A stretch of 64,000 nucleotides of DNA, from NCBI RefSeq assembly GCF_002795845.1, contig NZ_CP011797.1, positions 186,001-250,000 on the forward strand, given 5' to 3'. Source of the DNA: Reinekea forsetii (GTDB taxonomy: Bacteria > Pseudomonadota > Gammaproteobacteria > Pseudomonadales > Natronospirillaceae). The position numbers and the translations under genes are program-made. Of this stretch, positions 1-64,000 are shown piece after piece (the stretch's first letter is position 1; each line of letters opens with the position of its first letter). Below the pieces are notes generated by a model that saw nothing but the letters and a program-made list of their open reading frames with translations, made no database searches and was not told where the DNA came from.

Positions 1-1338
1 GCGGCGCGCTTGCGCGAGTTGCCGCTGCGGGTTGGACGCCTTAAGACTGGCACCCCGGCGCGCATCGATTCACGCTCGGTCGATTTCAGCGTCTTGGCCG
101 AGCAACCGGGCGACACGCCCTTGCCGGTAATGTCCTTTATGGGCTCGGTTAGTGACCATCCGCGCCAAGTTAGCTGTTATATCGGCCACACCAATGAGCA
201 AACGCACGACATTATTCGCAATAACTTGCACCAATCACCGATGTACGCCGGCGAGATTGAAGGTACCGGGCCGCGCTATTGCCCATCGATTGAAGATAAG
301 GTGGTGCGCTTTGCCGATAAGACCAGCCACCAAATCTTTGTCGAGCCCGAAGGTCTTAATACCTATGAGCTCTACCCCAATGGCATCTCGACCAGCCTGC
401 CGTTTGATGTCCAGGTCGCCTTCATCCGTTCCATGAAGGGTTTTGAAAATGCGCATATAACGCGACCCGGTTACGCCATCGAGTACGACTATTTTAACCC
501 GCAAGACCTGAAGCACTCGCTCGAGTCGAAGTTTATCGAGGGCCTGTTCTTTGCCGGACAGATCAACGGTACCACCGGTTATGAAGAGGCCGCTGCGCAA
601 GGGTTGTTGGCCGGTATCAACGCGGCGCGCACCGCACAAGGTGAGGCTGTCTGGTCACCACGGCGCGATGAAGCCTATATAGGGGTGTTGGTCGACGATC
701 TGATCACCATGGGCACCCTGGAGCCGTACCGCATGTTTACCAGTCGGGCCGAATATCGCCTGCTGTTGCGCGAAGACAACGCCGACGCTCGCTTGACCGC
801 CATCGGCCATGATCTGGGGTTGGTTGGCGAAACCCGTTGGGCCGCGTTTAACCGCAAGCAAGACGCCATTGCCATTGAGCAGGAGCGGATGCGCACGACC
901 TACGTCCAATCGTCATCCAACGCGGCGACCGCCTTGGCGAGCAAGCTGAAGTCGCCCCTATCGCGTGAATACAGCCTGGCCGATCTGTTGAAGCGACCCG
1001 AGTTAAGTTACCAAGACTTAGCGCAGGTTGCGCCACCGACCGCGGACCTGGCTCTGGACGAGCAGGAGCAGGTTGAAATTGCGGCCAAATACGAGGGCTA
1101 CATCCAGCGCCAACAGGACGATATCGATACCTTGCGCCGCCATGAAGACACCAAGTTGCCAGATAGCCTCGATATTGACCTAATCGGCGGCCTATCGAAC
1201 GAGGTGCGGCAAAAGCTCAAGGCACAGCGACCGGAAACCCTGGCGCAGGCTTCGCGCATATCGGGTGTAACACCGGCGGCCCTATCGATGCTTTTAGTGC
1301 ATATTAAAAAACACAAAGCGAGTCGACAAAGCGCATGA
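1..1338 (+). CDS. mnmG: tRNA uridine-5-carboxymethylaminomethyl modification enzyme MnmG (GidA), 5'-truncated by window edge
   Basis: FAD-binding subunit of the MnmE-MnmG complex, which installs the cmnm5 group on wobble U34 of several tRNAs. The frame is open to base 1, and its first residues ([20 protein letters not shown]) match the family's internal GRLKTGTP segment, so roughly 185-190 N-terminal residues, including the dinucleotide-binding Rossmann motif, lie outside the window. About 445 of the usual ~630 residues are visible. Recognisable parts are [17 protein letters not shown] (FAD-contacting), [15 protein letters not shown], and the helical C-terminal domain with YEGYI and [17 protein letters not shown], which contacts MnmE and tRNA. 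The TTG at base 10 is internal, not a start. The stop overlaps the next gene as ATGA, so the two are translationally coupled. The call is secure. Confidence 0.97.
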
Positions 1339-1979
1339 CTGACGCATATCGAAATAGGCTTGAGGGCGGCATCTTGACCCTCGGACTGACGCTACCGGCG
1401 GATGCCGTGACCCGTTTGCTCGAGTTCCACGCGCTGCTGGTAAAGTGGAATAAGACTTATAACCTGACCTCGGTGCGCAAGGCCGATGAGATGATCGATC
1501 GACATTTGCTCGACAGCTTAAGTATGCTGCCCTTTATCGGTTCCGGCGCGCTGCTCGATGTTGGCACCGGGGCTGGCCTGCCGGGCATGGTGCTGGCCTT
1601 AGTAAGGCCGGACCTGCCGGTTTGGCTGCTCGACAGTAACGGCAAAAAAACCCGGTTTCTGAGCCAGGTCAAGATGATGTTAGGCGTCGACAACGTTACC
1701 GTGGTTCAGCATCGACTCGAAAGCTGGCAACCGGAGCGAGAATTCGCCCAGATCACCTCTAGAGCATTCGCAACCCTTTCTGATATGGTAAGCTTCTCGC
1801 GACATCTGCTCGCCGATGACGGCCGTTTTTTAGCTATGAAGGGCCTCTCGCCCGATGCAGAGCTGGCTGAATTGCCGCCCGAAATCAAGCTGCTGGCCAT
1901 TTCGCCCCTTACAGTTCCCGGTACCGATGGTCAGCGCCATCTGGTGGAACTGGGGCTACAGACACCCTTGAAGGATTAA
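1335..1979 (+). CDS. rsmG: 16S rRNA (guanine527-N7)-methyltransferase RsmG (GidB)
   Basis: SAM-dependent methyltransferase that makes m7G527 in the 530 loop of 16S rRNA; loss gives low-level streptomycin resistance in other bacteria. The 214-residue length is normal. Motif [13 protein letters not shown], lies at about residues 73-84. KKTRFLSQV and the upstream [12 protein letters not shown] segment (about 37-49) are family signatures. The ATG overlaps the mnmG stop by four bases, and parA begins 3 bases after the stop, so mnmG-rsmG-parA-parB looks like one transcript, as in many gammaproteobacteria. Nothing unusual was seen. Confidence 0.96.
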
Positions 1980-1982
1980 ACC

Positions 1983-2798
1983 TTGAGTCAAATATTTGCG
2001 ATTACCAATCAAAAAGGTGGAGTGGGCAAAACCACCACGGCAATCAACTTGCCTGCTTCCTTGGTTGCGATGAAGCGAAAGGTGCTGGTGATCGATCTCG
2101 ATCCCCAAGGTAATGCCACCATGGGCAGTGGTGTGGACAAAAGCGCGTTGGAATTATCCGCCTACGATGTGCTGACCGGAAAATGCCAATGCAGCACCGC
2201 CATCGTTAAAAGCGAATCGGCCGGCTATGACCTGCTACCGGCCAATGGCAACCTTACCTCGGCCGAAAGTGAGCTGCTTGGCATCAAGCTAAAAGAACAT
2301 CGTCTGCAATATGCCCTCGCCGAGGTGCAAGAGAATTACGATTATATCTTTATCGACTGTCCGCCATCGTTGAACATGCTCACCGTTAACGCGCTGACGG
2401 CTGCGCATAAAACTCTTATTCCGATGCAATGTGAATATTATGCCCTAGAAGGCCTGGCCGATCTGCTCGAGACTATCAGTCAGATTCAGAAGGTCGTTAA
2501 CCCCGGACTGGAGATTGGCGGGCTGGTGCGTACCATGTACGACCCGCGTAATACCTTGACCAATGATGTCTCCGACCAGCTTAAAGAATACTTTGGCGAC
2601 AAGTTGTACAGCGCTGTGATACCGCGCAATGTCCGCTTAGCCGAGGCGCCAAGTTATGGTATGCCAGCGCTGCAATATGATAAGCAATCACGCGGCGCCC
2701 TGGCCTATCTGGCCTTGGCGGGTGAGTTCATTCGCCGCAATGAAGGTGAAAAGGCTGACATAACCGTACTCCATGATATTCACAAAGTGACGGGTTGA
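1983..2798 (+). CDS. parA: Chromosome partitioning ATPase ParA (Soj family)
   Basis: Walker-type ATPase that binds DNA non-specifically when ATP-bound and moves ParB-parS complexes during chromosome segregation. The deviant Walker A motif KGGVGKTT is at residues 11-18, the A' region DLDPQGNATMG at about 38-48, and the Walker B-like FIDCPPS near 120. The 271-residue length fits the chromosomal ParA class without an N-terminal HTH. The start is TTG at 1983, three bases after rsmG; it gives the expected short N-terminus before the Walker motif. The stop overlaps the first possible start of parB. The signature motif reads AINLPASL where AVNLAASL is usual, a conservative change. Confidence 0.95.
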   Translation: MSQIFAITNQKGGVGKTTTAINLPASLVAMKRKVLVIDLDPQGNATMGSGVDKSALELSAYDVLTGKCQCSTAIVKSESAGYDLLPANGNLTSAESELLGIKLKEHRLQYALAEVQENYDYIFIDCPPSLNMLTVNALTAAHKTLIPMQCEYYALEGLADLLETISQIQKVVNPGLEIGGLVRTMYDPRNTLTNDVSDQLKEYFGDKLYSAVIPRNVRLAEAPSYGMPALQYDKQSRGALAYLALAGEFIRRNEGEKADITVLHDIHKVTG

Positions 2799-2803
2799 TT
2801 CAG

Positions 2804-3688
2804 ATGTCGATGAAAAAGAAAGGCTTGGGGCGGAACTTTGGCTCCCTGATTACCACGCACACTGAAGTTCAGGAACTGGCCGACAAGCCGCTCGATCGGG
2901 TCGAGGAGGGTTCCTTGCGCCACTTGCCGATTGAATGGCTGCAGCGCGGCATTTATCAGCCCCGGCGCGACATAGCCGATGAGGGGTTGGAGGAATTGGC
3001 CAATTCGATTCGCGCCCAGGGCGTAATGCAGCCCGTCGTCGTGCGGCCCTTGGGGCCGGAATCGTTTGAGTTAATTGCTGGCGAACGGCGCTGGCGCGCT
3101 GCCCAGTTGGTCGGTTTGGACACCATTCCGGCGGTGATCCGCGATGTGGCCGACGAAGACGCCATTGCAATGGCCCTGATCGAAAATATCCAGCGCGAGA
3201 ATCTCAATCCGATCGAAGAAGCCTTTGCCTTGCAGCGGTTGCAAAAAGAATTTGAACTGACCCAGGCTGAGGTGGCCGAGGCCATCGGTAAGTCCCGAGT
3301 AACGGTAACCAACCTGCTGCGTTTGATCAGTCTTGAGGCTGAGGTTAAGCAAATGCTCGAGCGCGGCGATCTGGAAATGGGCCATGCCCGAGCCCTTTTG
3401 GGCCTGTCCGGCCGCGCCCAAGTCGATTCCGCGCGCCAAGTTGTCGCCAAGGGCTTGACCGTGCGCCAGACTGAGCAGCTGGTCCGGACGTTGAATCAGC
3501 CGAATAAGGTTAACCTGCCACGCGATAGTATTCGCCAAGACGTCAATATTCAGCGTCTGGAAGAAAGCTTGGCCAAGCGCCTCGGTGCTGCCGTGCAGAT
3601 CAAGCACGGCGCCGCTGGTAAGGGTTCGCTAACAATTAAATACACTAGCTTGGATGAGTTGGACGGCATTCTGGCGCACGTAAAATGA
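2804..3688 (+). CDS. parB: Chromosome partitioning protein ParB (Spo0J family)
   Basis: CTPase and DNA clamp that loads at parS sites near the origin and recruits ParA and condensin. From the N-terminus: a basic KKKGLGRN start typical of ParB; the ParB/Srx nuclease-like domain with QPRRDIADEGLEELANSI and the CTP-binding LIAGERRWRAAQ; the ENIQRENLNPIEEA segment; the HTH domain with LTQAEVAEAIGKSRVTVTNLLRL; and a C-terminal dimerisation domain. I take ATG 2804. TTG 2795 would overlap the parA stop, and ATG 2810 is also possible; none has a strong ribosome site. No convincing 16-bp parS palindrome was recognised in this window. Confidence 0.95.
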   Translation: MSMKKKGLGRNFGSLITTHTEVQELADKPLDRVEEGSLRHLPIEWLQRGIYQPRRDIADEGLEELANSIRAQGVMQPVVVRPLGPESFELIAGERRWRAAQLVGLDTIPAVIRDVADEDAIAMALIENIQRENLNPIEEAFALQRLQKEFELTQAEVAEAIGKSRVTVTNLLRLISLEAEVKQMLERGDLEMGHARALLGLSGRAQVDSARQVVAKGLTVRQTEQLVRTLNQPNKVNLPRDSIRQDVNIQRLEESLAKRLGAAVQIKHGAAGKGSLTIKYTSLDELDGILAHVK

Positions 3689-3785
3689 TCTCGGCGGCAC
3701 CAGTTTTGAGCTTGGGGTGTTCCGTTAGGATGGTGAGTTGATTCATATCATTTTACGATACTTAGTATTAGGTGAGTCGGTTTGG

Positions 3786-3814
3786 TTGAAGCTATGCCAT
3801 TAACCCCATATACT
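3786..3814 (+). promoter_or_regulatory. Sigma70-type promoter of the atp operon
   Basis: TTGAAG at 3786-3791 (4 of 6 to the -35 consensus) and TATACT at 3809-3814 (5 of 6 to the -10 consensus) are separated by exactly 17 bases. The predicted start is near 3821, leaving a leader of about 45 bases before atpI. A 7-bp perfect inverted repeat, GGTGAGT at 3771-3777 and ACTCACC at 3812-3818, brackets the promoter; whether it is an operator is unknown. It is the best promoter candidate seen in the 177-base parB-atpI spacer. Confidence 0.6.
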
Positions 3815-3865
3815 CACCAGCGATTTTAAGAACTCGTTATCGGGTTAGAATAAAAAATAGGAAAG

Positions 3866-4294
3866 ATGCCTTACTTTAAAGCACGCACCGCCGCCAAACT
3901 GGCACGGCCCGCCACAGCATCTATTGCGGTCGTGCAACTGATGGCTGTGCTCCCGATTGGCCTTATACTAGCTCTGTGGGCACCGCAGCTGAGTGTTGCG
4001 GTCGTGTTGGGTGGCAGTATCAGTATCGTCGGTCAGTGTTATTATAATTTTCGGGCGTTGCGCTACTTTGGCAGCCCGCACATTGGTCAAGTGGTCGCAG
4101 CGACTAAGACGGCCATGGTAGGTAAATGGGCTATTATCATCGGTTTTAGTCTGGCCTGCGTAATACGCTGGCCAGATTTAAACGCAGGGATTCTGTACCT
4201 GAGTCTATTTATTAGTCATACCCTGGGTGCGCTCTTGCTACCCCTGTTAGTGGCAAACAAGTTACCATTTTTAGTTAAAAAAACGTCCTACTAG
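3866..4294 (+). CDS. atpI: ATP synthase protein I (AtpI)
   Basis: Small integral membrane protein encoded first in F-type ATP synthase operons; it helps c-ring assembly and stability in some species. It has 142 residues and about four hydrophobic segments (roughly residues 20-40, 45-62, 82-102 and 108-128). The sequence is poorly conserved, as usual for AtpI, so the call rests on size, topology and position directly upstream of atpB. ATG 3866 is preceded by AGGAAAG, a good ribosome site. The start LARPATASIAVVQLMAV resembles other gammaproteobacterial AtpI proteins. Confidence 0.85.
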   Translation: MPYFKARTAAKLARPATASIAVVQLMAVLPIGLILALWAPQLSVAVVLGGSISIVGQCYYNFRALRYFGSPHIGQVVAATKTAMVGKWAIIIGFSLACVIRWPDLNAGILYLSLFISHTLGALLLPLLVANKLPFLVKKTSY

Positions 4295-5215
<921 letters not shown>

Positions 5216-5289
5216 CGATTTCGCCTGGGTTTTCCGGGCAACCTGGGTTCTACCCTTTTAATTAACAAACTTAAATAGAAATACAATAG

Positions 5290-5535
<246 letters not shown>

Positions 5536-5581
5536 GTCAGTTGAAAGACTGTTTTTCATTAACTTATAACGAGGTGATGGC

Positions 5582-6052
5582 GTGAATTTTAACGCAACAT
5601 TTATCGGCCAAATCGTCGTCTTCGCTATATTCGTCTATCTTTGCGCGAAATTTGTATGGCCGCCAATATTGGCTGTGATGCATGAGCGTCAGACGAATAT
5701 TGCTAATGGCCTAGACGCGGCGGCACGAGCAGCGAAAGATTTGGAACTTGCTCAAGACAGCGCGGTTAAAAAGCTCCGTGAAGCAAAAGACGCGGCGGCT
5801 GAGCTGATTGATCAAGCCAATCGACGCGCGGCAACTATTGTCGATGAAGCGAAAGTGGAAGCCGGTGCTGAAGCTAAACGCATTATCGCTGGTGCCGTGT
5901 CCGATGTCGAAAAAGAACGCAACGTGGCGCGTGAAGAATTGCGCACCAAGGTTGCCGCCTTAACTTTAGCCGGTGCAGAAAAAATCCTGCAGTCTGAAGT
6001 CGATGAAAAGAAACATAGCGAATTGCTGGATAAGTTGGCAGCTACGCTGTAA
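5582..6052 (+). CDS. atpF: F1Fo ATP synthase subunit b
   Basis: Peripheral stalk subunit: one N-terminal membrane helix (about residues 8-28, with the family's FVWPPI just after it), then a long charged, mostly helical stalk that dimerises and binds subunit delta. The 156 residues match the E. coli protein in length. The start is GTG 5582, with GAGGTG upstream; no ATG would keep the conserved MNFNATFIGQ opening. It lies between atpE and atpH with an 11-base gap to the latter. Confidence 0.97.
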   Translation: MNFNATFIGQIVVFAIFVYLCAKFVWPPILAVMHERQTNIANGLDAAARAAKDLELAQDSAVKKLREAKDAAAELIDQANRRAATIVDEAKVEAGAEAKRIIAGAVSDVEKERNVAREELRTKVAALTLAGAEKILQSEVDEKKHSELLDKLAATL

Positions 6053-6063
6053 GAGGAGGGATT

Positions 6064-6600
6064 ATGGCAGAATTAAGTACGCTCGCCCGCCCTTACGCGA
6101 AGGCTGCGTTTTCAGCCGCAGTCGAGGGTGGCTCTACTGCCGCCTGGTCGATTGGGTTGGAGACGCTCGCGATGATTACAGAAACCGAAGCGGTCACTGA
6201 GCTTTTGCTCAGCCCTTCGGTCAACGCATTGGATAAAGCGAAAACCATGGCGTCTATCGCTGGTGATCTATGCAATGAAGGAACGTCCAATTTACTGGTA
6301 GTTTTATCAGAAAATGAACGTTTTGCCTTGTTACCAGAAATTAGTGCGCAATTTGAACTGCTCAAAGCTGAGCATGATAAAAGCGCAGACGTCGTCGTAA
6401 CCAGTGCATTCGCACTCAGCGACGCACAGCAAAATACATTAGCAGTAAAGTTGTCGGCCAAATTGGACCGAGCAGTGACTTTGACTGTTAATGTTGATTC
6501 GGCACTCATTGGTGGTGTCATAATTAGAGCTGGCGATTTAGTTATTGATGATTCCGTACGCGGTAAATTATCAAAACTCGCTGAAGCCATGAATTCCTAA
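6064..6600 (+). CDS. atpH: F1Fo ATP synthase subunit delta
   Basis: Connects the b-subunit stalk to the top of the alpha3beta3 head. It has 178 residues, a standard length. The N-terminal helical domain starts [14 protein letters not shown], a family signature, and the C-terminal region contains [26 protein letters not shown], typical of OSCP/delta proteins. GAGGAGG before ATG 6064 is a strong ribosome site. The gap to atpA is 13 bases. Confidence 0.97.
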
Positions 6601-6613
6601 TGAGGGAAAATAC

Positions 6614-8158
6614 ATGCAGCATCTGAATCCTTCAGAAATTAGTGACATTATTAAAGAGCGTATCGCGAAACTGGATACCAGCTCGAAAGCACAAAATGAA
6701 GGTACCATCGTCGGCGTTTCTGACGGTATCGTACGTATTCACGGGCTAGCCGAAGTAATGTACGGCGAAATGATCGAATTTGAGGGCGGCGTCTACGGTA
6801 TGGCGCTTAACCTTGAGCAAGACTCGGTTGGTGCCGTGGTGTTAGGGGATTACAAAACCCTAGCCGAAGGCCAGACCTGTAAATGTACCGGCCGAATTCT
6901 GGAAGTCCCTGTTGGACCAGAGATGTTGGGTCGAGTCGTTGATGCCTTGGGTAACCCTATCGACGGCAAAGGCGCGATTAACGCTAAGATGACCGATGCG
7001 ATTGAAAAAGTAGCACCTGGTGTTATTGCTCGTCAATCAGTCGATCAGCCGGTTCAGACCGGTTATAAAGCCGTTGATGCGATGGTACCAATTGGTCGTG
7101 GTCAGCGTGAATTGATCATTGGTGACCGTCAAACGGGTAAGACCGCAATGGCGATCGATGCAATTCTGGCGCAGAAAAATGCCGGCATTAAGTGCGTCTA
7201 TGTTGCCATCGGTCAGAAGCGTTCAACCATTGCCAACGTCGTGCGCAAGCTCGAAGAACATGGCGCTATGGTTTATACCACTATCGTGGTGGCATCTGCC
7301 TCTGAACCCGCATCGATGCAGTTTATTGCACCGTACGCCGGCTGTTCAATGGGTGAATACTTCCGTGATCGCGGTGAAGATGCGTTGATCATCTACGACG
7401 ATCTGTCCAAGCAAGCCGTTGCTTATCGCCAAATCTCTTTGCTGCTGCGTCGTCCACCAGGCCGTGAAGCCTATCCTGGCGACGTGTTCTATTTGCATTC
7501 CCGGTTGTTGGAACGCGCATCGCGCGTAAACGCCGAGTATGTTGAAGATTTCACTAAGGGTGCTGTGAAAGGCCAGACTGGTTCCTTAACCGCTCTGCCG
7601 ATCATCGAAACCCAAGGTGGTGACGTGTCAGCATTCGTACCAACCAACGTGATTTCTATCACCGATGGCCAGATCTTTTTGGAAACCGATTTGTTCAACG
7701 CAGGTATTCGTCCTGCCATGAACGCCGGTATCTCGGTGTCACGTGTAGGTGGTGCGGCACAGACAAAAATTATCAAGAAGCTGTCCGGTGGTATTCGTAC
7801 CGCACTGGCTCAGTATCGTGAACTGGCGGCTTTTTCTCAGTTCGCATCTGACCTGGATGATGCAACCAAAGCTCAATTGGAGCACGGTGCGCGCGTAACG
7901 GAATTGATGAAACAGAATCAATACGCACCGCTTAGTGTTGCCGAGATGTCCGTATCTGTATACGCGGCAAACGAAGGCTATTTAAAAGCCCTCACCGTCG
8001 CTCAGGTGCTGCCGTTTGAAGCTGCATTGCACAGTTATATGAACAGCGTACACGCGGATGTAATGAAGACTGTTAACGAGTCGGGCGCGTGGAACGATGA
8101 GATTTCCGGCACCTTTAAAGCCGCGTTGGTTAAGTTCAACGCGACTCAAAGCTGGTAA
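6614..8158 (+). CDS. atpA: F1 ATP synthase subunit alpha
   Basis: Regulatory nucleotide-binding subunit of the F1 head. It has 514 residues. The P-loop GDRQTGKT is near residue 170, followed by [15 protein letters not shown] and the signature [20 protein letters not shown] with the arginine finger region (SRVGGAAQ). The N-terminal beta-barrel and C-terminal helical domains are complete. Base usage matches the other highly expressed genes in the operon. Nothing unusual was seen. Confidence 0.99.
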
Positions 8159-8201
8159 TTGAATTGGCCGCGCAAGCGGCCACATAACTGGGGCTTATGC
8201 T

Positions 8202-9068
8202 ATGGCAATCGGTAAAGAGATACGAACGCAGATAAATAGCATTAATAATACGCGCAAGATTACCTCGGCCATGCAACTTGTTGCGGCCAGTAAAATGCGT
8301 AAAGCTCAGGATCGTATGTTAACCAGCCAACCCTATGCACTGAAGATTCGTGCGGTGATTGGCCATTTAGCGAATGCGAATGCTGAGTTTAAACATGCTT
8401 ATCTGCAGGAACGTGAAGTAAAGCGCGTCGGCTATATTGTCGTGTCCAGCGACCGGGGCCTGTGTGGTGGACTGAACGCTAACCTGTTCAGGGCTGTCAT
8501 GAAAGACTCTGCCGATCTGGAATCTGCTGGTGTTAGTGCGCAGATTTGTGCGATTGGCAGCAAGGGTTCAGGCTTTTTTAAAGCTCGAGGCTACGATCTG
8601 GCAGCATCAATTATCCACGTCGGTGATAAGCCGGTGGCAGCGGATTTAATTGGTGGCGTCAAAGTCATGATTGACGATTTTGGATCCGGCAAAATTGACC
8701 AACTGTTTGTTGTTTATAATCAGTTCGTTAATACCATGGTTCAAAAGCCAATGATCGAGCAGTTGCTACCATTGGTCGCGACCGACGACGGCACCAAACG
8801 GAAATTTGCTTGGGATTATCTGTACGAACCCGATGCCGAAGTTCTGCTAAACGGTTTACTTGCGCGCTTCATCGAAGCCCAGGTATATCAAGGCGTGGTT
8901 GAAAACAGCGCATGTGAGCAAGCATCACGGATGTTGGCAATGAAAAGCGCCACGGATAACGCCGGTGATCTTATCGATAACCTGAAACTTGAGTATAACA
9001 AGGCGCGTCAAGCTGCGATTACCCAAGAAATTTCTGAAATTGTTGGCGGCGCTGCGGCGGTTCAATAA
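8202..9068 (+). CDS. atpG: F1 ATP synthase subunit gamma
   Basis: Central rotor shaft that couples the c-ring to the catalytic head. It has 288 residues. The N-terminal coiled-coil helix ([20 protein letters not shown]) and C-terminal helix ([21 protein letters not shown]) are the two signature strands of the shaft. The middle Rossmann-like domain includes [12 protein letters not shown]. The start is ATG 8202; the gap to atpD is 21 bases. Confidence 0.98.
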
Positions 9069-10490
<1,422 letters not shown>

Positions 10491-10513
10491 TCAACACCGG
10501 AGGTAAGATCGTT

Positions 10514-10939
10514 ATGGCTATAACAGTACATTGCGACATCGTCAGCGCCGAAGAGAAGGTTTTTTCGGGCCTAGTCGAGCTCCTGGTGTGTGTCGGTGAA
10601 GGCGGCGAGCTGGGTGTAAGACCCGGTCATGCACCTTTGTTGACCCGGTTAAAGCCGGGTCCGGTTCACTTGGTTAAACAGGACGGCAGTAAAGAGTTTG
10701 TCTATGTTGAGGGCGGATTTCTTGAAGTGCAGCCGAACCTAGTGACCGTATTGGCAGACAGTGCTGTGCGGGCGGACGATATTGATGAAGCCGCTGCGCA
10801 ACAGGCCAAAGACGCCGCCGAACGAGAGATCGGCGACAAGGTCGCGAACAGGGAGCTAACCGAAGTAGGAGTGCAATTGGCCAGAGCTATGGGCAAGTTG
10901 CGCACGCTGAAAGAAGCTCGCAAAGCAATGGGCCGCTAG
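10514..10939 (+). CDS. atpC: F1 ATP synthase subunit epsilon
   Basis: Rotor-associated regulatory subunit that binds gamma and can inhibit ATP hydrolysis through its C-terminal helices. It has 141 residues: an N-terminal beta-sandwich (about 1-85, with [19 protein letters not shown] and [14 protein letters not shown]) and a C-terminal helical hairpin. It is the last gene of the operon, with GGAGGTAAG before the ATG and an intrinsic terminator 18 bases after the stop. Confidence 0.97.
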
Positions 10940-10957
10940 ATTGCGCCACCCATGTTG

Positions 10958-10985
10958 AAAACGACCCAATGGGTCGTTTTTTTTT
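10958..10985 (+). terminator. Intrinsic terminator of the atp operon
   Basis: A perfect 10-bp stem (AAAACGACCC at 10958-10967, GGGTCGTTTT at 10971-10980) closes a 3-base AAT loop and is followed by a run of T to 10985. The stem begins 18 bases after the atpC stop. The A-tract on the left arm would also let it work on the other strand. Confidence 0.92.
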
Positions 10986-10996
10986 ATCTAAAGTAA

Positions 10997-11094
10997 AAGG
11001 CCGGACCCAGGGCGCGTTAGACGCAACGTCCAGGCCGCTTCGATGCATGTGATGGACCGTCTTCGCCACACAGCTTTTGCTCTAAGCATCGAAG
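10997..11094 (+). other. Structured intergenic segment between atpC and fbp (possible leader RNA or small RNA)
   Basis: Two adjacent nested inverted-repeat blocks fill most of this spacer. Block 1: GGCCGGAC (10999-11006) can pair with GTCCAGGCC (11028-11036, one bulged A) and encloses a hairpin GCGT-TAG-ACGC (11014-11024). Block 2: CTTCGATGC (11038-11046) is the perfect complement of GCATCGAAG (11086-11094) and encloses TGTG (11048-11051) and CACA (11067-11070). No T-run follows, so it is not a terminator. It lies after the atp terminator and 78 bases before fbp, so it could be the fbp leader. I do not recognise an RNA family. Confidence 0.35.
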
Positions 11095-11171
11095 TGTTTA
11101 TGCACCACCGCAGGTCGCACAAACCATAATAAAACTACAACCCTCAGCCAGCAGACTAGACAGGACAGACT

Positions 11172-12182
11172 ATGACAATTACTAAAACTCTCGGTGAGTT
11201 TATTATTGAAAAGCAGGCTGAATACCCGGACGCCACGGGCGAGCTATCCGCCATATTCGCAGCGCTGCGCCTTGCTGCTAAGATTGTACATCGTGAAATT
11301 AATAAGGCTGGGCTGGCGAATTTCAGCGGTTCCGCCGGAAGCGAAAACATCCAGGGTGAGACTCAACAAAAGCTCGATGTCTACGCCAACGACCGCTTCA
11401 AGGCAGCCCTGTCGGCGCGCGGCGTGGTCTGTGGCCTTGCCTCAGAAGAAGACGATGAGTATGTGCGTTTTGATGACAGCCTTAATCAGCAGAGCAAATA
11501 TGTGGTGTTGATCGACCCAGTTGATGGATCGTCCAATATCGATGTTAACGTCTCGGTCGGGACTATATTTTCTGTCTACCGCCGAGTGTCCGAGATCGGC
11601 ACCCCAGTTGAAAGCGAAGATTTCTTGCAACCCGGAATTGCCCAGGCCGCTGCTGGCTACGTGATCTATGGTTCCTCGACTATGCTGGTGTTCAGCACCG
11701 GGAACGGTGTACATGGCTTTACCTATGACTCAAGCTTGGGTATCTTTTGCCTTTCTCATCCCAACATGACCTTTCCCGACCACGGCCAGATCTATTCGGT
11801 CAATGAGGGCAATTACGTTCATTTCCATGACGGTGTTAAACAATACATTAAGTACTGCCAAGTCGAAGACAAAAAGACCGACAGGCCTTATAGCAGCCGA
11901 TATATAGGCTCATTGGTATCAGATTTTCACCGTAATTTGATAATGGGTGGAATTTTCCTCTATCCAGCCTCGTCTCTGCACCCACTGGGCAAGCTGCGTT
12001 TGCTGTATGAGTGTAATCCGATGGCCTTCTTAGCGGAGCAGGCGGGCGGTGTGGCCATTTCCGGCCCAGACGCTCGCGTGCTGGACATCAACCCGACTGA
12101 ACTCCACCAACGGGTACCGTTTTTCGTGGGCTCAAAACATATGGTAAAAAAATTAGAGCGTTTTTTACGAGAGTTTTCCTGA
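11172..12182 (+). CDS. fbp: Fructose-1,6-bisphosphatase, class I
   Basis: Hydrolyses fructose 1,6-bisphosphate to fructose 6-phosphate, the committed step of gluconeogenesis; cytosolic and Mg2+-dependent. It has 336 residues, normal for class I. The metal-binding motif [12 protein letters not shown] lies at about residues 112-123, with the upstream SEEDDEY acidic residues. [21 protein letters not shown] near residue 275 is the active-site signature with the substrate-binding lysine and arginine. It appears monocistronic: it follows a terminator, and the next gene begins 70 bases on. Confidence 0.96.
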
Positions 12183-12251
12183 CTGGTACCTTAGTTGAAT
12201 CGACAGGCAAGGCGCGCTGCTCCATACTGCTCTTTTTGAGGTGGATCTGCC

Positions 12252-13181
12252 GTGCGTCATTCTGTTCTTTTAGCCGCCCTCTTAGGGGCTACTTCTAGTC
12301 TATTTTGGGCGGGCAATGCCATTGTCGGCAAGGTGGTGGTTGCCACGCTGCCGGCCTTTACCCTGTCTCAGTTCCGCTGGGCCTTAGCCTTCGTCCTCTT
12401 GGCGCCCTTCGGTCTGCCTCGAATTTACCGGCAATGGCATTGGTATCGTCAACATTTGCCGCGCTTAAGTCTGCTCGCATTACTCAGTGTCGGTTTCTAT
12501 AACACCTTGCAATATTGGGCATTGGAATACACCGAGCCAGTAAAGGTCGGTGCCATGTTGGCTCTAATGCCACTGTCTATTGCGGTGGTGTCGGGTTTTC
12601 TGGGCGGCCGAAAGTTGAGCGGGCTGGAGTGGCTGACCTCTATCGTTGCGGTGTTCGGTGCCGTGGTAGTGGTCAGCAATGGCCAGTGGTCGGTGTTTTT
12701 CAGTCAGCAACGCGGTTGGCTCGGCGAACTATTGATGGTCTGTGCGGTGAGCAGCTGGGCATTTTATTCGGTGCTGTTAAAGCGCTTGCCCCACGCTGGG
12801 ATTGAGCCTATCGGGCTGCTGACCTTTTTTGTCGGTGTCGGTTGCGTGTTGATCCTGCCCTTTTGGCTCTATGATGTACGCCACGAGGCGATCTTTGTGC
12901 CGCCACCGGAACTGTGGTGGTCGATAGCTTTTGTCGCAATCTTTCCATCGATTCTGTCTTTTATGTGCTGGAATAAGGCGGTCAGCCTGGCCGACCCGAC
13001 TATCGCCGGATTAATGGTGACGACGGCACCGTTATTCAACGCGATGTTGTCCATGGCCTTTCTTAACGCGCACATTTCCTTGACCCAGTGGAGTGGTATC
13101 GCGATTGTGATTGTCGGTGTAGCCTCAACCCTGCTGCTGTCGCGCCGGCAAACCGTGGTGCCAGTCCCGGCCCCGGTTTAG
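12252..13181 (+). CDS. EamA/DMT-family transporter (drug/metabolite exporter-like)
   Basis: Inner-membrane protein of 309 residues with about ten hydrophobic helices and an internal two-fold repeat of the EamA domain (roughly residues 8-138 and 152-300). The opening SLFWAGNAIVGKVV and the end-of-repeat LSGLEWLTSIVAVFGAVVVV and LTQWSGIAIVIVGVASTLLL are typical of the family. The substrate cannot be told from sequence. The start is GTG 12252 with GAGGTGG upstream. The 3' end overlaps the convergent c-di-GMP gene by four bases. Confidence 0.85.
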   Translation: MRHSVLLAALLGATSSLFWAGNAIVGKVVVATLPAFTLSQFRWALAFVLLAPFGLPRIYRQWHWYRQHLPRLSLLALLSVGFYNTLQYWALEYTEPVKVGAMLALMPLSIAVVSGFLGGRKLSGLEWLTSIVAVFGAVVVVSNGQWSVFFSQQRGWLGELLMVCAVSSWAFYSVLLKRLPHAGIEPIGLLTFFVGVGCVLILPFWLYDVRHEAIFVPPPELWWSIAFVAIFPSILSFMCWNKAVSLADPTIAGLMVTTAPLFNAMLSMAFLNAHISLTQWSGIAIVIVGVASTLLLSRRQTVVPVPAPV

Positions 13182-15802
13182 GCGCGCTTGAAGCGCTCGA
13201 GCAGTTCCTCGATCGGTTTGGGTTTGAAAAAGTAATAGCCCTGCAATTCCTCACAATCCAGTGCCGACAGAAAGACTACCTGTTCGGCACTCTCTACGCC
13301 CTCGGCGACGACTCGTAAGCCCAAGGTATGGCCCATCTTCAAAATAGCCCGCACCAGCTCATCGGATTTGATCGAGGTACCAATCGCTCGAATAAAGGTG
13401 ATATCGACCTTGAGTACATTGAGCGGCAACGATTGCAATATGCCTAAGTTGGAATAGCCGGTACCGAAGTCGTCCAGGGCAAACTTGAAACCCATGTTGC
13501 TCAGAGCCCGCATATTGTCCATCATCGCCTCGGATTCACTGCTGATTGAGTATTCGGTAATCTCCAACTCGAACTGACTGGCGCGCACCCCATATTGGCC
13601 GAGCAAGCCGGTTATCGTCGCCACCAGATGCAGATCTTCGAGCTGTTTCGGCGATAGGTTGATAGAAATGCTGAGGTTGTCGGGCAATTGATGCTGACTG
13701 TGCGCCATCATGGCAAAAACCTCTTCCAAGACCCAATAACCTATATCGGAAATCAGGGCGGTCTGTTCGGCGATCGGTATAAACTCACCTGGCGACACAA
13801 TACCCATAACCGGATCCTGCCAGCGCAATAGTGCCTCCATGCTGTGCACATGACTGGGGTGGCCGCCCGATACCCTTGGTTGGTAGACAAGGCGGAAATA
13901 GTTGTTACGGATCGCGGCGGGTAAGGTAGACAGGATTTGTTGGCGCCGTTCGTTCTCTTTGGTCAGCCGAGGCGAGTAATAACGGTAATTGCCTCGGGCA
14001 TGGGTTTTTGCCGAACTCAGCGCCGATTCGGCCATCTGCAGCAGTTGCTCATAGTCTTGTGCATCGTCGGGATACATCGATACGCCCATGGTCAGTTGGG
14101 GGTAGACATCAGCATCCAATTGGTAAGGTTCCTTAAGGCTATGTAATAATTTCTCAACAACTATTACCGATTGTTTATTTTTGTCTATATCGACCAGGGC
14201 AATGGCAAAGGTATCGCCTGAGAGCCGGGCGACACAGTCCGATTTACGCGAACCCAGAATTAGCCGTTGGGTAATCTGGATCAGCAACTCATCGCCGGCC
14301 AACTGACCGTGTTTTTCATTGACCGCGCGAAAATCATCGACGTTGATCAACAGCAGGGCCAGATGACTGTGGCGTCGAGCGCACACGGCAAGGTTCTTCT
14401 GAGTTAATTGTTTAAAGTAGTGACGGTTGGCAACACCGGTTAACGAATCGTTCGATTCAAGCTGGGCCACCTGCTCATCGCGTTTACGCAGATTGTGGAT
14501 ATCCCGGACATAACCGCTAAACCGTGTGGCATCGTTTTTTGCCAGTCGGTGCTCAAACCAACGAAACTGATCGCCAATCTTAACCCGATGCTCCAGACTC
14601 AGTTGGTCGCCATCGGCGCCCTTGAAGGCCCGAATTCTGCTCGTCGTCTTAGCTCGGTCATCCGGATGCAGCAGGGCGAGAAAATCGCTTACGGACATGT
14701 CGGCGGTTGGATAGTTCAACAGTTCCTGGAGCGGTTCACTGAGTTGAATTCGGTCGCCTTCATCGCGCCACCATGAGCCCATCTGGCCGAGTCGCTGAGC
14801 GGCCATAAGTTCGAACTCATTCTTTTGTAACGCCTTTCTCTGCTTTTCCCGCTGTAAAAAATTCAGGTGCTGCCAGCCTAGAACGAACGACAGACATAGC
14901 CAAACTGCAAACGCGCTGAGTCGGGTCACGGTATTGCTGCGGATGGCAATCTGATGCATTGCGGCCGAAGACATCGCCAGATTAATTTCAATAGCGTCGT
15001 ATTTTAGGACGCGTTTAATGGGCACCGGGTCCGTATCGGACAAGCCGCCAACTAATGAATAGGTCTGACCCGCCCCGCGCACACTTACGGCCAGGCCGGT
15101 ATCCGCTGCGCCGTCCTCTTCCAGCGCCAAGCGCAACCGATCGAGTGCCAGTACCCCGGAGATTAAGCGTTGGCCAGGCCCCGTCACCGGCTGAACGAAA
15201 ATGATGCCCGGAAAGCCCTGAAGCAGCATAACCGGTCCGATCAAGGTGCTGGTTTGGGTCATGAGTGCGCTTCGATAATAGGGTCCTTGGCCCGGTACGG
15301 CGTTTAAATCAACTCCCAGCACCGCCTGGTTTGCGCTGTTGAGTGGGTAGACTTGGCGAACCACCAAGTTCGTGGATAGCGCCACATTGAGAAAAAGATT
15401 GCGCGGCTCCGGCAATAATTGCCTTAACCAGGAATGATAAATAACGCTCTCGATATCGGCTTGTTGGGCTGCGAGAACTGCAATTGAATTCAAGATGGCA
15501 TCGTTATTAGTAAAAAATTGGCTCACGGTCTTTTCCGCCAAATCGAGGTCAGCGTTTAACGCCCGCAATGGCGCAGCTTGGGCCTTGCTTGCCAGGGCGC
15601 CTTCAAACCACTTTACAAAGGGCAACACGAGACAGGCGGCCATCAAGATTAGGCAAAGCGCTGTATTGCCGTTTCGTCTAAAAAAAACCCAGCCACAGCT
15701 GCCCAGTGCGAGCAACGCCAAGGTAGCCTCCTGCCAGACGGAATCGAGCCAGGGTATCGAGAATAGGCAGACCAAGGCCAAGCCGGTTAGCGCTCGGGTC
15801 AT
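13178..15802 (-). CDS. CHASE-PAS-GGDEF-EAL protein, probable c-di-GMP phosphodiesterase with degenerate cyclase domain
   Basis: Membrane signalling protein of 874 residues. Order: N-terminal hydrophobic helices (about 1-65); a CHASE-like periplasmic sensor (about 75-265, with VLGVDLN and GFPGIIFVQPV); a membrane helix (about 295-315); a PAS/PAC domain (about 330-450); GGDEF (about 455-610); EAL (about 625-870). The cyclase site reads RLSGDTF instead of GGD/EEF, so cyclase activity is probably lost. The EAL domain keeps MEALLRW, SINLSPKQ, ELEITEY, ALDDFGTGYSN, KVD and VAEGVE, so it should hydrolyse c-di-GMP. The degenerate GGDEF may act as a GTP sensor; that is inference. It converges on the EamA gene. 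Confidence 0.9.
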   Translation of the reverse strand: MTRALTGLALVCLFSIPWLDSVWQEATLALLALGSCGWVFFRRNGNTALCLILMAACLVLPFVKWFEGALASKAQAAPLRALNADLDLAEKTVSQFFTNNDAILNSIAVLAAQQADIESVIYHSWLRQLLPEPRNLFLNVALSTNLVVRQVYPLNSANQAVLGVDLNAVPGQGPYYRSALMTQTSTLIGPVMLLQGFPGIIFVQPVTGPGQRLISGVLALDRLRLALEEDGAADTGLAVSVRGAGQTYSLVGGLSDTDPVPIKRVLKYDAIEINLAMSSAAMHQIAIRSNTVTRLSAFAVWLCLSFVLGWQHLNFLQREKQRKALQKNEFELMAAQRLGQMGSWWRDEGDRIQLSEPLQELLNYPTADMSVSDFLALLHPDDRAKTTSRIRAFKGADGDQLSLEHRVKIGDQFRWFEHRLAKNDATRFSGYVRDIHNLRKRDEQVAQLESNDSLTGVANRHYFKQLTQKNLAVCARRHSHLALLLINVDDFRAVNEKHGQLAGDELLIQITQRLILGSRKSDCVARLSGDTFAIALVDIDKNKQSVIVVEKLLHSLKEPYQLDADVYPQLTMGVSMYPDDAQDYEQLLQMAESALSSAKTHARGNYRYYSPRLTKENERRQQILSTLPAAIRNNYFRLVYQPRVSGGHPSHVHSMEALLRWQDPVMGIVSPGEFIPIAEQTALISDIGYWVLEEVFAMMAHSQHQLPDNLSISINLSPKQLEDLHLVATITGLLGQYGVRASQFELEITEYSISSESEAMMDNMRALSNMGFKFALDDFGTGYSNLGILQSLPLNVLKVDITFIRAIGTSIKSDELVRAILKMGHTLGLRVVAEGVESAEQVVFLSALDCEELQGYYFFKPKPIEELLERFKRA

Positions 15803-16076
15803 GGCGCTAATTCCGCCGCATGAGAACTGGTACTGAAGTTAATAATATTACACCTCAAGTCAGGATCTACGCAGTCTTAAACCTATTGAACGGCCGCGCA
15901 CTTGGTTGAAGGGAAATCGCACTGGTCTGCGACCCATACCCGACACGGTTACCTGGATCGTATTCGGATTGTGAGCCCTAGGATGATGCCGAATTTGACC
16001 TACTTATTGAGTGTAGTCGAAGGCAGGTGAATCGGTAGGTCGACTGATAACCGAGGCTGAGCCTCTGGCCCCGGGT

Positions 16077-17048
16077 CTATACCAGGGGGCAGGGCGCGGA
16101 GCCCATACCGGTGCCCAACGTGAGCATCATGGCGGGGAGGTGAAATTGGAAGGCTAAGGCTGCCGCGGCGCTGTCGTGCTCCAGCAGAGCCAAGCCGGTA
16201 TAGCCGCATGCCGGTAACCATTGCCTGTCTAGAGTGCTGGCCAGATGCCGACAATCTTGGCGCAGTCTGCTGTAGATGCCGGCATGATAATCGAAGGGAT
16301 GACCGTGATCGAGGTAAGCTGCCAAGCTGATGGCCACGGCCATGGGCCCTGGCAGTTCGGCCCGAGTCTGGCGCAGGATGGCGAGCAGCTGGGGCGCTCG
16401 GATCTGGCCGTCGAGACTGAAATCGCGCACCCGCAATGTACTGAGCATTTCGAGGCGATTACCATAGCGATGGGCAATAGCCCTTTTAATGGCCGTTGCG
16501 CCGAAATCGAGCACCAATAGTTCGTCTGGACTTCGGTAGGTCTGGGCCAGACCATAGAGCGCCGTATCGCCCCCCCAAGGAGAACAAATCACCGACAGGT
16601 CGGCTAGTCGCCCCGCCACTGCACTGGCCAGATGGATACCGAACTGCTGACTGCTAAGGCCCCCGGCGATCACTAGGGTCTGCACCCGCTGCCAATGTCG
16701 GCTGAGCGCCTGCTGAAAGATAGTACCCTGTTGCCAAGGGGCATAATGGCGTGCGCTGTGGACCACCACAGCAAGACGCTGGGCAAAGATATCCACTGTG
16801 CATCGATCCCTGGGTCGGTCGGCATTAAAATGGCTTAAAAAGACGCGCGGTTGGCCCTGGCTGCTGTGGCCCTGGGCGTCTAATAGACCGATCAAGGCAT
16901 GGCGAGACATTAGCTGATAGGCGGTCAGGTTGGCTGTGCCGCACAGTGGATCATCACTGGCTAAGCGGTCGCTGGACACCGCCATGCTATTGAGTGAGCC
17001 ATCTGGCGTCATGAAAAAGGGCGCAGCGATCAATCGTGTGTTAAGCAT
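16077..17048 (-). CDS. Unrecognised protein with actin/sugar-kinase (ASKHA)-like motifs
   Basis: A 323-residue protein I do not recognise. Two segments resemble nucleotide-binding motifs of the actin/hexokinase/Hsp70 fold: LLVLDFGATAIKRAIAHRYG near the middle (phosphate-1-like, as in ROK kinases) and MLTLGTGMGSAPCPL at the very C-terminus (phosphate-2 or adenosine-like glycine turn). In true ROK kinases the first motif lies near the N-terminus; here about 165 residues precede it, with a possible first domain containing LVIAGGLSSQQFG. There is no signal peptide or membrane segment. I use ATG 17048; an upstream TTG at 17075 gives an additional, unlikely N-terminus. It is divergent from the SRPBCC gene. 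The sugar-kinase suggestion is weak. Confidence 0.6.
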   Translation of the reverse strand: MLNTRLIAAPFFMTPDGSLNSMAVSSDRLASDDPLCGTANLTAYQLMSRHALIGLLDAQGHSSQGQPRVFLSHFNADRPRDRCTVDIFAQRLAVVVHSARHYAPWQQGTIFQQALSRHWQRVQTLVIAGGLSSQQFGIHLASAVAGRLADLSVICSPWGGDTALYGLAQTYRSPDELLVLDFGATAIKRAIAHRYGNRLEMLSTLRVRDFSLDGQIRAPQLLAILRQTRAELPGPMAVAISLAAYLDHGHPFDYHAGIYSRLRQDCRHLASTLDRQWLPACGYTGLALLEHDSAAAALAFQFHLPAMMLTLGTGMGSAPCPLV

Positions 17049-17107
17049 CCTGATAGTCTCTGTTAGACTGAACAAAAGGGCAATGGCCTAAGGAGCGCGA
17101 ATCCATT

Positions 17108-17542
17108 ATGACCACACTTTTCCATGAAATAGAAGTGGTAACCTCGCCCGATCGAGTCTGGGCTCTGTTGACGACCCGAGCGGGATTAAATCGCTGGTGG
17201 CCTGGAGAAATCTTTATCCAGGGGGGGGACAGCTGGCGCCTGCAACAGATCGACCGTGATATGCCACTGGTCTTTAAGGTCGTCGAAGAGGTTCCCGATC
17301 AAGTCCTGGAATGGCTTTGTACACAGGGTGCAGAAGATTGGCATAATACTCTGGTGCATTGGCGCATTGAGCGCCGAGCAGCCAAGCTGCGACTGATTGT
17401 CGAACACCGTGATCTGCGTAAAACGCCCGCAGAATTGGCCCGATTGAACACCCAATGGGGTGTCTGGGTCGATCGGATTGGTCACCAACTGCATCAAGAA
17501 ATAGACACTATGGACGATAAGGATCTCAATGCCTGGACCTAA
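17108..17542 (+). CDS. SRPBCC (START/AHSA1-like) domain protein
   Basis: Soluble protein of 144 residues with the helix-grip fold used for binding hydrophobic ligands or as an Hsp90-activator-like domain. The opening EIEVVTSPDRVWALLTT followed by LNRWWPGE is the characteristic start of SRPBCC proteins, and RLIVEHRDL plus the C-terminal long helix (NTQWGVWVDRIGHQLHQEI) complete the fold. The ligand is unknown. Its 3' end overlaps the next gene by 14 bases, suggesting co-translation with the pseudouridine synthase. Neither partner explains the other's role. Confidence 0.8.
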   Translation: MTTLFHEIEVVTSPDRVWALLTTRAGLNRWWPGEIFIQGGDSWRLQQIDRDMPLVFKVVEEVPDQVLEWLCTQGAEDWHNTLVHWRIERRAAKLRLIVEHRDLRKTPAELARLNTQWGVWVDRIGHQLHQEIDTMDDKDLNAWT

Positions 17543-18335
17543 AGCTGACATTAATTTAGACGAGCCGGAGGTCAATCTCGACCCGGACGATACGCCTTCC
17601 AACCTCAGTGAGGCGAGCGCCGAGCCAGGTGATAAGGCCAGCGATTTGGCCTCAACCAATACCGCTGTGGCGCAAAATTCGTCCAGCCTCATCGGCTTGG
17701 CGGATCAACAGCCGTCAATTGTTGCCGATCACCCGGACTTTTGGGTCGTTAATAAACCGATAGGTTGGACAGTGCAGCGCGACGAGCAGGCGCCCAGCGT
17801 GCTGCAATGGCTGGAAGAAACCTATGGTGCCAAGGTGTATCCGGTCCATCGGCTCGACAAACCCACGTCGGGCCTGTTGCTGGTGGCCAAAACTACGGTT
17901 GGCAACCGAGCGTTGAGTCAGGCCTTTGCACAGCGCGGTATTGAAAAAACTTATTTGGCCTTGAGTGATAAGAAACCCCTGAAAAAACAGGGCTGGGTTA
18001 AGGGTGATATGGCCGTAAGTCGGCGTAGCCAGTGGAAGCTATTGCGTACCGTGGCCAATCCGGCGATCACCCAATTCACCAGTTCCCTATTAGCGAACGG
18101 TTTGCGCGGCTTTATTCTGCACCCGAAGACCGGCAAGACCCATCAACTGCGCGTGGCATTGAAGTCGCTCGGCTGCCCCATATTGGGCGACAGCCTCTAT
18201 GCCGGCACCGCCGCCGATCGGGTCTATTTGCACGCCTGGAAGATTGCCTTTCAATTCCAGGACATCCAACATGCCTATCAGGTCGATCCGACCGACGGCC
18301 TGTTTGGTGCTTGGCAGCTGGAGCAAAACGGATGA
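17529..18335 (+). CDS. RluA-family RNA pseudouridine synthase
   Basis: Isomerises uridine to pseudouridine in RNA. It has 268 residues. After an acidic, low-complexity N-terminal stretch of about 65 residues rich in Asp, Glu, Ser and Ala, the catalytic domain begins near ADHPDFWVVNKPIGWTVQRD. Motif II with the catalytic aspartate is VHRLDKPTSGLLLVAKT, and the C-terminal HPKTGKTHQLRVALKSLG is the RluA signature. No S4 domain is seen. The short form resembles the TIGR01621-type synthases of unknown RNA target. ATG 17529 lies inside the previous gene; a later start would remove the acidic tail without touching the enzyme. Confidence 0.85.
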   Translation: MPGPKADINLDEPEVNLDPDDTPSNLSEASAEPGDKASDLASTNTAVAQNSSSLIGLADQQPSIVADHPDFWVVNKPIGWTVQRDEQAPSVLQWLEETYGAKVYPVHRLDKPTSGLLLVAKTTVGNRALSQAFAQRGIEKTYLALSDKKPLKKQGWVKGDMAVSRRSQWKLLRTVANPAITQFTSSLLANGLRGFILHPKTGKTHQLRVALKSLGCPILGDSLYAGTAADRVYLHAWKIAFQFQDIQHAYQVDPTDGLFGAWQLEQNG

Positions 18336-18387
18336 TATTCGCCTCGCAGCATGGCCCAATCCACCGCGCAACAGTGTCGGATTTCGC

Positions 18388-19818
18388 TTGACGGCTTGGC
18401 TACTGGACCATCAAACGGCGCTGTTGATCGCCGCCGCCTTAAGTTTGTCCGGGCTGCTGGCGGGGATAGCCTGGGTTCGGTTGGTAGAGCGCTTACGTCT
18501 GGCGCAAAACCAGGTCGACTCGCTGGTGCAGAGTTTGGGCGAAAGCCGGGTGCAGGCGGCCGGATACCGAGGTCAGCTGCAGCAGGTTGAGCGCTTACAG
18601 GAGCAGCTGCAAGAACGCGATGAACAGTTGGATGAGCAGCGCGAGCGTCTGGGTCATGTGCAGAGCCAGCTGACCGATATTCATGCCCGAGCCGACAGCG
18701 CAGCCCAGCATCATAGCGCTCAATTGGCCCTGCTGAACGATAATAAGAACCAACTCAAGCAGGAGTTTTCGGTGCTCGCCAATGAGTTGTTCGAGGCAAA
18801 AAATCAGAAGTTTAACGAACAATCGCAGCAGTCGATGTCGGCTTTGCTCGACCCGTTCCAGAAACAGATCGACCAGTTTCGCCAACGTGTCGACACGATC
18901 CACAGTCAGGACATCGAGGGCCGCAGTCAATTAGCGAGTCAGTTGACGATGTTGCGCGAGATGAATAACCAGCTCAATCAACAGGCCCATGATTTAACCA
19001 AGGCACTTAAGGGCGATAAAAAGCTTCAGGGCAACTGGGGTGAATTGCAGGTTGAGCGAATTCTGGAAACATCAGGCCTCTACAAGGGCCGGGAATACGA
19101 GCGCGAGGCCAGCTTCAAGGATGCCGACGGGCAGAATAAACGACCCGACTTTATTATTAAGCTGCCCGATAACAAACATATTATTATTGACAGCAAGGTC
19201 AGTCTTAACGCCTACCAACGAGCCGTAGCGGCTGAAGACGAGGCCACGCGCGAGGCCGCGATTCGCGATCATGTGGCCGCGACGCGGAGCCATATTCGCA
19301 GTCTGAGCGGTAAGAATTATCCGGGTCTGGATGGCCTCAATGCGCCTGATTTCGTATTGATGTTTATGCCCGTCGAGAGCGCCTTCGTGGCCGCCTTCGA
19401 AGCCGACCCTCAGCTGTTTAATGATGCCTTTGAACGTCATATAGTCATAGTCACCCCGACCACCCTATTGGCAACCTTGCGTACGGTCGCCAACCTGTGG
19501 GCATTGGAGCGTCAAAATCTCAATGCCAAGGAATTGTTTAAGTTGGCCGGTAAGATTCACGATAAGCTCAGTGTCTTTGGTGGCAAGATGGACAAGCTCG
19601 GCAGTCAACTCGATACCGCGGGTAAAACCTGGCACGAAGCCATCGGCAGCATCCGCGACGGGCGAGGTTCCATGGTCAGCTATGTGCGCCGCCTGCAAGA
19701 GTTGGGCGCACCGACCAGTCGGCCCTTGCCGGCCTCGCTCGCCGACCGCGATGCCCTCGATGACGCATCAGAGGACGCGACCGATGCGCCAGATGAGTCC
19801 GGCGAACGCGGCGACTAA
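18388..19818 (+). CDS. rmuC: DNA recombination protein RmuC homologue
   Basis: RmuC-family protein, linked genetically to limiting recombination at inverted repeats; it has a nuclease-like fold and its chemistry is not settled. Order: one N-terminal membrane helix (TALLIAAALSLSGLLAGIAWV), a long coiled coil of about 150 residues rich in Gln and Glu, then the conserved RmuC domain with LQGNWGELQVERILE, RPDFIIKLPD, IIIDSKVSLNAY, FMPVESAF and VTPTTLLATLRTVA. No ATG fits: the frame is open back to 18199, inside the previous gene. TTG 18388 gives a sensible N-terminus just before the membrane helix, so it is my choice, with an uncertain ribosome site. It converges with the DUF4404 gene. Confidence 0.88.
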   Translation: MTAWLLDHQTALLIAAALSLSGLLAGIAWVRLVERLRLAQNQVDSLVQSLGESRVQAAGYRGQLQQVERLQEQLQERDEQLDEQRERLGHVQSQLTDIHARADSAAQHHSAQLALLNDNKNQLKQEFSVLANELFEAKNQKFNEQSQQSMSALLDPFQKQIDQFRQRVDTIHSQDIEGRSQLASQLTMLREMNNQLNQQAHDLTKALKGDKKLQGNWGELQVERILETSGLYKGREYEREASFKDADGQNKRPDFIIKLPDNKHIIIDSKVSLNAYQRAVAAEDEATREAAIRDHVAATRSHIRSLSGKNYPGLDGLNAPDFVLMFMPVESAFVAAFEADPQLFNDAFERHIVIVTPTTLLATLRTVANLWALERQNLNAKELFKLAGKIHDKLSVFGGKMDKLGSQLDTAGKTWHEAIGSIRDGRGSMVSYVRRLQELGAPTSRPLPASLADRDALDDASEDATDAPDESGERGD

Positions 19819-19829
19819 GCCCGCCTAGG

Positions 19830-20084
19830 CTAGATGCCGATGGCGGCTAGGGTCTCGAGAATGTTTTTCGCCACGGCCGCGCTCTTGGGATGATCCGACT
19901 CCAGATCTTCAATCAGTGTTTGCACCGATTGGCGCAGACTCTGATCGACCGGATCGGGTTCATCGACGGCATGAATATGATACTGAATGTGATCCATGAG
20001 CATTTTTTGCTGTGCACTGGCCTCACCTTCGGGTAAATGATCGCGTAGGCGTTGGAACAGACTTTTTAATTCTTGTTTTGGCAT
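19830..20084 (-). CDS. DUF4404-family small protein
   Basis: Soluble acidic protein of 84 residues. The pattern ELKSLFQRLRDHLPEG at the start, the central VDQSLRQSVQTLIEDLESDHPKSA and the C-terminal NILETLAAIGI match the DUF4404 family as I know it; no function is established for the family. It is probably a short helical bundle. AAGGA lies about 10 bases before the ATG. It is transcribed away from tldD across a 223-base spacer and converges on rmuC with 11 bases between stops. Confidence 0.8.
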   Translation of the reverse strand: MPKQELKSLFQRLRDHLPEGEASAQQKMLMDHIQYHIHAVDEPDPVDQSLRQSVQTLIEDLESDHPKSAAVAKNILETLAAIGI

Positions 20085-20144
20085 AACGAAGTGTCCTTGT
20101 CTGAGTCTCCCTTTAATATAGCAAAGATTGGCTCAAACACTATT

Positions 20145-20231
20145 CCATATATGGCTTTGTTGCCTCGAGCCAGAGCGATCTGATCGCCCAATGTCAGCAG
20201 CCCATTGAGGTAAATGTTTGTACAATGGGCT
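20145..20231. promoter_or_regulatory. Palindromes in the DUF4404-tldD divergent spacer
   Basis: Two symmetrical elements lie between the divergent genes. CCATATATGG at 20145-20154 is a perfect 10-bp palindrome. AGCCCATTG at 20199-20207 and CAATGGGCT at 20223-20231 form a perfect 9-bp inverted repeat around a 15-base centre, 77 bases before the tldD start. They could be operators or a leader hairpin. No clear -35/-10 pair was assigned. Confidence 0.3.
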
Positions 20232-20307
20232 ATTAAGGACCCATTTGCCTTTGCTAAGGTACGGCTTCCGTCGCCCCGTTGCCACGCTATTTTGTCCAGG
20301 AGAGCCC

Positions 20308-21693
20308 ATGTTAAACCCCGCTATTGCCCAGACCGTTATCGACCATGCCTTGAGCCTGGGCGCGGACTTTGTCGAGTTGTATGTCGAACGCCAATTGCGG
20401 TCGACCCTCAATACCCTCAGTGACCGCGTCGACTCGGTCCAATCGGGGGTTGAATTTGGCATTGGCCTGCGCATGGTGTTTGGTCACAAGGTTCTGTATG
20501 GCTATACCAATAAGGTCGGCGCCGATGAATTACGGCGCATCGCCTCGGAACTGGCGGCCAAGGACCGGCGCGATCCGGTGACTCACGCGAGCGCCTTTAA
20601 TTTTATTGCCTCAGACGACCAGCACCCGGCCGAGAAAAGGCTGTCTCAAGACGCTCAATTGGACGCCAAGATAGCCTATCTGCTCACGGCCAGCCGCGCC
20701 GCCTTTGCCGGTGGCGCGGCGATTCATCAGACCAAGGGCGCTTGCCTGCAGCGCGAACAGGCGGTGGAAATCTTCAACAGCGAAGGACTGCACGCGCACG
20801 ATACCCGGCACTATGTGCGCACCTCGCTAACCGCTATTGCCAGCGCTGGCAGCGATCAGGCGGTCGGCAGCGATAACTTTGGCGGTCTGCTCGGTTGGGA
20901 AGTGGCCGATCAGCACAACGCCACGGCACTCGGCGCTCAGGCCGCACGCCAAGCCCTGGTCAATCTCTCCGCCCGGCCCTGTCCCAGCGGCACCATGCCG
21001 GTGGTGATGGGCAATGGCTTTGGCGGCGTGATCTTCCATGAAGCCTGCGGCCATCTGTTGGAAACCACCTCGGTGGCCAAGCAGGCCTCGGTGTTTCACG
21101 ATCAGATGGGTCAGCAGATCGCCCATACCAAGGTCAGCGCGGTCGACGATGGCACACTGAAAAACGCCTGGGGCTCGCTCAATATAGACGATGAAGGCAT
21201 GCCGACCCAACGCACCCAGCTGATTCAAGACGGTCGCCTGACCAGCTTTTTGGTCGATCGGCTCGGCAGTGCCAAGACCGGCTATGCCCGAACCGGCTCG
21301 GGTCGGCGTGAATCCTATCGCTATGCGCCGGCATCGCGCATGCGCAATACCTTTATCGAACCGGGACAAGACAGTGTCGAGGCGATGATCGCCTCGATCG
21401 ATCGTGGTATCTATGCCTCCCATATGGGCGGCGGTTCGGTGCAGCCGGGCACCGGTGAGTTTAACTTTTCAGTGCAAGAAGGCTATTACGTGGAAAAGGG
21501 CAAGATCCTCTACCCGATCAAGGGCGCGACCCTGATCTCAACCGGCCCCAAGGTGCTGCGCGAAATTTCCATGGTTGGCGACAACTTCAGTCTGGCCTGC
21601 GGCATGTGCGGCTCGGTCAGTGGTGCCATCCCGACCACGGTCGGTCAACCGGCCCTCAAGGTCGATGCCATCCTAGTCGGAGGGAACGCCTGA
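20308..21693 (+). CDS. tldD: Metalloprotease TldD
   Basis: Subunit of the TldD-TldE (PmbA) zinc protease, which trims unfolded peptides such as microcin B17 precursors and the CcdA antitoxin in E. coli. It has 461 residues. The zinc motif is seen as FHEACGHLLE (HExxxH) near residues 244-249, and the glycine-rich C-terminal region with LACGMCGSVSGAIPTTVGQP is typical. The start is ATG 20308, directly after CCAGGAGAG; the frame is open further upstream but without support. The stop shares bases with the pmbA start (TGATG), so the two subunits are translationally coupled. Confidence 0.95.
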   Translation: MLNPAIAQTVIDHALSLGADFVELYVERQLRSTLNTLSDRVDSVQSGVEFGIGLRMVFGHKVLYGYTNKVGADELRRIASELAAKDRRDPVTHASAFNFIASDDQHPAEKRLSQDAQLDAKIAYLLTASRAAFAGGAAIHQTKGACLQREQAVEIFNSEGLHAHDTRHYVRTSLTAIASAGSDQAVGSDNFGGLLGWEVADQHNATALGAQAARQALVNLSARPCPSGTMPVVMGNGFGGVIFHEACGHLLETTSVAKQASVFHDQMGQQIAHTKVSAVDDGTLKNAWGSLNIDDEGMPTQRTQLIQDGRLTSFLVDRLGSAKTGYARTGSGRRESYRYAPASRMRNTFIEPGQDSVEAMIASIDRGIYASHMGGGSVQPGTGEFNFSVQEGYYVEKGKILYPIKGATLISTGPKVLREISMVGDNFSLACGMCGSVSGAIPTTVGQPALKVDAILVGGNA

Positions 21694-23051
21694 TGACCCA
21701 GCATAGCCAGGACAGCCACAAAACAGCGCAACAACTTGCCGATAAGATCTTTGCCCGGGTACAACAGGCCGGCGCCGAGGCTGATTTGATCATCAACGAG
21801 GGCAGCTCATTGAGCCTGAAAGCCCAGGGTGGCCAGCTCGATGAACAGGTCGTCGCCTCGACCTTTATCGTCGGCCTGCGCGTGGTGCTCGGTGACCAGG
21901 TCGGCGCCGCGTCGAGCGAGGCCAGCGATCCCGACGCGCTCAATTTCATGGTCGATCAGGCTCTGGCCAACGCCCGGCACAGTGCCGCCCGGCCGAGCGA
22001 ACGAATCAGCTCGCAGAGCGGCGCTCTAACGGCCGACGGGGCCGACCTGGACCCCGATGACGATGCCACGGTGGACGAGAAGATCGACTTTATTATCGAT
22101 CTTGAGCGCCAATTGAGCGCGCGGCCGCAGATCCGCAACGTGCCTTACAATGCCTTAGTCGACGCGCGACAGCGCCAACAAATCTTGACGACCAGTGGCC
22201 GCCATGCCGACCAACGCAGCCGCCAGGTGGTCGCCTACGTCTATCCCCTGGCCGAGCAGGGTGAACGCACCGCCATGGCCTCGAGCGTGGCCTATAGCCG
22301 TTTGTTTCGCGACTTAGATGGTACTCGTCTGAGCGATCGCGCCTATGCCGACACCCTGGCTCTGTTAGCCGGCGAAGCGCTTAAAACTGGGCGTTACGAT
22401 GTAATCTTCAGTGCCAATGTGCAGCCCCAACTGTTCGGCGCGTTCAGTCTGATGTGGTCGGCCAAGGCCGCGCAAGACAAGGTCAACCCGCTGCGCGACA
22501 AGCTCGGCACGCAAATAATGGATGCTCGCCTCAATCTAGTTGATGAGCCGCTCAACCGCACTGGCCTAGGTTATCGGCTGTTCGATGACGAGGGCTCGGC
22601 CACGGCCGCGGTGACGCTGGTCAAGCAGGGTGAGCTAATGACCTTGGCGCACAACTCTGCCACCGCGGCGCACTTCGGGGTCGCCAATACCGGTCATGCC
22701 GCCCGTGGGGCCAAATCACCTTTGACGGTCGGCCTGCATCAGCTGCAGCTGCGCGCCGGACCGGACAGTCAGGCGACTTTGCAGCAGGGCGAATATCTCG
22801 AGATCACCCAGCTCGATGGCCTGCATTCGGGCACCAACGCCATATCTGGCGAGTTCAGCTGTGGCGCCTCCGGGTATCTGTGCCACAGCGGCGAACGGCG
22901 CCATGCTGTGCGCGGCGTCACGGTGGCCGGCAACCTCTACCAGATGTTGCAGCAAGTCGTCGCGGTGGGCGATCAGAGCCACTGGAACGACAGTCGCCAC
23001 AGCTGTATGGCAAGCGTGCGCTTTGCCGACCTAGCGATTGCCGGCAGCTAA
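21693..23051 (+). CDS. pmbA: Metalloprotease subunit PmbA (TldE)
   Basis: Partner of TldD in the heterodimeric protease; this subunit lacks the metal site and helps form the substrate tunnel. It has 452 residues, with the PmbA/TldA fold: QAGAEADLIINEGSSLSLKAQGG at the start (first 20 residues of the segment are diagnostic), VYPLAEQGERTAMASSVAYSR in the middle and FSCGASGYLC plus VAGNLYQMLQQV near the end. The start is ATG 21693 with GGAGGG ahead; the longer frame from 21606 overlaps tldD and is not credible. Confidence 0.94.
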   Translation: MTQHSQDSHKTAQQLADKIFARVQQAGAEADLIINEGSSLSLKAQGGQLDEQVVASTFIVGLRVVLGDQVGAASSEASDPDALNFMVDQALANARHSAARPSERISSQSGALTADGADLDPDDDATVDEKIDFIIDLERQLSARPQIRNVPYNALVDARQRQQILTTSGRHADQRSRQVVAYVYPLAEQGERTAMASSVAYSRLFRDLDGTRLSDRAYADTLALLAGEALKTGRYDVIFSANVQPQLFGAFSLMWSAKAAQDKVNPLRDKLGTQIMDARLNLVDEPLNRTGLGYRLFDDEGSATAAVTLVKQGELMTLAHNSATAAHFGVANTGHAARGAKSPLTVGLHQLQLRAGPDSQATLQQGEYLEITQLDGLHSGTNAISGEFSCGASGYLCHSGERRHAVRGVTVAGNLYQMLQQVVAVGDQSHWNDSRHSCMASVRFADLAIAGS

Positions 23052-23067
23052 ATCGGCAGGCGCGTTG

Positions 23068-23102
23068 AGCCGGCTTTTCTGCTAATCTGCCGGCTGTTTC
23101 TT
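23068..23102 (+). terminator. Possible weak terminator after pmbA
   Basis: A 7-bp stem AGCCGGC (23068-23074) and GCCGGCT (23089-23095) with a 14-base loop is followed by a T-rich but interrupted tail (TGTTTCTT). It starts 17 bases after the pmbA stop and ends just before the helicase gene. The interrupted tail makes full termination doubtful. Confidence 0.35.
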
Positions 23103-23119
23103 CAGTCCAAATCATATCT

Positions 23120-25321
23120 GTGCACTATACCAACGAACAACTTAAGGTGATCGCACACGACGCTGGGCACGCGCGCATCATCGCCGTGGCCGGGTCGGGC
23201 AAAACCCAAACCTTGACCGCCTATGTCCAGAATCGCCTGAGTCAGGGCGCTAATCCGCGCCGCCTGCTGGTCTTGATGTACAACAAGGCGGCACAGCTGG
23301 CGTTCGAACAGCGGCTCAAGAATTTGGTCGGCGGACAGGCGATCCCCGATATTCGCACCTTTCACTCGCTCGGCTATCGAATCTGCCAGACCCTGGTGAA
23401 GCAGGGCGACATGCCGGCCTTTCAGAAAAACCTGATGCAGGACAGCGAGCTGGAGCCGATCGTTTGGCGCCTGCTGCGCGAGTTGGCCGATCCGTCGATC
23501 GCCGAGGACCTGCTCACGCGCAAGAAAAAATGGGTTGAACCGGCCCTGGCTTACTTTGAATTGGTTAAGAGTTCCATGGAGTCGCCGGAAATCGTCTTTG
23601 ATGGCACCGGATTGCCCGCTCAGTGTCAATTTTTTGTCACCGCTTTCTATAATTTCGAGCAGTGGCGCATGGACCAGGGCAAGCTGACCTTCGCCGATCT
23701 AATCTATGAGCCGGCGCGCCGCTTTAAGGCCTCGCCTGCGCTGGCTGCGCAGTTTGGCGGTCATATGGCGGAAATTATTGTCGATGAGTTTCAGGATATT
23801 AATCCGGTCCAGCAGTTCTTGCTCAATACCCTGCACGGCGGCCGCGGTCAGGTTATGGTGGTTGGCGATCCGGACCAGACCATCTATGAATTCCGCGGGT
23901 CCAAGCCGAGCCTGCTGACCCATGAATTCGACCGGGTCTTTGGTGCGGTAACCGATTATCGCCTGAGCCATACCTTTCGTTTTAGCGATGCGCTGAGCCT
24001 CTTGGCCAATCAGGTGATTGCCGGCAACTATGCCGATTCGGCCGAGCGGACCCAGTGCATTTCCCATAGCTCGACCGGGCCCACCCGGGTGACCCAGTTG
24101 GCAACCGCCGATAGCGCGGTCGGTGCACTGCAGACGATCCAGGCCTGGGCGGCGAGCCGGCCGCTGTCGGATATTGCGGTGATCAATCGACTCTGGGCCA
24201 ACAGCGCGCGGATTGAGTTGGCACTGCTGGCCCAGGCCATTCCCTACCATATGGATAATCAACAGACCGTGCTGGAGCGCTATGAACTGCGGCCGTTCCG
24301 GGTTCTGCTGCAGATCGCCGCGGGCCAGGTCGCGGGCTGGGATGAGCGCGCGCGCAGCCAAGCCTGGCAAAGCCTGTTGACCCAGCCCTACCTGAAAATC
24401 AAGAAGGCGACTGTGGATCAACTGATTCAGCGCTTGGCCGACACCACCGAGCACTGGGGCCGAAGCCTGCGCAATGCCATTCCGGAGAGTCTGTCGACCT
24501 ATCAGTCGGCCGCCCTATTCGAGCGCGCGCGCTGGATCGAGAAAGCTGAGCGGGCAGAAGGCGCGGCCTTTCCGGTGGTGCATGGCTGGATTCAACAAAC
24601 GGATTATTTGGCGGCGCTCAAGGACAATGCCTTTTCGGCCGCGCAGGTTGAAGACCAGGTGGCGACGGTTAAGGCATTTGCGCAATTTGTGCGCCAGGCG
24701 AAGTGGACGCTGCGCGACGGGGCCGATCAGCTGGCCGAGCTGGTCGAGCGCAAGACGCCGAGCCATGTCGATGCCTTACTGATCACTTCGATTCACAAGG
24801 CCAAGGGCCGAGAGTGGCCCTGTGTGATCATTCCCGAGGTCAATGACCGGTTCTTTCCCTATCAGCCCGAAGGTGAGTTGACCCTGGCGAGCAGTGCAGC
24901 CAGTGAGCGGCGCCTACTTTACGTCGGTCTAACCCGGGCGCAGCAGGAACTGGTCTTGCTGACGCCGGTGCCAGAGTCCGCCGAGCTGGTGTCGGCCCTT
25001 ATGCCCGCGGCCTATGTCGAGGGCCTGGAGGCCTTTGTGGCGCATCTAGCTGAGCCGGTCGGCGAGTTAGCCTTGCCCAGTGGCATGCATCGGGCCAGTG
25101 TCGAACATTATGGCCGGGTCAAGGGTCTCGAGCCGGTAAGCTGGCGGGTACGGGGCAGCCAAGATTTGACCGCGGCCACGGTGGAGCATCCAACTCTCGG
25201 GGTCGGTCGCGTCCTAGAAGATAGTGACGCCAAGTTATCGATTCAGTTTCGCCAAGAAAAGCAGGCGCGCAGCTTTAAGCGCGACATCGTGCTGCCCCTG
25301 CTGACTGTCTTGGCTGACTAG
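23120..25321 (+). CDS. UvrD/Rep-family superfamily 1 DNA helicase (second paralogue)
   Basis: ATP-dependent 3'-5' helicase-like protein of 733 residues, distinct from the uvrD gene at 46837. Motifs: I AVAGSGKTQTL (about 20-30), Ia FHSLGYRI region, II VDEFQDINPVQQ, III VGDPDQTIYEFRGS, IV FRFSDALSLLANQ, V ITSIHKAKGREWP and VI RRLLYVGLTRAQ. The C-terminal segment HPTLGVGRVLEDSDAKLSIQ resembles the UvrD tudor-like tail. The start is GTG 23120, giving an N-terminus only about 20 residues ahead of motif I, as usual. Its specific role is unknown; an ancillary repair or replication-restart role is inference. No LexA box was seen in front. Confidence 0.88.
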   Translation: MHYTNEQLKVIAHDAGHARIIAVAGSGKTQTLTAYVQNRLSQGANPRRLLVLMYNKAAQLAFEQRLKNLVGGQAIPDIRTFHSLGYRICQTLVKQGDMPAFQKNLMQDSELEPIVWRLLRELADPSIAEDLLTRKKKWVEPALAYFELVKSSMESPEIVFDGTGLPAQCQFFVTAFYNFEQWRMDQGKLTFADLIYEPARRFKASPALAAQFGGHMAEIIVDEFQDINPVQQFLLNTLHGGRGQVMVVGDPDQTIYEFRGSKPSLLTHEFDRVFGAVTDYRLSHTFRFSDALSLLANQVIAGNYADSAERTQCISHSSTGPTRVTQLATADSAVGALQTIQAWAASRPLSDIAVINRLWANSARIELALLAQAIPYHMDNQQTVLERYELRPFRVLLQIAAGQVAGWDERARSQAWQSLLTQPYLKIKKATVDQLIQRLADTTEHWGRSLRNAIPESLSTYQSAALFERARWIEKAERAEGAAFPVVHGWIQQTDYLAALKDNAFSAAQVEDQVATVKAFAQFVRQAKWTLRDGADQLAELVERKTPSHVDALLITSIHKAKGREWPCVIIPEVNDRFFPYQPEGELTLASSAASERRLLYVGLTRAQQELVLLTPVPESAELVSALMPAAYVEGLEAFVAHLAEPVGELALPSGMHRASVEHYGRVKGLEPVSWRVRGSQDLTAATVEHPTLGVGRVLEDSDAKLSIQFRQEKQARSFKRDIVLPLLTVLAD

Positions 25322-25393
25322 TGCCGCGCCGGAGCCACTTGGTCGACGAGTTAGCTGAGCAAGGCTGCGTTTATTGGCGGGACAGCGCCAGCC

Positions 25394-25513
25394 CTAGCGC
25401 AACGTCATCATCAATAGAGCAAAAAAAACCAGCATACCCCCACCAAGAATAGCCAAGGCAAGAATTTGACGGCGCGCCATTTGCTGCTTTAAGACAATAT
25501 TTTTATTGAGCAT
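25394..25513 (-). CDS. Putative 39-residue single-span membrane microprotein
   Basis: Short frame on the minus strand: MLNKNIVLKQQMARRQILA is followed by a hydrophobic stretch of about 20 residues ending MMTLR and a TAG stop. The basic N-terminal half (Lys and Arg) followed by a single hydrophobic helix predicts an inner-membrane anchor with the N-terminus inside. AGGA lies about 10 bases before the ATG. It sits alone in the 468-base spacer between the helicase and djlA, about 220 bases downstream of a CRP-like promoter reading in the same direction. I do not recognise a family; support is size, topology and context only. Confidence 0.4.
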   Translation of the reverse strand: MLNKNIVLKQQMARRQILALAILGGGMLVFFALLMMTLR

Positions 25514-25742
25514 CGGATTCGGTCCTGAACGAGGCCTAAAAACTGCCCGTTCCCGCATCTGGCAACACGTAAGTTGCGCATAACAGGTTAGGGAGCAGGT
25601 TGTCGGCGTTGACGGCTAGCAAACAGGATGCAAAGGCCAGAACAGGAAAGACTATCAATATTCTTTATTTTAAATGTCGAATCGATCCCAAAAATAGTAT
25701 GGGCGCACAGGTTCACAGTCTAGCTGTTAAGCAGTTCCACCT

Positions 25743-25785
25743 ATTATGTCGACTGAGTCCTGCCGATTTGTGATCCGATTCACAA
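25743..25785 (-). promoter_or_regulatory. CRP-like site with class II-positioned -10 element, reading leftward
   Basis: TGTGA-TCCGAT-TCACA at 25769-25784 is a perfect TGTGA-N6-TCACA palindrome (symmetry extends one base on each side). On the minus strand a CATAAT -10 element lies at 25748-25743. If transcription starts at about 25736, the palindrome centre is at about -40.5, close to the -41.5 position of class II CRP-activated promoters. The transcript would run through the rest of the spacer to the 39-residue frame. The remainder of this spacer (25514-25742) shows a short GCAAC/GTTGC hairpin and no terminator. Confidence 0.5.
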
Positions 25786-25789
25786 CAAC

Positions 25790-26596
25790 TCAGGCCTTGA
25801 GCAGATCGTATGCCTCCCGGATCTTCTGCGTTTTTTCAGTCGCCAATTTCATCATTTCCTCTGGCAGACCTTTGGACACCAACTTATCGGGATGATGCTG
25901 GCTCATGAGTCGGCGATAGGCCTTTTTGATATCCGCTTGGGAATGCTGCGGGGTGACTTCGAGAATGGCGTAGGCTGCTGCTTTGCTGGCGACCGAGCCG
26001 GTTGCGCGATTGCCGCTGTGCTGCTGGCCGCCGTCGTATTGGCCATCGCCTAAGCCCATGCTGAATTGAACTAGGGCTTCGATCTGGCGAAAAACCGATT
26101 CGTGAAAACCCAACATCTGGCACAGTTTTAACAGTAACTGTTCTTCGGCCGGGTGTAGATCGCCATCGGCATAGGCGGCCTGGACCTGCAGTTCGATAAA
26201 CATGCGCATCAGGTTGGCACGTCGATGACACTCTTGACGAAATTGCAGCATCACCTCTTCGAGAGGAAAGTCGTCCTGCTTGCCCTTGATAAACAGCCGC
26301 ATAGCGGCTTGACGCATCTCAGGGCTTAAATTCATCTTGTCCATCACGGTTTCGGCCAGCGATATCTCATCGGATGAGACCTTGCCATCGGCTTTCGCGA
26401 CGGCGCCCATGACCGAAAAGGTGGCCGTAAAGAAGGCCATCTGCACCCGTTCCTGGTCGCCCGGCGATAGCTTTCCGCCGATAGTACGGGCTGCGGTATC
26501 GATGTTATGGCCCAGTGCCATACCGAACATGGCGCCCAGCGGACCGCCGAGGAAGAATCCAAAGGTACCGCCGACTAATTTGCCCCACCAACTCAT
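25790..26596 (-). CDS. djlA: Membrane-anchored DnaJ-like co-chaperone DjlA
   Basis: Type III membrane protein that recruits DnaK; in E. coli, overproduction affects Rcs signalling and capsule. It has 268 residues: a glycine-rich N-terminal membrane helix (WWGKLVGGTFGFFLGGPLG), a TerB-like helical domain (about 50-170), a short linker rich in Gly and Gln, and a C-terminal J domain (about 205-268) with the essential HPD in HHPDKL. AAGGA precedes the ATG 26596. It is probably monocistronic, with aguB upstream on the same strand 88 bases away. Confidence 0.93.
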   Translation of the reverse strand: MSWWGKLVGGTFGFFLGGPLGAMFGMALGHNIDTAARTIGGKLSPGDQERVQMAFFTATFSVMGAVAKADGKVSSDEISLAETVMDKMNLSPEMRQAAMRLFIKGKQDDFPLEEVMLQFRQECHRRANLMRMFIELQVQAAYADGDLHPAEEQLLLKLCQMLGFHESVFRQIEALVQFSMGLGDGQYDGGQQHSGNRATGSVASKAAAYAILEVTPQHSQADIKKAYRRLMSQHHPDKLVSKGLPEEMMKLATEKTQKIREAYDLLKA

Positions 26597-26684
26597 GGTT
26601 AATCCTTACTTTCAATTATTGTGCATTCAATTCATTTGGCTGGCGGCTTATAGAGCCAGGCTGCTGTGACGATACGCGCCGAAC

Positions 26685-27554
26685 TTAGCAGTCGCCATCT
26701 TTGGTTAGTAAATTACCATATTGAGTTGGTCGGCGATCCCGGAATAGGCCCCATTCCTGCCGCAATCGATCGATCGCATCCAGGTCAAAGGTATGGCACG
26801 CCACGCCCGTCTCGGTCTTAGACAGCTCTTGCACCAGGGCCCCGGTTGGGTCGCTGATAAAGGATGAGCCATAAAAGGTAATGGCGGAGCGCTCGATAGT
26901 TTCTTCACCGACCCGATTGCTGGCCAACACCGGAATGACATTAGCCGCCGCATGACCCTGCTGGGTGCGTTGCCAGTGGCCACTGGAATCGATACTGGCA
27001 TCATAGGGCTCCGAGCCGATGGCGGTGGGGTAGAGCAACAGCTCGGCGCCCATTAGCGCCATAGATCGCGCGGCTTCCGGAAACCATTGGTCCCAGCAAA
27101 TGCCCACACCGATGGCCCCATATCGGGTAGGCCAGACCTTGAAGCCGGTATCGCCGGGCGAAAAATAGAATTTCTCGTTGTATCCGGGCCCATCGGGTAT
27201 ATGGCTTTTGCGATAAATACCTAAGTGACGGCCGTCGGCATCGACCATCAACACCGAATTAAAGGACACCTGATTTGCCCGCTCAAAAAAACTGATCGGC
27301 AAAACAACCTGGAGTTCTTGCGCCAATTGGGTGAAATGGCGAATTGCTGGGTTGTCGGCCAGAGGCGTCGCGAAGGCGCGAAAGGCGTCCGATTGCTGCT
27401 GGCAAAAATAGATCCGCTCGAACAACTCCTGTAACAAAATGACCTGAGCGCCTTGCGCTGCGGCCGCTCGGACCAGTTGATCGGCCTGCTCAATGTTGGC
27501 GTTCACATCCCAGCCACAGGACATTTGTGTTACGGCAACGGTGATGTTTCTCAC
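26685..27554 (-). CDS. aguB: N-carbamoylputrescine amidase (nitrilase superfamily)
   Basis: Cytosolic hydrolase that converts N-carbamoylputrescine to putrescine, CO2 and ammonia in the agmatine route. It has 289 residues, the usual AguB length. The catalytic triad is visible: Glu in LLQELFERIYFCQ, Lys in YRKSHIPDGPGYNEKFYF and Cys in GVGICWDQWFPEAAR. The HIPDGPGYNEKFYFSPGD stretch is specific to carbamoylputrescine amidases within the nitrilase superfamily. I place the start at GTG 27554, where AGGAGT lies 7-8 bases upstream; the longer frame to 27611 has no ribosome site. The usual partner aguA (agmatine deiminase) is not next to it. Confidence 0.88.
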   Translation of the reverse strand: MRNITVAVTQMSCGWDVNANIEQADQLVRAAAAQGAQVILLQELFERIYFCQQQSDAFRAFATPLADNPAIRHFTQLAQELQVVLPISFFERANQVSFNSVLMVDADGRHLGIYRKSHIPDGPGYNEKFYFSPGDTGFKVWPTRYGAIGVGICWDQWFPEAARSMALMGAELLLYPTAIGSEPYDASIDSSGHWQRTQQGHAAANVIPVLASNRVGEETIERSAITFYGSSFISDPTGALVQELSKTETGVACHTFDLDAIDRLRQEWGLFRDRRPTQYGNLLTKDGDC

Positions 27555-27650
27555 GAAAACACTCCTATCAAAGGGGATCGTTAATCGATGTATAACGTCA
27601 AACGGCATCATAGTCGAAATCGTTCCGAAGCTTAAGCCCTGCAGCAGTGG

Positions 27651-27679
27651 TTTCCCCTGACCAACTTAGTCGCTATAAT
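27651..27679 (+). promoter_or_regulatory. Promoter candidate for the cytochrome c gene
   Basis: A perfect TATAAT lies at 27674-27679, with TTTCCC (3 of 6 to the -35 consensus) 17 bases upstream at 27651-27656. The predicted start near 27686 leaves a leader of about 37 bases before ATG 27723. The weak -35 suggests low basal activity or activator help. Confidence 0.5.
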
Positions 27680-27722
27680 CGCTGCACTTAAAATTATTGA
27701 TGCTAATGGACCGGATAAACTC

Positions 27723-28133
27723 ATGAAAAAACTGCTCGTATTAATCGCAACCCTGACCATGGGTTGGGCTGTCGCTGACAGCCAAAGCTATGTAGAACAA
27801 GTGACCGAACGGTTGCTGCCGGCGGGTCATGTTTGCATCGAAGGCGAGCCATGCACCACGGCAGTCGCCGCAGTGACCGCAAGTGCTGGGCCGCAAAGCG
27901 GTGACCAGGTTTACTCCAGTGCCTGTGCTGCCTGCCACACTACGGGTGCCTTAAATGCACCTAAATTGGGTGACGTTGCCGCTTGGGCACCGCGCATTGC
28001 CAAGGGCATGGACACCCTGTACAACAACGCCATCATGGGTATCAATGCGATGCCGGCCAAGGGTGGCAACAGCAGCCTCAGTGATGACGAAGTTAAGGCC
28101 GCCATCGATCATATGGTCGCGCTAGTCCAGTAA
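27723..28133 (+). CDS. Cytochrome c5-like periplasmic monohaem cytochrome
   Basis: Electron carrier of 136 residues. A Sec signal peptide (MKKLLVLIATLTMGWAVA) is followed by a leader region with two cysteines in GHVCIEGEPC, a spacing typical of cytochrome c5 proteins and able to form a disulfide. The haem motif CAACH is at residues 68-72, and the axial methionine is probably in INAMPAKGG. The protein is likely periplasmic, soluble or membrane-associated, passing electrons to a terminal oxidase or reductase; the partner cannot be told. A strong intrinsic terminator follows 20 bases after the stop. Confidence 0.88.
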   Translation: MKKLLVLIATLTMGWAVADSQSYVEQVTERLLPAGHVCIEGEPCTTAVAAVTASAGPQSGDQVYSSACAACHTTGALNAPKLGDVAAWAPRIAKGMDTLYNNAIMGINAMPAKGGNSSLSDDEVKAAIDHMVALVQ

Positions 28134-28153
28134 GGCCTGGGCCCAGGTCGATC

Positions 28154-28180
28154 AAAAGGAGAGCGTTGCTCTCCTTTTTT
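28154..28180 (+). terminator. Intrinsic terminator after the cytochrome c gene
   Basis: An 11-bp perfect stem, AAAAGGAGAGC (28154-28164) and GCTCTCCTTTT (28168-28178), with a GTT loop and a T6 tail. Confidence 0.93.
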
Positions 28181-28321
28181 GTGTCTGCTCGGATGTGAAC
28201 AAGACGCTATCTTGGCCAGTTGCCTTCATATTTCCTGAATGAGTCGGTCAGTTATGCCCGCTATCCTGAATCTTGGGGCCGGTTATTATGGGCAAATAAT
28301 CAGCTCTGAGACAAAACTGAC

Positions 28322-28918
28322 ATGAAAATTCTAGCTATCCAATCCGGCATTTTCGGCGATAATTCCAACTCAACTAAATTGGTCGCGCAGATCGCCACCC
28401 AGATGAAGCAGCTTCATCCGGACGCCGAACTGACGCATCGTGACCTGACTGCTCAACCTCTGCCGTATTTTGATGCCGAGTTGGCTGTGGCCTTATCCAC
28501 TCCGGCGGCGGAACAAAGCGAAGCCCAGGCCGCTTTGGCGAGCCTGTCGAGCCAGCTGGTTGATGAAGTAAAGAATGCCGACATCCTGATCATAGGCGTG
28601 CCGATGTATAACTTCGGAATTCCTGCCCAATTAAAAAGCTGGATCGACCTGATCTGTCGCGCCGGTTTGACCTTTAATTACACGGCCACCGGCCCGGTCG
28701 GTCTGTTAGCCGATCGGCCGGTTTATATAGCAGCCGCTCGCGGTGGCATGCATGAAGGTAAGCCGTCCGATTCGCAAACACCCTTTATAAAGACGGTCCT
28801 GGGCTTTCTCGGCTTGCACGATGTGCGTATTGTCTATGCCGAAGGTCTCGCCATGGGTGACGACGCTAAGACGGAATCATTGCAACGTTTTACCAAAAAT
28901 CTGACCGCACTGGTCTGA
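28322..28918 (+). CDS. azoR: FMN-dependent NADH:quinone reductase / azoreductase AzoR
   Basis: Flavodoxin-fold enzyme of 198 residues that reduces quinones and azo compounds with two electrons from NAD(P)H. The FMN phosphate-binding start is SGIFGDNSNSTKL, MYNFGIPAQLKSWIDL (about residues 95-110) is the AzoR signature, and AARGG (near 140) contacts the flavin. A GST-type hydroquinone reductase follows after 25 bases, so the pair probably handles quinones in sequence: AzoR gives hydroquinone, and YqjG removes glutathione from glutathionyl-hydroquinones. Confidence 0.93.
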   Translation: MKILAIQSGIFGDNSNSTKLVAQIATQMKQLHPDAELTHRDLTAQPLPYFDAELAVALSTPAAEQSEAQAALASLSSQLVDEVKNADILIIGVPMYNFGIPAQLKSWIDLICRAGLTFNYTATGPVGLLADRPVYIAAARGGMHEGKPSDSQTPFIKTVLGFLGLHDVRIVYAEGLAMGDDAKTESLQRFTKNLTALV

Positions 28919-28943
28919 TTTTCATTAAAGAGAGGAACGAAAT

Positions 28944-29939
28944 ATGGGTTTACTTGTCGATGGACAATGGGTTGATCAGTGGTATGACACCAAGAGTCAA
29001 GGCGGCAAGTTTGTCCGTTCCAACGCGCAATTCCGCCACTGGGTGACACCCGATGGCGCGCCAGGACCAACCGGTGATGGCGGCTTCGCGGCGACCAGTG
29101 GCCGCTACCATCTCTATGTCTCGCTGGCCTGCCCCTGGGCGCATCGGACAATGATTTTGCGTGCGCTAAAAGGCTTGACCGAACATATTGGCATATCCGT
29201 CGTACACGCCGATATGTTGGACGAGGGCTGGATGTTCAGCGGCCCAGAGCTGGACAGCCCGGCGCAGGTGGGCGATCGGCTCTTTGGTGCCCGCTGCTAC
29301 CATGAACTCTACACCCGAGCTGAGCCCAACTATTCTGGCCGAGTCACCGTGCCGGTGCTTTGGGATACCCAGACCGAGACCATCGTCAGCAACGAAAGTG
29401 CCGATATTATCCAGATGTTCAATTCGGCCTTTAATGATCTTACAGGTAATCCGCTTGACTATTACCCTGAAGCCGCCAGGGCGGATATTGACAGCGTCAA
29501 TGACCGGGTCTATCAGGGCGTCAATAATGGCGTTTATAAGGTCGGTTTTGCGACCACCCAAGCGGCCTACGAAGAATCGTTCGGCGAGCTCTTTGAGACC
29601 CTGGAATGGCTCGAACAGCGCCTGTCTGGGCAGCGTTACTTGGCGGGCGAGCAGATCAGCCTAGCTGATTGGCGCCTTTTTACCACCCTGATTCGCTTCG
29701 ATGCGGTCTATGTTGGGCACTTTAAGTGCAACAATAAGCGCATTGCCGACTACCCCAATCTGAGCAATTACGTGCGTGAGTTGTTTCAAGTTCCGGGTGT
29801 GGCGGAAACCGTGGATCTGACCCATATCAAACGGCACTACTACTTCAGCCACCGTTCGATTAACCCGGACGGTATCGTGCCCTTGGGTCCGGTGCAGGAT
29901 TTTTCCGCAGGTCACGATCGAGCCCGTTCCTTTGGGTGA
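28944..29939 (+). CDS. yqjG: Glutathionyl-hydroquinone reductase (YqjG/GST Xi class)
   Basis: Reduces glutathionyl-hydroquinones to hydroquinones using glutathione. It has 331 residues, matching the YqjG/EcfG type rather than shorter GSTs. The catalytic cysteine is in LACPWAHRTMILRALKGL near residue 60. The conserved ILSNESADIIQMFN-like segment is present as IVSNESADIIQMFN, and the C-terminal helical domain contains LAGEQISLADWRLFTTLIRFD and YVGHFKCN. AGAGAGGAACG precedes the ATG. It is probably co-transcribed with azoR. Confidence 0.94.
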   Translation: MGLLVDGQWVDQWYDTKSQGGKFVRSNAQFRHWVTPDGAPGPTGDGGFAATSGRYHLYVSLACPWAHRTMILRALKGLTEHIGISVVHADMLDEGWMFSGPELDSPAQVGDRLFGARCYHELYTRAEPNYSGRVTVPVLWDTQTETIVSNESADIIQMFNSAFNDLTGNPLDYYPEAARADIDSVNDRVYQGVNNGVYKVGFATTQAAYEESFGELFETLEWLEQRLSGQRYLAGEQISLADWRLFTTLIRFDAVYVGHFKCNNKRIADYPNLSNYVRELFQVPGVAETVDLTHIKRHYYFSHRSINPDGIVPLGPVQDFSAGHDRARSFG

Positions 29940-30044
29940 ACCGCGTACCATAAACTAAACAACAGCATTGCAAAATTGGTGACAAATCCACCTAGGGCCT
30001 GTGGTAGGATGGGCCCCGCGAAATGAACTGCTTAGAGCCTACCA

Positions 30045-31274
30045 ATGAACCGAACGTCACTTGATAAAAGCAAAATCCGAATCCTGTTGTTAGAGGGTGT
30101 ACACCAGAGTGCACTTGATTCCTTGACCCGAGCTGGTTATACCAATATTGACAACGTTAAGGGCTCCTTGCCCGAGGCGGAGTTACTCGAGCGTGTCAAG
30201 GATGTCCATTTTATCGGGATACGCTCCCGAACTCAGCTCACCGCCGAAGTGTTTGCCGCCGCAGAGCGGCTGGTGGCGGTGGGTTGTTTTTGTATCGGTA
30301 CCAACCAGGTCGACCTGGCTGCGGCCTCGGAGCGCGGCATTGCGGTGTTTAATGCACCCTTCTCGAATACGCGCTCGGTTGCCGAACTGGTGCTAGCCGA
30401 ATCGATCTTACTGCTGCGCGGTATCCCCGAACGCAACGCCGCATGCCACCAGGGGGGCTGGTTGAAATCTGCCACCAACAGCTATGAAATTCGCGGTAAA
30501 ACTCTGGGCATCGTTGGTTACGGCAGCATTGGCACCCAATTGGGCATTATGGCCGAAAGCATGGGCATGGAAGTTGTTTTCTACGACACCATTACCAAGC
30601 TTCCGCTCGGCAATGCCCGACAGGTCGGCTCGCTGAATGACTTGTTAGGACTGGCCGATGTGGTCACCTTGCACGTACCGGAAACGGCGTCCACCAAGTG
30701 GATGATGGGCGAGGCCCAGTTTGCCGCCATGAAGCAGGGCAGTGTTTTTATCAATGCCGCGCGCGGTACGGTAGTCGATATCGATGCCTTAGCTGCGGCC
30801 TTGCGCGCCAAGACCGTACTCGGTGCCGCGATCGATGTGTTCCCGCTGGAACCGCGTACCAATGATGAGGAATTTCAATCGCCCTTGCGCGCCTTCGACA
30901 ATGTGATTTTGACCCCGCACATTGGCGGCTCCACCCAGGAAGCGCAATTCAATATCGGCATCGAGGTGGCGGAGAAACTCGCCAGCTACTCCGATACAGG
31001 TACCTCCTTATCGGCCGTTAACTTCCCCGAAGTCGCCTTGCCGGCGCATCCAAATGCGCATCGCATACTGCATATTCACCAAAATATTCCCGGCGTGCTG
31101 TCGGAAATTAACCAGGTGTTTTCTGAAAACCGGATCAATATCATGGGCCAATATCTGCGCACCTCGGACAATATCGGGTATGTGGTGATCGATGTTGCCC
31201 AAGACTGTTCGGAAGTAGCGCTGGAAAAGGTGCTGCAGGTTAAGGGTACCATCCGTGCCCGTGTGTTGTTCTAG
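30045..31274 (+). CDS. serA: D-3-phosphoglycerate dehydrogenase SerA
   Basis: Oxidises 3-phosphoglycerate to 3-phosphohydroxypyruvate, the first step of serine synthesis. It has 409 residues, the E. coli-type length. The NAD-binding motif is GYGSIGTQLG (near residue 160), the catalytic Arg/Glu/His set lies in NAARGTVVD, and TPHIGGST; the C-terminal ACT domain (about 335-409, with HQNIPGVLSEINQVFSEN) is the serine-sensing regulatory site, so feedback inhibition by serine is expected. The start SKIRILLLEGVHQSAL matches the family opening. Confidence 0.97.
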   Translation: MNRTSLDKSKIRILLLEGVHQSALDSLTRAGYTNIDNVKGSLPEAELLERVKDVHFIGIRSRTQLTAEVFAAAERLVAVGCFCIGTNQVDLAAASERGIAVFNAPFSNTRSVAELVLAESILLLRGIPERNAACHQGGWLKSATNSYEIRGKTLGIVGYGSIGTQLGIMAESMGMEVVFYDTITKLPLGNARQVGSLNDLLGLADVVTLHVPETASTKWMMGEAQFAAMKQGSVFINAARGTVVDIDALAAALRAKTVLGAAIDVFPLEPRTNDEEFQSPLRAFDNVILTPHIGGSTQEAQFNIGIEVAEKLASYSDTGTSLSAVNFPEVALPAHPNAHRILHIHQNIPGVLSEINQVFSENRINIMGQYLRTSDNIGYVVIDVAQDCSEVALEKVLQVKGTIRARVLF

Positions 31275-31290
31275 GCCACTTAGGCCAGCC

Positions 31291-31743
31291 ATGGTGATGC
31301 GCTCGGCAACCCTGTCCCTGGTCAGCCTGTTGGTTCTGTCAGCTTGCAGTAACCGGGCGATTGACACCGAGATGAGCCGCTGTGCCTTTGCCGACAGTCC
31401 GCGAACCCCGGCACCGGCCTTTATTTGTGATCCGAATATCACCGATTTTCCGGTGACTGTTCTCTTGGCTTCCGAACCCAGTGCCGAATCGGTCAGCGAG
31501 CGCATTAACCGCACGCTGACCGAGCAGATCACGTTCTGGGCCGATAGTTGGTCCCAGGCTTGGTACCAATCCGAGGCCAGTCAACTGGCCGCCAATGAAT
31601 TCCTCTTAGATGCCCTCGCCGACATGGCTCGGGTAGTCCGTTCGCGGGCCAGTCCGACCGGCACTCTGTGGCTCATGGTGGGCCTGCCGATGACCGTCAT
31701 GGACGTACGCACCCAGACATTGGCCACCGTGCCGCTGCGCTAA
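31291..31743 (+). CDS. Putative outer-membrane lipoprotein (LPP20-like, uncertain)
   Basis: A 150-residue protein with a lipoprotein signal: MVMRSATLSLVSLLVLSAC, lipobox LSAC with the acylated cysteine at residue 19. The residue after Cys is Ser, which favours the outer membrane by the +2 rule. The mature part has two further cysteines (RCAF and FICDP) that could form a disulfide, then a mixed helix-strand domain of about 110 residues. The length and CDP-like motif recall LPP20-type lipoproteins, but I would not assign function. ATG 31291 is 17 bases after serA and is preferred over upstream in-frame starts because it begins the signal peptide. Confidence 0.6.
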   Translation: MVMRSATLSLVSLLVLSACSNRAIDTEMSRCAFADSPRTPAPAFICDPNITDFPVTVLLASEPSAESVSERINRTLTEQITFWADSWSQAWYQSEASQLAANEFLLDALADMARVVRSRASPTGTLWLMVGLPMTVMDVRTQTLATVPLR

Positions 31744-31917
31744 CTTTCCTGGCCATCCGCTGGCCTGTGTGTCTCCCCTCTTGCCTTCCAACTGCCTGCT
31801 TAGCGTGAGTCGAATGCACTCCCCATTTGCCTTAGGGCACAGCCTTGCGTGGGACAGCAGTTTTTTTTTGCACTGCTAGACTTAAGCGATACAGAGAGTC
31901 CTGGTTGGAGATGTTCA

Positions 31918-33675
31918 ATGGCTACGCCCAAAAGTTTAGTTCGGCCGCAAAAGGGTTTTTCAATTCGTATCCGTACCATTGCGTTGATTTCCACAATCAT
32001 ACTTTTAATGCTGGTGGCCAATAGCTTTATTGTTTTAAAAATTCGCTCCATCAATGAGCAAGTTGATGCTCAGTCCGGACTGATTTCCACCCAGAGAACA
32101 TTGGTATCAAGGCAAGAGAGTTCTATTCTGGTGCAGCAGGAAGTCATCGACCGAGTGGCCACCATTGCCGAGACCATTAACCTGGTCAATGAAATGAACT
32201 ACTGGTATTTCCAAGGTGCCCTTACCTTGATTATTCAATCGGTTGAGTCGGGCCGCCGCATCGAAACCAAACTGCAAAGCCAATTAGCCAACCTGGAAAA
32301 AAAGGACCCAAAGAACAAGACTCGATTCGACCAAGCACGCGAGGAAATTGAAACCTTTAAACTCTATGCCGAACGGATGTTTAAGATGTTCGAAACCAAT
32401 TCGGTATCGATGGGAAAATCGATGGGCGATGGCGCTAAGGACCAGGCCGATAAAATTCTCGCCATTTTGGAGTCTTTGCGCAACGAGTACCAGCAGCAAC
32501 AGACCGACTCGATGGATCAGATCGTCGCGGACGCTTTGGATTTTGCATCCGCCAGCGATTCGGTAGCCAGTGCTGGCGAAAATATCCGCGGTCAAGTGGA
32601 CTCCTCATCGATTATGGCCATCAGTATCACGGCCGGGGCATTGCTGATTGGTAGCCTTCTGGGCCTGGTGTTTTTGCGTGGTGTATTGATCCCAATTCAG
32701 CGCCTGACTCAAGTTATTCAGAATATAGAATCGACCAATAATGTCACCTTGCGCACACAATATTTGCGCCGCGACGAACTCGGTTCAATTGCCCAAGCAT
32801 TTGACGCCATGATGGACAAATTTCAGGGCACCATCAGTCGCATGTCTGATAGCGCGGGTGAGTTGATGGCGATCGCCAATACCGCTCGGGATGCCAGCGG
32901 TGACCTCTCGGTCAGTGTGCGCGCGCAACAGAATGAAACCGACATGGTCGCAGCTGCGACCACGGAGATGTCTGCAGCGGCTGCCAATATTAAACAGAAT
33001 ACCGATGTCGCCTCCGAGCTGGCCCAGAGTGCCCGGCAGACCGCCGAGCTCGGCCGTCAAACGATGGAAAATAGTGTCCGCAGCCTCGATGAACTCTCGC
33101 AAGGGGTCTCGTCCGCATCAAAGGTTATCGCCAGCCTGGCCAACAACACCGATGACATTGGCAGTGTACTGGACGTTATTCGTGGGATCTCTGAACAGAC
33201 CAACCTGCTGGCCTTAAATGCCGCCATTGAAGCCGCCCGGGCCGGTGAGCAGGGGCGCGGTTTTGCCGTGGTGGCCGATGAGGTGCGCAATCTAGCCCGA
33301 CGCACCCATCAGTCAACCATCGAAATACAGGAGACCGTGGGCAAGCTGCAGGACGGTGCCAAATCTGCGGTTGCCGAAATTGAAAAAAGCAAGATTAGCG
33401 GCCTGGATAATATGCAAAAAATCCACGAGGCCGCCAACACTATGGCAGAGGTCGCCAAGGCCGTGGACCAAATTAATGAGTTAAACAGTCAAATTGCTCA
33501 GGCCTCATCAGAACAGTCGGAAGTGGCGGGCAGCATCGACGCCTCCATCAATCGCATTTCGGGCCAGGTTAACGACCTGTCGGCCAATGCCGTGGCACGT
33601 GAAGAGGCCGCTGAAGCCTTGCGCGATATTAGTGAACAACTCAAGGGCCTAGTGGATACCTTTTTGACTAAGTAA
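31918..33675 (+). CDS. Methyl-accepting chemotaxis protein
   Basis: Transmembrane chemoreceptor of 585 residues that signals through CheW and CheA. Order: membrane helix (about 22-44), an all-helical periplasmic ligand domain (about 45-240), a second membrane helix (about 238-260), HAMP (about 262-315, with [14 protein letters not shown]), then the coiled-coil signalling domain. The hairpin tip [20 protein letters not shown] (33190-33250) and [13 protein letters not shown] are diagnostic. The C-terminus ends LVDTFLTK, with no NWETF pentapeptide for CheR. The ligand is unknown. ATG 31918 follows GGAG; no chemotaxis kinase genes are nearby, so it serves an array encoded elsewhere. Confidence 0.93.
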
Positions 33676-33886
33676 TAACCTTGCAGGAAGTCTGTGTTTC
33701 GTTAGGACTAACGCAGAGCAGGCATAGGTTGGCGCCGATAAAAAACATCTTCAGACCTACAACAGCACCGAACGATTAATCGGCTAAAAGAGAAGGTCCG
33801 CCATGGCAAGGTTCCTGGCAAGGTCTACACTAAAAAGGCGAGAGAGTTTATTAATGATTAACTGACCAATCCAAAGGGGGATTGTT

Positions 33887-34063
33887 ATGAAGTGGCTGTT
33901 TCTTTTGATCATCATAATAGCTGTTGTTATGTTGGGTGCAGCCATGGTTTTTATCGATGCCGGCATCCTGCGAGATGCTGTTATTTGTGTGCTTGGCGCC
34001 CTGCTGGGTTTTTTAATCGCCTTTCGTATGCAGGCCCACTACACCCTGTTGCGAGATGATTAA
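33887..34063 (+). CDS. Small two-helix membrane protein, 58 residues
   Basis: MKWLFLLIIIIAVVMLGAA opens a first hydrophobic helix, a short polar turn (DAGILRD) follows, then a second helix (VICVLGALLGFLIAF) and a polar end (MQAHYTLLRDD). AAGGGGG 6 bases before the ATG is a strong ribosome site, which together with the clean hairpin topology supports a real gene. It lies alone between the chemoreceptor and malE, on the same strand. I do not recognise a family. The 211 bases before it contain CGTTAG-GA-CTAACG (33700-33713) and the palindrome CGATTAATCG. Confidence 0.6.
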   Translation: MKWLFLLIIIIAVVMLGAAMVFIDAGILRDAVICVLGALLGFLIAFRMQAHYTLLRDD

Positions 34064-34391
34064 CTATCTTCAAAATGGAGTAGGAGCTTCGGCTCGCCGT
34101 TTTTCGGCCACCGCCGCCTACATTCGATAAGCCCTCAAGCGTCGACGCTAAGGGGGTTGGTAAAGTCAAAATGAAGAATATTATTTAGATTTAATCCAAT
34201 AAAAATATTCCACCTAGACGCTAAGTCATCCTTTTAATATCAAAAGCACACCCTAATGGGCAGAGGTTTGATTAGGTGGATTTTACTTAATACTAAGCAA
34301 AGAGGCCTTCTGCGAAAGCTCGGAAGCGGTTAATTTATCCCCCGTTATGAGGTGATTCTCGACTACAACAAAAAGTAAAGGAATAGATATT
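34064..34391 (+). promoter_or_regulatory. Upstream region of malE
   Basis: This 328-base stretch has no credible gene. It holds a 9-bp direct repeat GACGCTAAG (34144-34152 and 34217-34225), a 7-bp inverted repeat GAATATT (34176-34182) and AATATTC (34204-34210), and a near-palindrome CTTAATACTAAG (34286-34297). Any of these could be binding sites for the maltose regulator, which is not encoded here. No good match to the E. coli MalT box (GGGGATGAGG type) or a TGTGA-N6-TCACA CRP site was found, and no -35/-10 pair was convincing. Confidence 0.3.
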
Positions 34392-35573
34392 ATGATGAAA
34401 AAAACACTTGTTACCGCATTGGCTATCGCCGGAGCGACTATGGGTTCTCAGGCGATGGCTTGGGATGAAGGTAGCCTATTGGTTTGGATCAATGCTGACA
34501 AAGGCTACAATGGCTTGCAAGCCGTGGGTGATAAATTTGCCGAGGAAACAGGCGTCGCGGTAAAGGTCGAAACACCTGATTCTGTCACCGAAAAATTCCA
34601 ACAGGAAGCATCTATTGGAAAAGGGCCAGACATCTTTATCTGGGCGCATGACCGCTTTGGTGATTGGGCTAAATCGGGTCTGATCACGCCGGTTGTACCG
34701 AGTAGCGCTGTTAAGAAAGCACTGGATGACTCGTTCTGGGGTGCGGTCAGTTATAACGGTCAGATCTTTGGTTACCCCATCGCCGTCGAAGGTCCAACGC
34801 AAATTTGTAACGCTGACATCGTTAGCAAGCCCTTCAAGAGTATTGCAGATGTTAAGGCCGCCGCGCCCGGTTTAGCCGAGCAGGGTAAGCAGTCGCTGAT
34901 GTGGGACTACAATAATACTTACTTCACCTATGGCTTCCTGACCGCCGAAGGGGGCTTTGCGTTTGAGAATGTTGCCGGCGTTTACAATCCGAAAGTTACG
35001 GGTATGGCCAACGACGGTACAAAAGCTGGCGCGGCCATGATCAAAGATCTAATCGACTCGGGTATTATGGCTGAGGGTGTTGATTACGGTGTATTCGACG
35101 CCGCCTTTAAGGCCGGTGAAGTGGCCTGCGTCATTAACGGTCCATGGGCTTGGGCGGATTACGAGAAAGCCGGCATCGATATGATTCTGGGAGCCTATCC
35201 AAAGATTGGCAAAGGCACACCTAAGGGCTTTACCGGTATCTTATCTGCGGCGGTGAACGCTTCTACGCCGAACAAAGAATTGGCGGTGGAATTGTTGGAA
35301 GCCTATCTGCTGACCGAAGATGGCCTGAAGATGGTCAATGACGATCGTGCTTTGGGTGCCGTCACTCATAAGAAGTTTATGAAATCTTTGGCAAAAGAAA
35401 GTGGCACCTTAGCCGACGCCTACAAAGTATGGCAAGCCGGTGAACCCATGCCAAACATCCCAGAAATGGGTGCCTTTTGGAGCAATATGGGCCCAGCCTT
35501 GACTGCCATCACTCAGGGTCGTCAAACGGTTGTGGAAGCGCTTGACGATGCAGCAGCTCGCATCGTGAAGTAA
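34392..35573 (+). CDS. malE: Maltose/maltodextrin ABC transporter, periplasmic binding protein MalE
   Basis: Captures maltose and maltodextrins in the periplasm for the MalFGK2 importer. It has 393 residues. The signal peptide ends SQAMA before WDEGSLLVWINADKGY, which matches the E. coli mature start closely. Further MalE landmarks are VKVETPDSVTEKFQQ, GPDIFIWAHDRFG, LMWDYNNTYFTYGFLTAEGG and MGAFWSNMGPALTAITQGR. Two cysteines (ICNAD and EVACVING) are not usual in E. coli MalE. ATG 34392 is followed by a second ATG; AAAGGAA lies 9 bases upstream. It is first of malE-malF-malG. Confidence 0.96.
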   Translation: MMKKTLVTALAIAGATMGSQAMAWDEGSLLVWINADKGYNGLQAVGDKFAEETGVAVKVETPDSVTEKFQQEASIGKGPDIFIWAHDRFGDWAKSGLITPVVPSSAVKKALDDSFWGAVSYNGQIFGYPIAVEGPTQICNADIVSKPFKSIADVKAAAPGLAEQGKQSLMWDYNNTYFTYGFLTAEGGFAFENVAGVYNPKVTGMANDGTKAGAAMIKDLIDSGIMAEGVDYGVFDAAFKAGEVACVINGPWAWADYEKAGIDMILGAYPKIGKGTPKGFTGILSAAVNASTPNKELAVELLEAYLLTEDGLKMVNDDRALGAVTHKKFMKSLAKESGTLADAYKVWQAGEPMPNIPEMGAFWSNMGPALTAITQGRQTVVEALDDAAARIVK

Positions 35574-35629
35574 GGCACCACAAGCATAGGGTGGTGGCCG
35601 GTCTTGCCGGTGACTACCTTGCAGATAAG

Positions 35630-35667
35630 CGCTTATGCACTGTTGCTAGCGATAAGCGTTTTTTTTT
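35630..35667 (+). terminator. Terminator/attenuator in the malE-malF spacer
   Basis: CGCTTAT (35630-35636) pairs with ATAAGCG (35652-35658), followed by nine T residues. The left arm also belongs to a 12-bp palindrome ATAAGCGCTTAT, giving an alternative fold, and a second hairpin centred on GCCGG-TCTT-CCGG precedes it at about 35590-35618. In the 303-base spacer this should limit read-through, so that malE is made in excess of malFG, as known in E. coli. The rest of the spacer (35668-35876) is AT-rich with no gene; a separate malF promoter may lie there but was not assigned. Confidence 0.75.
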
Positions 35668-35876
35668 GCAACTTTTCCGAACGAGCTTTTTTATTTGAAC
35701 TACAGTTCAGGCGCAGCTGTAATCCTAGGTGAGTGACCAGCCACTATTGAACATTCCGAAAAACTTCCCATTAAAATTATATCGATGAGAACCATGTCAG
35801 TTTGACTTAACAAAGCAACTTGCCGATAGGTTTCTTTCTTAACTAAACTTTGCACGCTTGAAAATGAGGTCTCTAT

Positions 35877-37448
35877 ATGGCAAATATAAATGCCATCCCG
35901 ATGGTGCCGGAAGCTGCCGCACTGGAAAGATGGAAGGTATGGACGCAATATATTGTCGTTACCCTGCTCTCGGTATTTTTCCTCTATGTCACCCTAACGA
36001 TGTATGCCAAAAATGAAATTCTTTATGGCACCTTTGTGCTGGTATTTACCGCGACCTTTGGCTTTGTTTTTCTATCTGAAAAAGCCTATGTTTGGCGCTA
36101 TGTTTTTCCCGGTTTGGTTGGTGTGTTTGTCTTTGTTATTTTTCCTATCATGTATACCTTGGGGTTAACCTTTACCAACAAGTCGAACCTACACCTGCTA
36201 TCCTTCGCCCAATCAAAGGCCTATTTTCTGCAGCAAGCCTATGTCGCCGAGGGGTCTCATGATTACCCGCTGACCCTCTTGATGGATGGTGACAATACCC
36301 AGTTGATGCTAGAAGATGCAAACGGCGCCCTGTATGTCAGCGAACAATCGTTGCCCATGACCCATACCGAGATGATTGTGGTAAAATTGGTGCCCAGCGA
36401 TGGCGTACCCAACTTACCTATAGCGCCTGACAAGACATTCTTTGCACAGCTCAACCAGTTAGCGAACATTCAGTTGGAATTGCCAAATGGCACGCTATTG
36501 GTGAAATCGAAAATACGAGAATATGGTGAGAAATATTCCTTATGGCGGGTCGCAGCGGATGACACCGCTGTTCTGGTCAATCAACTTGATGGCAGCCGAT
36601 TGCGCGCCGACTTGAACCAGGGGTTCTTTGTCGACGCGTCGGGTGAATACGTCACGCCAGGATTTCAGGTCAATGTCGGATTCGATAACTATAAGCGCAT
36701 CCTGACCGACAAGGGGATGTTTGGTCCCTTTCTACAAATCTTCACCTGGACAATGTTCTTTTCTATTTTCACCGTGATCGCGACCTTCTTTATTGGTATG
36801 ACCATCGCAAGCTTTGTGCAATGGGAGCCGATTAAGATTCGCGGCCTCTATCAAGTTTTGCTGATTTTACCCTATGCCGTGCCGGGCTTTATTTTGATCA
36901 TGATCTTCAAGGCACTCTTTAATCAAAATCTTGGACAAATAAACTATGTGCTCGATGTCCTGTTCAACATCGCCCCAGATTGGAATTCCGACCCCCATTT
37001 TTCGCGCCTGATGATTTTGATCGCGAATCTATTTATGGGTTATCCCTACATGTTCATTCTCAGCTTGGGCATGCTCCAGTCCATTCCGAAGGACCTCTAT
37101 GAGGCCTCCAGCTTGGAAGGTTCTGGGCCACTCAATAATTTCTTTCGCATTACCCTGCCGCTGGTTACCCGGCCGATGCTGCCGTTGTTAATCGCATCCT
37201 TTACCTTTAATTTTAATAATTTTGTCCTGATCCAACTGCTTACGCGCGGTGACCCAATTATCATCGGTTCCAACCCACAGGCGGGCGAAACGGATTTGCT
37301 GGTGAACTATGCTTTCCGCTTGGCCTTTATGGGGGATACTCAGGATTTCGCCCTGGGTGCCACCATCTCGACCTTCATCTTTCTAATGGTTGGCATTATG
37401 GCGGTGATCTATCTTAAAGCGGCCAGAATAGAAGTCGGCCGAAAATAA
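35877..37448 (+). CDS. malF: Maltose ABC transporter permease MalF
   Basis: Inner-membrane permease subunit of 523 residues, near the 514 of E. coli. The first three helices lie at about residues 20-105, followed by the large periplasmic P2 domain (about 110-270) that clasps MalE, then the core transmembrane domain. The EAA loop that docks MalK reads LYEASSLEGSGPLNNFFRIT. The C-terminal part FNNFVLIQLLTRGDP and LVNYAFRLAF are close to E. coli MalF. GAGG precedes the ATG. The gap to malG is 19 bases, so they share a transcript. Confidence 0.95.
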   Translation: MANINAIPMVPEAAALERWKVWTQYIVVTLLSVFFLYVTLTMYAKNEILYGTFVLVFTATFGFVFLSEKAYVWRYVFPGLVGVFVFVIFPIMYTLGLTFTNKSNLHLLSFAQSKAYFLQQAYVAEGSHDYPLTLLMDGDNTQLMLEDANGALYVSEQSLPMTHTEMIVVKLVPSDGVPNLPIAPDKTFFAQLNQLANIQLELPNGTLLVKSKIREYGEKYSLWRVAADDTAVLVNQLDGSRLRADLNQGFFVDASGEYVTPGFQVNVGFDNYKRILTDKGMFGPFLQIFTWTMFFSIFTVIATFFIGMTIASFVQWEPIKIRGLYQVLLILPYAVPGFILIMIFKALFNQNLGQINYVLDVLFNIAPDWNSDPHFSRLMILIANLFMGYPYMFILSLGMLQSIPKDLYEASSLEGSGPLNNFFRITLPLVTRPMLPLLIASFTFNFNNFVLIQLLTRGDPIIIGSNPQAGETDLLVNYAFRLAFMGDTQDFALGATISTFIFLMVGIMAVIYLKAARIEVGRK

Positions 37449-37467
37449 CTCCAGCGGAGAGTGCAGC

Positions 37468-38727
37468 ATGGTTAAATCAACATCCTTTACCGCTCGTATC
37501 TGGGGCGTACATATTTTCTTGATCACTTTTTTATTTTTCGTGATCTATCCATTGGCCTACGTGGTGTCGATATCTTTTCGGACCGGCCATACCCTGGTCG
37601 ATCCGCAGAATTTTCTGATTCCATCCGATCCGACCTTGGAGCATTGGGCTCTTGCTCTAGAGCAAAACTATACCGGCATGAACCCACTGAAAAAGGATCT
37701 CGACGGCGTCGATCAGGTGAACTTCAACAATGGTATTGGCGACGTGGCGTTTAATGCCGACGGATCTTGGACCCTAAGGGCCAACACCAGCTTCAGTGAA
37801 GAAGACTTCCCGATCCAGTCCTACATGGCCATTGCGTATTTAAATGAAGTGGGCGACAAGGTGGCGCTCAGCGGGTCCGACCCAGACGGTCTGATCGGCC
37901 GTCAGCAGATCGTTCTCGACCTGCCCGGTCAGCGCAGTCGCTATGGGGCGGATGTCCTGTTTCTGGATCCGGCCGGGAGCGTGAGCAGTGAGCTGACCGT
38001 CTATGCCAAGCCCCCTGGGGCTACCCGAACCACGCTGCAATATGGTGGTGCCTATGTCTCGAAGCCGGTTTTTCCAGTCCTGAGTTGGTTGATGAATACC
38101 GTTAAGGTTGCCGTGATCACGGCAACTCTGGTACTGCTCTTGTCAACGACCAGCGCCTATGCCTTTGGCCGGTTGGGTTTTACCGGCAAGGGACCGATGT
38201 TGAAGTCCTTGTTGGTTATTCAGATGTTTCCCAATACCTTATTTTTAACCGCGCTCTATCTGATCTTTGAGAAGTTAGGCAGTTTTATTGGCTTGATGGA
38301 ACTGAACTCGCATTCGGCGCTGATCATCGGTTATATGGGCTCGATGGCTTTGAATATTTTCATGATCATCGGGTACTTCGACACCATCGATGCGGCGATG
38401 GAAGAGTCGGCCTGGATCGACGGCGCAACCCCTTGGCAAACCTTCTATAAGATATTGCTGCCCCTCAGCGTGCCCATATTGGCGGTGGTCTTTATTCTGA
38501 CCTTTATCGGCATCGTCAATGAATATCCATTAGCGTCTATCCTGATATCCGATCTGAATAAGATGACCTTGGCAGTCGGAGCGCAACAGTATATACAGGC
38601 ACAAAATGCACTCTGGGGTGACTTCGCTGCAGCGGCGGTTCTGGCCGGCATCCCAATCACCATCGTCTTCTTGATCTGTCAAAAATTCTTAGTCAGCGGG
38701 CTCACATCCGGGGGCGTCAAAGGCTAG
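37468..38727 (+). CDS. malG: Maltose ABC transporter permease MalG with enlarged first periplasmic loop
   Basis: Second permease subunit. The core matches E. coli MalG: the first helix near residues 10-35, FPVLSWLMNTVKVAVITA, LSTTSAYAFGRLGF, the EAA loop EESAWIDGATPWQTFYKIL, VNEYPLASILI, and the C-terminal FLVSGLTSGGVKG that reaches into MalK. It has 419 residues against 296 in E. coli. The excess lies between HWALALEQNY (about residue 68) and KPVFPVLSWL (about 192), where E. coli has only about 20 residues. The extra segment is polar and looks like one beta-rich domain. malK does not follow; a terminator does. Confidence 0.94.
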   Translation: MVKSTSFTARIWGVHIFLITFLFFVIYPLAYVVSISFRTGHTLVDPQNFLIPSDPTLEHWALALEQNYTGMNPLKKDLDGVDQVNFNNGIGDVAFNADGSWTLRANTSFSEEDFPIQSYMAIAYLNEVGDKVALSGSDPDGLIGRQQIVLDLPGQRSRYGADVLFLDPAGSVSSELTVYAKPPGATRTTLQYGGAYVSKPVFPVLSWLMNTVKVAVITATLVLLLSTTSAYAFGRLGFTGKGPMLKSLLVIQMFPNTLFLTALYLIFEKLGSFIGLMELNSHSALIIGYMGSMALNIFMIIGYFDTIDAAMEESAWIDGATPWQTFYKILLPLSVPILAVVFILTFIGIVNEYPLASILISDLNKMTLAVGAQQYIQAQNALWGDFAAAAVLAGIPITIVFLICQKFLVSGLTSGGVKG

Positions 38728-38746
38728 TCTAGTAGCCGCTGTTGCT

Positions 38747-38773
38747 AAAGCCCGCCGCGTGCGGGCTTTTTTT
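38747..38773 (+). terminator. Intrinsic terminator after malG
   Basis: A 9-bp perfect stem, AAAGCCCGC (38747-38755) and GCGGGCTTT (38761-38769), with a CGCGT loop and a T7 tail ending at 38773. It begins 20 bases after the malG stop, closing the mal operon without malK. Confidence 0.93.
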
Positions 38774-38903
38774 GGCTGAAAGAATTATAAAGCTGGGTAT
38801 GGTTGGCAAGGCCATTATGCAAATAAATCGGGATGAGTGGATAAATGACCTAAAATTCAGTGATAGATCGGGTAAGCTAGTGGCACTTAAACGAGGAAGT
38901 CTG

Positions 38904-40982
38904 ATGTCCGAACCCATTGAGAACCTGCTGATTGGCCCAGAGCACTTTTTAAATCGTGAATTGTCGCTGCTGGAGTTTCATCGCCGGGTCATGGCGCAGG
39001 CGGAAGACAGTCAGATTCCGCTGCTGGAGCGCCTTCGCTTCCTCTGTATCTCGAGCACGAACCTCGATGAGTTTTTCGAAGTCCGGGTGGGTGGTTTAAA
39101 AGAGCGTAATGAGGCCGGTATGACCTTGCCTGGTGCAGACGGTCAGACCCCGGAGCAGCAATTGGAAAAAATTGCCGTCCATTCCCATGTTCTGGTGCAG
39201 GATCAGTACCGAATCCTTAATGAGACGCTGCTGCCCCTGCTGGCTGAGGCCGAAATAGTCGTAGTGAAGCGGGAAAACTGGAGCCAAACTCAAATTGCTT
39301 GGTTGCATGAGTATTTTCATCAAGAGATTTTGCCGCTGCTCAGCCCGATTGGGCTCGATCCGGCCCACCCCTTTCCACGCATCCTGAATAAGTCATTGAA
39401 CTTTATGGTGTTCTTGCAGGGTAAGGATGCCTTTGGCCGCAACAGCGGTCAGGCGATCGTGCAATGCCCGCGATCCTCGCCCAACCTGGTGCGCCTAGAG
39501 GTGCCGGGAGAAGAGTCGGCTAACCACTTTGTTTTCACCTCATCGATCATCCACTTTTTTATGGATGAAATTTTCTTCGGTATGACCGTTAAGGGCTGTT
39601 ACCAGTTTCGGGTGACGCGCAACTCTGAGCTGTTTGTCGATGAAGAAGAAACCGAAGATCTGCGTCGTGCCATTGAAGGGGAACTGATCTATCGGCAGTT
39701 TGGCGATGAGGTGCGACTGGAGATAGCCGAAAACAGTCCCGACCAGATGGTGGCGTTTCTTTCCAAACAATTTGAAATCAAGAGCCCCGACATGTACCGG
39801 GTCAATGGTCCGGTCAACCTCAATCGTTTAGTAGGGCTGATTGATATGGTCGGGCGCCCAGATCTGATGTATCCACCCTTTGAAGCGAACTACCCAAAGC
39901 TGCTTAAACGTAAGGGCAATGTTTTTGATGCGATCAGTAAATCGGATATTCTCTTGCATCACCCCTTCGACTCTTTTTTGCCCGTGGTCGATCTGATCCG
40001 GCAGGCGGCGAAAGACCCTCGGGTTCTAACGATAAAACAGACCCTTTACCGTACGGGCTCCAAGTCGATCATTGTCGACGCGTTAGTAGCGGCCGCTAAG
40101 GCCGGCAAGGAAGTGACTGTTGTCATCGAGCTCCTGGCGCGCTTCGATGAGGAAGCCAACGTGGCTTTGGCCACCCGACTGCAGGAATATGGTATCCATG
40201 TGGTCTACGGTGTTTTTGGCTATAAGACCCATGCCAAGCTGTTGATGGTGGCGCGCAAGGAAGGCAATCGATTGTGTCACTATGTTCATATGGGTACCGG
40301 CAACTATCATCCCAAAACAGCGACCATCTACACTGACTATGGTCTGATGACCAACAATAAGCAGATTGGTGATGACGTCAATCGGATCTTCCTACAGCTA
40401 ACCAGCTTGGGTCGAATGTCGAAACTGGACCGAGTACTGCAAGCGCCGTTTTCGTTGCATAAGACCTTGGTGCGCTACATCGAACGTGAGACTCAAAACG
40501 CCCGAGACGGCAAGCCGGCTCGAATCATCGCCAAGATGAATTCATTGTCTGAGGATGTTCTGGTGCAAAAGCTTTACCAAGCAAGTCAAGCCGGCGTGCA
40601 GATCGATTTGATTGTGCGCGGCGTTTGCCAGGTCACTCCAGGCTTGCCTGGGGTATCTGAGAATATCAGGGTGCGCTCGGTGGTCGGTCGTTTTCTCGAG
40701 CATACTCGGGTGTTTTGTTTCCACAACGCAGGCGAACCCGAGGTGATATTGGCCAGCGCCGACTGGATGACCCGTAATATGTTTCATCGGGTCGAAACCG
40801 GCTTCCCACTGTTATTGAAGAAAATTCGCGAGAAGGTGATTGAGGACCTAGAACTGTACCTGCGCGATACGGCCCAAGCTTGGCAACTGAGCAGCGACGG
40901 CAGCTACCAGAAGGTATTGCCGGAGGACGGCGTTGAAGCCTTATCAGCGCAAATGACGCTCTTAGCGCAGGCAACGCAATAG
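38904..40982 (+). CDS. ppk: Polyphosphate kinase Ppk1
   Basis: Reversibly polymerises the terminal phosphate of ATP into inorganic polyphosphate. It has 692 residues, the usual length. The N-terminal domain starts FLNRELSLLEFHRRV, a strong signature. The catalytic regions include IKQTLYRTG, the autophosphorylated histidine in KTHAKLLMVARK, MGTGNYHPKTATIYTDYGL and the second histidine in FLEHTRVFCFHNAG. ATG 38904 follows ACGAGGAAG; the frame opens 54 codons earlier, but that part overlaps the mal terminator and has no ribosome site. It converges end to end with ppx. Confidence 0.96.
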   Translation: MSEPIENLLIGPEHFLNRELSLLEFHRRVMAQAEDSQIPLLERLRFLCISSTNLDEFFEVRVGGLKERNEAGMTLPGADGQTPEQQLEKIAVHSHVLVQDQYRILNETLLPLLAEAEIVVVKRENWSQTQIAWLHEYFHQEILPLLSPIGLDPAHPFPRILNKSLNFMVFLQGKDAFGRNSGQAIVQCPRSSPNLVRLEVPGEESANHFVFTSSIIHFFMDEIFFGMTVKGCYQFRVTRNSELFVDEEETEDLRRAIEGELIYRQFGDEVRLEIAENSPDQMVAFLSKQFEIKSPDMYRVNGPVNLNRLVGLIDMVGRPDLMYPPFEANYPKLLKRKGNVFDAISKSDILLHHPFDSFLPVVDLIRQAAKDPRVLTIKQTLYRTGSKSIIVDALVAAAKAGKEVTVVIELLARFDEEANVALATRLQEYGIHVVYGVFGYKTHAKLLMVARKEGNRLCHYVHMGTGNYHPKTATIYTDYGLMTNNKQIGDDVNRIFLQLTSLGRMSKLDRVLQAPFSLHKTLVRYIERETQNARDGKPARIIAKMNSLSEDVLVQKLYQASQAGVQIDLIVRGVCQVTPGLPGVSENIRVRSVVGRFLEHTRVFCFHNAGEPEVILASADWMTRNMFHRVETGFPLLLKKIREKVIEDLELYLRDTAQAWQLSSDGSYQKVLPEDGVEALSAQMTLLAQATQ

Positions 40983-42512
40983 CTAGTCGCTCAGTCCGAT
41001 CGGGTGAGTCAGGGTCAAGGCCCCCGGGCCCTTCTTCATTAGGTTGGCCTCGGCGGCTAAGCCCGCCGCTGCCAACGGTTGTGCTTCCCACCAGGCTGGA
41101 GGGGCGTTAAACACCAATGCGCCGTGCTCAACACTGATCGACCAGCCGATGTCTTGGAACTCATTGCGGGCCCGAGTTAGGATGCAGGCCAAGCGAAATA
41201 TTTGCAGCACCACGACAAAGGCGGCGACATCCTCCTTGGGCAACTTGTCGAGTATCGACCAATCCGGCTTCTTGCGTTGATTGCGCACTAGGTAGGCGAG
41301 ACGATTTTGTTCATCATAGCCAAAGCCGGCCAGGTGGCTGTGTTCGATAATATAGCCGCCGTGCACATGGAACTGGTCGTGGTTGATGTCCAGACCCACT
41401 TCTTGCAGTAGGCAAGCCCAGCTCAAGTAGTCCAGCCAGCGGTCATCGAGAGCCATTTTTGCTTGAACCTGTTTGAACAGCTGGAGCGCAATCCGCTGGG
41501 TGCGTTGGGCGTGGATCGCATCGGTATGAAAACGTTTGGCCAGTTCGGTCACCGATCTCTCCCGCATATCCGAGATGCTGTCGTAGCCGAGTAAATCAAA
41601 GAGCACCCCTTCGCGCAACGCCCAAGGCGAGGCTTCCAGTGTATTCAACTTAAGCGCCTGCATGCAGGCGCGGAGCACGATCAGGCCGCCCATGAAGACC
41701 GGCTTACGGTCATTGCTCAGGCCGGGCAGGTTCAAGGCCTCGATCGTCTTCGCCTCGAGGCAATGTTTTATCAGCCATTTTAAGCCGTCGGGGGTAATGG
41801 CCGGGTGGCCGCTCTTCTGGTCGAGGATGCTGGCGATGGTTTTAATGGTACCGGAACAACCAATGGCGCGTTGCCATGTTTGCTGGCGAAACATATTCTC
41901 GAATGGTTCAATCTTCTGTAGGCAATAGATCTCGGCGGCCTTAATGGCGGCCTTGTTGATTTCGCCGTGGGCAAAAAAACGTTTGGTGATCGAGACACAA
42001 CCCATGCCCAGGGATTCCAGCGTCGAAGGCATAAAATCTTGGCCGACGATTAATTCGGTACTGCCACCGCCTATGTCGATCACCAGTCGGGTTAGGTGGT
42101 CGTCCTCAATACCAAAGGCAACACCCTGATAGACCAGACGCGCCTCCTCGGCACCGGAGACGATATGAATACCGACCCCTAGAGTCTGTTCGGCTCGCAC
42201 CAAAAAGGGCGCCGCATTGACTGCCAAACGCAGGGTCCGGGTGCCGACGGCCCGGACTCGGGCTGACGGCAAATGGGCAATGCGTTGCTGAAAACGGCCC
42301 AAGCAATCGAGCGCCCGTTGTTGCGAAATATCGTCCAGGGCATTGTCTTCGTCGAGGCCATAACCCAGTAGAACGGATTCCTTCAGGCGATCGATGATCG
42401 TCAATTGACCGTTTGATACCTTCGCAATGATCATATGAAAGGAGTTCGAGCCCAGATCGATAGCGGCAAACTCTTCATCGCGATTTCGCCAGAAACCAGA
42501 AATTTTCAACAT
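40983..42512 (-). CDS. ppx: Exopolyphosphatase Ppx (Ppx/GppA family)
   Basis: Hydrolyses polyphosphate from its ends; the opposing partner of ppk. It has 509 residues, the long gammaproteobacterial form with a C-terminal helical domain. The actin-fold phosphate-1 motif is FAAIDLGSNSFHMIIAK (near residues 15-30), and the phosphate-2 region is LVIDIGGGSTELIVG (near 140-155) with catalytic Glu upstream in VSGAEEARLVYQG. The C-terminal HD-like region contains HDQFHVHGGYIIEHS. I use ATG 42512; GTG 42515 is one codon earlier. GppA remains an alternative, but length and the ppk neighbour favour Ppx. Confidence 0.93.
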   Translation of the reverse strand: MLKISGFWRNRDEEFAAIDLGSNSFHMIIAKVSNGQLTIIDRLKESVLLGYGLDEDNALDDISQQRALDCLGRFQQRIAHLPSARVRAVGTRTLRLAVNAAPFLVRAEQTLGVGIHIVSGAEEARLVYQGVAFGIEDDHLTRLVIDIGGGSTELIVGQDFMPSTLESLGMGCVSITKRFFAHGEINKAAIKAAEIYCLQKIEPFENMFRQQTWQRAIGCSGTIKTIASILDQKSGHPAITPDGLKWLIKHCLEAKTIEALNLPGLSNDRKPVFMGGLIVLRACMQALKLNTLEASPWALREGVLFDLLGYDSISDMRERSVTELAKRFHTDAIHAQRTQRIALQLFKQVQAKMALDDRWLDYLSWACLLQEVGLDINHDQFHVHGGYIIEHSHLAGFGYDEQNRLAYLVRNQRKKPDWSILDKLPKEDVAAFVVVLQIFRLACILTRARNEFQDIGWSISVEHGALVFNAPPAWWEAQPLAAAGLAAEANLMKKGPGALTLTHPIGLSD

Positions 42513-42592
42513 CACGCTACTCTTAAATTGACTTAAACCGTGAAACCCTTCTAACTGACCAGTCTATCACCTAAACAATTCAGGAGCCTGCT

Positions 42593-43138
42593 TTGACGAT
42601 ACATACCTTTTCTGGCAAACAGCCGCAGTTGGGCGAGCGCGTGTTTATCAGTCCGGCCGGTTATGTGCTCGGCGATGTCACCCTCGGCAACGACTGCTCA
42701 GTCTGGCCCGGGGCCGTAATTCGTGGCGATATGCAGCGCATTCAGGTCGGTCAACGGACGTCGGTACAGGACGGCGCGGTGTTGCACATCACCCATGCCA
42801 GTGCCTACCACCCCGAAGGCTTTCCATTGACCATCGGCAATGATGTGACCATCGGGCATCAGGCCTGCCTGCATGGCTGCAGCATTGGTAATGAAGTTCT
42901 GATCGGCATCGGTGCGACTGTTCTGGACGGTGCCCAGATTGAAGATCGGGTTATCTTGGCCGCCGGCGCCTTGGTGCCCCCGGGCAAGGTCTTGGTGTCC
43001 GGCTTTCTCTATAAGGGCAGTCCCGCGGCCGCGGCGCGCGCCTTAAGCGATGCCGAACTGGACTACTTCCGATACACGGCCGGTAATTACGTTAAATTAA
43101 AGGATCAATATATCAGCGAGGGGCTTGGTGAGTCGTAA
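42593..43138 (+). CDS. Gamma-class carbonic anhydrase-like protein (YrdA family)
   Basis: Left-handed beta-helix hexapeptide-repeat protein of 181 residues. Zinc-binding histidines are visible in VLHITH (near residue 63) and IGHQACLHGC (near 85-92), as in the Cam/YrdA/PaaY proteins. The C-terminal helix LDYFRYTAGNYVKLKDQYI caps the helix. Whether it has carbonic anhydrase activity is uncertain for the YrdA branch. The start is TTG 42593, with CAGGAG 6 bases upstream. It is transcribed divergently from ppx. Confidence 0.9.
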   Translation: MTIHTFSGKQPQLGERVFISPAGYVLGDVTLGNDCSVWPGAVIRGDMQRIQVGQRTSVQDGAVLHITHASAYHPEGFPLTIGNDVTIGHQACLHGCSIGNEVLIGIGATVLDGAQIEDRVILAAGALVPPGKVLVSGFLYKGSPAAAARALSDAELDYFRYTAGNYVKLKDQYISEGLGES

Positions 43139-43451
43139 CCTAGGGGGTATCGTGGGCGGGCCGGTCGGTTGTGCGCGCAGCGTTGAACAGCCTTCGCTAG
43201 GGATTACCTCAAGCGCCAGTGATCACAACCATCACCGGTCATTACTCTGACGGTCAGATGCCAGTGTCATAGCTGAAGAAGTTACCCAAGGTAACAATTT
43301 CTCGTACAGTGGCTGTTACCCAGTCGGGTAGGTATCGAACTGGAAATCGCCGGTTTTCATGCACCATTTTGGGTATTAGCTATCCAAGCCAGCCCTCAGA
43401 TAGAGCGGCCGAGGTGGCGTCTTTTTGCCCGACTTAGACAGAGGCGACCGC
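43139..43451. other. Gene-free spacer with GTTACC repeats
   Basis: This 313-base stretch shows no credible coding frame and no T-tailed hairpin. It holds a short perfect inverted repeat GTTACC-CAA-GGTAAC (43281-43295) and a further GTTACC at 43315-43320 followed by GGGTA. The spaced copies could be binding sites for a regulator, but no promoter was identified. Confidence 0.3.
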
Positions 43452-43643
43452 CTAATAGACTTCCAAATCGGCGTCTTGATGTTCGTTTCGCAAACGCTGC
43501 TGCTCTAAGTGATCTTCAATCGCGCGTCGTGCCGCTAAACGTCGGTGATTGTCATTACGCTTATTTGCACTGCCATCTGCTGGCTTGTGCAGCCCTGAAT
43601 CTTCAATGTTGGAGAGCTCTAGTTTAAAAAGGTTGCTAGTCAT
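43452..43643 (-). CDS. PA3496-like small protein
   Basis: A charged protein of 63 residues without signal peptide. The C-terminal half, RRLAARRAIEDHLEQQRLRN followed by an acidic DADLEVY tail, resembles the Pseudomonas PA3496-type family, whose members are linked to envelope integrity by annotation only. The N-terminal half is polar and variable. GAGGGA lies 11 bases before ATG 43643; ATG 43661 would add six residues without a ribosome site. Function is unknown. Confidence 0.65.
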   Translation of the reverse strand: MTSNLFKLELSNIEDSGLHKPADGSANKRNDNHRRLAARRAIEDHLEQQRLRNEHQDADLEVY

Positions 43644-43852
43644 AGATAGTAATTCCCTCATGGTAACGGCAGCTGGTATATGTCCGCTGTGCGTTGATCA
43701 AGAATCAGCTTGCGATTCGCGGATCAGTCTATTCGTTTCCTATTTCATTTCTGTGAAATGCATCGAAGGAGTGCGGCCACATTGGTTACATATTGTAATA
43801 GGCTTTAGTTTCAGGTCTGAATTAAGCAAGAATAATGCCCAAAATGGCCATC

Positions 43853-43885
43853 TGCAGAGTGATGCCGAGGAAGAGAGACTCTGCA
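43853..43885. repeat. 8-bp inverted repeat downstream of the second GGDEF-EAL gene
   Basis: TGCAGAGT (43853-43860) and ACTCTGCA (43878-43885) are perfect complements around a 17-base loop, 25-57 bases past the minus-strand gene's stop. There is no clear T-run on either side, so it is at most a weak or factor-assisted transcript end. The wider spacer (43662-43909) also has CATTTC-TGT-GAAATG and TTACA-TAT-TGTAA small palindromes. Confidence 0.3.
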
Positions 43886-43909
43886 TGCCTGCGGTGAACC
43901 CGTCGGCTC

Positions 43910-46654
43910 TTAATGGAGCGAGTCGCCAGCTTGGGACAGGGTGTCCAGATTGGTGTGGCGAATTAGCGTTAGCACCTCGGCAGTGGGTAAGGCATGGCTG
44001 ATCAGATAACCTTGGGCATAGTCACAGCCGAGCCGTTCTAAGTAGGACAGCTGCTCCTTGGTTTCCACCCCTTCAGCGACGACCTTCAGCTTGAGACTGT
44101 CGGCCATCGCTAATATGGCCTCGACGATCGGGCTGGGCGCGCCTTGGCGTGCTTCGGCGACAAAGGATTTATCGATCTTCAGGGTATCAATTGGCAGGCG
44201 TTTTAGGTAACTCAGGGAAGAATAACCGGTACCAAAATCGTCCAATGCCAGGCGAACACCGAGTGAGCGCAACCGGTTCAAAAATTCTTGCGCATGATGA
44301 ATGTCTTCCATCAACATACTCTCGGTGAGTTCCAATTCCAGATAGACCGCCGGCAGCCCAGATTGGCATAGCGCATTGTGGACCACGTCATATAGGTCGT
44401 CGCGCCGAACCTGATGGCCCGAAATATTGACTGAAATTGAGATCTCGCCCAGATTCTGTTCACGCCACTCGGCGGCGTCCAAACATGCCTTATTAAGCAC
44501 CTGCTCGCCGATGGCGGCAATCAATCCGGTTTCCTCTGCCAGCGGAATGAAGTCCTGTGGATCGATCAGGCCATTCTCAGGGTGTATCCAGCGTGCCAGG
44601 GCCTCAACCGAATCGATCCGGCCGGTGCGGAGGTTCAGCTTAGGTTGATAGTTAACCGAGAATTCATTTTGGGTGATGGCGCTACGCATGGCTTTTTCCA
44701 TCTGCATCCGTGCCACTGGCTGGGTCGCTAAGCGCTGGTGAAAGAATTGGGCATTATTGCCACCCTGGTAGCGCGCTTGGTTCATCGCGGCAATGGCGTG
44801 ATTAAGCAGTTGGCGCACGTTGCCGTCCTTGACAATGCAGACCCCGATACTGGCGGTGACGATCAACTCATGCTCAGTCACCAAAAAGGGGCGGGTGATG
44901 GCGACCTGTAAATCGGCCAAGCTGGTTAAAAGCCTGTCTTGGTTGCCTTGGTACTCGATGATTAGAGCAAACTCATCGCTCGACAGACGCGCGACCTGAT
45001 GTATCGGTTCGGCAAAATCGTTCAACCGCGCGGCCAAATCCTTTAACAGTTGGTCCCCAATCTCCACGCCGAAACTTTCATTGACCGATTTAAATCGGTC
45101 CAGGTTTAATACGCAGACCGCATAATGGTCCTGTAGTAGATGCTCATGGTCTTGGAACTGACGCAACACGCGCTGGAAATAATCTCGATTGAATAAGCCG
45201 GTCAGGCTGTCGAAATCGGTGCGATCGGAACTCTTATTTTTGGTGCGCTGGTTTGCGGATAGATCCCGACAAATACCGAGATAATGGCATAGGCTGGCAT
45301 CGGCGCGGCGAATGGCGGTCAGATTGATCGATAGGGGAAAGGGCTGGTTCTGACCGCGGATCGCTATTATTTCGCCGCGATAGTGACCCTGAGACCCAAG
45401 CTGCATGGATATACTCTGGGCCTGCTCGGTGTGAATCATTTGCACTAGGGGCTGACCTACCCAGTCACCCTGCGACTGCGCAAAAATCTGGCAAAACATC
45501 CTATTGCATGTGCGTAGCCGCTGCTGCACATCGAGCATAAAGACCCCTTCGGTGCTGTTGTTAAACAGGCTCGATGACAGGGTGAGGTCTTCCTGCAGTT
45601 GCATATCTTGGCTGATGTCTCGGCGCGTCCCGATCATCCGGGCGGGCCGACCTAGGTGGTTGCGTTCAGTAACCTTGCCGATGTCTTCGATCCAACGCTG
45701 CTGTCGTTTATGTGGCAGTTGGACCCTATATCGGGCCTGATAATAGTCGGTCTCGCCGCGCAGATGCTGCTTCAACGCCTTGCGGACAAGTGGCATGTCC
45801 TCAGGCAGGACATAGTCGGTTAGGACAAATTCCTTGCCATTGAGGGTGTCGCTATTGCCAAAAAATTGCGCGGTATCGGAATGATAAACCCGGTGCAGCA
45901 ACAGATCCCAGTCCCAAAAGCCTAGCCCCGAGGCCGCCATGGCCAGATTAAGCTGCGCCTCACTCTGGGTCAGCGCTTGATTGACTTCCTTGCGCAGTTG
46001 AACTTCTCGACTTAGGCGGTGATTAATCTGTTCGACGTCATGGGTGCGCTGGTTGAATCGGTTGAGTAAATCGCTCTGATTTTCGGTCAAGAGTTGGGTT
46101 AGACGCTGCGACTCCAGCTCTTGGCGAATATTGCGCATGGCCAGCTGGTGGCCTAGCGCGGCCGCAAGGCTAAAGAGTGCCATCAGCGGCAGGTGCACCT
46201 GTATCAGGAGGGGGTCATCGGCCTGAAATAAGAACGGAATCGGGATCAGACCAATGGCGCCATCGGTAATCGCCACTAAGCGGCCGTGAGAATAGAGGAA
46301 TAGACTCGCCAGGCCGCCCTCGGCAATGGCCAGCGTCAAACAGAGACCACCCTGTTGGGCAATTGCGGCCCACAACAGCGCATTGACCGAGATCAGTAGC
46401 GTGACGATAGGTACTGGGCTCCACAGCGGAGCAGCGTCCAACCGTCGTTGACAATAGACGTTGGTCGACAAGGCGCATAGGGCCAGCATGGACACAGCAC
46501 CGGCGCTCCACTGACCGATTTGCGGTAAGTCATTGAACAGTTGAAAGACCCCACAAGCCACGCTGACCAACAGCGTCGACCACCAAAAATAGCGGCCATT
46601 GCGCAGTAAAATTTGTGCACGTCGGTGGTGAAGCGTTTCGCTGTCAGTGACCAT
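43910..46654 (-). CDS. PAS-PAS-GGDEF-EAL protein, probable c-di-GMP phosphodiesterase
   Basis: Membrane signalling protein of 914 residues. Order: about six N-terminal hydrophobic helices (about 20-170); a short coiled coil (about 180-240); two PAS/PAC domains (about 235-350 and 355-475); GGDEF (about 480-640); EAL (about 660-905). The cyclase site reads RLSSDEF, with both glycines replaced, so synthesis of c-di-GMP is doubtful. The EAL domain keeps VEALARW, VNISGHQ, ELELTES, ALDDFGTGYSS, KIDKSF and VAEGVE and should be active. It differs from the gene at 13178 in its sensor (multi-helix membrane domain rather than CHASE). It is transcribed away from uvrD. Confidence 0.91.
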   Translation of the reverse strand: MVTDSETLHHRRAQILLRNGRYFWWSTLLVSVACGVFQLFNDLPQIGQWSAGAVSMLALCALSTNVYCQRRLDAAPLWSPVPIVTLLISVNALLWAAIAQQGGLCLTLAIAEGGLASLFLYSHGRLVAITDGAIGLIPIPFLFQADDPLLIQVHLPLMALFSLAAALGHQLAMRNIRQELESQRLTQLLTENQSDLLNRFNQRTHDVEQINHRLSREVQLRKEVNQALTQSEAQLNLAMAASGLGFWDWDLLLHRVYHSDTAQFFGNSDTLNGKEFVLTDYVLPEDMPLVRKALKQHLRGETDYYQARYRVQLPHKRQQRWIEDIGKVTERNHLGRPARMIGTRRDISQDMQLQEDLTLSSSLFNNSTEGVFMLDVQQRLRTCNRMFCQIFAQSQGDWVGQPLVQMIHTEQAQSISMQLGSQGHYRGEIIAIRGQNQPFPLSINLTAIRRADASLCHYLGICRDLSANQRTKNKSSDRTDFDSLTGLFNRDYFQRVLRQFQDHEHLLQDHYAVCVLNLDRFKSVNESFGVEIGDQLLKDLAARLNDFAEPIHQVARLSSDEFALIIEYQGNQDRLLTSLADLQVAITRPFLVTEHELIVTASIGVCIVKDGNVRQLLNHAIAAMNQARYQGGNNAQFFHQRLATQPVARMQMEKAMRSAITQNEFSVNYQPKLNLRTGRIDSVEALARWIHPENGLIDPQDFIPLAEETGLIAAIGEQVLNKACLDAAEWREQNLGEISISVNISGHQVRRDDLYDVVHNALCQSGLPAVYLELELTESMLMEDIHHAQEFLNRLRSLGVRLALDDFGTGYSSLSYLKRLPIDTLKIDKSFVAEARQGAPSPIVEAILAMADSLKLKVVAEGVETKEQLSYLERLGCDYAQGYLISHALPTAEVLTLIRHTNLDTLSQAGDSLH

Positions 46655-46810
46655 AACCCGGCTTTCTAGCGTTGTTTACAGCAGTATAGGCAAGGAAATT
46701 TGGCAGGCGGTGCGGAAAGTCGACTTAATTGATTACCAAAAGAGTGGAAAAACGCGGCCGCTGGATGCCTAAGGCAGATGAGATTGTTCAGACCATCTGC
46801 TACACTTCGC

Positions 46811-46826
46811 CTGTTTTTATATACAG
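46811..46826 (+). promoter_or_regulatory. LexA (SOS) box before uvrD
   Basis: CTGT-TTTTATAT-ACAG matches the gammaproteobacterial LexA consensus CTG-TN8A-CAG with an AT-rich centre. It lies 10 bases before the uvrD ATG, so LexA bound here would cover the promoter or transcript start. E. coli uvrD is also LexA-regulated. Confidence 0.88.
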
Positions 46827-46836
46827 TAGCCCAATT

Positions 46837-48999
46837 ATGACCTCCTTGCAGCTCGACTTGCTCAACCCACAACAACACGCCGCCGTGACCAGCGAGAGCC
46901 AACATCTATTGGTGCTGGCCGGAGCGGGTTCCGGTAAAACGCGGGTATTGACTCACCGTATCGGTTGGTTGGTTGCGGCGGGTCTGGCGTCGCCCTTTAG
47001 TGTTCTGGCGGTGACCTTTACCAATAAGGCCGCCAAAGAGATGAAGAGCCGGATCGAGGCCCTCTTAGAGACTCCGGCCCACAGCCTATGGGTCGGCACC
47101 TTTCACGGCCTGGCGCATCGGCTGTTAAAGGCGCACTGGCAACAGGCTAAGTTGCCGCAAAACTTTCAGGTGATGGACAGCGACGATCAGCTGCGGCTGG
47201 TCAAACGTATTATCAGCGAATTGAACATCAGTGATGAACGGATTGTGCCCAAGCAGGTGCAGTGGTTTATCAATGGCCAAAAAGATGAGGGGCGCCGCGC
47301 CGCTTATGTGATGTCGCACGGCGACTGGTATGAAGACACCCTAAAAGAAATTTACACCCGCTATGAGGCGATCTGCCAGCTCAGCGGTTTGGTCGATTTT
47401 GGTGAGTTGCTGCTGCGTGCGCATGAGTTATGGCTCAATCAGCCCTCGGTCTTGGAGCACTACCAGACTCGCTTCAGCCATATTCTGGTCGACGAGTTTC
47501 AGGATATCAACGAGATCCAATACGCTTGGTTGCGGGTCTTGGCCGGCGATCGATTGAGCCTAACCATTGTCGGTGACGATGACCAATCGATCTACGGCTG
47601 GCGCGGCGCCAAGGTAGAAAATATTCAGACCTTCGATGTCGACTTTGAGGGCGCCGAAGTCGTGCGCCTAGAGCAGAACTATCGTTCGACGGCGACCATT
47701 CTCGAGGCCGCCAACACGGTAATCGGCAACAACCAGGGGCGCCTGGGCAAGGATCTATGGACCGATGGCGATAAGGGTGAACCGATCCGACTCTATGCCG
47801 GCTTTAATGAGCAGGACGAAGCGCGCTATATAGCCGATGAAATGAATCGGTTGATTGAAGCGGGAACCAACCCAACCGATATTGCCCTACTGTATCGCTC
47901 GAACGCTCAATCGCGCGTGCTCGAAGAAGCCCTGATTCACCTCCAAGTGCCCTATCGTATCTATGGCGGAGTGCGTTTCTATGAGCGGCTGGAAATCCGC
48001 AATTCGGTTGCCTATTTGCGGCTGATTCTGAACCAGCAAGACGATGCCTCGATGGAACGGATTATGAACGTGCCGCCGCGCGGGATCGGCAATAAGACGC
48101 TGGAAACCCTGCGCATCTTGGCGCGTGAGCAAGGCTGTTCACTCTGGCAGGCGGCGCAAATGGCCTTGGACAACAAGGTCCTAGCGACCCGAGCGGCCAA
48201 TGCCCTAGTCGACTTTATTAAGCTGATCGTTGACTTGACCGAGACCGTGCTGGAACAGGATGATCTGGGCGCGATGGTCAAGCTGGTCAACGATGCCTCC
48301 GGGATGATCGAATACCATGAAAAAGAAAAGGGTGAAAAAGGCCGTACCCGGGTTGAGAACCTTAACGAACTGATCAGTGCCGCCCAGAGTTACACTACCG
48401 AAATCGATTTTTCAGCGCCGGCGGAACGACTGGCGCAGTTTATCAGCGAAGCGTCGCTCGATGCCGGCGACAACCAGGCCGATGAGTTTGAGGACAGCGT
48501 GAATCTGATGACCCTGCACAGCGCCAAGGGTTTGGAATTTGACTATGTGTTTCTCGCCGGGTTGGAAGAAAACCTGTTTCCGCACAAGATGTCGCTGTCC
48601 GATGCCGGGGGCATTCAGGAGGAACGTCGCCTGGCCTATGTCGGCATCACCCGTGCACGCACCCTGCTCACTCTGACCTATGCCGAGAGTCGGCGTCTCT
48701 ATGGTAATGAAACCTTTAACACCTTGTCGCGTTTTGTTCGGGAGATACCCGACACTTTGCTGCACGAGGTGCGCCTGCGTTCCACCGTGTCGCGGCCGGT
48801 CAACTTTGGCCTGCAGCAGGACATGGCGATCGGCGACGCCGGTCTGTCGATCGGGCAACGGGTCAATCACCCGATGTTTGGCGAGGGCATTATCGTCAAT
48901 GCCGAGGGCGGTGGCGCCCAGACCCGCGTATTGGTCGCCTTTGACGATGGCAAGGAGCGCATGCTGATGCTCCAGTATGCCAACTTGCAAGCGGTTTAA
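46837..48999 (+). CDS. uvrD: DNA helicase II UvrD
   Basis: Superfamily 1A 3'-5' helicase that removes the incised strand in nucleotide excision and mismatch repair. It has 720 residues, matching E. coli UvrD. Motifs: Q motif LNPQQHAAV, I AGAGSGKT (about 27-34), Ia TFTNKAAKEMK, II LVDEFQDINEIQY, III VGDDDQSIYGWRGA, IV EQNYRS, V TLHSAKGLEFDYVF, VI ERRLAYVGITRA. The C-terminal VNHPMFGEGIIVNAEGGG is the UvrD/PcrA tudor-like segment. The start is ATG 46837, after the LexA box; the frame extends upstream but would read through the operator. A DNA glycosylase gene follows after 11 bases. Confidence 0.97.
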   Translation: MTSLQLDLLNPQQHAAVTSESQHLLVLAGAGSGKTRVLTHRIGWLVAAGLASPFSVLAVTFTNKAAKEMKSRIEALLETPAHSLWVGTFHGLAHRLLKAHWQQAKLPQNFQVMDSDDQLRLVKRIISELNISDERIVPKQVQWFINGQKDEGRRAAYVMSHGDWYEDTLKEIYTRYEAICQLSGLVDFGELLLRAHELWLNQPSVLEHYQTRFSHILVDEFQDINEIQYAWLRVLAGDRLSLTIVGDDDQSIYGWRGAKVENIQTFDVDFEGAEVVRLEQNYRSTATILEAANTVIGNNQGRLGKDLWTDGDKGEPIRLYAGFNEQDEARYIADEMNRLIEAGTNPTDIALLYRSNAQSRVLEEALIHLQVPYRIYGGVRFYERLEIRNSVAYLRLILNQQDDASMERIMNVPPRGIGNKTLETLRILAREQGCSLWQAAQMALDNKVLATRAANALVDFIKLIVDLTETVLEQDDLGAMVKLVNDASGMIEYHEKEKGEKGRTRVENLNELISAAQSYTTEIDFSAPAERLAQFISEASLDAGDNQADEFEDSVNLMTLHSAKGLEFDYVFLAGLEENLFPHKMSLSDAGGIQEERRLAYVGITRARTLLTLTYAESRRLYGNETFNTLSRFVREIPDTLLHEVRLRSTVSRPVNFGLQQDMAIGDAGLSIGQRVNHPMFGEGIIVNAEGGGAQTRVLVAFDDGKERMLMLQYANLQAV

Positions 49000-49010
49000 G
49001 CGAGGCTGAG

Positions 49011-49529
49011 ATGGCCTTGGTGGAATCGTTTAGTGTCATACAGGGAGTGGCGCCGAGGATCTTGGTGCTTGGCTCGATGCCCGGCATCGCATCGTTGCAG
49101 CAACAGGCTTACTATGCTCATCCGCGCAATGCCTTCTGGCCGATTATGGCCAGTTACTTTCAGTTCGATGCCCAGCAACCCTACGCCGCACGCTTAAGCC
49201 ATCTGACCGATCGGGGTATTGCCCTATGGGATGTCTTGCAGCGTTGTGAACGTGCCGGCAGCCTGGACAGTGCAATTAAGGCCGAGTCGATGGTGGCCAA
49301 TCGGATCGACCTTTGGCTGCAGCAAACTCCGAGCGTGGTGGCGGTGTTCTGTAATGGCGCTAAGGCCGGCCAGTTGTTGCAGCGCTATTATCCAACCCTA
49401 GCGGCCGAGGGTCTCAGTATTGAGACGCTGCCCTCGACCAGCCCAGCCCATGCCGCCCTGCCGCTGGCCACTAAAATGCAACGCTGGCATCAGAGCTTGC
49501 AACAGTGCATTGGGCCATCCTACGACTAG
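49011..49529 (+). CDS. DNA-deoxyinosine glycosylase (UDG family 6-like)
   Basis: Base-excision enzyme of 172 residues of the uracil-DNA glycosylase superfamily. Motif 1 ILVLGSMPGIASL (near 20) and the following RNAFWPIM are characteristic of the hypoxanthine/deoxyinosine glycosylase family; motif 2 is LPSTSPAHA near residue 145. In family 6 the catalytic residue is an Asn in the motif 1 region, consistent with RNAFW. It should remove hypoxanthine produced by adenine deamination. Being 11 bases after uvrD, it is probably co-transcribed and so SOS-inducible; that is inference. Confidence 0.85.
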   Translation: MALVESFSVIQGVAPRILVLGSMPGIASLQQQAYYAHPRNAFWPIMASYFQFDAQQPYAARLSHLTDRGIALWDVLQRCERAGSLDSAIKAESMVANRIDLWLQQTPSVVAVFCNGAKAGQLLQRYYPTLAAEGLSIETLPSTSPAHAALPLATKMQRWHQSLQQCIGPSYD

Positions 49530-49699
49530 AGCCATTGCCAATAAGTTCGCACAGTACTGGATCTGCTAGCGAACCCGGCCAAACCGAACATTTGACTGCT
49601 GCCGGGGCTGTTTTATCGCTTATCCTCAATGACTGTTGGAATGGCCGTCGTATTGGACTACTCTAAGGGCCTTAACTGCTCTCAATGGGAACTTGCTGC

Positions 49700-50080
49700 A
49701 TGTATCCAAACCTAACTGCCATCGGAATAACCAATCCTGACGCGGTCGAAAAATATACGGTTCGTACCGAGGGTCATTTCGATGTCCTCAAGGTTTACTA
49801 TAACCGTGAAAAAGGCGATCTGTTTGCGCGCAGTGAGAAGTTCAAATACCCGCGGCAACACAAGCGCGTTAAGGTAGACAGCGGCACCGGCGCATACAAC
49901 GACACGACCGAAATCTCCACGACCCTGCGCTATGTGATCGAAGAGCTGGATCAGGTTGCTAAACAGGAATCGATCCCAGAGCTGGATCTGAAGAAGAAAA
50001 TATTACAAGACTTGCGCCATTTGGAGAAGGTTGTGCAGTCTAAAATTGCTGAAATTGAAGCAAACCTAGAACGCCTGTAG
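49700..50080 (+). CDS. DUF3461-family protein
   Basis: Soluble protein of 126 residues. The opening MYPNLTAIGITNPDAVEKY, then VDVLKIYY-like HFDVLKVYY, FKYPRQHKRVKVDSGT and the helical C-terminus (LDLKKKILQDLRHLEKVVQ) match DUF3461 as I know it, a gammaproteobacterial family of unknown function. ATG 49700 gives the conserved start; an in-frame ATG 15 bases earlier adds MGTCC and is not conserved. It stands alone between the glycosylase and an AEC transporter. Confidence 0.88.
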   Translation: MYPNLTAIGITNPDAVEKYTVRTEGHFDVLKVYYNREKGDLFARSEKFKYPRQHKRVKVDSGTGAYNDTTEISTTLRYVIEELDQVAKQESIPELDLKKKILQDLRHLEKVVQSKIAEIEANLERL

Positions 50081-50190
50081 CCCTGATAGATCGAATGAGC
50101 TGCTAAGGTTCCATTCTCGGGTCGCAACGTCGGCCCGTTCGCCATCTGCCTAACCCAAACCCTATTGCTCATTTTTCCCGGGAACCCTCT

Positions 50191-51141
50191 GTGCTGTCAC
50201 TGTTGTTATTTTCGCTGCAAATCACCCTGCCCATTGCGATCTTGGTCTTATTAGGCACCCTTTTTAAACGCATCGGTTGGATTGACGAACCCTTTAACCA
50301 GTCGGCATCGAAGCTGGTGTTTAATGTTGCCCTACCGTCGCTGCTATTTGTCAATATTCTCAAAGCCGAGTCGGGCAAAACCATCGATTGGACCATTATT
50401 GGCTTTGGCGTGGCGTTCACCCTAGCCGCTTTTTTTATGCTGTCACTATTGAGCCATTGGGTTACCGGGATCCGAGAGGAACGCGGAGTCTTCGTCCAGG
50501 GCGCCTTCCGCGGCAATATGGGTATTGTCGGCCTGGGTTTTTGCTTGAGTGCTTTCGGTGCAGACGGCGCCACCTTGGCGTCGGTTTATCTGGCGGTGTT
50601 ATCGCTGGTCTATAACATCCTGTCGGTGATCACCCTGAATCGTTGGGCGCCGCAATCGGGCAACGCCAATGTGGTGGTTGCGTCGCTCAAAAGTTTGGCC
50701 AGAAATCCATTGATCATTGCCATACTCGCAGCAAGTGCGTTGCGCCTATCGGGTATTGGCGTGCCCGACTTCATTCTCGTTTCGGGCGAATATTTGGCCC
50801 AGATGACCCTGCCGTTGGCGTTGCTGAGCATCGGCGCCAGCCTATCTTGGTCGGGCTTTTTAACGGGGGGCAAGGTGACGGCCTATGCCTCGGCGCTAAA
50901 GCTGATTCTGATACCCTATTCGGCCGCCGTGTTGGGCTATCTAGTTGGTTTTCGTGGCATGGAGTTGGGCGTGATGTATCTGATGATGGCCACCCCGACT
51001 GCGGCGGCCAGCTATATGATGGTCCGCGCCATGGGCGGTAACGCCAGCCTGGCTGCGAGCATTATTGCCATGACCACCGTCGCCAGCCTTTTTACGACCA
51101 GCTTTGGCCTAGTGGCGATGAAGGCGCTGCAGTGGATCTAA
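50191..51141 (+). CDS. AEC (auxin efflux carrier)-family transporter
   Basis: Inner-membrane carrier of 316 residues with about ten hydrophobic segments in two inverted repeats. LPIAILVLLGTLFKRIGWID at the start, LVFNVALPSLLF, GAFRGNMGIVGLGF and the second-half MTLPLALLSIGASLSW are typical of AEC proteins, which export organic acids or related compounds; the substrate is unknown. The start is GTG 50191 with GGGAA upstream. Its 3' end overlaps the convergent ATPase gene by 4 bases, marking the left border of the exopolysaccharide locus. Confidence 0.87.
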   Translation: MLSLLLFSLQITLPIAILVLLGTLFKRIGWIDEPFNQSASKLVFNVALPSLLFVNILKAESGKTIDWTIIGFGVAFTLAAFFMLSLLSHWVTGIREERGVFVQGAFRGNMGIVGLGFCLSAFGADGATLASVYLAVLSLVYNILSVITLNRWAPQSGNANVVVASLKSLARNPLIIAILAASALRLSGIGVPDFILVSGEYLAQMTLPLALLSIGASLSWSGFLTGGKVTAYASALKLILIPYSAAVLGYLVGFRGMELGVMYLMMATPTAAASYMMVRAMGGNASLAASIIAMTTVASLFTTSFGLVAMKALQWI

Positions 51142-52157
51142 CGATCGCCCTTTGGTTCACCCAGCGCGCGCGCGGATTTTAACATAGTGACCTCAGGCCT
51201 GACCGAATCTGAGCCGGCCTCATCGCCGATCAAGGCCGTTAGCTGCTCATCGATTGACTCCAGCGCGGCGGCGATCCGTTCCAAGGCCGACCTAGACGTC
51301 TGACCGATCGAATCGGCGGGCTTCGGTGGCGCGACCTGGGGCTGCGCCATGGCGACGCTCGACACCCCTAGCTCATTTTTGATGGCGTCGATGTCGGCCG
51401 TTATCAGGTGCGTTCGCTCTTCGGCAAAGGCACACAGCAAGAGGCCATCGCTGATTTTGTTGACCAGGCGGGGGATGCCCGCGGAATATTGGTGCACCCG
51501 CTCGATAATGTTGTGCGGAAACAACTCGACCCGCTCCATGCCGGCGATGCGCAGGCGATGCTGGATATAGCGCTCGGTATCGTCGAGCGACAGACCTTCC
51601 AAGTGAAAGAACAGTTTTACCCGCTGACTGAGTTGTGGAATGGCAGCAATATGGTCAGACAATTCCGGTTGACCGAGCAAGATCACTCGCAAAATCGGCC
51701 CCTGTGAGCTCTCCATACCAGCCAACATGCGAATGTCTTCGAGGTTTTCATAACTGAGATTTTGCGCCTCATCGATCGCCAGTAAAACGGGGATGCCCTT
51801 ATCGGCTAATTGCCGCAAGTGATCATTAAGGGCAAAGACGATATTAACCTTGGTCGCGTCAGCCAAGCTGATACCGGCCTGATGCAGAAGCGTCTGAAAC
51901 AGATCATCGCCCCGCAAGTTGGTATAGGCAATTTGGAAGAGTTGCACCTCTTCTTTTACATCGGAGATCATTTTTTTCAATAGGGTGGTCTTGCCCGAGC
52001 CAATCTCCCCGCTGATCACCACAAAGCCTTCCGGGCTCCAGATGGCCGAATCCATAAACACAAAAGCCCGGGAATGTTGCCGGGACATGTAGAGAAAATC
52101 CTCTTCTGGCGCCATGCGAAAAGGATGGCGTTCGAAACCAAAGTGCTTTAAATACAT
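51138..52157 (-). CDS. ExeA/GspA-like AAA ATPase of an XrtA/PEP-CTERM exopolysaccharide locus
   Basis: Cytoplasmic AAA ATPase of 339 residues. It starts MYLKHFGFERHPFRMAPEED, the diagnostic opening of the XrtA-associated ATPases and related ExeA/GspA proteins. Walker A GEIGSGKT is at 50-57, Walker B is VLLAIDEAQNLS, and sensor 1 is LLGQPEL, with QRVKLFFHLEGLSLDDTERYI following. The C-terminal 70 residues are polar and probably flexible. It is last of a minus-strand trio behind the deacetylase and the dehydrogenase. Its exact job in polymer export is not known. ATG 52157 follows AGGAGA; the frame extends upstream without support. Confidence 0.88.
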   Translation of the reverse strand: MYLKHFGFERHPFRMAPEEDFLYMSRQHSRAFVFMDSAIWSPEGFVVISGEIGSGKTTLLKKMISDVKEEVQLFQIAYTNLRGDDLFQTLLHQAGISLADATKVNIVFALNDHLRQLADKGIPVLLAIDEAQNLSYENLEDIRMLAGMESSQGPILRVILLGQPELSDHIAAIPQLSQRVKLFFHLEGLSLDDTERYIQHRLRIAGMERVELFPHNIIERVHQYSAGIPRLVNKISDGLLLCAFAEERTHLITADIDAIKNELGVSSVAMAQPQVAPPKPADSIGQTSRSALERIAAALESIDEQLTALIGDEAGSDSVRPEVTMLKSARALGEPKGDR

Positions 52158-52189
52158 AGCAACCGCTCTCCTTGGGTTGTGGGTTCGCC

Positions 52190-53482
52190 TTACAAACGCC
52201 AAAGCGGCACGTTAGCCGCAGCGAACGAGACACGATCCATAATCGACTTTACATCATAGACGCCCGCACCAGGCCTCAACATGGCAGCGAAATCGCGCGC
52301 GTTCAGGGCCTTATATTCGGTATGTGCGACACAGATGATTATCGCCGCCAGATCGGTTAGCTCGGATAACTCGGATAATTCAATGCCATACTCCTGGCGC
52401 GTTGTGGCTGGATCGGCATGGCCATCCTGTACCAGCGGCTCGACCCCCCAACTCTGCAGACCCCGGATTACATCGATAACCTTGGAGTTGCGAATGTCTG
52501 GGCAGTTCTCTTTAAAGGTGATGCCCAAAACCCCGACTCGGGCACCCTTGACCGGCTGGTTATTGGTGATGAGCTTCTTGACCAGCTCGCCCGCCAAATA
52601 GCCACCCATGCCGTCATTGATGCGCCGGCCGGCGAGAATGACATCGGGATGATAGCCGAGCTTCTCAGCCTTATGGGTTAGATAATAGGGGTCGACACCA
52701 ATACAGTGACCGCCGACCAGGCCGGGCCGGAAGGGTAAAAAATTCCACTTGGTGCCGGCCGCTTCCAATACTTCAAAGGTGTCGATATGCATATGATTGA
52801 AGATAATCGCCAGTTCATTCATCAATGCGATATTTAGGTCGCGTTGGGTGTTCTCAATAACCTTGGCCGCCTCGGCGACCTTAATGCTGGCGGCGCGATG
52901 GACGCCGGGTTTGACCACCGATTCATAGACCGCCGCAATAATCTCCAGCACCTCCGGGGTTTGACCCGACACGATCTTGAGAATATTGGTGAAGGTGCGT
53001 TCCTGATCACCTGGGTTAATTCGTTCTGGTGAATAGCCGACGAAGAAGTCGCGGCCACAGACCAGGCCAGACGTTTGCTCTAGGATCGGCACGCAGTCCT
53101 CTTCGGTGGTGCCCGGGTAGACGGTCGATTCGTAAACCACTATGTCGCCCGGCTTTAGATGCGGCCCAAGGGTTTCCGACGCGCGGATCAATGGGGTCAG
53201 ATCCGGTTGCTTGGAATCATTGATCGGCGTTGGGACGCCAACTATATGAAAGTCGGCCCTCGCCAAATCCGCAGGATCACTGGTATAAAAGATATCGCTC
53301 GCGGCCAACTCTGCGCTGGATACCTCCAAGCTACGATCCAGACCCCTTTGCAACTCGGCGATGCGCCGACTATTGATATCAAAGCCAATGCTCTGGCGTT
53401 GCTTACCAAAGGCCACCGCCACCGGCAAGCCAACATAACCCAAGCCGATAACGGAGATGGTGCGACTGTGCATGCTGGTCAT
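52190..53482 (-). CDS. UDP-sugar 6-dehydrogenase, TviB/WbpO-like
   Basis: NAD-dependent enzyme that oxidises a UDP-N-acetylhexosamine to the uronic acid, supplying an acidic sugar for the polymer. It has 430 residues. The Rossmann motif is VIGLGYVGLPVA (about 10-21), the thiolate-bearing segment is GGHCIGVDPYYL (near 260), and LGITFKENCPDIRNSKVID is the C-terminal UDP-binding domain signature. YESTVYPGTTEE is typical of the TviB/WbpO group that acts on UDP-GlcNAc or UDP-GalNAc rather than of UDP-glucose dehydrogenase. AAGGAACAG precedes the ATG. It overlaps the deacetylase stop by 4 bases (ATGA). Confidence 0.93.
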   Translation of the reverse strand: MTSMHSRTISVIGLGYVGLPVAVAFGKQRQSIGFDINSRRIAELQRGLDRSLEVSSAELAASDIFYTSDPADLARADFHIVGVPTPINDSKQPDLTPLIRASETLGPHLKPGDIVVYESTVYPGTTEEDCVPILEQTSGLVCGRDFFVGYSPERINPGDQERTFTNILKIVSGQTPEVLEIIAAVYESVVKPGVHRAASIKVAEAAKVIENTQRDLNIALMNELAIIFNHMHIDTFEVLEAAGTKWNFLPFRPGLVGGHCIGVDPYYLTHKAEKLGYHPDVILAGRRINDGMGGYLAGELVKKLITNNQPVKGARVGVLGITFKENCPDIRNSKVIDVIRGLQSWGVEPLVQDGHADPATTRQEYGIELSELSELTDLAAIIICVAHTEYKALNARDFAAMLRPGAGVYDVKSIMDRVSFAAANVPLWRL

Positions 53483-54429
53483 AACTGTTCCTTATAATTA
53501 AGCGGTTGAGCCTGCTTGATCAGGACGCCTGCCGTGGGACTGTAGGTCTCGGTCGGATTAAAGAACGCTAAGCTGTCGGACAGGGTGCCAAAATCGAAGT
53601 CATCAATGAGCCGGTTCAGGCGGCCTTCGCATCGTTCCAAGTTGGTGTAATGACGAAAGCGGGCGAACCAACTGGCCGTGTGAAAGCGTGGCTGATCGGG
53701 ATCGACTTCCCAGGGGTGTAGGTAGAAAACTTTCGGCACCCGGTTGCCCTGACTGGCTCGATTAAACAGAAATTTGAACAGTGCATAGGGAAACTGACGA
53801 AAATAGCCGCCCCCAGCGACCGGAATATTAAGGCCGGAAAACCTGGCCGCGGTGAGCGGGAATTCGGTTAATGCCAGGCCAGTGCGGGTTTGAATGCGGT
53901 AGGGCTGATTGGGTGTATTGGGCATGCCGTAATTATCATGGTAGATCGGAAAGATGCTGGAGTCCCAGGTAAAGCCCAATTCGGTGAGTATATCGAGGGC
54001 CCAGAGGGATTTATCGGTGATCGAGTAGCTGGCCGCCCGGTAACCCTCGATCGGCGCTTGGCTCAGATCTTCCAGTATGCTCTTGGCGCGTTCAGTTTCG
54101 GCGCGAAACAGGGCCGGCGTCTGGCCATAGATCAGTTGATGGCTGTAACCATGGGATGCAATTTCATGACCGAGGTCGGCTATCTCTTTGACCAAGTGCG
54201 GATAGCGTTCGGCGACCCAGCCGAGGATGAAAAAAGTCCCGTTTATTTTTTTGTCAGCAAAGATCTCGAGGATTTTATGAGTATTGTGAACGACACGAGA
54301 CGGTTGCTGTGGCCACTGCGCTGGGCTCACTACCTTGCTGAGCGCGGCGACATGAAAATAGTCCTCGACGTCGATCGTCATGGCGTGCAGGGTGCGCGGC
54401 ACTATCGCCGAATCCTTGGCATAAAGCAT
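53479..54429 (-). CDS. Polysaccharide deacetylase, XrtA-associated DUF3473 type
   Basis: NodB-fold carbohydrate esterase of 316 residues, probably N-deacetylating the polymer or its lipid-linked unit. Motif 1 TIDVEDYFHV supplies the catalytic and metal aspartates, motif 2 is EIASHGYSHQL (metal histidines), and motif 3 is EGYRAASYSITD. The C-terminal DUF3473-like region has GGGYFRQFPYALFK, VFYLHPWEVDPDQPR and the RFRHYTNLERCEGRL segment seen in PEP-CTERM-linked deacetylases. No signal peptide is seen, so it may act in the cytoplasm. It is first of the leftward EPS transcript, starting at the AT-rich divergent spacer. Confidence 0.91.
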   Translation of the reverse strand: MLYAKDSAIVPRTLHAMTIDVEDYFHVAALSKVVSPAQWPQQPSRVVHNTHKILEIFADKKINGTFFILGWVAERYPHLVKEIADLGHEIASHGYSHQLIYGQTPALFRAETERAKSILEDLSQAPIEGYRAASYSITDKSLWALDILTELGFTWDSSIFPIYHDNYGMPNTPNQPYRIQTRTGLALTEFPLTAARFSGLNIPVAGGGYFRQFPYALFKFLFNRASQGNRVPKVFYLHPWEVDPDQPRFHTASWFARFRHYTNLERCEGRLNRLIDDFDFGTLSDSLAFFNPTETYSPTAGVLIKQAQPLNYKEQL

Positions 54430-54463
54430 AATTACATCCAGTAATAATTTTTATTGTTAGCTA

Positions 54464-54488
54464 AAATTTATAGCAAAGTTATAAATTT
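54464..54488. promoter_or_regulatory. Palindrome in the divergent EPS promoter region
   Basis: AAATTTATA (54464-54472) and TATAAATTT (54480-54488) form a perfect 9-bp inverted repeat with a 7-base centre, 35 bases before the deacetylase start and 165 before the sugar transferase. The whole 223-base spacer (54430-54652) is markedly AT-rich compared with its surroundings. A second small palindrome, ATACAGTGTAT, lies at about 54532-54542. The position suits an operator or H-NS-like binding region controlling both arms. Confidence 0.4.
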
Positions 54489-54652
54489 ATTGTAGTTCGA
54501 TAATTTTTAATTCCTGGGTTTTACGCTTCTTATACAGTGTATTGTCTTCTTGTTATGGCTTGTGGTTTGAATTATTTCAGTGCAGTATCTATTTTTATAA
54601 GCGACCCGGTTGGCTGGATGCCGTTACCTTTTTTAACTGCAAGGAAGCATGT

Positions 54653-56059
54653 GTGTCTTATATTAATATTGCTAAAAATCATCGACACCTACCCTATCTG
54701 GTCCTGGCTGTATTAGAGTTTTTTCTGCTGTTTCTTAGTCTTTATATTGTCAAAGCCATACAGATATTATTGAATGTTCTGCCTGAGTCTACCCTTTCAT
54801 CGGACCCCGTCGTCGCAATGATTTATGCCGCTTTCTTGAGTTGCGACTCACTCGCTATGGGGGTCTATTTGGCGATGATGCGCGACAGCTTTAAGGCGAT
54901 GTTTTTTCGCACCCTAGTGGCCTATTGTTTCTTAGGCGTACTGTCATTGTCGCTGTTGTCCTCTATCTGGCCATTCTTTAATTTGGTCGGTAGTAATCTG
55001 TTTTGGGTTGTTATGGTCTCAACCGGCTTAACCCTCATTGCGCGTCGGATTTTTAATCGCTTAGTCGCCTCCGATCGACTGTCATTGCGAGTGCTGGTGT
55101 TGGGCACCGATGCGACCGCGCGCCAGCTGCAGATCGAGTGCGAACAACACCGGCGCAGTTTGAATATTCGTGTGGTCGCCTATCTGGGGTCTGCGCAGGC
55201 GGCTATCGCCCCGAGTCAGTGTGCCGCATTGCCAGAAGACCTATTACGTTATTGCATCGACCAGCGCATTGTGGAAATCATCGTGGCGCAACAGGAACGA
55301 CGGGGGAGCGATGACAGCAATGCTCTGATGAATGAACTGATTCGTTGCAAGCTGCACGGCATTGCGGTGACGCATGCGCTGTCTTTTTATGAACGCGAAT
55401 TGCAGCGCGTTAAACTGGATATTCTTGAGCCTTCGTGGATTATTTTTGCCAATGGTTTTCCAGTATCGCGCCTGCGCGACCTTACCAAGAGACTCTTCGA
55501 TTTGAGTATCTGTTTGGTTTTGGCCCTAGTGCTGGTGCCCTTCATGACTATCGCGGCACTGTTGGTGTTCTTCGAAACTGGCCGGCCGATTCTCTATTCC
55601 CAAGTTCGAGTAGGCAAGGGTGCACACCGCTTTAAAATCTATAAATTGCGTTCAATGCGCCAGGACGCAGAGCAGGGCGGTAATGCGGTCTGGGCTAAGG
55701 CCAATGATGACCGGGTAACCAAGGTCGGCGCTTTCCTGCGCAATACTCGGCTCGATGAGATCCCTCAGCTGTGGAATGTGCTAAGAGGCGAGATGAGTTT
55801 TGTGGGTCCACGCCCAGAGCGGCCAGAGTTTGTTGCCCAGCTAAATGAAAAAATTCCATTCTATGCACATCGGCATACTGTCAAGCCGGGTCTTATGGGC
55901 TGGGCGCAACTGAACTACCCCTATGGCGCATCGGTGGCCGATGCTAAGGGTAAGCTCGAATACGATCTCTATTACGCCAAAAATCACAGCCTGCTAATGG
56001 ATCTATTGATCGTTATTCAGACGGTCGAGGTCATATTGCTCGGCAAAGGAGTGCGTTGA
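54653..56059 (+). CDS. Initiating sugar transferase of the XrtA exopolysaccharide system (EpsB/WbaP type)
   Basis: Transfers the first sugar phosphate from a UDP-sugar to undecaprenyl phosphate. It has 468 residues: an N-terminal helix bundle (about 12-140), a CoA-binding-like/NAD-fold domain (about 145-265, with RVLVLGTDATARQL) and the C-terminal bacterial sugar transferase domain (about 275-468) with KRLFDLSICLVL, QVRVGKGAHRFKIYKLRSM, the active-site DEIPQLWNVLRGEMSFVGPR and PGLMGWAQLNYPYGAS. GTG 54653, 7 bases after AAGGA, gives a family-like start (SYINIAKNHRHLPYLVLA). The frame runs further upstream into the AT-rich spacer, which I take as non-coding. Confidence 0.92.
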   Translation: MSYINIAKNHRHLPYLVLAVLEFFLLFLSLYIVKAIQILLNVLPESTLSSDPVVAMIYAAFLSCDSLAMGVYLAMMRDSFKAMFFRTLVAYCFLGVLSLSLLSSIWPFFNLVGSNLFWVVMVSTGLTLIARRIFNRLVASDRLSLRVLVLGTDATARQLQIECEQHRRSLNIRVVAYLGSAQAAIAPSQCAALPEDLLRYCIDQRIVEIIVAQQERRGSDDSNALMNELIRCKLHGIAVTHALSFYERELQRVKLDILEPSWIIFANGFPVSRLRDLTKRLFDLSICLVLALVLVPFMTIAALLVFFETGRPILYSQVRVGKGAHRFKIYKLRSMRQDAEQGGNAVWAKANDDRVTKVGAFLRNTRLDEIPQLWNVLRGEMSFVGPRPERPEFVAQLNEKIPFYAHRHTVKPGLMGWAQLNYPYGASVADAKGKLEYDLYYAKNHSLLMDLLIVIQTVEVILLGKGVR

Positions 56060-56061
56060 CC

Positions 56062-56703
56062 GTGAAGTCAGTTATCAAAGGGTTTTTGTTGAGGTTCTGC
56101 GCTCCGTTCGCAATGCTTTGGCTGATCGGCTGCGCCACGGCCCCGGCCATCAGTTCAGTGCCAGAGCTGACCTATAGCCAACAAGCCTATGTGATCGGTA
56201 TTGCCGATCAGTTGCGCATAGATGTCTGGCGCAATGCCGACCTGACTCGTGACGTTAGGGTCCGCCCAGATGGTTTTATTACCATGCCGTTGATGGGCGA
56301 TGTTCAGGCCCAGGGTCAAACACCAGAGGCCTTGGCCGCGATCATCAGCCAAGAACTGAAGGCGGTCATTAAAAATCCGGAAGTGGCCGTGACTGTATCC
56401 AACCCGGTCAGTGTCACCTACCAGTTTCGAGTGCGCGCCCTCGGTCAGGTCAACCAACCCATATCGGTTGCCTTTACCGCAGGTATGACCGTTGTTGACC
56501 TAGTCTTGGCCGCCGGGGGTGTCAGCCCCTTTGGCGCAGCGCAGCGAACCATTTTGTATCGCCTCACGCGCGCGGGCTATGTCGAGCATCCGGTGCACCT
56601 CAATGCCATTTTGCTCAGGGGTGAGATCGCGACCAACTACCTATTACAGCCGGCCGATATTTTAATTATTCCGGAAAAGAGTGTTTGGAAGGGGGAGTTC
56701 TAA
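56062..56703 (+). CDS. Polysaccharide export lipoprotein (Wza-like, XrtA-associated)
   Basis: Outer-membrane or periplasmic export channel component of 213 residues. The N-terminus is a lipoprotein signal ending LIGC followed by ATAPA. The Poly_export domain starts at YVIGIADQLRIDVWRNADLT and includes VRPDGFITMPLMGDVQAQG; a SLBB-like domain follows (about 125-200, GQVNQPISVAFTAGMTVVD), ending PADILIIPEKSVW. It lacks the large C-terminal membrane helix of E. coli Wza, as is usual for PEP-CTERM export proteins. GTG 56062 is preferred; TTG 56056, overlapping the previous stop, is the alternative. AAGGAG serves either. Confidence 0.91.
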   Translation: MKSVIKGFLLRFCAPFAMLWLIGCATAPAISSVPELTYSQQAYVIGIADQLRIDVWRNADLTRDVRVRPDGFITMPLMGDVQAQGQTPEALAAIISQELKAVIKNPEVAVTVSNPVSVTYQFRVRALGQVNQPISVAFTAGMTVVDLVLAAGGVSPFGAAQRTILYRLTRAGYVEHPVHLNAILLRGEIATNYLLQPADILIIPEKSVWKGEF

Positions 56704-58211
56704 TGGATCCAAGTCACCTCAGTGAACTGTTGCATGCCCTGAAGATGGAGCTGCTGCGTTACCGCAATGCGTTGGTCGGGGTTTTTATGCTGCTCTCTGC
56801 TGCCGTCCTGGTGGCCGGCCATCTGTTACCCAAGACCTATAGCTCCAGGGTAACCCTATACGCCGATGTGACCAATATTATCGGCTCCTTGCTGCAAGGC
56901 AAGGCCGAAATTACCAAGATAGACCGGGCTAAGGAAGCCCGTGAGACCATCTTTACCGATCGTATTTTACGCTCAGTGGCGCGCAAGGCCGGATTCGATT
57001 CACCCGATGCGGCTATTGCGCAATTACGTGCGCGGATGGATATTAGTGCCAGCGGTGACTATGTGATGATCCAATATGGCTCGTCGTCGCGCGACGAATC
57101 CTTTAACGTGATCGATGCAACGACGCAAACTTTTCTCGCCGAAGCGGCGCGCAAAAAACGTGAGGAGTCACAGAGTGCATTCGAATTTATCGACGCCCAG
57201 GTAAACAGTTATAAACGGCAATTGGAGCAGGCTGAAGACCGCTTAAAAGACTTCTCGGCGTTGAATATCGACATCACCGAACAAAGTGTGTCGAATCGGG
57301 TGACCCAATTTAAAAATGACATTCAGGTTCTTAAACTGAGCATAGAGGACAGCGTCTCCCGTCTGGCCAGTTTTGAAACCGAACTGCAAAACGAAGCGGA
57401 ATTTTTGCGGATTGAAATCGATCGCAACCAATCGTTCGAGGAGCGTCAACTCGAAGCCTTCGAGCAGCAGTTGGCGGATTTGCGTTTGACCTACCTCGAC
57501 AGCCATCCGGATATTATCAGCCTAAAGGACCAGGTTGACGCCTTGCGCGGTCGGGTGGCGATCATTGTGACCGAGGCGGCCGACAATAAAAGTTTCTCGC
57601 AGATTGAAAACCCATCCTATACCAGTCTAAAGGATGTCATCAATAAAGAGCGCGCGGATCTGACGGCGAATCGAAATCGCTTGTCCAGTACCGAACGCCT
57701 GTTGCAAGGTGAACTGTCGAATGCCGAGACGGTAGCGGAAAAACAGGCGACGCGGCAGGAACTGAACCGAGACTATGCGGTTACCAAGGATGTCTACGAA
57801 GATATGCTGAAACGCCGTGAGAGTGCCCGCTTGTCGATGACGCTTGATATCGAAGGCCAGGGGGTGTCCTACAAAATCCATGAGCCGGCCTCCTACCCGG
57901 TGCGCTCCGATGGTCTGCAGTTGGTGCACTTCGCCCTGCTCGGGCCATTGTTAGGGCTGATGGTGCCGCTGGGCTTTATTCTTGCGTGGTTGCTCATCGA
58001 TCCGCGCATCCGTTCGGCGTCCTTACTTAGCGCGAAGCTGCCGGCCCATTTACCCCTAATGACCTCGATACCCATCTATAACGGTACCTTAGCGAAATTT
58101 ACCAGCCAACGCGCCTTGGTCTTGCTGGGCAGTCTCTGCTTGGCCTATCTGCTGCTCTACGCACTGTTGAGTAGTGGGTCCTTTGAGCTGTCCGCATTAG
58201 GCCTTTTTTAA
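56703..58211 (+). CDS. Chain-length determinant protein (Wzz/GumC-like, XrtA-associated)
   Basis: Inner-membrane polysaccharide co-polymerase of 502 residues. The Wzz domain starts after a first membrane helix (about 25-45) with PKTYSSRVTLYADVTNIIGS; long periplasmic coiled coils follow (about 165-390). A second membrane helix lies near 415-437 with the proline-rich PASYPVRSDG just before it, and a further helix near the C-terminus (LVLLGSLCLAYLLLYALL). No kinase domain is fused; the following gene encodes the CpsD-like partner. ATG 56703 overlaps the previous stop (TAATG) and follows GGGGGAG. Confidence 0.91.
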   Translation: MDPSHLSELLHALKMELLRYRNALVGVFMLLSAAVLVAGHLLPKTYSSRVTLYADVTNIIGSLLQGKAEITKIDRAKEARETIFTDRILRSVARKAGFDSPDAAIAQLRARMDISASGDYVMIQYGSSSRDESFNVIDATTQTFLAEAARKKREESQSAFEFIDAQVNSYKRQLEQAEDRLKDFSALNIDITEQSVSNRVTQFKNDIQVLKLSIEDSVSRLASFETELQNEAEFLRIEIDRNQSFEERQLEAFEQQLADLRLTYLDSHPDIISLKDQVDALRGRVAIIVTEAADNKSFSQIENPSYTSLKDVINKERADLTANRNRLSSTERLLQGELSNAETVAEKQATRQELNRDYAVTKDVYEDMLKRRESARLSMTLDIEGQGVSYKIHEPASYPVRSDGLQLVHFALLGPLLGLMVPLGFILAWLLIDPRIRSASLLSAKLPAHLPLMTSIPIYNGTLAKFTSQRALVLLGSLCLAYLLLYALLSSGSFELSALGLF

Positions 58212-58241
58212 TAGTGAGCCAACGGTTTTTGGAGCGTCGAT

Positions 58242-59066
58242 ATGGATCAAAATAAGCTTGTGCGAGCCTTTGAAAAAAATCGCGCTGAACGGATCCCCAA
58301 GCACCAGGGCACCCAGGATATCAGGCTGCGGACCCTAGCCGATGTTGGGCCGCGCCACGGCGCTGGCAAGGTGCTGCAAGTCGCGCCAGTCACTTCGCTA
58401 TCGGACATGCGCAATCCGCGGCCGATGCCGACCCATGACATGAAAGCAAAGAGCCTAGTCTATGCCGGTATGAAGCATCGCGCAGTACTGAATGCCTATC
58501 GCGAGTTGCGCATTAAATTGCTCGATCAAAGTGAGTCGCAGAATCTCAGCGTAATGATCAGTTCGGCCGACTCGACCGACAATGGTATTACTACCGCGCT
58601 AAATCTGGCGATTTCCTTTTCACTCGAGGTTCATTCCTCCGCACTCTTGATCGACTGCAACCCCTATAGGAGCGACTTGCCGCAATTGGTCACCGCGCCA
58701 CTCACGCTTGGCATCACCGACTTGCTCATGACCGCAGGCATGGGCCTGGGCGAGATAATCTATCCGAGCGGCATCGAGCGGGTGAATGTGATTCCAGTCG
58801 GCAACAGTCCGTCTGCAGCAGTGGAACTGTTTTCCTCGCATGCGATGCAGGATCTGATATATGAATTGAAGAATCGTTACCGCGACCGGGTTATCGTGAT
58901 TAATGCACCGCCGGTGTTGGCCAGCAGCGAAGCGCGGGTGCTGGCGCGCTATTGCGACCAGTGCCTGCTAACGGTGCCCTATGGCCAGGCAGATATGGCC
59001 ACTATTGAAGACGCCATTACAGCACTGGGTTCGACCAATCTGTCCGGCCTGGTTTATCGGCAATAG
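58242..59066 (+). CDS. CpsD/CapB-like tyrosine autokinase homologue with degenerate ATP site (probable pseudokinase)
   Basis: ParA/MinD-fold protein of 274 residues in the place of the XrtA-associated BY-kinase. The N-terminus (LVRAFEKNRAERIP) and YRELRIKLL near 86-94 match that family. The ATP site does not: where BY-kinases have SALPGEGKT, this reads SADSTDNGIT (108-117) with no lysine between residues 93 and 209; Walker A' reads LLIDCNP, so the second Asp is Asn140; Walker B reads VIVINAPPV, with Asn221 for Asp. No tyrosine cluster ends the protein (LVYRQ). The frame is intact, so it is probably expressed as a non-catalytic partner of the chain-length protein. Confidence 0.85.
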   Translation: MDQNKLVRAFEKNRAERIPKHQGTQDIRLRTLADVGPRHGAGKVLQVAPVTSLSDMRNPRPMPTHDMKAKSLVYAGMKHRAVLNAYRELRIKLLDQSESQNLSVMISSADSTDNGITTALNLAISFSLEVHSSALLIDCNPYRSDLPQLVTAPLTLGITDLLMTAGMGLGEIIYPSGIERVNVIPVGNSPSAAVELFSSHAMQDLIYELKNRYRDRVIVINAPPVLASSEARVLARYCDQCLLTVPYGQADMATIEDAITALGSTNLSGLVYRQ

Positions 59067-60262
59067 TGGCTGGGATGATGCCATTGCCGGCAACGGCCTT
59101 ACTAATATTGGGGTGTCTGGCCATGACGCAGAGTGCTGCTCAGGTCGACTGGTCTGGTGCGCTTAGCGGTGAAGTGATAGGCGTCGATCGACAAGTCGGT
59201 GCGTACCTAGTGCCGACGCTCGCGGTCGATTATCAGGGTCGCCAAATGGACCTGTCATGCGCAGTGACCAGCCGACTTGATGGCCAACAGGCAGAGCAAC
59301 CGGTTGAAAGCTGGCAAAGCCAAAACAGTCTCATCTGGCGCCCTGCCGGTAGTCCTCTCTCCGGTCGCCTAGTCTTCGATCATCAGCAGCTCGATCCACC
59401 GCAGATCCGCGCCGAGCGGCAAGCAAATGATGACCTAAGCGGCACACTGGGCCTATTGGTGCCTCAAACCATGAGCCTGGCCCATCAGTTGGAGCTAACC
59501 GGCCGTTATCGTAACCGACGCTCGGGTAACACCTTGCACAACCAACTCGATGAATGGAGCGCAAGCGGTGATTACCGGCTGAACTGGCAACGCGACGCTC
59601 GAACCCAGTGGCGCACCGGCTTGACTCTGCTGCTCAGCGATCGCGGCACGCGGTCAGTGCAGGGCAGTTTGGGCTGGCAATGGCAGGCAACGCGCTTTAG
59701 TCATGCGGCCAGCCTGATCGGGGGGCGCAACGAACAGGATGGCCAAGCGGTCGATAGCCTGGGTTGGAACGGCGTGCTCAGTTATCAGCGGGGCAATTTG
59801 GGATGGCGCCTGCGCGGCGAGCACAGCCAGACCGATGCCATCAGTTTGTTTCAAGCGGCCGGGCTCGATGCGCCCGTTACCCAACAGAGGCAGCTGTTAG
59901 TCGACCAACTGACCGTGAGCGTGTTTGGCGTGCAGCCGATCGACTCGGTGACCCTAACGGCCGACTTTAGCGTGGGCCGGAGCCGCGCGCTCTTTAACCT
60001 GGATCTGCTCGATCTGGATGATCAAGCGCGCCAGCACTTTCAACAGTTTAGGACTGACCTGACTTGGCAGTCGTCCAGCGCTACCTGGGTGCAGCTCGGT
60101 TGGCAGCGACGCTTGCAACAGGAGGTTAGCCGCACCCAGGTCACAGCGGAGCTCAACCGGACCCTGAACCGGCGCTGGTCACTGGACGGCCGTTTGGCCC
60201 AGAATGTGTCGGGCCAGGAGAAACCACTCGATTGGTCGGTGGCCATCAAGTACCAATTTTAA
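59066..60262 (+). CDS. Outer-membrane beta-barrel candidate of the EPS locus
   Basis: A 398-residue protein with an N-terminal hydrophobic signal (LPATALLILGCLAMTQSAAQ), then repeating amphipathic strands rich in Gln, Arg, Trp and alternating hydrophobics, ending VAIKYQF. A terminal Phe and alternating pattern are the usual outer-membrane barrel signature. Position after the kinase-like gene matches the PEP-CTERM-associated barrel proteins often found in these loci, possibly the outer-membrane part of export; sequence similarity is too weak for me to name a family. GTG 59066 overlaps the previous stop by one base; ATG 59075 or 59078 are alternatives. The signal lacks early positive charges, which is unusual. 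Confidence 0.75.
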   Translation: MAGMMPLPATALLILGCLAMTQSAAQVDWSGALSGEVIGVDRQVGAYLVPTLAVDYQGRQMDLSCAVTSRLDGQQAEQPVESWQSQNSLIWRPAGSPLSGRLVFDHQQLDPPQIRAERQANDDLSGTLGLLVPQTMSLAHQLELTGRYRNRRSGNTLHNQLDEWSASGDYRLNWQRDARTQWRTGLTLLLSDRGTRSVQGSLGWQWQATRFSHAASLIGGRNEQDGQAVDSLGWNGVLSYQRGNLGWRLRGEHSQTDAISLFQAAGLDAPVTQQRQLLVDQLTVSVFGVQPIDSVTLTADFSVGRSRALFNLDLLDLDDQARQHFQQFRTDLTWQSSSATWVQLGWQRRLQQEVSRTQVTAELNRTLNRRWSLDGRLAQNVSGQEKPLDWSVAIKYQF

Positions 60263-60380
60263 GCGCCGGGTCGTTACAGACCGCGGGTTTGTGGTCACCG
60301 TGCGACAGGGGTGCTCGCTGGAATCAGTCTGCTCAACAAGGCGAAAAAATGATAACCACTAGAACGGAGTTGGCTGCAAG

Positions 60381-61409
60381 ATGACCACTTTTTTTCACCC
60401 CGAACAGGCGCACACGACGTTGTTTCAAAGCCCCGCCTGGCACCAGGCCTGGCACCACAGTTGGCGACCCATTCTGGAACAGGACCCCCAGCTTAACGCG
60501 ATTTCAGTCGCCGGCGCCTATCAGACATGGGCGTCCCTTAAGGGGATAATACCGGTTTGCAGCTTAGTGCCGTTCGGCTGCCAGGGCCCCCGGTTGGGTT
60601 CGATGCGCAGCGAATACTGGCATCAAGTAGCGGCCATCGACAGCCGGCCGCCGAGTATTGAGGGCTGGCTGCAACGTGCCTTGCCCTATATCAAGCACCA
60701 GCTGTTGTTGCCCGATGTGATATTTGACAGCGCCAGCCACGAAGCGATTCGTCGCTTTGCTGCGGCCCATAAACTGACCCTATTAGAGCGCAACGAGTCG
60801 TGCGCCTATGCCGTTGACTGCCAGAGCCATTCCTTTACCACCTATCTCGCGCAGCTGGGGTCTAGTAGCCGCTTAAAACTCTTTAACCGCCGAAAGCGCT
60901 TGGCACAAGTAGGGCATGTCCGGGTCGTGAACCGCTGGCCAGATATCACCGGCTTCATCGAGCAGATTAATGGCTTTCATCAGTCTCGTTGGGGCCGGCC
61001 CTGTTTCACGGCGCCGAATCGAATCTTTATCGAACAACTCTTGACTCAGTTAGTGGCTGACGGACATCGAGTGGATCTGTCAACGCTAATCGTGGATGAG
61101 CAGGTGGTCTCGGTGCTACTCGATCTAACCGTCAATAAGCGGACCTATAATCTGCAAGGGGGATTCTTGGAGTCTCGTTTCAACGGTATCTCCTTAGGCA
61201 CCCTACATTTTGGTTACCAAATCGAAAAGGCTTTTTTGGACCCTGATGTACTGGCGTATGACTTTATGGCCGGAGACGGTAAAAATAGCAACTACAAGGA
61301 AAAGCTTGCCACCTTGAAGACCCAGTTGGTCGATTTGGCTCTGGTCAAGAGTCGCTGGTTGGCCGCCTGTTATCGTTTGAACGCACAAAAAAATCGTTTG
61401 TTAGATTAG
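60381..61409 (+). CDS. GNAT acyltransferase, CelD/BcsL-like
   Basis: Predicted cytoplasmic acyltransferase of 342 residues with the Acetyltransf_6 domain (about 150-295) found in CelD/BcsL and FemAB-related proteins. Landmarks are the basic SSSRLKLFNRRKRL, FHQSRWGRPCF, and near the C-terminus RTYNLQGGF followed by YDFMAGDGKNSNYKEKLA, which is strongly characteristic. It probably acylates a sugar or amino-sugar of the polymer; donor and acceptor are not known. It is separated from the barrel gene by 118 bases with no obvious terminator. Confidence 0.85.
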   Translation: MTTFFHPEQAHTTLFQSPAWHQAWHHSWRPILEQDPQLNAISVAGAYQTWASLKGIIPVCSLVPFGCQGPRLGSMRSEYWHQVAAIDSRPPSIEGWLQRALPYIKHQLLLPDVIFDSASHEAIRRFAAAHKLTLLERNESCAYAVDCQSHSFTTYLAQLGSSSRLKLFNRRKRLAQVGHVRVVNRWPDITGFIEQINGFHQSRWGRPCFTAPNRIFIEQLLTQLVADGHRVDLSTLIVDEQVVSVLLDLTVNKRTYNLQGGFLESRFNGISLGTLHFGYQIEKAFLDPDVLAYDFMAGDGKNSNYKEKLATLKTQLVDLALVKSRWLAACYRLNAQKNRLLD

Positions 61410-61482
61410 TAGCCCGCGCGCTTTCGAAAATAATTCATTTGTGCCAGAGCTAAACGTTTATAACCGACCATAAGATCCTGCG

Positions 61483-62535
61483 TTAGAGCCTCGGTTTTAT
61501 CCGCTGAAAAGTGAGTTCCTTGGCGCGCTCAATCCAACTGCAATATTGAATGAAATGGCTGATGTTGTCGGTAAAACTAAAGCGTCTTAGGGCAAAAATA
61601 TCGTTACGCCGATGTCGGCCTATATCGATATAGCCGGGTTCGGACGAGAGCGCGGCGATCATCCCCGCCTTACGCACCATTTGTTTTTCACGCGCGCCAA
61701 AGTCGAGATCCGGCCGGCCGGTGGGGTAACAAAAAATGGGCACTGGATGGCGCAGTTCGTCCTGCAGTCGCTGCCAGCTTTGACTGATTTCACGGCGCGC
61801 ATCGTCCTCTCCCATCTGAGTCAAGATCAGATGCCGGCAGGTATGGGGCCCGAACTGGATACAGTCCGATTCGAGTGCGCGCGCCTGGGCCCAGGTCATG
61901 GGTTGATAGCCGATCGGCGCGCTCGCGGGCACCCTCACCCCCAGAGTAAAAGCCAGCTGATCGAGGGCCTGGTGGGTCGATTCTATCGGTTGGCTCTTTA
62001 GGTGGCTTCTAAGCGTGCGGATGAATTGGCGTTTATGGCCCTCATCGTCTAACGCTGCGGCAAAGGATCGTGCTGCAAGGCGGATATTGACGTGGCTTAG
62101 TAGGGTGCGGGTAACGATAAATTCCAACTGATAGTCCCAGGACCAACTCTGCTTATCGAGCATGTCGGTCGCCATAAAGAGGGTAACCGGAATACGATAG
62201 CGTTCAAACAGGGGCAAGGCCAGTTCGGCCTGTTCTTGAAAGCCGTCGTCTAGGGTAAAGGCCACCGCACGCGGCGGTAAGGGTCGTTTATCGATCAGGG
62301 CCTGGGCCAGCTCGTGGATCGAAATGCCGGTATAGCCGTGGTGGGTTAAATAGCTTAGCGCCCGTTCAATGAGGGCTAACGGATGGCCGCGGACGCCGTG
62401 TCTTGGGTCGGCAATACGATGCAGCATAAAAACCGGAACGCATCGGCTGCGCAACGGTTGCATTAGCGTGCCGATAGGATGGGCGGCCAGGGCGCGTACG
62501 GTTAACTCGGATAGTGCTTTCCTTAGCATGCTCAT
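61483..62535 (-). CDS. Second polysaccharide deacetylase family protein
   Basis: NodB-fold protein of 350 residues, distinct from the DUF3473-type enzyme at 53479. PVFMLHRIADPRHG opens the domain, GYTGISIHELAQAL follows, motif 1 is VAFTLDDGFQEQA, and motif 2 is FGPHTCRHLILTQM (metal histidines with an extra spacing residue). FCYPTGRPDLDF is the motif 3 region. Long inserts near 140-220 are seen between motifs 1 and 2. I choose ATG 62535, with TGGA 7-8 bases upstream; the frame runs to 62616. It is probably co-transcribed with the FemAB-like gene 87 bases upstream. The substrate, polymer or lipid-linked sugar, is unknown. Confidence 0.87.
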   Translation of the reverse strand: MSMLRKALSELTVRALAAHPIGTLMQPLRSRCVPVFMLHRIADPRHGVRGHPLALIERALSYLTHHGYTGISIHELAQALIDKRPLPPRAVAFTLDDGFQEQAELALPLFERYRIPVTLFMATDMLDKQSWSWDYQLEFIVTRTLLSHVNIRLAARSFAAALDDEGHKRQFIRTLRSHLKSQPIESTHQALDQLAFTLGVRVPASAPIGYQPMTWAQARALESDCIQFGPHTCRHLILTQMGEDDARREISQSWQRLQDELRHPVPIFCYPTGRPDLDFGAREKQMVRKAGMIAALSSEPGYIDIGRHRRNDIFALRRFSFTDNISHFIQYCSWIERAKELTFQRIKPRL

Positions 62536-62622
62536 ATTTATTCCATCAAATATAACCATTAACTTTGTCACAAAATGGGGCCTAGCAATAGAGTAGTTTT
62601 GGGATCGACTCTGCAAATTTCA

Positions 62623-64000
62623 CTATGGAATATTTTTTATAATGGGCGGGCCGATTATTTTTGTTAGCCAGACTGGCAATTTTTGCCACAGCTTGATAAG
62701 CAATTTTAACTTGGGGTTGTCGGGGTTATGACTGCGCGAGGCTGTCCCTATCGTCGTGGGATAATACCAATAGTGTGCCACCGGCAGGGCGCCCCATTGT
62801 TTTTTGAATTTATAGGTATTGGCGTCTTGGGTCGAACGGCCAAAGTCAAAAAAACCATAACCCTCGGCGATGGCGTGGGTCAGGATTTGTCGGTACATCC
62901 ACATGTTCATATTCAAGCCATTGACCGACCTAAGCGTGGACGCCCAGGGTATTTCGAGCACCTCCTGATAGCCCAGTAAAAAGCCCACTGAGACCGCCTT
63001 GGCGTCAAGGTAGCAGACCACCAAGCTGGCCTTCAATTCTCGTGCGGCTAACAGTTGAGCAAACCAGACCTTGCTATACACTGGGGTGCCTAGGTCGCGC
63101 ATGTTGTGGGCGAATACTCGATAGAAGTCATCGAGCAATTCCGCGCCGCCGAAGCGCACAGCTGGTTTAGATGTCTTGGCCTTATTGACCTGCGCACGTA
63201 CCTTTGCACCCAGTTCGGCCTCGAGGTCGGCGTCGCGCTCCGGCAGGCGCCGAATCATGCTGACTTTTTCATCGACGCAGGGGAATGGCAGGCCTGCCAG
63301 GGTGGTGCGAATTTCGATTTGGTCCAGTGCATCCGTTGTCACCAGATTGCGCGACTGCGCGATCAGTTGCTCGGCTATATCGCGGTAGGCCGTGAGCGGC
63401 CCGCCATAATTAAAAAAGCCAACCGATACCGCCTGCCGGCCAAAGAGTCGGCTGCGCATCAGAGTGACCGGCAGGCCGCCGACGACCGTGCCCGAATCGA
63501 GCGCGAGCAAAATTTTGCAGCGATGGCCAAAGGCCGTTTGGATGGTGTTGTGAATGACCGGTAGATGATAGACACTGGCCAGGTCGGCCTGCTGCTGCAC
63601 GAAATTCTGCCAGAGCGGATCTTGGGGATCTTCTAGCCAGCGCCATGCAATGTTTTTGCCATAGTGAGCCAAGGTTCGGGTAAAGCGACTCGGCAACTGC
63701 GTTCTTGTAGCGGGTGCCGACTCTTGCAATAGACGGGTGGTTGCCAACCGGATCTGCGCGATGGCCAGCTCGGTGTCACGCACCGTGCAGGAGATGCTGT
63801 GCATCTGTAATTTGAGGGCAGTAAGTTGAACCGCGTTCGCGCTAGCAGCCTTAAATAAGCTTGCGAGGCGACCCTTATCAGCCTGCATTTTTTTTAATTT
63901 TTTTGCTAAGGCTTGGCTCTGCTGCTGTAAATCTTTCAACTCGCCATAGACCTGCTCAGCCAACGGCGTGGCCAGACTGGCGTTATAGGCCTGTGGATCC
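62623..64000 (-). CDS. FemAB/GNAT protein, XrtA-associated type, 5' end beyond window
   Basis: The frame is open to base 64000, so the N-terminus is outside; about 459 residues are visible. The first 110 visible residues (after ATPLAEQVYGELKDLQQQ) are a predicted coiled coil rich in Leu, Lys and Gln. The FemAB-like domain follows with DPLWQNFVQQQADLASVYHL, VGGLPVTLMRSRLFGRQAVS, NYGGPL, LGAKVRAQVNKAKTSKP, and the diagnostic end IAEGYGFFDFGRSTQDANTY then KFKKQWGA. Such proteins are common in PEP-CTERM loci and may add acyl or aminoacyl groups to the polymer; the reaction is unproven. The TTG at 63963 is internal. Confidence 0.88.
   Translation of the reverse strand, partial: DPQAYNASLATPLAEQVYGELKDLQQQSQALAKKLKKMQADKGRLASLFKAASANAVQLTALKLQMHSISCTVRDTELAIAQIRLATTRLLQESAPATRTQLPSRFTRTLAHYGKNIAWRWLEDPQDPLWQNFVQQQADLASVYHLPVIHNTIQTAFGHRCKILLALDSGTVVGGLPVTLMRSRLFGRQAVSVGFFNYGGPLTAYRDIAEQLIAQSRNLVTTDALDQIEIRTTLAGLPFPCVDEKVSMIRRLPERDADLEAELGAKVRAQVNKAKTSKPAVRFGGAELLDDFYRVFAHNMRDLGTPVYSKVWFAQLLAARELKASLVVCYLDAKAVSVGFLLGYQEVLEIPWASTLRSVNGLNMNMWMYRQILTHAIAEGYGFFDFGRSTQDANTYKFKKQWGALPVAHYWYYPTTIGTASRSHNPDNPKLKLLIKLWQKLPVWLTKIIGPPIIKNIP

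Follow-up and report, generated by a model that had tools for sequence, protein, structure and literature searches.

According to the accepted model, co-polymerases of the Wzc type depend on cycles of phosphorylation, and Wzc reportedly has to alternate between phosphorylation states (available text of PMC8285477). This raises the question of how an exopolysaccharide locus may work when the gene in its kinase position encodes a protein without the standard requirements of a BY-kinase. Such a gene was analysed here in a 64,000-nucleotide stretch of Reinekea forsetii (contig NZ_CP011797.1, positions 186,001 to 250,000), hereafter the window.

A kinase-like gene beside a co-polymerase

The open reading frame at 58242..59066 (plus strand) is uninterrupted over 274 aa. 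Its top NCBIfam match is TIGR03018, the model of XrtA-associated tyrosine autokinases, at 155.4 bits and thus below the cut-off of 230.65; a Pfam search gave no match at E 0.1. Lysines are found at positions 5, 12, 20, 43, 68, 70, 78, 92 and 210, with none from residue 93 to 209. The P-loop Lys is absent: the place of the lost Walker A P-loop (residues 107-116, 58560..58589, plus strand) reads SSADSTDNGIT over residues 107-117. In the A' motif, LIDCN, Asp138 is retained as the first Asp and Asn140 stands at the second (residues 138-140, DCN; 58653..58661, plus strand). By alignment, Asn221 (58902..58904, plus strand) replaces the Walker B Asp in VIVIN, and the C-terminus, LSGLVYRQ, bears no Tyr cluster. 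The segment NAYRELR (residues 84-90, 58491..58511, plus strand) is the counterpart of EX2RX2R, described as a ring contact of BY-kinases (PMC3795738, available text); Glu is changed to Asn and both Arg are kept (N84..R87..R90), so that the motif itself is not matched. The initial annotation had listed the missing P-loop Lys, the two Asp-to-Asn replacements and the lack of a Tyr cluster in an open frame with normal neighbours, and the translation together with the NCBIfam matches of the surrounding genes confirmed all of this.

In order to evaluate the fold, an AlphaFold2 model was built from a 56-row alignment (pLDDT 82.3, pTM 0.77, low confidence for residues 18-42). The Foldseek top match of this model was 3la6, the Wzc kinase domain (E 5.9e-13, 22% identity, TM-score 0.66 by query length), and the best matches were all BY-kinase domains (Wzc, CapAB, Etk, VpsO, BceF). 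The model finishes in a beta strand (E267-273), with no tail. The BY-kinase fold is thus kept in the predicted structure, as had been claimed, and by the sequence criteria tested (Walker A GK[ST], second A' Asp, Walker B Asp and Tyr cluster, all lacking) the protein is a pseudokinase. The kinase domains of Wzc, Etk and VpsO share the fold and are also sequence matches, but they carry the catalytic and Tyr-tail features that are absent here; in Wzc, moreover, partner and kinase are one protein, unlike in the window.

NCBIfam profiles of the neighbours identify an XrtA/PEP-CTERM exopolysaccharide locus. The co-polymerase or chain-length determinant (56685..58211, plus strand; PCP-2b type, 508 aa, no kinase domain; TIGR03007, 261.7 bits, cut-off 278.85) ends 30 nt before the pseudokinase and is its likely partner. 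It is preceded by an outer-membrane polysaccharide export protein (56056..56703, plus strand; TIGR03027, 168.7 bits, cut-off 180) and by the initiating sugar-phosphate transferase, a glycosyltransferase of the XrtA type (54542..56059, plus strand; TIGR03013, above cut-off). On the minus strand lie an XrtA-system polysaccharide deacetylase (53479..54429; TIGR03006), a nucleotide-sugar dehydrogenase (52190..53482; TIGR03026) and a FemAB-family XrtA-system protein (62623..63963; TIGR03019), all above cut-off, and an XrtA-system ATPase of another ATPase family (51138..52202; TIGR03015, 245.1 bits, cut-off 324.5) with an intact-looking P-loop, GEIGSGKTT. The exosortase reading frame starts at position 250176 of the contig, 176 bases beyond the window end (250000). 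Its match, at 250323-251006, is best with the XrtA model TIGR03109 (172 bits, cut-off 208); with TIGR02602, which covers exosortases in general, it reaches 125 bits (cut-off 105.55). The pseudokinase is therefore located in an exosortase A polysaccharide locus.

Homologous loci were collected by a pattern scan that took one genome per species, 84,980 species in all, and the best 80 of 280 relatives were retained; they include Reinekea, Saccharospirillum, Marinobacter, Cellvibrio, Marinimicrobium, Simiduia, Psychromonas, Dasania and MAGs. Among these 80 loci, a co-polymerase homologue lies upstream on the same strand in all 80 and an export-protein homologue precedes it in 77. The gap between co-polymerase and pseudokinase, taken to the start codon nearest the co-polymerase stop, ranges from -11 to 248 nt with a median of 1 (76/80 loci; L067, L088, L118 and L120 excluded). 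The next gene in the window (59066..60262, plus strand) is fast-evolving and probably encodes an outer-membrane barrel; it has no family match in NCBIfam or Pfam, and something similar, at 22-24% identity, was found in only 5 of the 80 loci. Inspection by eye of co-polymerase ends showed that most of those from pseudokinase loci share an IPHY/IPIY-like motif past the second membrane helix, which is absent from the 14 ends shown from canonical-kinase loci; this motif is a possible docking site.

Taken with the results below, these observations quite probably mean that the gene belongs to an old clade of BY pseudokinases in XrtA loci, maintained by selection, whose members bind the adjacent co-polymerase and support its assembly by contacts and not by tyrosine phosphorylation. 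The pseudokinase would bind the cytoplasmic end of the co-polymerase and may, as a scaffold, support through protein contacts its assembly with the polymerase and the export channel. Any cycle of assembly and disassembly would be driven by something other than autophosphorylation. The apparent need of Wzc for phosphorylation cycling speaks against this reading, as a scaffold would have to substitute for it. A non-hydrolysing partner of the Wzz-like protein, which the initial annotation had offered as one option, is the reading that best suits a kept fold, a clade-wide loss of catalysis and an adjacent co-polymerase.

That annotation had also called this a departure from the usual phosphorylation cycle, which seems right; it is not new, having already been proposed for EcpK of Myxococcus xanthus and HfsB of Caulobacter crescentus (PMC12004946, available text). 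In that text, both lack the motifs, are needed for their polysaccharide and are presented as likely co-polymerase scaffolds. They are stand-alone proteins with the BY fold, without Walker motifs or Tyr tail, and are paired with a co-polymerase devoid of kinase domain in a Wzx/Wzy-type locus. The window's gene shows the same combination of kept fold, absent Walker motifs and Tyr tail and adjacent kinase-domain-less co-polymerase, and by analogy its product may work in the same way. There are also differences: the XrtA clade still matches the XrtA-kinase model and sits in exosortase loci, whereas EcpK is missing helices alpha6-7 as well as strands beta4-5 and has a basic C-terminal helix. XrtA is nowhere named in that paper (PMC12004946). 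The kind is thus already known, and the surprise lies in its extent and in an orphan phosphatase, not in its existence in this genome.

Residues and distribution of the pseudokinase clade

The residue census compared 131 distinct sequences, out of 164 pseudokinase rows, with 52 canonical rows. A Lys at the P-loop Lys column occurs in 1/131 pseudokinases versus 52/52 canonical kinases (GK[ST]); the single case, L017, has it within a 6-residue insertion (KAKGKKSTENVL), and a GKS in L054, L063, L076 and L088 falls off this column. None of the 131 has two or more tail Tyr, while a Tyr tail is present in all 52 canonical rows. The proposed alignment with XrtA autokinases accordingly separated the two sets by P-loop and tail. 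The first A' Asp is kept in 130/131 pseudokinases (99%) and is followed by Cys139 in 95%, a mark of the clade. At the second A' position Asn is found in 97/131 (74%) and Asp in 31/131, and at the Walker B position Asp in 87/131 (66%) and Asn in 42/131 (32%); both positions are Asp in 52/52 canonical rows. Both are lost together in 15/131 rows, as in the window's gene. P-loop and tail are absent from the whole clade, but the two Asp (second A' and Walker B) from parts of it only, a pattern which suggests that these Asp disappeared at a later stage. Other residues fixed in the clade, unlike in canonical kinases, are Tyr174 (95%), Gly177 (99%), Arg180 (98%), Asp239 (98%) and Pro246 (92%); Gly177, Arg180 and Asp239 are also common to a third clade described below.

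The Glu column of EX2RX2R holds Asn or Asp in 120/131 pseudokinases versus Glu in 47/52 canonical rows. The Wzc octamer is held together in part by the Tyr tail, which lies in the active site of the adjacent subunit (PMC8285477, PMC11986026, available text). As tail and Glu are both altered, any ring formed by the pseudokinase would be held otherwise.

The conserved Asp138 and the frequent Walker B Asp, together with a Gly that 73% of pseudokinase rows retain at the last Gly position of the P-loop, could indicate that the fold binds a nucleotide or another ligand without hydrolysis and that this ligand switches the state of the co-polymerase. PDB titles show the Lys mutant Wzc K540M with MgADP, so that a protein which has lost just this Lys may still bind. 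We nevertheless consider this unlikely, because in the window's genus the Gly loop is gone along with both Asp (second A' and Walker B), and the joint loss of both Asp recurs in the 15 rows counted above. Assembly supported by protein contacts remains the preferred reading.

The relationships of these proteins were examined with two trees. A quick tree of 170 rows, with the P-loop columns removed and without L272 (truncated at a contig end), L296 or L011, gave three groups: 83 pseudokinase rows (SH-aLRT 99), 52 canonical kinases (97) and a third clade of 35 (100). This tree carried a long-branch warning. A careful tree of 86 of the 170 rows, hand-chosen and including none from a list of ten long rows, supported the three groups at 100/99, 100/96 and 100/99, the pseudokinase clade (40 sampled rows) at 100/99. 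On the quick tree the Lys changed at least four times, three of these being forced by starred branches and one of the four being the L017 insertion. The canonical set was completed from a sample of the class outside the order (369 genomes, 70 over cut-off), used solely for this purpose. Descent of the pseudokinases from an active XrtA kinase is our inference, the tree being unrooted. Canonical TIGR03018 autokinases share with them the gene slot, the locus and the best-matching NCBIfam model, but differ in exceeding the cut-off, in having P-loop and Tyr tail and in forming a separate clade; the closest model is thus named a tyrosine autokinase despite the losses.

The third clade is XrtA-kinase-like (L033, L258, L265-L268, L270, L271, L273 and L277-L303). 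Its members keep the Lys in 27/36 rows and at least two tail Tyr in 10/36, and it has its own P-loop Lys losses, of the GQGA and GAGR types.

The initial annotation had stated that this gene has become a pseudokinase, as if by a local event. This does not hold, as P-loop and tail are missing throughout a clade present in 21 family codes of the order (motifs read). Among six same-genus genomes searched, five have the gene and all five show the same P-loop and tail losses; the sixth (G002) gave neither a pseudokinase nor an exosortase match. When 57 relatives were searched with the protein, 36 gave a match, and the loss is common to the same-genus homologues and to many others across the order. 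The clade extends beyond the order, to loci of Psychromonas. It thus offers many natural kinase-dead systems, some of them in the marine genera Reinekea, Marinobacter, Saccharospirillum and Psychromonas, in which to ask what drives the cycle. No work on a pseudokinase in exosortase loci was found among the titles and abstract openings searched, and neither the XrtA pseudokinase clade nor the orphan phosphatase was met in the literature thus covered. A wider sequence survey by Cuthbertson et al. is cited in the EcpK/HfsB paper.

A census of 390 genomes of the order (exosortase at E 1e-10, clade model at E 1e-30, TIGR03018 over cut-off) returned 119 with an exosortase match, 119 with a clade-model match and 22 over the TIGR03018 cut-off. 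Motifs were read in 142 rows; L272 (genome G564), being cut short, is in no count. The pseudokinase is carried by 80 genomes, 72 of which have an exosortase, and the canonical XrtA kinase by 22, all with an exosortase. In 72 of the 119 exosortase genomes, then, the gene in the kinase slot lacks the standard BY-kinase requirements. The two never occur together in these 119 genomes (72 and 22 singly; Fisher p 3e-11, relatedness ignored), as if they filled one slot. The remaining exosortase genomes have the third clade alone (15) or none of the three groups (10). Exclusivity holds against the canonical clade only, since a third-clade gene accompanies the pseudokinase in 16 of its 80 genomes. In genome G015, two divergent pseudokinases (L025 at C32:40407 and L246 at C32:30896) were observed about 10 kb apart on opposite strands.

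Other kinases and a phosphatase in the genome

A pseudokinase could also form a hetero-oligomer with an active tyrosine kinase from another part of the genome and modulate it, a model put forward for CapB1 and CapB2 of Staphylococcus aureus. CapB1 is likewise inactive and discussed as a pseudokinase, for which such a role is proposed; it differs in having the active paralogue CapB2, and the legend of the CapB1/CapB2 alignment marks a Walker A Lys55 and a Y-cluster (PMC3795738, available text). The third-clade genes of the 16 genomes mentioned above, three of which (G024, G432 and G435; L302, L300 and L298) have the P-loop Lys and at least three tail Tyr, and the fused, Wzc-sized relatives held by some pseudokinase genomes make a partner kinase elsewhere possible there. 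The genome of the window, a single contig of 3.66 Mb that is 99.99% complete, speaks against it: searches with TIGR03018, TIGR01007 and the pseudokinase protein found no second BY-kinase. The protein query found itself alone, and the other matches of the two models were only ATPases of the ParA/MinD/Mrp/FlhG/Ffh type; these read as FlhG, ParA, Mrp, MinD and Ffh, three of them being ParA/CbiA-type by Pfam. At E 1e-25 the pseudokinase was also the single TIGR03018 match in G001, G004, G005, G006 and G020. We thus judge a modulated partner kinase to be very improbable for this locus, and control by a BY-kinase elsewhere, which the initial annotation had allowed for, finds no candidate in these searches.

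A low-molecular-weight (LMW) tyrosine phosphatase of 189 aa is encoded outside the window, at 255389-255958 of the contig (L159:6890-7459). It is the sole PF01451 match of the genome and belongs to the same locus as the pseudokinase, which it follows at a distance of 10.3 kb. Its motif looks intact and it has an N-terminal extension of about 45 aa; CxGNICRS and Asp-Pro are kept in 13/13 aligned members of its family. Matches of at least 100 bits occurred in 16 of 334 genomes. In 13 of these 16, the pseudokinase is present and the phosphatase lies within 26 kb of the exosortase on one contig; the other three are G016, which gave no exosortase match, and G649 and G685, where the two lie on different contigs; G685 has a canonical kinase. 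The phosphatase is present in the window's genome (G000) and in the five others named above, where the pseudokinase is all that TIGR03018 finds at E 1e-25. In a locus without an evident kinase to oppose, it appears to be an orphan. The presence of an intact-looking phosphatase here counts against the scaffold reading, as it suggests that some phosphorylation may still matter. Two results argue against a special bond between phosphatase and pseudokinase: three canonical-kinase genomes, G025, G466 and G688, carry weaker matches (82-92 bits, inside reading frames of 580-616 aa) at 13-25 kb from the exosortase, and no such phosphatase was seen in most of the 80 pseudokinase genomes, though not all 80 are among the 334.

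A more tentative and rather doubtful extension would be a kinase-free, phosphatase-bearing circuit. Across one order the slot would mostly be held by a pseudokinase without Tyr tail and EX2RX2R Glu, and the dedicated LMW phosphatase, kept in part of the clade, might act on another phosphorylated component or bind the pseudokinase. In such a circuit, some signal that is not BY-kinase autophosphorylation would control the cycling of the co-polymerase.

Selection on the gene and its relatives

The initial annotation had argued against simple decay, and selection on the relatives agrees with it. Omega was computed for overlapping pairs with dS 0.05-1.5, mostly Marinobacter and none including the window's gene. 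In the lowest 40 of 53 relative pairs it ranged from 0 to 0.375 with a median of about 0.07, and it was below 0.2 in 39 of the 40. These values are broadly within the range of the neighbouring genes; single comparison genes in the pair set may be in the wrong frame (as the co-polymerase of L054/L074, dN 1.391), while pseudokinase lengths were as expected. The relatives are thus under purifying selection and decay is rejected for the clade.

The window's gene itself has no close relative, so that the selection estimates speak for its clade relatives. In a seven-row pseudokinase tree it has the longest end branch (0.467), and it is the fastest of the six locus genes compared. The other five genes of the same species have end branches of 0.27-0.42, the longest in four of five cases (0.33-0.42); the exception is the co-polymerase (0.27, second longest in its seven-row tree). 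Much of the pseudokinase branch length is therefore common to the locus. A gene decaying towards loss would be in keeping with that long branch and with the highest omega, 0.375, in the pair of MAG loci L076/L088, but the open frame, the coupled position, the low omega of the other pairs, the 21 family codes and the long branches of its neighbours make this hardly credible. A sequencing error hiding intact motifs, which the initial annotation had named as a refutation, is rejected, as homologues of other species show the same losses.

The two MAG loci gave one further observation. The contig of L076, labelled Rhodopirellula (MAG MED697), bears a Marinobacter-like XrtA locus, and its pseudokinase is 90% identical to that of L088, a gammaproteobacterial MAG; the contig is probably misbinned.
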